From Bolinopsis microptera (Eukaryota > Ctenophora > Tentaculata > Lobata > Bolinopsidae): a stretch of DNA of 64,000 nucleotides. The translations under genes and the position numbers were made by a program. Positions 1-64,000 of this stretch are shown one piece after another. The notes beneath the pieces were generated by a model, which did not search any database, was not told the origin of the DNA, and worked only from the letters and a program-made list of their open reading frames with translations. Numbering within the stretch: the stretch's first letter is position 1; each line of letters opens with the position of its first letter. Location of the stretch: the NCBI RefSeq assembly GCF_026151205.1, contig NC_087082.1:10922901-10986900 (forward strand). The letters run 5' to 3'.

Positions 1-475
1 TTAAACACAACGTAATTACCACAAAATCGATCAAAATGCCGTTCCAACAAGCATTGCACGTGCACGTGCGCATTCCAACACCGTTGCTATGCAACCTTTT
101 TATTTTTACCTAACTTCCTATTTCTCGTCCAATTTGCACATGGGCGGTCGTACATACAGACACAGACAAAAATAATCTTTCGAATTATGTTATACTAGAA
201 AGCCCGTGGTAACAGGGACGAAGCTAGTAGTATTCTTTGAAATAAATTTTTAATCGCATCAAAAAATATCCATCTCAACCGAAGATACAGCCGATTTAAA
301 TATAAAACACTTTAAACACAACGTAATTACCACAAAACCGATCAAAATGACGTTAAAACAATCTTTGCACGTGCATGTGTGCATTAAAACACCGTTGCTA
401 TGGAACCTTTTGGTTGTTACCTAAATTCATATTTTTCGTTTGATTTGCTGTTATATTATTATGCTATTGTTTTCC
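1..475. repeat. dispersed repeat, two direct copies
   Basis: About 160 bp at 1-160 recurs at 312-470 in the same orientation, with scattered substitutions; both begin with TTAAACACAACGTAATTACC. The segment between them (about 193-300, starting ACTAGAAAGCCCGTGG) recurs near 36128-36232 with a near-identical core (CATCGCATCAAAAAATATCC-like). No coding potential is seen. It is an interspersed family of unknown class. Confidence 0.7.
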
Positions 476-916
476 CTGGCGCGCCTATCACTCCCTAATC
501 TAACTAGACTAACGAGCTAGTTAACGAATTTATGACATAAACTATCTTTCATATGTAACAATACAGTTAACACCAAAAAAAATGCATTGTCAACATGAAA
601 AGCTGTGCTTGTATGTATCACTGCTGTTAACTCCTGCTAAGTTGAGATGTATAGAATTGATTTTTTCTTCAGTTCTTGTTGTTTTATGTAATTGAAAACA
701 ATTCGACAACGATAAAAACTCTGTGTCAAGGTCACGTGACAAAACCGAAACGTAACAATAGCTTTGAGTTTGTCTGTTGGCCTACCAACGAGATATACGT
801 ACCTCGTACTGATACAAGAAGACGAACGAATAGGAATTTAGTCTAGAATTTATTACATTCCATCTTGAAATTCCTTTGTTGAGCAGAACGAGCTTAGATC
901 GTATTATTCTGACACT
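476..916. other. AT-rich spacer upstream of the VWC gene
   Basis: No gene, RNA or clear repeat is recognised here. It should hold the promoter and 5' leader of the VWC gene, but no TATA box or initiator can be defended. Confidence 0.4.
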
Positions 917-3900
917 ATGTTGGTTCAGTTTGCTATTTCTTTGATTGGTATTTGCCTGTTCACGAATCCCGTGATAAGGGCTAACCCAGTGGGGGCTAGC
1001 CAAGTGGGCTGCAGCCATGATGGACGTGCTTACAATGTTGGCGAAACCATTGTTATTGATTGCGACAACTGTGTTTGTGAACCAGGTTAATTGAGAATTG
1101 TAAAAATAAAATAATTATTTTTGGGTTGTATTTGAAAAAGGTTAACGGGTGATACTCGTAAAATATTTGTTCCATATATTACCGTCGACGAGTCCAACTT
1201 GGCGCGCGTCCTGGTAGGTTATAAATCTACAAGAAAAAGGCTATTATATATGAAAAATTACTAAATTAACAAGCCCGATATATAAAGCTAGCACTAGACG
1301 GCTATATGCAGTTTAATTCCACTTATTGATTTGGCTCCGTTGTTTGGTCCCCTGTTCCACAGCTGAGTAAACTGTAAGCTAGGAACCGACCGGTCTAGGG
1401 TTTTGGCTACCGGGCTGGAAATGGCCGGATATCAATCTATTTTTCAGTTTGCCGGATTTTTCCGGACCGGAACCGGGTGTGTAGAAGAAGAAATTAATTA
1501 ACCGCTTTTTAACCTCTATCATTTAACCAATTATTTATTTAATTTGGGTATATTTATAACATGACATGGTCCCGCAGCTGCTATTAGTATTTTACCCCGA
1601 AATCCAAACCTAAGGACCCAGCATGTTAATCGAACCGAAATAAAATGTCCAATTGTTATAAAAGCTATCCAAAATGTTTTAAGATTTCGACCTTGATTAA
1701 ATGTCAAAGAATTTAACATATTCCATAAAAGTTTTGAAACCTTCGATCTCAACTTTAAGCGACGATCCTTGTGTCGTCACTTCTAGTATAATTGCGTGTC
1801 GTATCGTACTCGATGCAAGCCAAAGAGCTTTAATACTTTGGTTTTGGCATCTAAAGTTAAGCTTACTGGCCTTTTTGCCTGACAGAAATTTACAAACTTT
1901 CCAAAATTACTCCATGGATAAAGTGTACATTTGATTGGAAGTCTAAAAACACTCAAACCATACAAATTTTGGGCTTCTCACGAGTAAAGTTTCCAAGGTA
2001 TAATACCAAACACATGGACATGTCTTCAAAGGATTTTCAGAACTGAGCAATCAGGAAGAATCAGAAATCAGTAGGAGAAAGAAGTTATCGAGAGAGAAGC
2101 AGGAGAGTTGAAGAGAGTTTAAGAACTGAGAAACCAGACAGAATTGAAAGTCGGCAGGGGAGAGAAGTTATCGAGAGAGGAGCAGAACAGAGTTAGAACA
2201 GAAAGAAAGGTGAGATTCAGTCTAGCATAAATAAGGCTGTGGACTGTGGAGGATATAGATGGTTTAGAGGCAGGTGACCCTAAGATTTCCGAGCTGGAGG
2301 ATGAATTAAGGAATTTCCGTTCAGCTGGTCCACATCTGCCAGGTGCCAGGCCTCCAAAACCGTCTTACTTTGAAACTGGGTAGAGTTTCATCAGATTTGT
2401 CAGGCGATTTAAGCATTTTATTCTGTGCGGGCATAGAGAAGGATCTGATGTTAGCAGTTACTGTTAGCACATATAATATGTTAGTATGTTGTCTTACATT
2501 CGTTGCGAATCTACCTGGGATAGGCTGCAGAAAATCTCTCTCAGGCCGGACGAGAGATGTAATTTTGATTTTCTATCACAGAGGAGATATTTCCTGCTAC
2601 TCAATGATGGGCCTTTTGAACTGAGCTCATGTCATTGTGTCAGTTAGCTGGTGAGCAACAGTTCACTGCACGTAATACGTATAGAGGAGCTTGATTCAAA
2701 GGCTGTATACGACTCCGAGTGTGAGAGAGACAGTAGTTGTTTGCAGGTTCTTATTGTAGGAGCATGTGACGTGGCTGTAAGGAGCAAATTATATGAAACG
2801 GGTGACCGACAACTGAACCCAATTGAACCTAGTTCCCACGCAGTTAACAGGCACCCAATCAGCTTAATTGGGTGACCAGTCAGCTTAAATCCCAAAACGA
2901 CAACTGAACCCAGGTCAGTGGATCGTATCCTTTTTGGCACGCTTCGTGAACAGGTTAGCTTGTTAGATCAGATCTCGCGATCGAAAGGCACCTGAGACTT
3001 TGTCATCTATTAGTACGCTTGTTATACAGATCGGATCAAAACATAAGGAATAGAGATGGTGGTCACAGTATCAAATCATGATAAAGGTGAATACTGATTG
3101 TATCACGTTAGCTGACAGTGGTGAATCAGGTAGTTTCACTCACGCCCAGGATACGATTTTTGCTGTAAATAACTCTGAACTTGTTGACCAGCGAGTTAGA
3201 ATTATACAGCAGCATAGCAAACACGTGACCATGCGATGACGAGCACAAGGCAGGCAAATTACCGTCCTGACTATCCTCCTTCCAACGCACAGGCCGTCCA
3301 TGGACCCCAAATCTGGTTATCAATCGTTTTAGGAGTGGTATGAGAAATATTAGGGGTCGTTCACATATTATAACGTACCTTAAGAACGACAAATTTAGTC
3401 ACAATTTTAACTAAGATTTTTGTAAACCAAATTTATTGTGACTAAATTTTTCGGCATAAATAGAGCATATATTGATTTACGTACTTTAGTTCGACACGCA
3501 CTATAGTTCGACAATTTAAGTTCGCCAGATATCACCCCTGTCGAACTTCGGTACGTGTCGAACTAGAGTCCAGGTAGCGTACTCTAGTTCGACAAATAAT
3601 TTCTGCTTGTTATCCAACGGTTATCGCCGGGTCCTCATCATAGGATCACAGGGTTCAATGGCAGATTAAAAATTTGCTGACATCTTGCAACCAGCCGTTA
3701 GAAATTCCGGAACCTTTCAGTATCTTACAGGAAAATAGATTGATATCCGACTGTTTCCGGTTCAGCAGCCAAATCTCTAGACCGGTACTCGGTTACTAGT
3801 CGTTTGTGATAATGTAAAGTGTGGTATGTGGTAGATATTTATATAGCGTACTCTTAGAGTACGCTTTATAAATATCTCGTACTCTGTTTTATAGATCTAG

Positions 3901-5701
3901 ATTGTAGAGTACGGTACTCTACAATCTAGATCTCGTTGCTTGAGATCGGAGATTTCAACGTACGTGTCGAACTTGAGTCCAGGTAGCGCACTTTAGTTCG
4001 ACAGAGTCGAACCTTATATTAGGGTTTGCCGAACTATAGTAAGTGTCGAACTTGAGTATGTGTACCCATATATGACATATTGAGCTTACATTGTTTATAA
4101 TTAATATAATGACATCACCGTTCCTACTGCTGAACTACTTTGAAGTTTGACTATTACACGTGTAATCCACTGCTTTTATGCTTTCACATTCTTTTACGTT
4201 TTTGTACTGCAAAAATCAAATGAATGGAATGTAAAATGGTCTCAAAAACTAAAAGTCAAAAAATTTGACTTCAATTGTTGCAGACTAAAAATGTGCGAAA
4301 TTTGTGACTAAAATTATGGTAACCAATATTTTTGTAACCAAATTTATTGTGAACCAAATTTATGGGCCTTACCACCTCCGTTATCAACCGTAATCAAGAC
4401 CCACCACCCCCCCCCCCCCCCCCCCCCTCCTGTCAGCAAAATTACGTAATCATAGCCTGACTTATCGCTCGTGGGAGGCACCCGACAACCAGTACCATGA
4501 GCCCAACTCCATTTTAAATTAGCAAAATTGGAAAAAAAATTACTATGCGAAAACAAACGGCTATCATGGCGCCCTGCTAACTCGTACTCCGTTTTATAGA
4601 TCTAGGTTATAGAGTATGCTATATTGACTACATAAAACATATGATATAATTACATACGACTAGAAACCGAGTTCCGGAACCGGATTAACAATTAAGCCGA
4701 ATATCCTGTCACTTCTTACTGTAAACAGGGATTGGTCAACTGGAGGCGTCCTGTGGCGAACTGCTCTCTATAAATATAATACTACAGCAATACTATCTTC
4801 ACAAAGAAAACTTTGAACTTATTGGTAATTTCAGGGTTGATCGTGTGCCCGAAGGAACCATCCTGTCCCCGAAAGTGTTTCTTCAAAGGAAACCACCACC
4901 AGGATGGAGATAGTTGGAGAGACAATGGCACGTGCGATACGTGTTCTTGTAACGACGGGACTGTTGTTTGTATCAACAAAGATGTAAGTATGTGAATAAA
5001 TAATCCTTATCTTGCTAGCACTTGATATCCGAGATAAGCAGATCACATTTGATGTCGTTGGTGCGTTCTATGAGGTATCAACATCGGGCCCTGAGAAAGA
5101 TCAATAACTGACATTATTAATAACACAACTCCAACACAACAACTAACACAACTAACACAACTAACACAACTCCAACAGTGCAGCAGCTCTTGTACCGTAA
5201 ACGGAAGGCACTACGATGTGGGAGAGATCTATGTTAAGAACTGTGAGAAATGTGAGTGTTTGGGTTACAACAAGGTCAAGTGTGACCATAATTTCTGTCC
5301 TTGTATCATTGGAAATGAAATCGTCCAGCATGGAGGTAAGTTCTATATTTATTTCCAGACAATGTTACATCGGCATAATTAAATAGGCGTAAATAATTAA
5401 AAGTGGGTGCTTTAGATTTGATCAGATTCGACCGAATCCACTACAGATTTGACAATTTACTATCGGTCGACGGACCAGCAAAGAGTGGCCTTTTCAAAAT
5501 TAATTTTACGCTACTGAACTCTGTACTCTGTATCAGGATTAGTCTTTAACTAATTTTTAACTTTAAAGATTGACATTTTCTGTTAACACTCGACTCATCC
5601 ACGCAGAGGATTATACAGATGTGACTGATGTTCGAGGAACACTGGTGTATATATGTACTGATGGGAGAATAAGCGAAATGAGTGATAATAGACATGGTTG
5701 A
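917..5701 (+). CDS. secreted VWC-domain cysteine-rich protein
   Basis: Four exons join in phase: 917-1085, 4835-4983, 5179-5335 and 5607-5701, giving 189 residues. All junctions are GT-AG, for example GATG|GTAAGTATG and GGAG|GTAAGTTC. The N-terminus (MLVQFAISLIGICLF) looks like a signal peptide. Three cysteine-rich modules follow, roughly one per exon, each of VWC type: C..GR.Y..GE, then C..C.C and a distal C. Examples are VGCSHDGRAYNVGE with DCDNCVCEP, TCDTCSCNDGTVVC, and CTVNGRHYDVGE with NCEKCECLG. The short acidic tail ends at TGA. VWC modules act outside cells, commonly binding BMP-type ligands or matrix; this protein's partner is unknown. Intron 1 is 3.7 kb and packed with repeats, so a further small exon could be hidden there. 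Confidence 0.8.
1375..1485. repeat. left arm of a long inverted repeat (intron 1)
   Basis: This stretch contains GGATATCAATCTATTTTTC and the CCGGTCTAG..TTTGGCT block. The same blocks occur in reverse complement at about 3700-3800 (GAAAATAGATTGATATCC and AGCCAAATCTCTAGACCGG). The arms are imperfect and enclose about 2.2 kb. Confidence 0.5.
2040..2640 (+). mobile_element. possible decayed retroelement, gag-like remnant
   Basis: A purine-rich block is present twice, about 90 bp apart (GAAGTTATCGAGAGAG near 2083 and 2163). Downstream, broken frames translate to a proline-rich stretch (GARPPKPSYFETG) and then S-F-I-R-F-V-R-R-F, which loosely resembles capsid-region text of retroelement Gag proteins. 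There are many stops and frame changes. The identification is tentative; it could be unrelated intron sequence. Confidence 0.25.
3475..4070. mobile_element. short inverted-repeat element with GTTCGACA ends
   Basis: The left end (ACGTACTTTAGTTCGACA, then ACTATAGTTCGAC) matches the reverse complement of the right end (TGTCGAACTTGAGTATGTGT preceded by GCCGAACTATAGT). The motif TAGTTCGACA or its complement recurs inside at about 3535-3595 and 3960-4035. There is no coding sequence, so it looks like a non-autonomous DNA transposon. No certain target-site duplication was found. Confidence 0.5.
3893..3933. repeat. perfect palindrome, 20-bp arms, 1-bp spacer
   Basis: AGATCTAGATTGTAGAGTAC at 3893-3912 is followed by one G and then its exact reverse complement at 3914-3933. 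A related half-site (TTTTATAGATCTAGGTTATAGAG) lies near 4592-4615. It sits inside the GTTCGACA element, so it is probably part of that element rather than a gene control site. Confidence 0.85.
4080..4200 (-). repeat. dispersed repeat copy A
   Basis: About 115 bp here matches, in reverse complement, the sequence at about 29268-29385. Shared blocks include TTAATATAATGACATCACCG and ATTACACGTGTAATCCACTG. One copy is in intron 1 of the VWC gene, the other in the intron of the kizuna-like gene. It is a mobile-repeat family of unknown class. Confidence 0.7.
4405..4430. repeat. poly-C tract
   Basis: An uninterrupted C run of about 23 bases, in intron 1 of the VWC gene. Long C/G runs recur at 23130, 24310, 30742, 31960 and 58742, several of them at the ends of mobile elements. 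Confidence 0.9.
5120..5178 (+). repeat. short tandem repeat next to a splice acceptor
   Basis: Repeats of AACTAACAC/AACTCCAAC run directly into the acceptor TCCAACAG of VWC exon 3. The array supplies an A/C-rich, T-poor region where a polypyrimidine tract is expected. Confidence 0.7.
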
Positions 5702-7913
5702 AGAGTGCTAGGGATTTGACTGATGGACAGATTTAATCTACATTATTAACTGCATGTGTAGTGAGATGTAGGGAATAGATACATAATTAACAATAATTAT
5801 TACAAATATTTTTCGAATTAATTCAAAGTTTGTACCTTTCTTTTTGGTTCTACTGTTATTTTAAAAGCTTCCAGGCACGCGCATTCCTTGCCCCGTTAGT
5901 TACCTGTCCTTCCAAAATTAAACTAGCAGTCAAGGACAAAAAGTCATACACCAAATGGGCATTATATTTTATGAATTGTTTTACATCTTTTTATTCTGTA
6001 AAAATGTGCTAAAATTAAATGTCTTCTTTCATTGAAATTTCTTGTTTCATTGAAAAACATTTACCTCGACTATGACAGTCTATAAGATACCAAATATCGG
6101 ACCGGAGAATGGGAAGAGAGTGGCAAATTAAAAATGAATTGAGTCACGGAATGGGGGAGATCAAAGGCAACATGTAAGTGCGATGGGTGTGGAATGAGGA
6201 ATCGCACTATTGACCTAATACCGCACTTTTCTGCACCATTGATAGATATTCGTTCTATCAGATTTGTGCACTTTGTACTGCTGTCTACGATTACAAAAGA
6301 TCCCTTAACATATCGAATTTGAGTCAATAAAGTTACGTGCAGATAATATAATTTGCAGGCATTTTAGCTTGTAGTCAATGTATAAACATATTTTTTGAAT
6401 TTGATGTTGTAAAACTACCCCCAGTTATCCTACACATATAATTGTAAAAGCTTCTATGAGGGTGATAAGGTCATACTAGAATTTTACATCTGGAATTGTC
6501 AGGAAACTTGGTGTCATACATTAACTTTGTAACACATCATTTGATGTGCTAAACTAAACAATCGTGTAATGCAACACAACGTTATAATATTTTCCGGGAA
6601 TTATATGCACTAAAACTCGTGGACACTGAGAGCTGATAATTTGCATATATTTCCTGCAAGAGAAGCGAAGGTATTATCAGCACAAACTGCGAGTCACCTC
6701 AGACTGACTGGCGGGAAGTTTTATAAAAATAATAATAATCATCGCCCGTAGCCCTCAAAAGCCAAGGTATTATTGTATTATAATACTACACTGTTGAAAA
6801 ATCCAACCTGAGAGTACCTAAAAGCTGCAAATTTAGCGCATTGTTCAGTTTAATCGCGTTTTTTCCTCCAAATTTGCCAAACATAAAACACTAAAACAGA
6901 TGCGGGATCGCACTATTTGAAAACTTTTACAGCACCTATATATATAATATATACAGCTGTGGTTTTCTCTTCTAGCAAAAGGGTTCTACTAGCTGTTGCT
7001 ATATATATATATATAAGTCTAACCTGTCCAAGCTAGAGAGCCATGGCAGGGGCAGCAGGCAAGGCCCGGACCAAAACACACTGAACCGACTGGGTAAATA
7101 AAATAACGATAGAGACACAATAGAAACCATAATAAGGGTATAAAGATAATAGAAAGGAGGGACAAACCGGGGCCCCTCCACGGGCCGAAGAGTATGGAGT
7201 TATCGCACCTATTAGATGTTCTCTGCAACTTTAACTTCTAGCAACAACATTTTTTAGTATCTTAGAATTATATATAAAGGAAACTGATTAAGAATGGGTT
7301 TCTTGAGTAGTAACCCGTGCCTACAGCCGGGACTTCACTATCGCAGTTGAAATTGAAAAGAATAAACCCGCTTGGCGCTTATTACCGTATATTCGAAAAC
7401 ACACATTAAATTTTCCTAGTTAAAACGGTGCGAAAGTATGAAATCGCTCTGTCCAAACACACCGCAATTTAATTCTGAGTGCCCCTCGTATATCTTATAC
7501 TAATACTTGATAGCCAATCTTGAGGTACACTCCCAAATTACATAATTATATCGCAAATCTGTTATGGGGGAGAGAGCGAGAGTGGTAGAGAGGGAGAGTA
7601 CGTGAGACACTTTAGTATCACAATATGGGTCACAAAATGATCAATTAAACCACTTACCACCGGCCGATCTAAAAAAACCTTAATCATTTGGCTTGGTCAG
7701 AGTTTTGTCGGCACTATACCGAAAAAAACCAGAACCGTAACTTTCGGAAATTACAGACGAACGAACACACATCTTGAGATTATTAGTATAGATACCCAAA
7801 TCAATAGAGCTGCAAATATTAACCTGTTGAGCATTGCCAAGAAACACTTTAACTTGTTTTTGATTCGAGGGGGTCTAATTTTCCTTTTCGGGGCTAATGT
7901 TAAAGGACCAGTT
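5702..7913. other. intergenic, no gene recognised
   Basis: AT-rich DNA with short open frames only. It contains a TA dinucleotide run near 7000-7015 and no recognisable protein, RNA gene or complete mobile element. Confidence 0.5.
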
Positions 7914-10024
7914 AACTAAAAAAAAAGTTATCCTCATATTTTGACAGATTGTGACAAATAGCAAACTAAGCAACGAGTCGAAATTCCTAAATCTCTAACT
8001 GCTCTCTAACGCGTGTAAATAGCGTTTGTATTATTTTGGCGATGACGTCATAAAGTCCCTCTTGCGCGCAGAGTAGCTCGTGAGACTGTATTTTACAGGT
8101 AAAAAATGGACATAATACAATCTTTTCCCCCGAATAACTCGAAAAGTAAGTAATTTAGGGTACATGTTGCTTCATAAGTTGTATATAAACATGGCCATTC
8201 TGCACAATTTGCACACATTCAAAAACCTTTAGGGCCTTCATAGCCCAATTAACCAGATACCCATAGTTTTGCATGATTTCTGGAACCGAAAATCAGTTTT
8301 TCGCCAATAACTGAAAAAGTAAGCACTTTAAGGCATATGTTTGTTCGCAAGTCATATATTAATATGCTAATTGCGGTTCTTTTGCATCCTGTCTGAAGAC
8401 TCCATCACGATCATATCGAAAATGGGCTTAGCACCACGCCCAAAATGGTTTTTGGCGAATTTATCGAAAAGTAAGGATTTTAGGCCATGTGTTGCTCAAT
8501 AACTCCTATATAAACATGCATATGCGGCTTCGTTCAAGCCTATTTTGAAGTCTCTACGACCTTCAGAAGCAAGGGGTCGGTTACGTTATTGGGTCAATAA
8601 TGGCGTGGCCCTCCTGGGTTTTCTCCACGGTCAAAAAAATGTCTCCAAACGAAAATCGTTTAATCATAACTTCGGGAAGGTCTGTGCAAAGTTTCGTGAG
8701 TATTAGAACATTTGCAGGTTCATTTCCATAAATGTCCATAAATGACTGGACTACACATTACACAACTTTAGAGTTAACTTTAGAGAAACTCATAAGTCAT
8801 TTATCTCAAATTAAGCTGTTAGTGTCCATGATCAACCTCTGGCGACAATGTTTTACGTGAAATGTAAAAATCAGGAGTAATATAAAAAAGGTATTTTTAG
8901 ATTAAAGTGCTAGCTCATAGTTTTAGAATTGTATAGATTAACGTTGGTCATTTAGCCATCTAACAATCGATATGGCCAGAGAATAATAGGGTCTTGGAAA
9001 TTCTATAGTTGTTCAGTGGGTCGATCGACTGAACACGTTTGCACTTGGTATTTAAACTTACCAGTAGTTTATTTATGTTATGCACCGATGATAATGCAAT
9101 TAGGATAACAACTAGGTAAGCCGGAAGTCTAATTCAAAACACACCTCACACCGTACACACCTCCAATCAGTAATTTTACTATTTGGTAGACCGGGTATTT
9201 TGGCGGGAATTCTGTTCCCACGGCACTGTTCTGATAGAAGCTACTTCTACTAATGGTCCCAGAGGAACGGCCGTAAAGTAGCCAGACTTCTTGTCTCCTG
9301 TACTGGCAGACACTTGCAGATTAAAGTTAGAAATTTCGCTATGCTATAAATATAATTGCTCTCGGAATTGAACAAACTCCTACTTATAATTTATAACTTA
9401 TCTGTATCCTTTCTAAATTCGTTAGAGTTTCATGGACTGGGGAAAAATAATCGGTACAGTCTCCCTGCTTGTGTAATTAAGCAATGAAAACAATCCAAAA
9501 TTATCACATATGCTAGTCCCCTGCTACACGGCATGTAAACAGGGCTTGGCTAGTTAGAGGCGGTCCGTGTAGGCCTTACATTGTGCTTTCAGCAATACTC
9601 ATAAGTTGTAATAGCAGAAACTTTCTAACCGTACATTCACCCGCCACTGTTCAAGAACCTATATCACTGTTTAAAATCATGACGTGAGCACTGTTCATCC
9701 AATCAGCTATTCCTTTAGTTAGGATGATAGCCAAAACTATAAGGATTTTGGAGAACTAGGGTAATAGTCATAATTCTAAAATTTGAGTGAGTTACACGTG
9801 TTTTATTGACGATGATAAACATTTGTAATGTAAATTACGCTATGCAAGCGCGCACTGAGGGACTTTATGACGTCACGAGGCCACAGCTTATTATTGCAAT
9901 AACACGCGTTACACGTACGCTAGAGAGTTGGTTCTTTCGGCGATACGATTCTTTACCAGTTTGTCACAGCTGATTTAAATCTTAGCCAAATTAGAGACTA
10001 CAAATTTTTCAGTTAACTGGTCCT
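7914..10024. mobile_element. 2.1 kb inverted-repeat element flanked by TTAA
   Basis: The ends are AGGACCAGTTAACT and its exact complement AGTTAACTGGTCCT, each flanked by TTAA (7910-7913 and 10025-10028). Similarity between the arms extends about 190 bp inward, including TGACGTCATAAAGTCCCTC near 8043 and GAGGGACTTTATGACGTCA near 9857. A TTAA target is typical of piggyBac-type transposons, so a non-autonomous relative is the best guess. No transposase is visible. Three imperfect copies of a block of about 165 bp, with AAAAGTAAG.. cores, lie near 8140, 8310 and 8468. Confidence 0.6.
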
Positions 10025-10028
10025 TTAA

Positions 10029-11111
10029 TCTCAAACAATATGCACAGACATATGTCAGTGTTTCAAATACAGATATGATATTATCTCTATAATTTGATTA
10101 CTTCGCATTTTGTGAATGTTTTGTCGGGAGAAATTCTTTGTCCCATCCAAACGAATTACCCTAAAAGTTTAACAACTAAAAGATACAGGGGTGATTAAAT
10201 GGGACGTGATCATGAGAAAACTCGACACTTTATTTTGACTCGAAAATTATTCGTTTGTATAATGTAATTTAGTGTAAAAAATAACTTTTAAATGTATCTA
10301 ACTTTCATGACACTATGTGAAGAAGTTGCTTCCAACGTTATTCCAAGGCTCGCCAATTAATTGATATTTTCCGGTCACTTGTCATCATTAAATTCGAATG
10401 GTATAAACATAATTAGCTTTTTTGTTAAACTTGATGTGCGCGATTCATTTTGCAATGTTTTCTCATTCTATTAATTCATAATTGCAAGTAATTAAGATTA
10501 AACATTTTAAAATTGTGTTTATTTTATCGACAATCTTTCGATATATTGCTTTTGATTTTTGAATGAATAACCTTTGATTCATTTATCCATAATACACTTA
10601 AAGTTAACGATTAATATTCATTGTACATATTATTATAGTTTGAAACGCACATACAAAAATTAGTTGAAAAAACACAGTTCAATCCATTCAGTGTGACAGA
10701 AGTTGTTTGTAAATGATGATACAATCATTTCTTTATTCATTTATGAAATAGGAACCGCCAAAACAGCTAATATTTCTATATGGGCAGTATGAAAATGCAA
10801 GTTTGCTCTTCAACAATATATTAATCGCTCCGAAATAGTACTATACCGGAAGTGCCCTTATTAGTTATTCATCACTAGAGAATTCGACGTAATTAAATGT
10901 TAGTTCATGAGCATTCTTGCATAATATTTTATTAATCATGATTATTTATATCAATACATTTTTGTTCAACAGTTGAGGTAGTTGATATTTTTTATGACAA
11001 ATTGTTCTGTATCAATTAACTTTTCCTATCTTTTATAAATGTCTTTACCACCTCCGAAGTTTTTGTTGTAGATATCTAAGCAACGACGAGAGTTGGTGCC
11101 AGTGGCTAACA
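10029..11111. other. AT-rich intergenic DNA upstream of GPCR 1
   Basis: No coding region is recognised. The last part contains a strong acceptor-like site, TTTTTGTTGTAG, at about 11060-11071. It lies 40 nt before the proposed GPCR 1 start and could be a 5' leader acceptor. Confidence 0.4.
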
Positions 11112-13961
11112 ATGCAATCAAACCCTGCTATCAAAGGTAAGACTATATAAAGTAACAAAAGTAAACATATATTGATATATGAAAAGGTAACAACCTTTTC
11201 AAAATTTGAATTTTGAAATTTGAGAGATGTTTGGGTTAAGTTTCAAAATTAAGAGGCTCGATTTTGGTTGGTGTCTATGTTAATTGTTAGGGTTAGGGTA
11301 TATGGTTTTGTTTGGTTTTTTTAAGAGTTATAGTAATATGTAAAATGTAGTAAAATGTAGTAAAATGTAGTAAAATGTAGTAAAATGTAGTAAAATGTAG
11401 TAAAATGTAGTAAAATGTAGTAAAATGTAGTAAAATGTAGTAAAATGTAGTAAAATGTAGTAAAATGTAGTAAAATGTAGTAAAATGTAGTAAAATGTAG
11501 TAAAATGTAGTAAAATGTAGTTATTGAGGAGTCCTAACTCTCCTCACGTCCTTAAATGGAGTTTTCTTTCTACCATATATAAGGAAATAGACCCTATATC
11601 TTTATTTTAACTCTTGCCAAATTCCAAACAAAATCCTATACCCTACAACATAGGGTATGAGAGTAGCGGGTAAATTTTGGGGTTTTACGTAAAAACCACC
11701 AACAAAATATTTTAAGTCAGTCGCGTGATGGTGATCGTATAGTGATTAATTTCATTCCAACATTCCAACATTATACGTTCGGAACATATGGTCAATTTTT
11801 CTAAAATATGCTATTCATTTTATTTAAACGTGTTATAAGTTATAACAGTATTAAAGTATGTGCACGTACGATCAAGTCTCTCAAACGAATGTATTGTAAT
11901 GTAACACAAATCATTCTATCCTGGTTGGCCGTTTAGTTGCAGGATTCTTCTATATCTTAATTTTTTAATCTAATTTTTAATTATAAATATTGATTTTGGT
12001 TTTTTTTAAATCATTTATATCATGTGTCCTCATTTGAAAACGCTTAGGTATTAGCTTGTAATCACTCACTTTTTGGCTATCCTATTGGCTCATTTATTCT
12101 AACCTCCCCTACATGAGTACAATAACTCCATAGATTAGGCTTGGTGCATATATAGAACTTATATTCGATATCTGGTAATCGCACTATATAGTTTTGTCAC
12201 TATATAGTGCGGGAATCTCGATATCTACCTTCCAGTCAGTATACAGATATATAACAATGCGTGTAGAATCATTTAATTGTTGCAGCATTTCCTACCACAT
12301 GTGTCTCAAAACACAAAATGTTCGAGAGCACCATTTCTATTGTGTATACGAACAAATATAATGAAGATCATTGCGTATCCTACCAAAAGATCAAATAGCA
12401 TTTAAGATTTTGGTAATGCTATATTTGTTACTTTGTACATCTAGGAAGGTTCCAAGCCATAACCATTCGTAAAGTGTTTTGGCGCGGCCCATTTTGAAAT
12501 TTGAACCATTAAAGACTGCGAGATCGTATACTTTATAACCACTGTTAGTTGGCTCAGTTTAACGATTTCAGCTAGAACAAGGCTTGGATGCGACCATATT
12601 GACTTAACTTATGTACATATAGATCTATCTGTATAATATTCCCTATTTTTGTTAAAATATGAGTAACGACCATGCCTGCAGGTATCGAGGTGCCGATGTT
12701 CGATCTCCACCACCACACCAACCCACCCGACTCCTCAACCATAGCTCCCCTCCACCCCTACATCCCTGCTGTGGACTACTTCCTCAGCGGCATCTGCTTC
12801 CTATGTGTCCTACTGGGACTCCCAGCCAACATATCCACCCTCATCTACTTTATCCGACAGAAGAAGGACCTCCCCACCAGACTCTACCTCGTTCTATCCC
12901 TGGTGGATATCCTAACCTGCTTCACTCTCATCCCCACAGGCATCAGCTTCGCAATGGACCGGGAACCAGCTCTCTTCGGTAACGACCTCTTCTGTCAGCT
13001 GTGGGGCATAGTATGGGTCATAGTTCCCTTCCTGTCAGTGTACCTGGTCTGTGTGTTGAGCATCTCCAGGACCATAACCCTCCTCAACCCTCTGGGAGTG
13101 GTCAGTAAGGACGCAGTCACGTGGTCAATTGGTCTCTACACCTGTTATCTGTTCCTGAGGATAATGGTCCCGATAGTGAACGACAGTGCCCATTTCATCT
13201 ACTCTAAGTCTGATGTTTACTGCTGGGAAGGAAGTCAGGCTAATTGGTATATGTACTATGATCTGGCTACAGGTATTTTAGCTTTTATTAATTTTTCTCG
13301 TAGCTACCAGCTATGAATTAAATCGTTTTAATCAATTTATATTAATGGCTTTTCGATTTCTTTTTCAAAACGCACAATTTAATAAATATATATTGTATTA
13401 CGATGAAGCTTTAAAGCTTTTAACGACGAAATATGACAATATAGATCTATTTCAGGAGTACTACAGCTGGCAGCCCCTATCCTGCCCATTTGTATAAGCT
13501 GCATCCTCTCATCAGTCTCCATCGCACGATCCATCAAACTAACCCACAACAACAGATCCGTCAACAACCTCAAGTTGGAAGCGACCATCACAATCCTGCT
13601 GGTAACAGCCGTCTACATCGCCTGTAACATCCCCGTGTTTGTGTTCTGGACTATCTACATAGCGGACGGGTTCACCGTTCCTAGAGACAGTCAGTTTCTG
13701 TACTGGCACAGTTGGGGGCTCTCCTACGTGGTGTTGGTGGGGTGCAATGCTGCTCTCAACCCAATCGTCATGATGTGCAGGATGAGGAGACTGAGGCAGT
13801 GTTTCAAGGGTCGGCGAGGGGGAGCTATGAGACTCAGACCCTTGAGATCCAAGAGCACGTCGTGTCGTGATCCTTATATTATCCCTGCTGGTCAGGGTGC
13901 AACATGTCAGGTCTATCAGTTATCCCCTGATTCTCACCCCAGTTCCTCAGATCTTGTATAA
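11112..13961 (+). CDS. rhodopsin-like (class A) GPCR 1
   Basis: The main coding exons are 12682-13272 and 13456-13961, joined in phase. I add a small first exon (11112-11136, MQSNPAIK) because CAAAG|GTAAGA and CCTGCAG|GTATCG join in phase, giving 373 residues. The alternative start is ATG 12672, giving 368. Seven hydrophobic segments are visible: FLSGICFLCVLLGLPAN (TM1), LYLVLSLVDILTCF (TM2), WGIVWVIVPFLSVYLVCVL (TM3), WSIGLYTCYLFL (TM4), LQLAAPILPICISCIL (TM5), ITILLVTAVYIACNIPVF (TM6), and a TM7 with ALNPIVMM where NPxxY is expected. The TM3 DRY position reads SRT. Cysteines for the TM3-ECL2 disulfide are present (FCQLW, VYCWEG). The tail has basic residues and Cys after TM7. The ligand is unknown. 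Confidence 0.85.
11341..11520. repeat. 10-bp minisatellite (TAAAATGTAG)x18
   Basis: Eighteen identical copies of TAAAATGTAG with no variant. It lies in the proposed first intron of GPCR 1. Perfect identity implies recent expansion or active homogenisation. Confidence 0.97.
12178..12212. repeat. 12-bp-arm hairpin
   Basis: CGCACTATATAG and its exact complement CTATATAGTGCG are separated by TTTTGTCA. The hairpin lies in the proposed intron 1 of GPCR 1. Its function is unknown. Confidence 0.8.
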
Positions 13962-15286
13962 TCATCCTGCTTTATATTCTAGTTTACAATAGTAGACTTT
14001 ATCCAGAGCCTCGGTAGCCAGAGAGATTAGCATGATCCCTCGACCGTTAGGTAACGAACAGAAGTTGAGCGGCTGAGAGCTCAGCCCTATCATTGTTATT
14101 ATCGGCTGACGGCTTTCATGCATGACTTAACCTTTATATGCATGACTTAGTGTTGAAACATATTCTATGGAAGAAACTTCATAATTTATGTCTTTATCTA
14201 CATTATTAGTTTATTATTCCTTGAAATTATGCTAGAACCACGAAATTTTAAACCCAGCTGCACGCTCACTTGATATATTTTAAGATACAAATTCTCTCCG
14301 TAACGACCAATTAATAGCTTAATAATCACTTTAGCGAACCTGGCACACTTTTATAGTCACGTTTGGGGGTAATTTGGGTTTTTATCAAATTGAAAACGAT
14401 TATACCCTTTCAATTTTATTTTAACTAAATTGTAACAATTTAGTAAAAATAAAATTGTTGCTGACTTAATTACATGGTGATTTGTTCGGCAAAGTTTCTA
14501 CTATATTTGTTAAATTTTCATTTCAACAATAAATTTGATTATTCGACTTAGAAGTCCTTGAATCTTAATAGTGGAACTGGATAACTATATTTAGTTTTGA
14601 CAACATGCACCACATTTTCTTCCGTTCAAAATTGAATAATGGAATCTATCACGAAGAAGATATTTGAAAAGTTGTCCAAGTTCATTTAAGTCACGGGGCA
14701 CATACAGCAATGCTTCGTAGCAATACAGTTCACTGAAAAAGTTGACATTTTCAAAAAAAGGAAAACCTTTTAGATTGAAAGCTATCCTATTGATCCACGT
14801 TAGGAACAATCCCTGAAACCTATCTTGTCACAACATGGAACGATGTGTCTCTGTTTAATTCATCTAGCGAGCAATATCACGTATCAGAATCCGCGGTAGT
14901 GGTACCAAGAGTGGTCTAAAGTTTCAGTTGAATCGTCACAAAAATTAACGCACAGGTGTTTGGTCAGTTTGTAAAATAACGGGAAGGTGGCATTGGCGAT
15001 AATATGGCCGTGCATGCGTGCAGTTGGTTTCTCAATCGCTGTGTTGGTGATTTTGCTTAATATTGACTTTTTGTTTTTATGATTTAGTTTTTGTAGTTCC
15101 ATCCACTGCGAAATCCAATTTAAGCGTTTAAATTTTGCATCAAATAAATCGATTAAACAAACAACTCTGACCAAAAGCCAATATGATGATTAAGTACTAT
15201 CATAATAAAGTTTTCGTTAATTAAAATTAAATTACTATTCTCACATTGTCAAAAGTTTGCATACCAAATAAAATCATCATTTCTCA
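13962..15286. other. convergent intergenic spacer
   Basis: This region separates the 3' ends of GPCR 1 (+) and the dynein-stalk-like gene (-). Two minus-strand open stretches (14591-14830, 14884-15174) encode no protein I recognise and are AT-rich; I do not call them genes. Confidence 0.5.
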
Positions 15287-15422
15287 CTCAACATTATCAC
15301 GGCTTAAAGTTAACCAACTTTGCCATGTATTTGTAAAGCAAACTTGCCCCGGTGCTCAACATTATCACGGCTTAAAGTTAACCAACTTTGCCATGTATTT
15401 GTAAAGCACACTTGCTCCGGTG
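15287..15422. repeat. 68-bp tandem duplication over a gene end
   Basis: 15287-15354 and 15355-15422 are near-identical copies, each beginning CTCAACATTATCACGG. The second copy carries the last codons and stop of the minus-strand gene. The first lies in its 3' flank and repeats those codons with a few substitutions. Confidence 0.95.
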
Positions 15423-17203
15423 CTAACCTTGGTTATCTCCTCGGTTGAAATATTGTCCAACACCTTGGACCCAATCTCCAGCTGGTACTCAGTCAGTGGC
15501 GCTCCCTTAAGGTTGACAAGCCTGGTAACCGGACTGGCGGGTCCTCGTTTAGCTAACAGGATACAGATTTGACTCCAACCCTCCATGTCCTCTTCCTTCT
15601 CTCCTAAAATAAGGAGGATACCTTTGGTGACCTCGTATACCGCGGGAGGAGGAGTTGTGAAGCTCCGCACTTCGGAAACCGCCGTTTTCAGACCAAGGAT
15701 CAGTTTGTTACTTTTTGCAGGTTTCATTTTGGCTATCCTTTGTTGCATGTAAATCCTCTCCGTAGCGATCTGCCATTTTTCTCTTGGTGGCCTGTTTTTC
15801 ATGCTTCGTGTCGGGAAATTGATAGGCTTTGTGGGGCTTTTCAGGATGGGATGGGATTTTGCGGAGGGTCTGACGGATGAAGAAGAAGACAGTCTACCTG
15901 ATTGAGCTCTTTTGGCAGTGTGAAGGTTCATGCCCCGACTCTTAGTTTTCACCATCTTACGCTTCTCAGGAACAGGTTTACTCGTCACTTTACCCTTGGC
16001 TTTGTTAGCGTTTGTTTCTTTTGGGGGTGATGCTTTCTTAGGTGGTGATGTTTTCTTAGGTGATGTTTTCTTTTTAGGAGGTGTTGTTTTCTGAGGGGGC
16101 GTTACTTCACGTTGAGGCGGCGAAGGTTTTGGGGTAACAATAGGAACTGGGTCAATGAGGTCGATAGTGCTAGGACCACAAGCAGTATCTATACAAACAG
16201 GGGGAGGTGGAGGAGGAGGAGAAGGAGTTGGGGTCTTCATCTGGGTACCCGTACTAGACCTCTGCTTCACCTCCCTCAGTACCGCTGTCTCCTCTCTGAA
16301 GTCAGGGTCGTCATCAGTTTGAGTTCCAGCCTCTGCATAACATACCTTGACAGTCAACATAAACGCTTCACATTGCGTCCCAGCATGATCTGTAGCCGTG
16401 CTCACTCGAGGCTCTGGCTCTGTCTCAGTTTCAACTGATACACTATGTAGATCAGTCTCTGTCTCCACGGAGACACTTGCCCTACTTGGAGCAGGCATCG
16501 CTGGTACCTCCACAGAAACACTCTGTCTAGTACTTGGCTTAACTGGGGTTGTGCAAACAGGCTCCTTCGACTCCAGTGATATGGTGGAGGTGTTGTCTTC
16601 AGGGATCTCGTCTTCGAGTTCTCTGTCGTCAAGATGTGACGGCAACTCAACATCACCCTCATCATCAGTCTTGGAGGCGGGGGTAAACGTTACTGATCTC
16701 CTGTTTTGAGGCACCATCTCAAAGTTATCGTTCGCGAAGGTCACACCGTAGTACCCGTTAGGCTTGTCAAACCGTCTGACATGCCCAGCTGTTTTGGCTC
16801 TCGTGAGACTTTTTCTCTGGTTCTGAGTGTCCCCGATATGCTGCACAGAACTGGGCCGGGATGAGCTGTAAGCGTAGAACCGCACTGCTGAGGCAGACTT
16901 CACTCTCTTCTGCTTTGCAAACTTATCCGGAGTTGATCTGGATTCTGGTTTTAGTATTGGGGTGACAGGTATGTTGACAAGAGATGAGATATCTGGCACA
17001 GGTTCTATATTCTCAGTCCCATCTGCTTCCTCCTCGTCCTCTTTCTCCCCCGTACCCTTCTCCAGGTCAACAGCTTCAAGAGGGGCTGATATCCAGCAAC
17101 AACCTGGCTTCATTCTGAGGAGCTCCATCACCAGTGTAAACACACATAGAGCTATCACCACTGCAGTGATTATCGCTATCACCTTCATCTCGTAGGTGTC
17201 CAT
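15365..17203 (-). CDS. single-pass membrane protein with dynein-stalk-like C-terminus
   Basis: One uninterrupted exon of 612 codons. I start at the ATG at 17203 because the codon two before it is GTG. Residues about 7-29 (VIAIITAVVIALCVFTLVME) form one membrane segment, followed by CC and an acidic stretch. Residues about 60-500 look disordered: repeated SVSVETETE text, a run of seven prolines, and Lys/Pro repeats (TSPPKKASPPK). The last 110 residues are compact: EVRSFTTPPPAVYEVTKGIL, then LILG, a single W, RLVNLKGAPLT and STGASVLYKYMAKL. This order (E-x-x-S-x-x-x-P-P-x-x-V, hydrophobic helix, W, then S-x-x-A-x-x-L) is the pattern around the microtubule-binding domain of axonemal dynein heavy chains, as I know the family. 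No AAA+ or motor region is present. I infer a membrane-anchored protein that might bind microtubules. Confidence 0.75.
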   Translation of the reverse strand: MDTYEMKVIAIITAVVIALCVFTLVMELLRMKPGCCWISAPLEAVDLEKGTGEKEDEEEADGTENIEPVPDISSLVNIPVTPILKPESRSTPDKFAKQKRVKSASAVRFYAYSSSRPSSVQHIGDTQNQRKSLTRAKTAGHVRRFDKPNGYYGVTFANDNFEMVPQNRRSVTFTPASKTDDEGDVELPSHLDDRELEDEIPEDNTSTISLESKEPVCTTPVKPSTRQSVSVEVPAMPAPSRASVSVETETDLHSVSVETETEPEPRVSTATDHAGTQCEAFMLTVKVCYAEAGTQTDDDPDFREETAVLREVKQRSSTGTQMKTPTPSPPPPPPPVCIDTACGPSTIDLIDPVPIVTPKPSPPQREVTPPQKTTPPKKKTSPKKTSPPKKASPPKETNANKAKGKVTSKPVPEKRKMVKTKSRGMNLHTAKRAQSGRLSSSSSVRPSAKSHPILKSPTKPINFPTRSMKNRPPREKWQIATERIYMQQRIAKMKPAKSNKLILGLKTAVSEVRSFTTPPPAVYEVTKGILLILGEKEEDMEGWSQICILLAKRGPASPVTRLVNLKGAPLTEYQLEIGSKVLDNISTEEITKVSTGASVLYKYMAKLVNFKP

Positions 17204-18709
17204 AGCCACGATTTTACAGGCAAAACTCTTAGTCTGATATTTTGACAGTGATCACCCAGACAACAAAATTCAAAACAAAAGCTGGTTCATGACATCAAAA
17301 GTGTGCAACAAACATTGGTCGAGTTTTCTTGACGATGAACTAAGTCACACAAGTCTGTCTTCTGAGCTTGAGAAGCGAACAAGTAGCGACACTAATATAC
17401 TTGCTTGCCAGAGAGTCTCCCCGGGGGTCCTCCACCAGGTGATATCTGTGTAAGGTGTACTCGGCAGATTCTAGACTTTTAGATGGAATGTACGTGAGGA
17501 GACGATCATTGTTTGTTAGCTGGAAGGGGCGTGGTACAGCTTCTGGTAGAATTTGTAAAAGTGGTTAAAGTGGTTAAAGTGGTAAAAGTGAAGGTCTGAT
17601 ACATTCTCACGGTGTTTTAAATTCAATAAATTATATTCAACTTTCTCATCAATCCATTCAGTTAGCAAGCAAATTTTGTCACCCATGATGATCATATCTA
17701 ACATCTAATATATATATATATGAAAGTATAAAGCATCAGAATTATCATATGTTCACTGCTCATGTCTGCATGTTCTCCACATCTGGTCCAATAATGTACT
17801 TGTAAAGTGACAGCTTTTCTCAGATCCTCAATTTTCTAAAAACACGCCCAAACTATGAGTTTCTACGTAACACATCGGGTAATTATCCGTATTTTGACAT
17901 CAGGAATCGGGGTGTAACGAAGACACCATATGCAAAGATAGCTGATCCCCCTGCTAACAACGCCAGATTGCACAATAATCATTTCAAGCCTGCTCGCCGT
18001 GATAATATAGTTAACGTGATAAAATCTTTGATAAAATCCGTCACTTTTCCACGGTTCACTGCTCTAATGATAAGCTTTCACAACTTTGTGGGTTGTTTCC
18101 TGAGCTTGTCAGAGTTTATCTTTGATAAAGTTTCACCGCGCAAGGTAACCGGGAGAAATAACTTATCACGTCGCCACCCTGATAATTGTTTATTTAGTTA
18201 GTACAATCAATTAGCAACGACTGGACTATACTATCAACATATAAAGTCATATTTACTCCGATATGTTACGAAGTATAACAGGGCACTTCATAAAGCCTGG
18301 AGCACCTGCCTGAGTCCCTCCCGAATCCCGATGCCTCATAAATCCATTGTGAGCCGTACTGCAATTAGGCAAGCTCCATGACTGCTACTACCTACTCCCT
18401 AGCTCATATCTTTGGGGACATTTTAATGTTCATGATGTACATTTAGTGTGGTACCACATGCGTAACCGTAATAACGCGTCCACGGTTCATTTGGATTATT
18501 CTGGCACTAAAGCATCTAGAGCGATAGTAATATGTAAGGTCAGGCATGTCACCTTGTTACGAATAATGAGCTAGTTTTCATATTGTTATTTTATCTTATA
18601 TGGCATTCATTTGCTTAAAAACTACATTCTTTCTTTAACAAGTCTAATTAATCTCGTCTTCTTAATAAACAAATAATTTCTAAAATTACGGTGTTTAGTG
18701 ATCACTACC
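17204..18709. other. divergent intergenic region
   Basis: Lies between the start of the minus-strand membrane protein gene and the start of GPCR 2. It contains short GTTAAAGTG-type repeats near 17558-17590 and a TA run near 17710. No gene is recognised. Both promoters should lie here. Confidence 0.5.
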
Positions 18710-21816
<3,107 letters not shown>

Positions 21817-22285
21817 GAAATGACTCTTCGCAAATAATCATGGAAAGGCTTTCAAGGGAAGCTTTTGATTTTTAACTCGGTCAATATTTACTTAGAGGCT
21901 TAATTTTCGATTGGGTGCATGTAGATTTCGCTGATTTTCAGCTGGTCCTCATGACTGTGCAGTGTGCATCTATCCTTTATAGCTTTATTCGATTTTCGCT
22001 TGAACCGGAAGAAACCTATCATCTGAAATAAGCGAAATTAATATTTTGAACATGTGCGATTATTGATCTTACGATTTTATTAATTATATCGAAATTTGAA
22101 GTTTTACTCAAATACTAAACACTCAAACAGCATGAAGACAAAGGGACTAAAACTAAATCTCAGTCCAGTCTATGATAGTTACTCTATCTCAACAACACTT
22201 AGAACCAGAACAGAGTCTAAAGACAGTGAGCTGAAAAGAAACCACAGCCGTTCCCGAAACCCACATAACCTTTAGATGAAACATA
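21817..22285. other. spacer downstream of GPCR 2
   Basis: AT-rich, with no gene or repeat recognised. It presumably holds the GPCR 2 3' untranslated region. Confidence 0.4.
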
Positions 22286-22906
22286 GGCAATTCAGTAGTG
22301 TGGACTGTGGCATAACACGGTTAACGCACGGTTAAGGCACGGTTAAGGCACGGTTAAGGCACAAGGGTTACATAAGGCACGGTTCTTAAGGCACGGTTAA
22401 CGCACGGTTAACGCACGGTTAAGGCACAAACTGCCCAAAAGCAACCATTATGGTCGCTTGCCCACAACACGTCTTCCTCTATTATATTTCCTCTTCCCGA
22501 ACTTCGACTCATCAATCTCCACAATGTGTCCTGGCCCGCCGATCTTTCTGTTGGCTCCGCTCGCAATGTCGAGGACGTCTTCTGCCATACACTGCCGGAG
22601 GGACTGGTAGAGGGATCGCACAGTTTTCTCATTCTTCGACAGGATCCTCGCAGCGTCTGCCACACTTGAACCGTTGCAGAATATCCACAATAGATGTAGA
22701 AATGAGGACAAGGAGATATTCCGATTAGAGAGAATACTTGCAGCTCTATGTGCGTTAACCGTGCGTTAACCGTGCCTTAAGAACCGTGCCTTATGTAACC
22801 CTTGTGCCTTAACCGTGCCTTAACCGTGCCTTAACCGTGCCTTAACTATGCTTTAACCGTGCCTTAACCGTGCCTTAACCGTGTTATGCCACACTACTGA
22901 ATTGCC
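22286..22906 (-). mobile_element. Merlin-type DNA transposon, internally deleted
   Basis: The termini are inverted: GGCAATTCAGTAGTGTGG on the left and CCACACTACTGAATTGCC on the right. Inside each are inverted arrays of an 11-bp unit related to CACGGTTAAGG. A minus-strand fragment of 87 residues (22448-22711) remains: a helix-turn-helix-like part (DAARILSKNEKTVRSLYQSL), then GHIVEIDESKFGKRKYNRG, the first catalytic Asp region of the IS1016/ISXO2-like (Merlin) transposase. The frame ends at a stop as it meets the terminal array, so the element is dead or non-autonomous. No clean target-site duplication was found. Confidence 0.75.
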
Positions 22907-24930
22907 CATCAGTAGAATTGCTGCTCAGAATTGCTGCTCAAAATTGACGGCATTGTTGGGGGCATATTTCTTGATTGGTGATCCCAGGCTTTTTGTCGTC
23001 TTCTTTTACTGTTAATGTGTCATTGACACCTCATGACACCTCATCAGAAGCCGTCACGTTCTTAGTGTCCAATTATACCATCAACTTAAACCTGCAATCT
23101 ATAAACTGAATCACGTCTGCGTTTGCCATGATCCCCCCCCCCCCCCCCCCCCCCCCCCCCTCGCCTCAGATCAACAAGATCTCATTGAACTGATAATATA
23201 GTCAGGATTTGGTTTTGGTACAGACACTCAAAGTCAAAACAACGATAGAGGAGCGAGCGGTATATACGCTCACAGGCTACCACGTTACGTGTAACCCTAG
23301 GAGGACTAGCTAACACTTAACTGGTTAACAGACTCTAACACGCTCACATAACAGGCATCCACGTATCGTGTACCCTAGGATTTGGTTTTGGATCGGACAC
23401 TCAAAACAACGATAGAAGAGTGGTCTACATGCTCACAGGCTACCCTGTCTCGTGTAACCCCAGGATTTTACGCGTTCACACTGATCATGACATATGTGTT
23501 ATATGAGGTGATTTGAAAATTAAATCGGTGTCAGGTTAAATATTTAAAAACGATTTTATTTGTTTTCAACTTGGCAGCTTGCAGCAATGCTCCCAGGAAA
23601 CCTTACTGGTAGGGGCCTAACTTCGAAAATAAAAGAAATAGAAACGTCTGGTTTTCAACAAAATGTTCGCCTTGTAAAAATAACGTTTCCTCCCCAGGAG
23701 GAAAATTCAAAACAATGTAGATTTTGAATTATCGCGAAAATTCATATTTTAGGCGTCTTCTGCCATACACTGCCGGAGGGACTGGTAGAGGGATCGCACA
23801 GTTTTCTCATTCTTCGACAGGATCCTCGCAGCGTCTGCCACACTTGAACCGTTGCAGAATATCCACAATAGATGTAGAAATGAGGACAAGGAGATATTCC
23901 GATTAGAGAGAATACTTGCAGCTCTATGTGCGTTAACCGTGCGTTAACCGTGCCTTAAGAACCGTGCCTTATGTAACCCTTGTGCCTTAACCGTGCCTTA
24001 ACCGTGCCTTAACCGTGCCTTAACTATGCTTTAACCGTGCCTTAACCGTGCCTTAACCGTGTTATGCCACACTACTGAATTGCCCATCAGTAGAATTGCT
24101 GCTCAGAATTGCTGCTCAAAATTGACGGCATTGTTGGGGGCATATTTCTTGATTGGTGATCCCAGGCTTTTTGTCGTCTTCTTTTACTGTTAATGTGTCA
24201 TTGACACCTCATGACACCTCATCAGAAGCCGTCACGTTCTTAGTGTCCAATTATACCATCAACTTAAACCTGCAATCTATAAACTGAATCACGTCTGCGT
24301 TTGCCATGATCCCCCCCCCCCCCCCCCCCCCCCCCCCTCGCCTCAGATCAACAAGATCTCATTGAACTGATAATATAGTCAGGATTTGGTTTTGGTACAG
24401 ACACTCAAAGTCAAAACAACGATAGAGGAGCGAGCGGTATATACGCTCACAGGCTACCACGTTACGTGTAACCCTAGGAGGACTAGCTAACACTTAACTG
24501 GTTAACAGACTCTAACACGCTCACATAACAGGCATCCACGTATCGTGTACCCTAGGATTTGGTTTTGGATCGGACACTCAAAACAACGATAGAAGAGTGG
24601 TCTACATGCTCACAGGCTACCCTGTCTCGTGTAACCCCAGGATTTTACGCGTTCACACTGATCATGACATATGTGTTATATGAGGTGATTTGAAAATTAA
24701 ATCGGTGTCAGGTTAAATATTTAAAAACGATTTTATTTGTTTTCAACTTGGCAGCTTGCAGCAATGCTCCCAGGAAACCTTACTGGTAGGGGCCTAACTT
24801 CGAAAATAAAAGAAATAGAAACGTCTGGTTTTCAACAAAATGTTCGCCTTGTAAAAATAACGTTTCCTCCCCAGGAGGAAAATTCAAAACAATGTAGATT
24901 TTGAATTATCGCGAAAATTCATATTTTAGG
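22576..24930. repeat. 1.18 kb tandem segmental duplication
   Basis: 22576-23753 and 23754-24930 appear identical over the stretches compared, with a one-base difference in overall length that I attribute to the poly-C tract. Each copy holds the right half of the Merlin element and a C run (about 23130 and 24310). Each also holds two internal related blocks beginning AGGATTTGGTTTTGG (first copy about 23211 and 23378). The left boundary falls inside the transposase fragment. Confidence 0.9.
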
Positions 24931-25768
24931 CCTCACTACACAGGGGGGGCTGAAACCAGGTTTTCGATCAAATGCTGCCATTTTGCATTTGTAGTCAAAC
25001 GTCGCCAACAGTTGCGCTTTATACATAATGCAGCGATTTCATTGGACGAAAGCAACTTTTGGCGACGTTTGACTTGCTCTATCCAGAGCCCTTGCGCTTG
25101 CAGTAGCGCGCGCCCGCCTCACGGCGGTAAAAAGGGCTCTACACTCTAGCCATCAACCCACCCAACGATTTTGGCACCACTCTACAGTGGTGCCAAAATT
25201 ACCCGCGCTTTTGTCCTCATATGCGACGTGTGTAGCCTTTCAGACATTAATTGCGTAAACGAGGTGTCGTACGTCACCTCAAGATCGGGTGACAGGGGGC
25301 TGACCATGCCCGAACCTAATTGATCATTAATTGGGTCTGAGGTCACTTGATTATGAGCATATGAGGTCACGTGACTCTGACGTCACCAGACCTTGTCCTC
25401 CGTTTCCCGCTTATTGAACCAGGTGAGCTTGCATGCTTGTGAATGAAGGTGTAAGTACAGCTGTACTGTAATTTATACCTAATTAACCCCTATACACTGT
25501 CACTATGCACTATAGAAACCTGATAAGTGGTTACTGCATACTGGAGAGAGAAGTGCCAAGACTACCTGCGCTACATAGACGCTGTTGTCAGCACTGCGCA
25601 CGCGCGCACGAACCTTCCCATCGGGGTTCGTGGATAGGTGCTTTTCTTGACTTGTGAAACAAGCGCGCCCAAAGTGGCGCGAAAGCACATGGTTAAGTGA
25701 AACGTTTGACTACACATGGCATCGTTTGATCGAAAACCTGGTTTCAGCTCCCCCTGTGTGCTGTGGCC
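24929..25768. mobile_element. TA-flanked inverted-repeat element
   Basis: The ends are GGCCTCACTACACAGGGGG and, in reverse complement, GGCCACAGCACACAGGGGG. Both continue as GCTGAAACCAGGTTTTCGAT (right copy AGCTGAAACC..) for about 50 bp, and both are flanked by TA. There is no transposase. It contains a GC-rich block (GCGCTTGCAGTAGCGCGCGC near 25096) found elsewhere in the window. It is probably a non-autonomous Tc1/mariner-like element. Confidence 0.65.
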
Positions 25769-26200
25769 TAATTATAAAACTGCGCAGCTTTAACATTGCA
25801 GATTCTTGTTCTCTGATTGGCTGAATCGTATCACGTGGTACGTGCTGCAATTGCATTTTTGGAATAATTGAAGCGTGCAAATGCAATGAACTAACGAGCG
25901 CGCGCGGAGTTCAACAAGCTGTGAAGAGGCGATCACCTGTAGTAATATCGCCAGCCAGTAAGGTCTGCTGGGCTGAGTGCCGGGTCCTGCAGATGAGTCG
26001 GGGACCTCAGCTAGGCTTTTGTGTTCATACTTAGCTTACTATATTAAACATAATTGAAAATTATTAAAAGGATTTGCATTAAATTTGGCATGCTTAACGC
26101 CTCCCATGTTGCTTTATCCATAGCCCTTGCGCTTGCAGTGGCGCGCGCCCGCCTCCCGGCTGTAAACAAGCGCGCACACAGTCGCGCGAAAGCACGTGGT
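25085..26200. repeat. GC-rich dispersed repeat, GCGCTTGCAGTAGCGCG family
   Basis: Related blocks at about 25090-25125, 25650-25700 and 26124-26215 share CCCTTGCGCTTGCAGT.GCGCG and GTGAAACAAGCGCG..GCGCGAAAGCAC.TGGTTA. Further members lie at about 55300-55330, 55740-55785, 56012-56030 and 56405-56480. The family stands out as GC- and CpG-rich in AT-rich surroundings. Confidence 0.65.
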
Positions 26201-26779
26201 TACAGGTTAAGTGAATCGCCCATGCAGTAAACTCCGAAGTTTCAATGTACTACAACATATAGTAATGAAGGATGCTCCTACGGCAAAAAAGCAGTAATAC
26301 ATTTTTCACTCTGTGTGAGCATAACATAAAAAATTGGTGCGCCGCGCATATTTTAATTGACGCGCCATGCGCTTATTTTGTATTTCAACTGATTTATACC
26401 GCACTGTAAAAATCGAGCGCTTCATAAACAACCAATTGTGTTGAATCCCTTTTATATTTTTTAAAGAATTTTCAGATCTTCTAATTCTCCTCAGATCTAC
26501 TTCTTTTCAGTTTTTTTTTGGATTTTACTTGGGGATCCAAGGCTTTGTGTTTAATATTAATATGACTGCGAAGCTTACATCATACATTACCCTGAAGATA
26601 TTATTACTTCGAAAAAATTTGCACACGTTCTTTAAAACAATCTGTACCAAATCATGGCAACATTTATAACAAAACTTCGGTTTTCAGCATAAACATAGTA
26701 TTTCAGCAAAATATTTTAGGTTCCTAATAATATAAAAAGTTCTCAACTTTCTGGAAATATGCTGTCATGATGACAAAAG

Positions 26780-27640
26780 CTTATTTCCTCGTTCATATGC
26801 CTCACGTTTTGTTTTTCCGACAACAAATATATTGGTATCATCAGCTAATGTAACAAATGATCCTAGTTTAGAACTGTTTGTAATGTCGTTCATATCAAAA
26901 AGAAATAGGAGAGGTCCACGTATTGAACCCTACAGGACACCAAATTGAATAGATTGGGTATCGTTTTTACGCTTGATTAAAAAGCTTGCACAAAAGATGG
27001 AATCTCCAACGGGTCAGCGATTTTCAGACTCAGTTTCATATCTTAGAAAGCGCTTGCGCTTTGAGGTATTAAAGACAACAGTTATTTCGATAAGGGGGGA
27101 CAGAGGGCCCAAGTTGCGACATAAACCAGACAATTTTGAAGATTTAGATTTAAATATTGAGCCCTTTGGCTAGAGAATACTTTCTTAGATATTTTGGACA
27201 GTTTTTAATATTGGTAATGTTAATGAATTGTAATTGATTGATATGTAATATTTAGGCCCGTGGCCAGTTTTCACGTAAAGTTATGCTATTACAATAGATA
27301 GGGTATCTGATTTTTCTACCACAACTTCGGTGTATTGTAGCCTGTTTGCTGTTTGTCAAGTAGCTTTTTATGAGGTTATTTGCAACTCCTCTTTACTTAC
27401 TCCACATCCCTCTAATTTTATAAAAAATGTTGAATGGTCGATGGTGTCAAAAGCTTTGCTTAGGTCAATGAATATTCCTAAAACATAACTCTTAAGTTTA
27501 TATATAAATGGGGGCTTGGTTTGCCTCTTCTTCTTGCCCCTAAGTTCGTTAATAATATACCAGGTTTTCTTGCTGTCTTCACAGTTGTTTAGGATTTCGT
27601 TACAGTAATGCCAACGTTTGGCAGCTTTAATTATAGCTTA
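26780..27640 (-). mobile_element. decayed non-LTR retrotransposon (LINE) reverse transcriptase
   Basis: Read on the minus strand from 27640 downwards: KKTWYIINELRGKKK, then FIDLSKAFDTIDH (the conserved reverse transcriptase block with the first Asp), KLEGCGVS, and after a gap GSIRGPLLFLF and LADDTNIFV (the catalytic ADD block). The order is right for a LINE, but about 150 residues are missing between INEL and FIDL. The spacing before GSIRGPLL is too long, and stops interrupt the frame. It is a dead copy. A plus-strand open stretch (26973-27173) inside it does not belong to the reverse transcriptase and may be a separate insertion. Confidence 0.8.
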
Positions 27641-28017
27641 AATCATCCTACGATAAGCACTAAATACTTAGTGGTAGAGCAAAATATTACCACCAGGGTT
27701 TTTATTAGTAACAGTGTCAGACCACTCCTTACGCAGTTCATGTTTTCTTTCTGGATGATACTGTGTGGATGTGTGGACGTGTGTGGACTGCGTGGATGTG
27801 TGGGCTGTGTGGATGATACTGGATGAAAATACACTTTTTGTCTGATTTACGGTCATAACAATACACCACCAACATTAATGATTAGTTCTATAACCTACAA
27901 ATATCAGTGGCGTAATGTTGCCACCGACAAATAAGTATGAAAATTACTATAAAAACTTGGATTTCAGCAAAGAATATAAGATTTACATTTAATCTATTCA
28001 TATAATCAATATTCAGA
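27641..28017. other. spacer upstream of the kizuna-like gene
   Basis: Contains GTGTGGATG-type short repeats near 27765-27815 and CAGTGGCGTAATG near 27906, which resembles the ends of the 60-bp element at 41643. ATATTCAG at 28009-28016 ends one base before the kizuna-like ATG. Confidence 0.4.
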
Positions 28018-29885
28018 ATGCTTAGTTACGAAGAATTGGCAGTTAAAGCTTCACAGTTGGATGAGAAAATCAACGAGAGTTTAGTAAAAAAGGAGTCACT
28101 TAAAACTCAAGAATTGGTTTCAAACTCTAAAGCCAGTTATCAGCGAAGTGCTTACTTGAAGAAGCTGCATGAAAAGTTGAATTTAGTGATAATGAGTAGA
28201 AATAAAGCTCATGAAGCAAACAAACGTTTACTGAGTGATTTTGACAGGATTCAAAAGCATTTAGCCCTCATGGATTCAAAAACAGAAATTTTAATGTCTA
28301 AGGTCGATAATCAAAAGACTTTCTTGGACACTCATTACCCTAACTGGCGTGAAAAGGCTAATATGTTTGTTTCCCCATCGTATATCTCACAAGAGAATAT
28401 GTTCAACATGTTGGACACTTTGAGATGTCGACTAAAGGAGTCAGAAAATGTGTCATTTCAGAACTTTCCTCCAAGCAGTAAGTTGAACTTAGATGGCCAT
28501 CAAAGTCTTGCATCAATGTTGGTAAACGAGAAAAATGGTGAAAGCAGTATATCTAGCCACAACTCTAAGTTAAATAAAGATGTCAGTACGGAAAATATTG
28601 TCAAGAGTGATGATAAAAAAAGAACTAATCCCAATCGATCAATCAAAGTTATGACTCAGAAAGAGCCACATATAACCTCAAACATCCATGTTGAAAAAAC
28701 AGATACATTAACTAACATTACTGAATCTGTTGAACTACCTTCAAATTTAAGAACAGATCTAACTGTTGGAACTGCTACAGAGGAGGCTCTTTCTCCTAGA
28801 CAGAGCCTTGAATTCTCAGCTGAGAATACAACTGAAGATACATCTGTTGTTGATCCATTACAAAATGCTCAGAAGTTTTCATACAAGCTACCTGATACTA
28901 GGTATGATGATGAAGAATTGGATACAGATTTTTCTGAAGGCAACATCGAAAACATGCTTAGTCCTGCAAAAAAACCTGCCACGTCTCCAGTACATTCACC
29001 CAAAGAGCAGCCAAGACGTAGCTCAAAAGAGAACATTATTGATTCACCAGGTGGTTCAGTTGATACTGTGATTAAGTCACCACCTGGATATCAGAAAAAC
29101 AAAGCCGCTGTTAAATTGTCGACTCCTATCAGCAAGGTTAGTTCATCATTGCTCTTAAATGGGCTATTTTCCCTAGATACTATTGGGCTATTAGCACATA
29201 ATTACTTCAATGAGTTTAACATCTAGTTATACTAGATGCAGATACTGTCTGATGGAAAAGGAAGTAAGAGAATGTGAAAGCATGAAAGCAGTGGATTGCA
29301 CGTGTAATAGTCAAAGTAGTTCAGCAGTACGAACGGTGATGTCATTATATTAATTACAAACAAACATAAAAATGTAAGCTCAATAATATTCAGATTGGCA
29401 GATTGCTTCATCTTACTTTATTTACTTTATTTAAAGTCATGATAACTAGTTGCATGTCAGAGAAAAGTTTAATTTTCAGCATTTTCATTTCAAATACCTA
29501 ACTGTAGTTGTACCATTTACAGCATGGTATAGTGGCCAGGTTGCATTGAACTATGTTGAATAGTTGAATGTTGATTCCTGCAGGCTGTTATTCAAACCCT
29601 GGTTATCAGCGTGAAGTTAAAATTATTTTAACCATTTCTCAGCAACTTTTATTTTATGTGATTAACAAATAACACGGCTACGGTTTTCAGATGGTGGATA
29701 ACAGTGCTCACGAAGACACCGAACAAGACCACATCAGTAAGTCTGTCATTACCCCGAACAAAAGAAAATCAGCACTAGATCGGTTAAATGAGTCCTCAGA
29801 TTCTGACATTGCGTTCAATGACAATAGTGTACACAAAGAAAGGTCTGCTCCCGACAGTGAGGATGATTTTGATTTTTTTGACTGA
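28018..29885 (+). CDS. kizuna-like centrosomal protein
   Basis: Two exons, 28018-29136 and 29691-29885, join in phase (AGCAAG|GTTAGT, TTTTCAG|ATGGTG), giving 437 residues. The N-terminal 110 residues are predicted coiled coil: YEELAVKASQLDEKI, then SAYLKKLHEKLNLVI and NKAHEANKRLLSDFDRIQKH. The last block aligns in my reading with the kizuna (KIZ) N-terminus, which has a similar KKAH..N..YL..F.R.Q.H pattern. Residues about 140-400 are Ser/Thr/Lys-rich with several SP sites, as expected of a phosphorylated, disordered centrosomal scaffold. The C-terminus is acidic (SEDDFDFFD). Kizuna stabilises pericentriolar material in vertebrates; here that role is inferred. It could be another coiled-coil protein. 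SPEF1 begins 700 bp downstream on the same strand. Confidence 0.6.
29265..29390 (+). repeat. dispersed repeat copy B
   Basis: Reverse-complement counterpart of 4080-4200, with shared blocks CGGTGATGTCATTATATTAA and CAGTGGATTGCACGTGTAAT. It lies in the single intron of the kizuna-like gene. Confidence 0.7.
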
Positions 29886-30587
29886 ATTAAATATGATCTA
29901 TTACAGATTGTAAACTTTTCCTGAGATTTTCCTGTAAGTTGTGTTGGAAAGTTGCCGCGGTGAGAGTTAATGACCTGTAATATTACTATTAACAAACAGT
30001 TTACCATTGACAATAGTTTTGTGCCACCAGCAGTTTTATTGTATTCATTCAGTACCTTCAATGTGAACAAAACATATTGTGGACAGTGCATAAGAGTAAT
30101 ACAAGAGTCGCCTCATTATCGTGTGTCCATAATAATCCTCACTGTTTACTGTGCATTTTATCTCCCTCTCATTGAATAAGTTACTGAGTCTTGTTAACCT
30201 ACGTAACTTTTATTTGTTATTATCCATATATTTAAACTTATGGTGCCCCTGTTTGTTTATTTGCGCTTATTTTTTGTAAATCATCTTTTGTCACCCGACC
30301 AGTTTGATATTCTTGCTACTTGACTTGTGCTAAAATTTTTAATTTATTTTGATGCAATATAAATGTTAATAATGACGTAATCATAATGAATTAAAATCTT
30401 CTTTACAAGATAATGTTAGTTACTAACAAGGTAATGTTTAAGTCGTTAACTTAACTCAGCATATTATAAAAGCTGCTTGCTTATTGATAAAAACTAATGT
30501 TCCCAAAATTATTGAACACGACGCAACGATTTAAATTATTTATGACCTTTAACCGTAAAATATGATTACAGAATCTAGCTATGAGTA
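29886..30587. other. kizuna-like/SPEF1 spacer
   Basis: AT-rich 3' flank of the kizuna-like gene and promoter region of SPEF1. No further gene is recognised. Confidence 0.4.
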
Positions 30588-31956
30588 ATGGATGAAGATT
30601 CAATACAGCTACTTTATGCTTGGATTGATGAAATTGTTCTCTCCCGACCCAAGAGAAACATAACTCGAGACTTTAGCGATGGAGGTTAGAACAGTTTAAG
30701 GAACAACAAGCTCAACAATTGTTCATCTGATGTATTATTTTGGGGGGGGGGGCCAATGGCATAAATGGAGAAAATGGAGAATTACTCATGGGTTTTTCCA
30801 TTTTCTCCATAGAAATAGTCTCCATTTTATGCCATTTTATGCCATTTTATGCCATTGAAAACCTGAAAAATTTAGAATTTCGAGAAAAATTATTTTAAAA
30901 AAAGATATTTTCGGCCAATAATGAACAGGGTATCTTGAAACATGGAGAAAAGTGGTTTTCCAGAAAAACTTTGAAAAATGTTGACTTAGAAAATGTTCGG
31001 TCCGAGTCATTTACGATACGTACCTCCCGTATCGAGAGCTCCCGATTCCGAGCTCGTGTTGCAATGGGGAGGCCTGCCTTCCGAGATCGCATTACCTCGA
31101 GTCCAAAATTGTGTATCGAGGGGAAGGTGTGGACTTCGAAAAACCGAAAAAATATTTTCGGGTAATAATGAAGAGGGAAGCATGAAACGTGGAGAAAAGC
31201 GGTTTTCAGAAAAAATTTGAAAAATTTTGACTTAGAAAATTACCCCTCGGTACACAATTTTGGACTCGAGGCTTCCCCCTGATAATGCGATCTCGGAAGG
31301 CAGGCCTCCCCTTTGCAACACGAGCTCGGAATCGGGAGCTCTCGATGCGAGAGGTACGTATCGAGAATGACTCGGGCCGAAAATTTTTTAAGTCAAAATT
31401 TTTCAAAGTTTTTCTAAAAACCACTTTTCTCCACGTTTCATGCTACCCTCTTCATTATTAGCCGAAAATATTTTTTTGGTTTTTCGGGTCAACGAAGTCT
31501 GCACCTACCCCTCGATACACAAATTTGGATTCGAGGCTTCCCCCTGGTAATGCATCTCGGAAGGCAGGCCTCCCCTTTGCAGTGCGAGCTGGTTTCGACT
31601 TTCGAGGATGTAGGTCTCACTTCTCAGTGCCTATTACTCACTCCTGCTGTAGCCTGTAGAAATAACTTTACACTAGGCTTGAGTAATTATGAGTTTGCCT
31701 GAAGTGTGCCTCTACTAACCTAGTATAAGCATCTAGTAGCCTACTATGAGCTTTCATAAGCATGTTACACCCCTAGTAAGCGTAAATAAACATGTTAGGA
31801 TGTCCAATTTAGGTGTTAAATGGTGTTAAAGATGAAATTTCGAAGACAAAATTCATGGCATAAAATGGAGAAAATGGAGAATTACTCATGGGTTTTTCCA
31901 TTTTCTCCATAGAAAAAGTCTCCATTTTATGCCATTTTATGCCATTTTATGCCATT

Positions 31957-31987
<31 letters not shown>

Positions 31988-34900
31988 CATTATTTTCATT
32001 GCAGTTATTTTTCATCTTTATTATACTCTTTTTCTAACCTTTTTTGTTTTTTTTTTCTAAGCCTCCTGAAACTAACGTAGTCCTAATTATAATCCACAGT
32101 ACTGGCCGCTGAGACTATAGCCCACTTTCTGCCGAATTTGGTGGAACTACACAATTACACTCCAGCAAATAACTCTCAACAGAAGAGAACCAATTGGGAA
32201 ACTCTTAACAGTGAGTAAATAAGAGAGAGGAGAGGGAGAGTAAATAATCTCTCGGCTCTCCTTGGGACATTTTATAGCTGTGGCAGCGTTCTTTAGTTTG
32301 ACGTTATTATTGCTCATAATTTGCACAGCCATTAGGTTTATCGTGTAGTAGTGTAGTACATATATATTCAAATTTTATTTTGAAGTAGATGATTTAAATC
32401 TGACTGCAAGACAGCTTCAAAATCTCTGCATTTTTTTACCCTGCAGTCTGCACAACATATGATTACAGAATCTATTAGTATTATTTCTCGCTTGAATGAC
32501 TTAAATGTACATCTTTGTTGGGTATATTTTAATGTCGAAGCGTGTAATAAATGTTAGATTTTTTTTATTTGTCAAGAAAAGACTATTATTAATATTAAGA
32601 AAATATCCGTATGTGGTCCTGATTTAGAATAAACAACAATATTTAGGCAATATACAATATCTCATCCACAATATCTCATCCACACTTATCATACACAACG
32701 TTACTAATTCGGCAATTTTACATATCACTTATTTTTGTCGATATCAGTAATACGTACACTGTACATTGTACAATGTACATCAAGTCTGACAAATCTCATT
32801 ATAATTTCAGGGAAAGTTTTCAAGAAGTTTGACTTCAATGTTCCACCAAACATTATAAATGGCATCATCTTGTGCAAGCCTGGAGTTATCGAGATTGTTC
32901 TACACAACCTGCGTGTTAAGGTACTTGAATATTTTCAGTTTGTATTTCAGATTAAAACCCAGAGTACAGGGTCACAGGGTGGCCCTGTGTTATGATCCAA
33001 TATTGAAATGTAGATTGTAGAGACTGGTTATGGGAGGGGTCACCTTTAGTTGTTAAATTCCGGAGTCTCGCTTTTCTCGGTTAGATAGCTAATTTAGCTA
33101 CAATTTTTCGCCATTTATTTCTCTAATTTCAAGGTTCAATGGGGAAATGGCAATTACAACTCGTCTACCCAATTTTTAATTCAAACTTAGTCTGCGAATT
33201 TTTGGAGTCACCTGTTTGATAGTTTCCGACGGTAAAATTGGCAAAAACGTTTGCATATTTAACTGAGCCGTATTTTATTGGACCTTCTTTGTCATATTAT
33301 ATAATAATTTTAATTTTAGAAAGTTTCTGTCAAAGTAAAGACACTGGAATTGTTACTTTTAATTGACGAATTCGATTCAAAATAAACATAAAACCAGTCG
33401 AGATATGTTTCAGTTAAAAAATCAAGTGCTCAATTTATTTTGGGAAATATTCCCCGATAAAGCACTGGTAAATCAAAATTATTAAATTAAGCCACAAAAA
33501 AGCATTTTCAGGACAAAATAATCAGTTCAATGTTCATCTTATTTCACCTCCCTACTCCGATCCAATCAACCAAGGATCCTTCTCAGCAAGGATTCTTCTC
33601 AGCAAGGATCCTTCTCAGCAATGATCCTTCTCAGCAAGGATCCTTCTCAGCAAGGATCCTTCTCAGCAAGGATATGATCTAGTGGTGCTTCTTTAAATGC
33701 TTCACTAGGACCTCGTCGATCCGGTGACCGACGAATTCTCCCAGAACCTCCCATTGGTCTCGTAGTTTATCTAGTATCTCACTTGACACAACCTGAATTA
33801 CAGATGATTTGATGATATTGCCATACCTAGACATATTATCAGTAAACATGTAGAACGATTATTTGCTGTAATAAAATATTCAAAAGGTTTTATATTAATA
33901 TGATCCACAGGGCACAGTATTTAAAATTGTACCAACGTAGAGTATAACGGTGCACGGGCCACGGAAGTTTTAGAATTTTATGTTTATTATTATTATTATT
34001 ATTTTATAACTGATTTAAATTATGATAAATCCACCACACGACTACTAAAATCACTAACATTATTGAAAAACTCGGACGGGTAGAGTACGTCCCAGGGATC
34101 ACCAGGGCATGTAATCCGCTCTTCAGTGATCGTTCCGTGCCTCTCAGTAGCGTAGAGGATGGTCTCCCACCGCAAGAAAGCCTCTCCCACAAGAGAATCC
34201 TCGAAGTCTGAGCACATTCCCGATGAGAACATTTGGCTTACTTCCCCAGCTTCCAGTTGCCTTTTGTAGACGTTCAGCTTTAGGAGTTCACCTCCGAAAG
34301 AATATCCCTTGTGGAATATAGCTTCCATTGTCGCCTTCTGGTGGTTCTGTCCTATAGCTATTGTTCCTCCCATGGTCAGTTTTACGTCACCAGATGCTTC
34401 CTGTGCTATTACCTGCCCATCAAAATATAATACCCTGGTCTTAGTCTCATAAGTCATAACCCCATGTTATGCAGAGGTGGTGCCATTCATTTGAAGGAAA
34501 GGCCTGGCCGTTCTCTATATGGTCCTTGTTCATGAAAGCCCAGCCCCTTATCCTGCCTGCAATTAAGATCTCATTCATCTTGGAAGGTGCATTGTACGTG
34601 AACCAGGCATCATGAGTACCATCAGCTGTTTTCTTGTTGATCCACGAACAGACCGAAATGGCTTCCTTTACCGGTTCCATGTCCAGTTGCAGCATCATAT
34701 AACTACCGGTGTCATACCCAAATCTAAGAGATGTTGGCAAACTGTGCGAGTGCACATGAACTAGTAGAAGTAAAAATAAAGCGAGCCTAGCCATTACCAT
34801 TACGCGTACTGAATAAAACTACTAGTTGTTTAAATAGTTGTTTAAATAGTTGTTTAAATTGACAAAAATTTCGAAAAACTGAATTTTGGATAGTTGGTGT

Positions 34901-37900
34901 CCCTTAAATATGCCATAAATTAGTCTCCGCGATATTTCATTCAATAATTACTCGTCATCACTCATCATCCTTATCATGGGTTATCTGTTTCCGGCTTATA
35001 CTCGTAGTTTACTGAAACACCGTAAAAATATAATAATTCTTCGTCCCCAGCTGTTGTTCCAGTACAGTTGCGTTTTACTAGATTCACGTTTCAGTGCAGA
35101 ATATTACAACCGTCTTAAGATTTAATTATGGGGCGCGGTTTTATCTATCCCTGCTAAAGGAAAGTAAGAACTTTTCCTTTACTCGGCCTAAATTAGATTT
35201 GAATGATGGAAAAATCGAATCAAAATATAATTTATGTACGGTGCTTTTTTGTCAAGATAAATCCGAACTTGATATTTTACCACTAATGAGTAATGTTAAT
35301 TGCAAATAAATAATAACTAATAAGCTCACCTGAAACCAACGAATGATATTGTGAGCTATAATTCTGCTTAATCTCACATGAAAAAGTTATTTGTCTGTAC
35401 TGTGTCTGTAAAAGTAAAATTTTACAGCAAGGTATAAGATATTCTCTGCCCTTGATTTTTCCATTGAAAACACAGAAATTATTTCATTTTTTTGTTCGAA
35501 CACATTGCAAAGTATACATTTTCACCACAACGAACAGCCTGGATTTGAAATCAATTTTTGAGTATTAAGTGGTGGTGAAAAACTTTAAAAATATCACCTT
35601 TATAATACCAAGTCCGCGTGTATTTTGATCTTTAAATTTGTTTCAGATCCTGAACTATAAGAAGCAACAAGACCAGGAAAGTGAAATTGATCTGAACGAA
35701 CTCAACGCTGAGACTGACTCGTGGAGCAATGGGCACCAGAATGCCTATTATCAAAACATGCCAGGTATGACATTTAATGATATTTGCTTGTACAAGCTAC
35801 ATGAACGCATAATTAAATACGTAATATAATATACTATGTAGTATAATATACTAGAAACCCGCTAGTCGAAAGCTTTGTTCGATGAAATTTTATAAATCAG
35901 TTATGTTTTAATTTCTTTTCATCGTCTAGCTCTGTTATACTGTAGAAATCATGGATTTTATTTGACAATGATAACAACGTTCGCGTTGTAAGTATTCGGA
36001 CTCCCTAAACGATACTTTTTACCGCATCATGAAATATTGATCACAACCAAAGTTATGAATAGGCATAGCGTGAATAGCGTGAATAGTCATCAAATGTGAG
36101 CTGGTCATGACGTATTATAATAATACTAGAAAACCCGTGGTCACAGGGAGGAAGCTAACACTAATAGTATTTTTTGTTAGTAAATTTTCATCGCATCAAA
36201 AAATATCCGTCACAACCGAAGATACAGCCGATTAAAATATTGCGAGGGTCCAACTCCATTTGCGAGCTGAAATTGGCCACAAAGAAGGGTCGGTTTTTTG
36301 GTCAATTTTCAGTGTCCCCGTTGCCGGAGGAATTTCGTCAAGTTTAAATAATAATATATATAATGAAGGAGCACACGTTTTAATTGTTCCCTGGTTAATT
36401 TAGGTCAATGTTGAAATCAACCACGTAGTCAAATTATAGAAATTGCAGAGCAACCAAAGTTCAGAAATTTCTCTTATATGCTCCTTTTTAAATTTTGCAA
36501 GCGGAGTTACGGCTCCGTGAAAATTATTGGTTTTACACTGTTTATATTTTCACCACATGTGTCTAAATACATATATATGTCCACATACTGTTTATAGTTA
36601 GCTGGGATAGGGTATTGCGGGAATCGCGAAAGAGGTGCGGTCAAAAAGGGCGTGGTAACTCGAAATGGCCCATGATTAACAATGTCTACCCAATTCAAAT
36701 ATGACTAATAGGGTTCAAAGAACAGAATTAAGTTAAGAAATTCCGGGGGTTTTCAGTTGTACTTGTAAGCGGGTCTGAAGCCAGATACAGGATTATTTGT
36801 GCCGTGTCTCACCGTGTCATGATTTAGTAATTACCGCGTTATGCAAATTATAAACCATTACATCTCATAGTAAATGTTCTGAGTAATGAACAGAGGAGGT
36901 TTTGTAAATTTAGTGATGTTATGTTGCAGAAGTATGATATGTACCTTAAAGACTAAGTTAAATGTCGACCAATTTCATGTTAATAACATAAATATAATAT
37001 GTTAGATATATTTCTGAAAACCAAGTTACTTAAATCTTTAAATAGACTGCACTTCCAAAATAACATTACCCATAGTTTGCATAACACGTATAACACGTTT
37101 ACTCCGTAACCTGTTCGTACTGGAAATTAGTGGCTAACTTAAGGGTTCCTTTATGAGATTATCCTCTTATCTCGGGAAGAGCCGAATATCTTACATTTAC
37201 ATTTACCAAATAAAATTGCTCAGTCTAACTGGACCCATAAACGTCCCAAATCTGAAATTACAAGCGTAATTCCACAATAATTATAAAACTAGTACCCTGC
37301 CAAATTAGCTGACATAACAATTCACGATTCTGAGCATTAAAGTTCCACGGTATTCCGGTCCCCATCATATTCCAATAGATGTAAAATTACACAACAGTAC
37401 CCACTCCCAGCCATCCTCTGCTTCCCACAATCCCACCGCCCTGTATAATGTTTCTCACGTTGCCATGGAAACGGGTAATTGTATGTACAGGACAATATTT
37501 TGAGCGTGTTGCTGCAGCGCTGTATTAGATAACTGATAACTAGAGCTTACTAAGGGTCATGTTGAGGAAGTGTTGTGACAGATACGGCGAGCTGAGTGAC
37601 TAATTAAATAATTAACAGCTAATTAGTATTTTCAGTTATTGTTCCGTTATATTAATATCGTTAATGATTTACAATTAATGTGCACAACATATAACGTTTC
37701 AATGTTAACAACATGTTGAGGAACGATGAATTAGACTGTAAAACATTTAACTTCATTGGGTGGCGCGTTACCATGGACACGTTTTAGACAAAATAAACCC
37801 TTCCAATTGTTGTTTTCCATCCCAACTCAAACTTAAATAAACTGTGCCTGATTCTACTTAACTGACTGACTAAAACACAAAATTGCCCACTGAAAGAAGC

Positions 37901-40307
37901 ACCACTATTCATTCTGAAACAATTCTAATTTATGTCGTAATTTTTACTACTTCTTTTCAGCAGGTCCACAAATGGGACCAGGTCAACAATACCAAGCTCA
38001 ACACCCAGTCCAGCACCCTGTCCAGCACCCTGTCCAGCACCTCCCCCAACACTACCCCACCTCCCAGCTGTACAGCAACCCTGAGGGTGGTCACGTGACC
38101 AGACATCCTAACCAGCCTGCTCATCCTAACTTTCCTAATAGACAGGTAATTGGATAATGAGGTCTAATTGGATAATTGCAGGTGTAGATATATATAATCA
38201 ACAATGGTAGAGAAATGATGCTCTCGTGTTTCGAAGTGTAATGTGTATCTATATATGAGGGACCACATGCAAAACTAGTATATCTGAACATATACCAATT
38301 TTGCACAGGTAGCACATAGTCTTCAGGGTGAAAAGGTGCATCTTTGGAACTTTTTTTGAACAATTTTGAAGAAATTTTTTGAAAAAAAGTGAAATTTTAT
38401 TTTTCCAAAACTGGTATAACTTACAATATACCATTTTAGCTTTTAACAATCATGAAAAAAAATGGTATATCTGCAGATATACCACCTTCAAGAAACTTAT
38501 CTTCTATAAAACCGGTATATCTATACACATTTTATAGACTTTAGCCAACCCAAATGGTATATCTTCAGATATACCATTCTCAGTTAAATTATTTTATTGT
38601 AAATAGTATAGAAAAAATGGTATATCGGGAGATATACCAGTTTGGAACAATTCTAGTTTTCAAAATGGTATATAGACAGATATACCAGAATCTTATAAAT
38701 CAGTAAAATGCATTTATCTCAAAACTATCAAAAACAGATATACCAGTTTTGCATGTGGTCCCTCATATACATAACTTAAACCTATTTTAGGAGTCACGAT
38801 ATACACCCAAATTGCCAGTCGTCAAACATGTGAATCATTCAAATCGATATGTCATCTCAAGTGCAGTATCACACATTCCCATCTCAAGTGCAGTGTCACG
38901 CATTCCCATCTCAAGTGCAGTGTCACGCATTCCCATCTCAAGTGCAGTGTCACGCATTCCCAGCTCACCCTGTCACACAATTGTAAGTAAGGTAGGTGGT
39001 TATTTACTAATTACTTGGTTTGGTAAAGTGAAGAAGTATTAAATGAGTATCAGCCTTGAAAAAAACATATTTCAACAAACACAGACACATTTCAACAAAC
39101 ACATTTCAACTAACACATTTTAACAAACACATTTCAAGAAACACATTTCAACTAACACATTGCAACTAACACATTTTAACAAACACATTTCAAGAAACAC
39201 ATTTCAACTAACACATTTTAACTAACACAATTAAATTGAACATATTCCATTATTAGAACATCACCAGGGGAAATCATCATGTTTAATTCATGTATATACG
39301 ATTTTAATTTCAGGCTGATCAGCAATCCAATGGTGCGCTTGCAACGATTCCTTTCGATGGAGAACAAGGTATTTTGTGATGCAAGGATTGAAGATTAGTT
39401 TTCTTTTTGTTCATCATCACAATTGCCAAATGCCACCTTTTATAAACAAGGAATTTTAAAGTATTAAGCTACGGTCTTCTCTCAGTTAAAAAGAAGAAGA
39501 CGCCTAAAAAGAAGAAGACTCCCGTATCGACTCAAAGTCCTGCTAAGTTAGCTAGGTACGTTACCTGTTCGAACGAATACCTTCAGCGAGCAGCGCCAAG
39601 AGCGTTAAAGCTTCGGCGTCACTCCAACGAAAACCAGCGCCATTTTGACCAAACGACATTCAGTTATTAAAATTATACTTTTCAGCAGCTAGTGTATTAC
39701 ATTTCACTCACCGCGTGCCGCGCACGATCGTTCAATCTTGTTGGATTTTGGCCTCAGGTTTTGATGTTTTATGATCGTGTCTTGTTTCCTTAATCTCGGG
39801 GTTCTGGGTTTATTTCTTGATCGCCTGTAACTAACGGTTTATATTTAAGCACGGAAAGATCAAGGTCGATGCCCAGTTCTTTGGCTCACTTAGACCACGA
39901 ATCTAGAATCTACATTCAGGAACGGGAACAAGCTCTTCTCCAGAGTCAGGAAACAACACAAGTGAGTGAAATTTGGAATTTATCACTAACAAATTATTTT
40001 TAACACTTGTGAACGCTGAGTAAATATTGACCGAACTTCCTCTTTATAATAGTGTTACACTTTTCCAATTTCGCAGTCGCTGGAACACGAACAACGAAAC
40101 TTTGCAGCATTTTAATTTTTGTATATTTGTTGTTTTCCTATTATATCGAGTAATTCTGATTTATCAACTACCAACTAATTTACTTCCTCCCAGATTCTCC
40201 AAAGCAAAATCAGCCGATTGGAACATCTTTTGCAACTAAAAGATCTTCGGATTGAAGACTTGGACATGAGACTTAAGGCTGCTCTTGGAGGTCGGCCAAT
40301 GAGATGA
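30588..40307 (+). CDS. SPEF1/CLAMP, calponin-homology ciliary microtubule protein
   Basis: Ten exons join in phase to 387 residues: 30588-30684, 32100-32210, 32811-32920, 35647-35764, 37961-38145, 38791-38982, 39314-39368, 39486-39555, 39850-39961, 40194-40307. Residues 1-106 are the SPEF1-type CH domain: MDEDSIQLLYAWIDEIVLSR, PKRNITRDFSDGV, NYTPANNSQQKRTNWETLNR, FDFNVPPNIINGI and CKPGVIEIVL. The middle is Gln/Pro-rich (QHPVQHPVQHP) plus a 9-residue repeat (ISSAVSRIP). A Lys-rich patch (KKKKTPKKKKTP) follows, then a C-terminal coiled coil (RLEHLLQLKDLRIEDLD) typical of the family. SPEF1 bundles microtubules in the ciliary central apparatus and at cell-cortex arrays. It is longer than the mammalian form (about 236 residues) because of the middle insert. 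An AATAAA lies at 40410. Intron 1 carries a 1.2 kb mobile element and intron 3 a nested gene. Confidence 0.92.
30742..31988. mobile_element. G-tract-ended element with twin terminal hairpins, 8-bp TSD (element B)
   Basis: Flanked by an exact 8-bp duplication, ATTATTTT (30734-30741 and 31989-31996). The left end is a G run followed by CCAATGGCATAAA; the right end is ATGCCATTGG followed by a C run. A module of about 110 bp lies at both ends in the same orientation (30755-30860 and 31856-31960). Each copy is self-complementary: GGCATAAA.TGGAG..GAAAATGGAG pairs with CTCCATTTTATGCC, and each has three ATGCCATTTT tandem units. The centre holds further inverted blocks with CGAGGCTTCCCCCTG-type sequence (31045-31130, 31240-31370, 31500-31600). 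No protein is encoded. It is inserted in SPEF1 intron 1. Confidence 0.85.
33573..33672. repeat. tandem repeat, TCAGCAAGGATCCTTC unit
   Basis: About six copies of a 16-bp unit (AAGGATCCTTCTCAGC), with one AATGATCC variant. It sits just past the stop codon of the pentraxin-like gene, so probably in its 3' untranslated region, and within SPEF1 intron 3. Confidence 0.9.
33679..34800 (-). CDS. pentraxin-like secreted protein with a 1-nt frameshift, nested in SPEF1 intron 3
   Basis: Exon 1 is 34059-34800 and exon 2 is 33679-33792, joined at AATAAT|GTTAGT and AATTCAG|GTTGTG. The start MVMARLALFLLLLVHVHSHS is a signal peptide. The pentraxin/LamG fold is suggested by WHHLCITWG (pentraxin signature HxCxTW), VLYFDGQ, GGTIAIGQN, and FGGELLKLNVYKRQLEAGE near the end of the domain. 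Exon 2 ends in a helical, charged tail (ILDKLRDQWEVLGEFVGHRI). Near 34450-34462, just after ITWG, the frame shifts by one base. Reading on without it meets TGA; removing one base gives about 284 residues and a coherent domain. It is either a sequencing or assembly slip or a real inactivating mutation. Pentraxins are soluble pattern-recognition proteins; the role here is inferred. Confidence 0.75.
36100..36240. repeat. dispersed repeat, second copy of the 193-300 family
   Basis: ACTAGAAAACCCGTGGTCAC at about 36126, CATCGCATCAAAAAATATCC and ACAACCGAAGATACAGCCGA match 193-300 closely. It lies in SPEF1 intron 4, which otherwise shows no gene. Confidence 0.75.
38252..38769. mobile_element. MITE with GAGGGACCACATGC ends
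   Basis: Left TATATGAGGGACCACATGCA and right TGCATGTGGTCCCTCATATA are exact inverse copies, extending to about 25 bp. The left end also folds on itself (TGCAAAACTAGTATAT pairs with ATATACCAATTTTGCA, imperfectly). The interior repeats the palindromic motif GGTATAT..ATATACC about six times. It lies in SPEF1 intron 5 and has no coding region. The target site is probably TA or a longer TATA-rich sequence. Confidence 0.75.
38854..38961 (+). repeat. 27-bp coding repeat in SPEF1 exon 6
   Basis: Four copies of ATCTCAAGTGCAGTGTCACG plus CATTCCC encode ISSAVSRIP four times in the SPEF1 frame; copies 2-4 are identical. Another frame of the same DNA reads FPSQVQCHA, which looks more like the neighbouring Gln/Pro-rich exon. 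Confidence 0.9.
39064..39235. repeat. 14-bp tandem repeat (ACATTTCAACTAAC)n
   Basis: About twelve variable copies of ACATTTCAACAAAC or ACATTTCAACTAAC, in SPEF1 intron 6. Confidence 0.85.
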
Positions 40308-42637
40308 AATTAAAATATGGACAAATTAAGTTGTGAATGCAAAGATTTGAAAATATTTTATGTATTAGGACGAATAGGCACAGGTTGCCGCACGATTTAG
40401 TTTCTGTAAAATAAATGCATGTAGTTTGAAGGACGTTCAGATTATTGACGAAGACTGATCGGTTTAGACACGACCTAGTTGCTGCGCATGTTGAGAAGTC
40501 AATTGCAAGGACCTAGCATTTATTAGATTCGGAGTATTATTTTCCTGGACCTTTTAGTAGTAATGCTAAACAATCAATTACTTTCGAAAATTCATTTTGG
40601 TTTTTACTTTTGTGGACATGGAAACAATTAAAACACTCCATTGATAGTGTACAAAAGATAATTCAATGTACATATTATTACTATACGTGGGGGCAGGACA
40701 GAATCCTCAGACAAACGCCGGCCAAAACACACTTCCTAGAGGAGCCCGGTACCTTTACAGAATAATTTCAAATAAAATAAATCCAATCCACACATCAAAA
40801 CCAAGAAACACATTAAGGAAGGTCGAGTCTCTGCCCCAATGAGCGTATAATATCGGTAAACCGCTATATACAAATCAGCAATGAATTCTTAAGATTAGCT
40901 GTCTATGGAGCAAATATAGTTTCAACAAAACTTCAAATATATACTGGTCAGTTAGCTATTTTCGCGCCCACTAACTACTGGCAAATGTTGAGCAATTGTG
41001 TGCTTTGTACACTTCTAGGGAGCATTTTTGTGCGCGCGCCGCGCACGAGAACTATTGGACGTTGCTGGAGGAGAGCTTTTAAAGATAAATTTTAACTTAA
41101 GAAGTAATAGTGTTCATAAGCTTAGACAGAATTGGAAGAATAAAATACTTCTTAAATATTAAAACTTCTGATCTATCAGGATGATGTCTGATCAGGCGAG
41201 TAGTTCTGAAATAGAAATTAGAGTGAAAATCAGAATTACAATTGTTCAGAGCATCAAATCGTTCTTTACAAAATTATAGGATCACCGAATAACTCTTCAT
41301 TGTTACAATGAGACTTTTGGGAGTGTCAAGGAATGTAAGATTAACAAATATTACAGAAATGGTCAAATTAATGTTTCTTTTGTTTTCGCAGGAGCCACGG
41401 CAACAAATGTTCGAACAAAAAATTGTGAGAACATCATCATTATTCCATGTCTTGGTATCATTCCATGCATGTTCCGAGCATATCAATTATAGTTGACCTG
41501 CCAATTTGATTGAAAATTTATAGATAAAAATTCATTGGACACCGTACCTATCACTTTACCGATCTGGATATTGAAACTATCCACGCAAACACGATCAGAG
41601 TGCCATATTCTATGCGGTCTGCGGACCACATAGCTATACATTCAGTTGCGTAACGTTGCCTGTTGCACAGCGGGGTCAGCGGGGCCCTTCGTTACGCCAC
41701 TCTATACATTAAGACTTCGTGGTCACGATATAGTCTTACAAGTGCCAGCTAACATTTATCATATAATACCATGTGACCTTCATGTTTCACTACGCATATG
41801 TAATGCCTTTCAGTCATCAAAACTTGGAAGACGCACTCACATTTTACTCAGCTAACTGTCACCGGCCTGTCGAAACTTATCACAGATATAAACCGAGGAG
41901 AGTTGGGGTTTTAAGTTTAAGGTTTCCAGCCGTTTTCGACATTCCAAAGATAGGTTTTATGCTAGTCGACTATCAAACTATTACTCTAATTTTTAACTTT
42001 TAGTAAATAATATGCTATAATAAGTAATAACAATGTCGTGACAGGACCACAGCCAGAAGGAGGGGCATAGTTTTAAGATCTTACACATTAGTGAACATTT
42101 TCCTGTCATCAATTTACCCCTAAATGCCGATAGTTTTGCTTCTTGAGTGAAATCCCTAAGAAAATCACCGGCTTTAGCGCCTTCACGTTTCCACCTAGTG
42201 CTCCCAAACATTCTTTAAGTCGCTTGTTTAACGTGTCCTGATAGGAAATATCCACAAATTTGGGTTTCAAATTTAGGTTTCTCCCACAAATTTAGGTTTC
42301 AAATTTAGGTTTCTCCCGAATTGCAGATAATTTATTCGGACACACGGGAGCCCGAGCAAGACAGCTACAAGGGAATCAGACTATGTTGTTAAAATGTTCA
42401 CAGGCACCGACAGGTACCAAGCAACTTATAATATTTGCATTCGGTGTAGCATTTATTTCAGTGCAATCTTTGATTTGTACTGAAACAATTGCATTGGACG
42501 TACTATTATTTGAGTGGCCACGCGAGACAAAAGAAACGCCAATCTGGTGGGTGTACGAGTGTACACCGAATAGTATATATATTATATAGAACGAAACCTA
42601 CCTGCATGCAGGCCCACAAACCATGTAGCACAATAAT
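40308..42637. other. spacer between convergent SPEF1 and calmodulin
   Basis: No gene is recognised. It contains the SPEF1 poly(A) signal at 40410, a CpG-rich block near 41030-41050, a 60-bp MITE at 41643, and a duplicated AAATTTAGGTTTCTCCC motif near 42255-42320. Confidence 0.5.
41643..41702. mobile_element. 60-bp hAT-like mini-MITE with 8-bp TSD
   Basis: An exact 8-bp duplication, TATACATT, flanks the element (41635-41642 and 41703-41710). The ends are CAGTTGCGTAACG and, in reverse complement, GAGTGGCGTAACG (11 of 13 match). A TIR of the CAGTGGCGTA type with an 8-bp duplication is characteristic of hAT elements. At 60 bp it is little more than two ends. Confidence 0.7.
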
Positions 42638-54175
<11,538 letters not shown>

Positions 54176-57100
54176 GATGGTAGAGAGCTATAAATAATGT
54201 GATGTGTTAAAACAGATTGTGCTAATAAATTGTGAAATAGGTGAACATATTAATTTGTAGGAAGGAAATTGACAATAATTATTCAGGAAAAAAATGCTAG
54301 ACTACTAATGTAGTAGAGACTTAGTTTAAGATACAACTGTTCGACTAAGCAACTATTCTTTAAAAGATAAAATAGTACGACCGACTATCACAAACAACAT
54401 ATTTCAAGGTGTGCAGAAACTAGCGCAAGATTTGCTAGCTTACTTTAGCGGTCAAAGATTGCTTTGCAGCAACAAGATCTAACTCATTACAGGGTTATCC
54501 GCAATGCGACACACTTAGCGCTCATTTGCGCCGACCAATCAAAATACAGCTGTGCTCCTTCATCAATCTCTATTTCTACTACGAGAGCATAAAATAGTGC
54601 GCGGCTCTAAATTCAAACAAATATAGGGCGCGATTAGATTATGACCTATACTATCCGTGTAGATGCATATAATATGCATTTATTTATGGCAAAAAGGCCT
54701 TGATGGTATAAAATATAATCGATGTTTTTTAGACGTTGATTCTGAATCACCCAATGACATAGTACAAACAAATATTTTTGTTAAGAGTTACAAGTTAAAA
54801 GTGAGCAAGTGACAAGCCAATAAAACGTTTGCATGGTGTTTGTAGCGCGATGCACTACTGGGTCGCGCGCGCGCATCCAATAATGCTTCTCGCAACCACC
54901 TCGTATGCAGATCGGCGAGATGCGAAGGATTGATATCGTGAATCAAGCATGGTGTTTAGTAGTTAGTCCGACTGTTTAATAATCAAGGTTATGGAAATTG
55001 TCGGTGTTAGAGCATTGGCTAAAATAAAGTTAAGAGTTTTAAAACAAATATTAGTGACTTAACTATTAAAACTTTCCATAGAAAACAAAGTTAACCATAC
55101 AAATAAGTTTAAATTTAAACACTCCCAAAAAATAATGAAAATATATAAAAACGTGAAGTATCATGTCAATGTTTATATGCTCTTATATTAGCACTGGGCT
55201 ATTTAAAAAGTTAACACTTCCTGGTAAACTCAAAAATTGAAATACCAAAATATGTTTGCTTCCAGGCTTCAAGTTGCTTTTACAAACGCTGATACGAAAG
55301 CTCACGCGCTTGCAGTAGCGCGTCGCTGGCCTCACGTTGTAGGCCTACTGCGCACGACTGCGCAGCTGTAACGACTGCACAGCTGTAACGTGGCTTTCGC
55401 CCCAATACTGAGGGCTTTCGCTTTATTATTATATGAAACGACGATGAGGGTCACGACATTAAACAACGCACCCCCAAAGGCAACATGCATGTAAAGGAAT
55501 TAATGAACAAGCGCGTCGCGTCACGTCAAGTAGCCACTCAGCCACTGACATGCAACATAACTACGGTAGTACCCAACTCATGTACTAGTACGTAAAGATC
55601 CATGGTTAGGTGTAGGCTGCAGGCCTTCTTCGAAAGATGGAAACTAAATAAATAAATAAAAACAATATTACTCTAGCTTTAAACCATAAACTAAAACTCT
55701 CGAGCTTGCAGTACACAGTAGCACCGGCGCGGCTTTTTGTATTTTGTGAAACAAGTGCGTCAGCACGAAAGCACATGGATATAATTTGGATAGGTTAATA
55801 ATTTCACCTAATCGTTGCTCATGTGTCTACGTACGGGCGCGCGCCGTGCTTGTTTTACAACACACAAAAAGGGCGCTACTGAAAGTTTACCTAGCTTGAT
55901 AGTATTAAGCCTATTGCTTGCTCCTCTCAATTATTCATGTAGGATCTCGAAAAGAGCGCCGCGCATAGTAGAGACAGGTACGCCTGTTGCTTTCACCTTG
56001 CTCTAACCAAAGCCCTTGCGCTTGCGGATGATGATTAATCACTCTACACTCGACTGTCACGTGACTTTTTCAACCCCTTCTCTAGCTGGTCCTGAACGAC
56101 TATTCCATATTCGAAAATTTAACCCTGTAATCTGATCCCAACCCTAACCCTAACCCAATCCTTAACAAACGCATATGCTGAAACCCTAACCCTATCGAGA
56201 AATTAGACTAACTTCCTTATACGGTCATATCACGTGATCAAGACAGTTTTTCGCCAATATCTCGTCAGGGGAGCATTTTAACCCTATGTCATGGGGGGTG
56301 ATTCGGAATCAGCGTCCAAAAATACATCGATTGAAGTTGGTTTCAACTGTCGGGGACCCTTTTAGAACAATCTCTAAGATCGACTGTAGAGTGATTTAGC
56401 ACGCTCGTGCGCTTGCAGTAGTGCCTTTTACTTTATACTTAATACTTGTGAAACAAGTGCGCCCGCAGTGGCTTACCTGGGGACCTCAGGCTATCATGTT
56501 CATAAACATATGAATAGAGATTAGGCGGAATGACAGACTGAGCGCGACCCAGTAACCGTGGGGGTCACGACGTGATACAGCATGCTTATTTATTCGTTTT
56601 TGTTTCATGAGTAAGCTGTGGGATTGTTAAAGTAAGCTATACTAATGTATTTGTTATGCTGATTTCGAATAAAACCTATTACATAGCGTGACCATAAGAA
56701 TAATTTTTTAACGAGTTATGAGCAAATTACGATTTTTGTCAGACAGGTGCACGCGACAGGCTTGTTAAACAATTGACAATATTTGAACTGTTAATGCTTT
56801 AGGATTCGAGTTAGTTTTGGTTTTAAAGTAATCGTGAAGATAATATAAAGATTTGAAGTAAAAATTGGTGCACCTTAACATTAAATACTAATCATTTAAA
56901 TTTCGATATCAGCATTTATAAATTACACAGAACGGTTAAAATCTTGAGGGATGTTACTCCTCTAAATTTCGAAGTAGCGCGCTCCGATGGCAAGTGCTAC
57001 GAAGTAGCGCGTTATGCCACATCATTAACAATGGCCAATTAAAATCTAATTGCGCCCCATCTCGTACATACACTATGCCTTGAGTACATTTGATATGACT

Positions 57101-58012
57101 CAATTTGCTCTAACAGACAAGACAATCGAGTTATAATTAATAATGATATCGGCCGATGATACTCGTCGAATTTTTTGAAGTAGCGCTCACCTTTTACCAT
57201 GTACTTTTTCCGTTCAGAAAAAAAAATTATATGGATTGCTCTTGCGGCGGTAATAAATTTGGTAGGGCCTAAAGTTTTATTGGAGAGCTCGTCGGAGCTA
57301 AGTTACTGATGATTTGGGAAGTATAGTAGAGTATATAATAGTAGAGCGAACACTCAACTAATATAATACATAACATGATTTACTTCCTTAATTAATAAAA
57401 CAATAAAATGTCTATAAAAAATAATTTTACTTTTTAGTACATATTACGTCAATACATGACTGATGACAAATATTTTAGTTGGTGAACAAAAAAAGGTAAT
57501 CAGATTGTAATTCTCAAAATTTCTGTTGAGCAGGAAAACATTCCAACGATCCCAACGATTGCTCTTTTACACATCACTGCCTTAGAAGAGTCATGATACC
57601 TATAATGCTCTGAGATAACTTACATGTATATTGAATTATATTGTATTTCAGTGCTATGTAACCAGGCGGCAAATTTGAAATGGGTTATGATGGGGTCCGT
57701 AGTCCCCACATAGTATCATGTCCTTGTTTTACTGACTACTTCAATGAAGATCGTACATACGACTGATCGGAGCCAGAATAATCATATCTCTTTGCTCTTT
57801 GGTTGTTATCTTTTTGTTTAAAGAGTTATAAAGTGTCTAATATTATAGGGTCACATAGTAGAGCTAAATTCATTATTTTAGTTTATTCTGAGATGTACAA
57901 TGTGGAGACTTGATATGGAGGTTATTACAATTTATGAGTTGTTGTTGATAAAATCGATTGTTTATATATTGCATGATGTGAACTGATCTCGTGAGGTGGT
58001 TTAATCGTCACT
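54176..58012. other. gene-free repeat-rich spacer upstream of calmodulin
   Basis: This should hold the calmodulin promoter. Members of the GCGCTTGCAGTAGCGCG family lie at about 55300-55330, 55740-55785 and 56012-56030. GAAGTAGCGCG repeats lie at about 56971, 57001 and 57177. No protein or RNA gene is recognised. Confidence 0.5.
56055..56335. repeat. second copy of the telomere-motif repeat
   Basis: Shares order and sequence with 19990-20470: TGTCACGTGAC, CCCAACCCTAACCCTAACCC, ATCACGTGATCAAGACAG, then AACCCTATGTCATGGGGGG and GATTCGGAATCAGCGTCC. It lies in intergenic DNA, whereas the first copy is in a GPCR 2 intron. Confidence 0.75.
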
Positions 58013-58758
58013 TAGCCTGTGTGACCAAAAGTAAGTGTACAAACATTGGCCTTAAAAGCTCAGTCACTTCGTGCCCAATTGAAATAATTCTTTTTGGTAT
58101 GACTTACTACCACCACTGGTTCGAGGAATTTGTCAAATCGAAAAATATTCGTGTTCATTTTTTTCAATTTTTCTCATTTATTTGATAGTTTGGATAGTCA
58201 GATCTAGCTAAATTTTATTGAAGTGTATTTGGCCATTCGAATTACGTTTGTCCTGAAAAGAATAAGTGTTGTAGCTTCTCGAACGACTGAGATTCTAAGC
58301 ATTTAAACGAGTTTATTCATTAGGTGTGATCAGGTGATTGGGTTTACCTAATCACGTGATTATGGGAATTGTTAAGGGTGTTCAATTAAGCCTAAGGTGT
58401 CGTGTCAAAGTTTCACATAATCACCCATTCAATTTTGTTAATGAGATACACAAAATGCTTGATAACTTCGCCATTTCTAATCCATTTTGCTTAATTTTTT
58501 TTCCAGATCAGATGCAACATTTAATAATCTACCGTCTCTAAAAAAATTAGGCGTCCAGCATGTTCAGAGAGAACAATGTAGGTGTTCTAATATTGAATGT
58601 ATGTGGTTTAAAATATTCGAATTTTTAAATTTTGGCGACGGAATCCTTGAACAAGGTACAGTATGCCATCTGCAAAGCAACAACTCTCAAATATAAAACA
58701 CGGTGGAGGTATAAGACCCAACGTTTGCACACTGACCTTTGCCCCCCCCCCCCCCCCT
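58013..58758. mobile_element. mariner-type MITE, diverged copy
   Basis: Parallel to 59272-60038 along its length (GACTTACTACCACCACTGGT versus GACTTAGTACCACCACTGGT). The ends are degraded: GTGTGACCAAAAGTAAGTGT on the left, and CACTGACCTTTG followed by a C run on the right. The right end GGCCCACCCTG of the intact copy has become a run of about 16 C here. Confidence 0.75.
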
Positions 58759-58840
58759 GTATAAGCAGAATCGACTGAAGTAAATCAACAAATCATTCAG
58801 TTCTCTGAACCACAAGTTATTTTAAAAACTTTTCCCTTCC

Positions 58841-58955
58841 TAGGTTCTACTTGTGTTTGAACACTTTCTAGGTTCTCCTTGTGTTTGAACACTTTCTAGG
58901 TTCTATTTGTGTTTGAACACTTTCTAGGTTCTACCTGTCAGGCTCTAGGTTCTAC
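58841..58955. repeat. 28-bp tandem repeat
   Basis: Units begin TAGGTTCTACTTGTGTTTGA and start at 58841, 58869, 58897 and 58925, a constant 28-bp period with few substitutions, ending in a partial unit. It is in intergenic DNA. Confidence 0.9.
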
Positions 58956-59271
58956 TATCACTTTTTTACGGTCCCAGTCCAATCGTAATTGGGCTCTGAC
59001 AAGTACCCCTAGACTTTCCATGATATTAACTATGTGAGGCTACAACTCCATATATGATCAATCTTTTTTAAAGCAATAAGAAACTTCTCAGCTTTCACTG
59101 TCGTCTTTCAAATAAAATAGTGTTCATCATTCTTAGGTCCTGGCAAGAGCCTTATAACTTTCACATTAGTTGTTTTGGGATATAAAGGGTTAGTTCAAGA
59201 TCAAAATTTGCTTGCAGTTAGTAATACAAAAGTTCCTGTTAGTAGAGTGAAACTCCCAGGATATATATGTA

Positions 59272-60038
59272 CAGGGTGGGCCAAAAGTCAGTACCCATAC
59301 GTTGGCCTTTATAGCTCAGTCACTGAGTGCCCAATTTAAATACTTCTTTCTGGTATGACTTAGTACCACCACTGGTTCGAGGAATTTGTCAACTCGAAAA
59401 ATATTCGCGTTCATTTTTTTCAAATAGAGGTTCATTTTCACATTTATTTGATAGTTTGGATAGTCGGATCAAGCTAAATGTTATTGAATTGTGTTTGGCC
59501 ATTCGAATTACGTTTGTCCTGAAAGAATTAGAACTGTAGCTTCTCAGATGACCGAGATATGAAGCATAACGAGTTTATTCATTACGTGTGATCAGGTGAT
59601 TGGTTTACCTAATCACGTGATAAGGTGACCCCGTTAACTACCCCGTTAAACATTATGGGAATTGTTAAGGGTGCCCAATTAAGGTGTCGTGTCACGGTGT
59701 CACATAATCACCCAGTCAATTTTGTTAACGAGATACAGAACATGCTTGATAACTTCGTCATTTCTAATCCGTTTTGCCTCATGTTTTCAGATCATATGCA
59801 ACATTTGACAATCTACCGTCTCTGAAAAAATTAGGCGTTCAGCATGTTCAGAGAAAACAATATAGGTGTTTTAATATTGAATGGGCGTGGTCTAAAATAT
59901 TCGAATTTTCAAATTTTGACGACGGAATCCTCGAACCAGTAAGTACAGTATGCCATCTGCAAAGCAACAGCTCTCAAATATAAAACACGGCGGAGCTATT
60001 AAGGCCAACGTATGGGTACTGACTTTTGGCCCACCCTG
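59272..60038. mobile_element. mariner-type MITE, intact copy
   Basis: The ends are CAGGGTGGGCCAAAAGTCAG and its exact inverse CTGACTTTTGGCCCACCCTG, each flanked by TA. The inverted repeat continues to about 45 bp (TACCCATACGTTGGCCTT). The TIR start and the TA target are typical of mariner elements. The interior is non-coding. Confidence 0.88.
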
Positions 60039-60229
60039 TATGATTAGTCGGATATAATATTGAGTTCAAACAGTTCCCAAAACGAAAAAGCAAACATTTG
60101 ATTTTTGTTTCGGCGACTGAATCGTCAATGGGCCGACAGATATTTGTTGTCGAGTAGTGTTGAATACTCATATATCTACATGGTTATTGATTTAATTTAG
60201 GAATTGTATATAAATATCTTTGACCAGGT

Positions 60230-60350
60230 TTAATTGTCAATGAGAATGCACCCCAGCAGTTGGCGCGCGCGGCGGCTTTGATGTTAGCGGCTACAAGCTA
60301 GGCAGCTGCCGTTCAGCGTACGGCTTAAATTCGTTTTTGATTTTACAAAG
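60230..60350 (+). promoter_or_regulatory. CpG-rich block, candidate KAT6 promoter or leader exon
   Basis: A local GC/CpG-rich patch (GTTGGCGCGCGCGGCGGC near 60259) in AT-rich DNA lies 330-440 bp before the KAT6 start. An acceptor-like TTATTCTTCAG ends at 60654, 23 nt before the ATG. A non-coding leader exon near 60250-60340 spliced to it would fit, but no donor is certain. Confidence 0.35.
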
Positions 60351-60677
60351 CAAGTTTTAATGATTATTAATGAAATTATGGGATATTTATAATTCAATAT
60401 GTATTGATTCTTCTGTGGAAAATAAAAATTGTATTTTACTTAAAATTGTATTTTACTTATATTATATATAATATTTACTGTACTGGTTTTCACTGTTCCA
60501 AATGAACTGTATTGTGGGTCTTAGTACAATCTATAACGTTTTGATCAATTTACTTCTAAAATTAATTGAATCTGATATGAGCCGTTTGGTTTTATACAGC
60601 ACTACTTGTATTGAGACCTTTGTTCTATTCAAATTCAAATAACTTATTCTTCAGGTTTCATTATAAAGAGTGCAGTT

Positions 60678-63600
60678 ATGACATCACCAAAGAAAGCTCC
60701 TGATCCAACGTATTTGCTTCGTGTTTTGTCTATAATCAATAAAATGAGGAATCACAAACAGCGAGCAAGTATTGAGCGAATTGTTTACTACATGGGACTA
60801 TACTATGGGTTGTCAGAGTCTGATGTTACAAAGGAACTTAATCTTGCTGTCAATCATGGAGTAATTAAAAAGTTTATAGGCATAGGAGGTAAAGAGTCTT
60901 ACAGGGATTCAAAATATCCTAATCAGATCCCATCTAGAACATTTGTGAGAAAACCTAGTGCAGATCTGAGGATGTTGGTTGCTGCTGCCATTGAAACCAT
61001 CGGCAGCCCATCTGGTTCCAAGATTTCAGCCATAGAAGAACATATAAGGTCAAATCATGCTCTGGACTTATCTCTGGCAAACTTAACAGCTCAGTTAAGA
61101 CTAGCTGTTGCTCATGGTGTTCAAGAAAGCTTGTTCATAAAAAGTGGCGCATATATAAACATTGATGTTCAGCGACTAGAGGAGCTGAGACAGAAGGACA
61201 ATCAATCATATTTTGCTGAGGGTGTAGAGCCCTCACCTGTTTGTGGATTTTGCCTGGGAACAACTGAATCTAATAAGGAAAAACACCCAGAGCAATTACT
61301 AAGCTGTGTTGATTGTGGGAACAGTGGCCATCCTTCATGCTTAAAATTTTCAGAGGAACTCACACGTCAATGTATGTCTGATCCTTGGCAGTGTATCGAA
61401 TGCAAAGTTTGTTCTTTTTGTCAACATTCAGGAGATGCAGATAACTTATTATTTTGTGACTCTTGTGACAAAGGTTTTCATATGGATTGCTTGCAGCCAC
61501 CTATGAGTGAGATGCCAACTGGATTTTGGATGTGCTGTTTGTGCAATAAGGCCACAGATTCTCATGGGAAGTCTATTAGAAAACGCAAGAAGACCATGGC
61601 CCCTTTAGCAGCTAAAGAAAAGGTTGTTCCTTTGGCTGCTAAAGAAAAGGTTGTTCCTTTGGCTGCTAAAGAAAAGGCTGTTCCTTTGGCTGCTAAAGAA
61701 AAGTTTGTTCCTTTGACTGCTAAAGAAAAAGTGAAGTCCAAATCTGACAAAGTAGTCCTAGAAGAAACTCCAACTGGAAAGAAAAAGAAATGTCCAAAAT
61801 TTACTCCACGAAAAGAAGAGGAATATGCAGCATCTGACCCGATGTCAGATGTTAAGCTCATTCAAGGTATCATGAAGGCAGAGGAAAAGAAAAAGAAAGT
61901 GAAACACAAACGCAACAAAGTTCTAAATGACAAAAATGAACCAGAGGCCACAATAATCGAGGAAGATGTTCCAAAAAACCAGCAGAAGAAGAGGGAGACA
62001 GAAGTGAGTGAGTTGGACAAGAAAACATTCGGTGAGATTATCCAGAAATGCAATAAAGCTTTGAAAATATCTCCTGTCGAAACTGCTGGTCAGCGATCAC
62101 CACAATTCATTGATTTTGGAGAATATGAAATTGAGACATGGTATAGTTCACCTCTTCCTTTTGAATACTCCAAGCTGTCAAAACTTTATTTCTGTGAATA
62201 TTGCCTAAAATACATGAAGAGCAAGGAGGCCACTCTTCGGCACCAATCAAAATGCTTTCTGCGGCAGCCTCCTGCTAATGAAATCTACCGTCATGAAAAC
62301 ATTTCTCTGTTTGAAGTTGACGGGGCTAAAAACAAACTTTACTGCCGTAACTTATGCTTACTGGCAAAGATGTTTCTGGATCACAAAACTTTATATTACG
62401 ATGTGGAACCATTCTTATTCTATGTTTTGACACTGAATGATGATTATGGATCACATTTAGTGGGATACTTTTCGAAAGAGAAGAATTGTGTTAGAAATTA
62501 CAATTTGTCATGCATCATGACATTACCACATACTCAGCGTCAGGGGTATGGAAAACTTCTGATTGACTTCAGTTATGTTCTGTCAAAACTAGAAGGGAAA
62601 CCTGGAACACCTGAAAAACCTTTATCAGATTTGGGCTTGATAAGCTATCGCTCATACTGGCGATGCAAAGTTTTGACGTACATCAAGCCACATATCAACG
62701 ACAATGTTATAATCACAGATATTTCGAAATCAACTGGTATCTTGTTTGAGGATCTCGTATTAGCTCTTCATGATCTCGAAATTTTGGACTATGATGACAA
62801 AAGCAACGACTTCTGCATCGAAGTTGATGGGCAATTGCTTAAAAAACAGATTGATCGTGCATCAAATTCAAAACGTCATGTTATCAATGAAGATGCGCTG
62901 ATCTGGTCTCCAATGGTCAGTCCAACATTTGGTATATCATCACAGCGTAGGAAGAAGAGCACAGAAAGCTCTATGACTTCTCCTCGAAGAGGAGGAATGT
63001 TACTTTCTCCAATGAAAGTCGTTAAAAATGTTGACAAGATTGATCCTCTGTCTGAAGTAATCAAAGTGGAACCTCGTCCCATTGATACTTTCACTAAATA
63101 TTACCCAAACTGGATTCCCTCTGGAGAAGATGCGGATGAATATCGTTACGCTGGAGAGGAAATGAAAGGTGAAATAGAATCTTTTGTCATGAAGAAAACG
63201 CCAGGGAGGAAAAAGAGGGTTAAGTTTGCTGTTATTTATAACCCAAAATCTGGAAAGAGGGTAACAAAAGCCATACCTCAGAAAAAGAAAACCCCAGAAC
63301 GTCAAACTCCGAGACGAAGCTCTTCTAGAAGGCTGCACGATCAGACCAGGACTGAAACAGTTGAACAGCCCAAAATCTTAGAGGAATGTTTAGAGGTTGA
63401 AAATTCCGAAAGCCCTGCAATTTCTTACAATGAAGTATCGTCTTCTTCAGACATCAAAGAGGTCGCATCAGAAGTGAAACCATCCGTTGATTCAGACTGT
63501 GAGGTTCCACATTCAACTACAGAGGATACTATGCCATCTGAAGATCTAGAATCGACTCCTCCAGATACTGTAATAACTCCAAGCGAAACAGCAGACACCT

Positions 63601-63950
63601 CAAGTACTTCATCAGACAGCGGAACAAAAAGTCCTGAGTCTGTATCTTCCGAGGTAAAGAAGCGGCTGTATTCCAGTGAGAGTGAGTCCAACTATTTTCC
63701 TCCGAACAAAAAAACCAAACTTGAGACCGCCTTTGTTTATACAGATAGTGATAGTGATGACGAAAATGACAAGCAACCAGTTGAAGAGCAGTTTGAAGAG
63801 TGGGAGGAAGATGTGACAAGTCTGTGTGGCGAGACAGAGGAAGAGGAGTCATCTTCCCTCTTTCTCAACACCTTTAGCAACATCTATGTGAAATCACCTG
63901 ACTGTTTAAAACCCTCTGATTCTGCTGTACTGTCTTCGAAAGACTCGTGA
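60678..63950 (+). CDS. KAT6 (MOZ/MORF-type) MYST histone acetyltransferase
   Basis: An uninterrupted 1090-codon frame. Residues 1-165 are two winged-helix/H15-like units (LLRVLSIINKMRNHKQRASI; LRMLVAAAIETIGSPSGSKI). A double PHD finger covers about 188-290 (CGFCLGT..CVDCGNSGHPSC, then CSFCQHSG..CDSCDKGFHMDC). Residues 308-349 are five 9-residue repeats (AAKEKVVPL). The MYST domain spans about 470-730: C2HC finger (FCEYCLKYM, H522, C526), DHKTLYYDVEPF with the autoacetylated Lys, SCIMTLP with the active-site Cys, QRQGYGKLLIDF (acetyl-CoA loop), and EKPLSDLG with the catalytic Glu. The rest is basic, then Ser/acidic (EEWEEDVTSL). KAT6 enzymes acetylate histone H3 in the nucleus with BRPF, ING5 and MEAF6. 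The protein is shorter than vertebrate KAT6A/B, and the long Ser/Met-rich end is not seen. The absence of introns is unusual. The gene symbol is by family; orthology to one vertebrate paralogue is not implied. Confidence 0.95.
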   Translation: MTSPKKAPDPTYLLRVLSIINKMRNHKQRASIERIVYYMGLYYGLSESDVTKELNLAVNHGVIKKFIGIGGKESYRDSKYPNQIPSRTFVRKPSADLRMLVAAAIETIGSPSGSKISAIEEHIRSNHALDLSLANLTAQLRLAVAHGVQESLFIKSGAYINIDVQRLEELRQKDNQSYFAEGVEPSPVCGFCLGTTESNKEKHPEQLLSCVDCGNSGHPSCLKFSEELTRQCMSDPWQCIECKVCSFCQHSGDADNLLFCDSCDKGFHMDCLQPPMSEMPTGFWMCCLCNKATDSHGKSIRKRKKTMAPLAAKEKVVPLAAKEKVVPLAAKEKAVPLAAKEKFVPLTAKEKVKSKSDKVVLEETPTGKKKKCPKFTPRKEEEYAASDPMSDVKLIQGIMKAEEKKKKVKHKRNKVLNDKNEPEATIIEEDVPKNQQKKRETEVSELDKKTFGEIIQKCNKALKISPVETAGQRSPQFIDFGEYEIETWYSSPLPFEYSKLSKLYFCEYCLKYMKSKEATLRHQSKCFLRQPPANEIYRHENISLFEVDGAKNKLYCRNLCLLAKMFLDHKTLYYDVEPFLFYVLTLNDDYGSHLVGYFSKEKNCVRNYNLSCIMTLPHTQRQGYGKLLIDFSYVLSKLEGKPGTPEKPLSDLGLISYRSYWRCKVLTYIKPHINDNVIITDISKSTGILFEDLVLALHDLEILDYDDKSNDFCIEVDGQLLKKQIDRASNSKRHVINEDALIWSPMVSPTFGISSQRRKKSTESSMTSPRRGGMLLSPMKVVKNVDKIDPLSEVIKVEPRPIDTFTKYYPNWIPSGEDADEYRYAGEEMKGEIESFVMKKTPGRKKRVKFAVIYNPKSGKRVTKAIPQKKKTPERQTPRRSSSRRLHDQTRTETVEQPKILEECLEVENSESPAISYNEVSSSSDIKEVASEVKPSVDSDCEVPHSTTEDTMPSEDLESTPPDTVITPSETADTSSTSSDSGTKSPESVSSEVKKRLYSSESESNYFPPNKKTKLETAFVYTDSDSDDENDKQPVEEQFEEWEEDVTSLCGETEEEESSSLFLNTFSNIYVKSPDCLKPSDSAVLSSKDS

Positions 63951-64000
63951 TATTAGAGACTGATATTGACAGATCCTTTTTGTCTTGTTTTTCAGCTTGC

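Follow-up and report, generated by a model that had tools for sequence, protein, structure and literature searches.

A predicted single-pass membrane protein of Bolinopsis microptera ends in a dynein-type microtubule-binding domain without a motor

What could the tip of a dynein stalk do in a protein that has a membrane segment and no motor? In dynein, the microtubule-binding domain (MTBD) is the tip of the motor and communicates with the ATPase ring via the stalk, as set out in the accessible part of PMC7042235. The question is raised by a gene in a 64,000-nucleotide stretch of Bolinopsis microptera DNA (the whole stretch analyzed, hereafter the window), whose product a preliminary description had read as a membrane protein with an MTBD-like C terminus.

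The gene is an intact minus-strand open frame of 612 amino acids, running from an ATG at 17203 to a stop at 15365-15367 (features are collected in Table 1; labels L016 and L023 also denote this gene). Because an in-frame stop lies ∼48 bases 5′ of the ATG, a single exon can hold all of the coding sequence, in agreement with the single-exon frame first described. Weak acceptor-like AGs occur 23 to 79 bases upstream of the ATG, and further 5′ exons are possible. A plus-strand frame from 18677, GPCR-like by eye, would leave little upstream room for the gene; a Pfam search with it returned no family. At the 3′ end, a tandem duplication spans the last ∼18 codons and the stop, with the second copy following the stop.

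Other genes were also observed in the window and beyond. A single plus-strand frame of 1110 amino acids (60615-63944) contains SAMD1-type winged-helix, linker-histone-like, PHD, MYST zinc finger, and MOZ/SAS acetyltransferase domains, and is predicted to be a one-exon gene for a KAT6-like histone acetyltransferase. Two plus-strand frames of a rhodopsin-like GPCR (7tm_1) lie at 12663-13313 (above the cut-off) and 13437-13958 (below it). Genome wide, PF10613 gave 32 matches, with many ionotropic glutamate receptor genes, several of them single frames of at least 900 codons, and clusters on C3 and C12. The ligand domain of one such receptor (L048) scored highest, without being identical, against ML032222a of Mnemiopsis leidyi (407 bits versus 243 for the next distinct receptor), and L046 also preferred ML032222a (212 versus 189 bits), in keeping with a lobate ctenophore.

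Table 1. Features of the gene and its relatives (window coordinates unless a locus is named)
Feature	Position	Strand	Basis
Open reading frame, whole protein	15365..17203	-	612 aa plus stop; frame read from sequence
Membrane segment, residues 8-29	17117..17182	-	Hydropathy; orientation predicted by positive-inside rule
Cys-Cys pair, residues 35-36, just past membrane segment	17096..17101	-	Sequence
Acidic linker, about residues 37-330, predicted disordered by composition	16214..17095	-	Charge/pI
Basic Pro/Lys/Ser-rich linker, residues 345-480, contains PPKKKTSPKKTSPPKK	15764..16171	-	Charge/pI
H1 motif EVRSFTTPPPAV, residues 511-522	15638..15673	-	Alignment with yeast dynein contact residues (PMC7042235, accessible part)
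Dynein-type MTBD, residues about 500-612	15368..15706	-	HMM, profile searches, predicted structure
68-bp tandem duplication of frame's 3′ end	15287..15422	-	97% identical
Family loci	Window; L024, L025, L026, L027 on C4; L028, L029, L032, L035 on C1; L031 on C10; L033 on C2		
Immunoglobulin-like exons upstream of L032-locus membrane segment	L049 142-3741 and L032 8503-8992	-	Pfam models

The protein has one hydrophobic segment, with a mean Kyte-Doolittle score of 3.04 over residues 8-26 and only seven residues preceding it. Past residue 40, no 19-residue scan start scored above 1.3, so the single N-terminal membrane segment proposed earlier stands. Since basic residues (R and K) follow this segment, the positive-inside rule predicts that the N terminus is outside and the C-terminal part cytosolic. 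The adjacent Cys-Cys pair is a possible acylation site. A P-, S-, T-, K-, and E-rich linker of ∼440 residues then leads to the C-terminal domain. The composition of residues 36-475 (12.7% P, 10.9% S, 10.2% T, 8.9% K, and 0.2% W) suggests a disordered, flexible chain, matching the ∼430-residue disordered Ser/Pro/Lys-rich stretch of the preliminary description. Charge switches from acidic to basic ahead of the domain: residues 30-330 have a net charge of -17 (pI 4.8) and residues 345-480 a net charge of +27 (pI 11.6).

Several comparisons relate the C-terminal ∼110 residues to dynein. An HMM built from 11 of this genome's dynein MTBDs scored the last 131 residues at 32.4 bits versus a best score of 9.2 bits among 5000 shuffles, and chance similarity was rejected on this control; the whole frame scored 27.8 bits, with the match at residues 506-610. 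When the PDB was searched with a profile of the window domain and six relatives, with no dynein included, 57 of the 60 sequences listed were dyneins (best E, 1.2e-7), and the first non-dynein among the matches listed appeared at an E of 0.49. Profile-profile comparison of the domain with dynein gave an E of 8.7e-13. The top seven structural matches to an AlphaFold model made from the alignment of the window domain and the six relatives were dynein stalk/MTBD entries, a comparison that bears on the fold families in the compared list; mean model confidence was only 60, and the structural Z was middling. The window frame reached the cut-off of no Pfam family. Profile searches and a predicted structure, which the preliminary description had named as checks on its dynein-like C terminus, thus both returned dynein first, and together these profile and model data confirm the predicted homology to the dynein heavy chain MTBD. 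The single tryptophan described earlier holds for the compact domain, where there is one; by composition, residues 476-612 carry two (1.5% of 137).

The protein shares with dynein heavy chains (Pfam PF12777, MT, distal part) the profile, the predicted fold, an H1 with PP and charge pattern, and the conserved W, but it differs in having no CC2, long CC1, AAA+ ring, linker, or tail. It ends 9 residues past the conserved aromatic column of H6, where dynein runs on into CC2, and therefore has no CC2. The Pro/Lys-rich residues 345-480 occupy the place of the long CC1, and a short helix ahead of H1 is present, at low confidence, in the AlphaFold model. No Pfam AAA or dynein family matched the frame up to an E of 10, and its 612 residues contain no six-module AAA+ ring and no dynein linker or tail, in keeping with the earlier remark that motor, ring, and coiled-coil arms are absent. 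We also considered the larger dynein gene model that the preliminary description had raised as a counterargument. Membership of a dynein locus was rejected: on the same chromosome, the dynein MTBD match closest to the gene (C11:10285160-10286197) lies about 650 kb from it. A recent dynein duplicate was likewise rejected, the domain being 14-23% identical to the 11 dynein MTBDs of the genome. Among the genome's own dynein heavy chain genes (L001-L011), several open frames are very long, the longest reaching 3703 codons. L014 and L015, two weak PF12777 matches in this genome, were rejected as orphan domains; both are surrounded by frames read as dynein exons.

Profile searches of the genome's own contigs detected at least 11 loci with an MTBD-like domain, including four tandem copies on C4. 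Against Pfam MT, L028 scored 20.7 bits, under the cut-off of 24. A membrane segment shares an open frame with the domain in 5 of 11 loci (window, L024, L026, L027, and L028); in three others (L025, L031, and L032) it occupies a separate frame or exon 5′ of the domain on the domain's own strand. In the remaining three (L029, L033, and L035), scanned over ∼18 kb each, no membrane segment could be tied to the gene; short hydrophobic frames near these loci include one at 5254 of L037 (score, 3.07) and one of 31 residues on the minus strand of L033 (score, 2.36). The domain is preceded either by charged helical repeats, clearest in L024, L025, L029, and L032, or by Ser/Pro-rich sequence (window and L035). 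In nine loci a stop follows the domain closely: 8 to 15 residues past the aromatic column in the eight whose distance was measured, with L031 as the ninth. The last exon was not found for L032 and L035. Best-scoring GT/AG joins suggest an intron shortly past the PP motif in L029, L031, L032, and L035.

In a tree of the 11 family and 11 dynein domains (L032 and L035 rows partial), 10 family rows clustered apart from the dyneins with moderate support of 90/96, below the program's starred level, and L033, whose branch is very long, was placed among the dyneins. All 11 family rows formed one group in 35% of bootstrap trees. One candidate (L034, C6:12511576) was dropped from the family, having no convincing profile match (best E, 0.45). 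Outside the count are L022/L030 (C5:20368496), which matches linker residues 362-429 only (E, 0.0015); C9:715208 and C7:17178504, linker matches with an E of >3; and the weak PF12777 matches at C1:17744539, C1:12760958, and C1:12763446. The best reading of these loci is a multigene family of motor-less, membrane-anchored MTBD proteins, most of whose members have a membrane segment. The captured dynein exon of the preliminary description, if meant as a simple and recent event, found no support. Given the 14-23% identity and at least 11 loci, 10 of them grouping apart from dyneins, any capture would have been old, and the family has expanded.

Some members may carry more than an anchor and a tip. 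Ten same-strand frames upstream of the L032 membrane segment were tested (nine in L049 and one in L032), and eight matched immunoglobulin-domain models at an E of ≤0.01, of which five reached a Pfam cut-off. Cys-containing frames also precede the membrane segment in the C4 genes. We infer that the immunoglobulin-like and Cys-containing frames belong to the same transcripts as the respective domains. Three further observations concern individual loci. At C1:12383500-12390325, plus-strand Ser-rich frames (L037 4008-9001 and L035 611-1825) repeat a module S-G-L-S-x-Y-C-x-x-x-V-D-x-L-L-x-R-I-S-x-E-K before the MTBD-like domain, a module that we take to resemble the amphipathic helix of A-kinase anchors. 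Two adjacent plus-strand frames of L035 (3253-3423 and 3581-3718) each contain an H1 part, and either could be joined to one and the same following exon; the two may be alternative exons through which the microtubule-contact helix is exchanged. A plus-strand frame of 1881 codons in L025 (3723-9368) consists mostly of charged KEAEEKRxEEERIAE-type repeats ahead of the MTBD-like domain, and these might form a very long single helix.

To judge whether such a domain could bind microtubules, we turned to the yeast dynein residues named as contacting tubulin in the accessible part of PMC7042235. Eight contact positions were mapped, all falling on the correct letters of the yeast sequence. H1 of the window protein keeps the equivalents of K3117 (a Lys five residues before E511), E3122, and R3124, and has L at the position of K3116. 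Across the family, the R3124 position is R or K in all 11 loci, the E3122 position is E in 10, and seven loci have K or R at the K3117 position. In H3, R3152 is retained in none of the 11 loci and R3159 in one (as K); a K stands one position past R3159 in nine loci, the window gene included. The same two H3 positions vary in Dictyostelium too, according to PMC7042235. By hand alignment, H6 of the window protein has K at R3201 and T at K3204. By alignment, then, H1 is kept and the other contact helices are not clearly so.

We consider it probable that the window protein is a single-pass membrane protein with a motor-less dynein-type MTBD on a long flexible linker, and that it tethers membrane to microtubules. 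In the mechanism we propose, the segment would anchor the protein with its N terminus out, the linker would act as a long leash in the cytosol, and the domain would dock on the tubulin lattice like the tip of a dynein stalk. Because CC2 and the ring are absent, affinity for microtubules would be fixed rather than switched by ATP. The basic Pro/Lys linker before the domain may add nonspecific affinity for the acidic microtubule surface.

The same domain could instead have kept the MTBD fold, lost tubulin binding, and come to bind a different protein, such as a scaffold of cilia or cell junctions, making the window protein an adaptor and not a tether. In favor of such a change are the window domain's long branch (1.79 changes per column), the loss of the H3 contact residues, the acidic character of three of the four C4 domains, and the missing CC2. 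We nevertheless judge it unlikely: the charge pattern of H1, one of the main contact helices, is kept (K-E-R in the window protein and a basic residue at R3124 throughout the family), and a strongly basic linker stands ahead of the domain. A functionless dynein gene fragment, arising by retrocopy or exon capture, is far less probable still. The domain and its frame do lie in one open frame, and the 3′ end carries the 68-bp duplication, as a fragment might; against this, 612 codons are open, the layout is common to other loci, and domain dN/dS is 0.18-0.43 in all six pairs of C4 copies, a comparison covering those copies and not the window gene. With only 14-23% identity to the genome's dyneins, a fragment would also be too old to have stayed open by chance. 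Least credible is a convergent helical bundle whose PP-containing motif and helices are MTBD-like by accident, since the Pfam score under cut-off, middling structural Z, and weak single-sequence scores that would suit it are outweighed by the shuffle control, the profile-profile match, and the lack of any non-dynein PDB match better than an E of 0.49.

A tether of the kind we favor would join a known class of protein, the membrane-microtubule linkers. One of these, CLIMP-63/CKAP4, crosses the membrane once and binds microtubules on the cytosolic side, through a disordered N-terminal segment; it has a luminal coiled coil and is not known to contain a dynein domain. Its likeness to the proposed window protein is one of function. 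DNHD1 (dynein heavy chain domain-containing protein 1) is likewise dynein derived and outside the classic motor set; it is very large, retains dynein heavy chain regions, and is not known to have a membrane segment. We know of no description of a motor-less dynein MTBD serving as a membrane-microtubule linker. A full-text literature search, with most subscription papers outside its coverage, returned no such proteins, which is weak evidence of absence.

The swimming plates of ctenophores are bundles of very many linked cilia, and a ciliary location of the window protein is our guess. In these plates, the compartmenting lamella joins doublets 3 and 8 of adjacent comb-plate cilia (PMC9271582, accessible part), and CTENO64 and CTENO189 are ctenophore-specific comb-plate proteins of this lamella (PMC11184263, accessible part). 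Both come from the same animal group as the window gene and belong to a structure linking adjacent cilia. As a speculation, and a doubtful one, ctenophore surface receptors or adhesion molecules with motor-less dynein stalk-tip tails might couple the surface to microtubules. On this speculation, certain members of the class, including the window protein as a short one without an ectodomain, would form the doublet-to-membrane links of the lamella between neighboring giant cilia.

Together, a membrane-anchored, motor-less dynein tip and its relatives in the same genome suggest a new direct tie between membrane and microtubules. If this is true, the family would show that the dynein tip can act as a free-standing microtubule anchor, and it would offer a natural test of how an MTBD behaves without stalk control. 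Were it also a direct membrane-to-doublet linker in ctenophores, the cohesion of the comb-plate cilia bundle would become testable with named genes.
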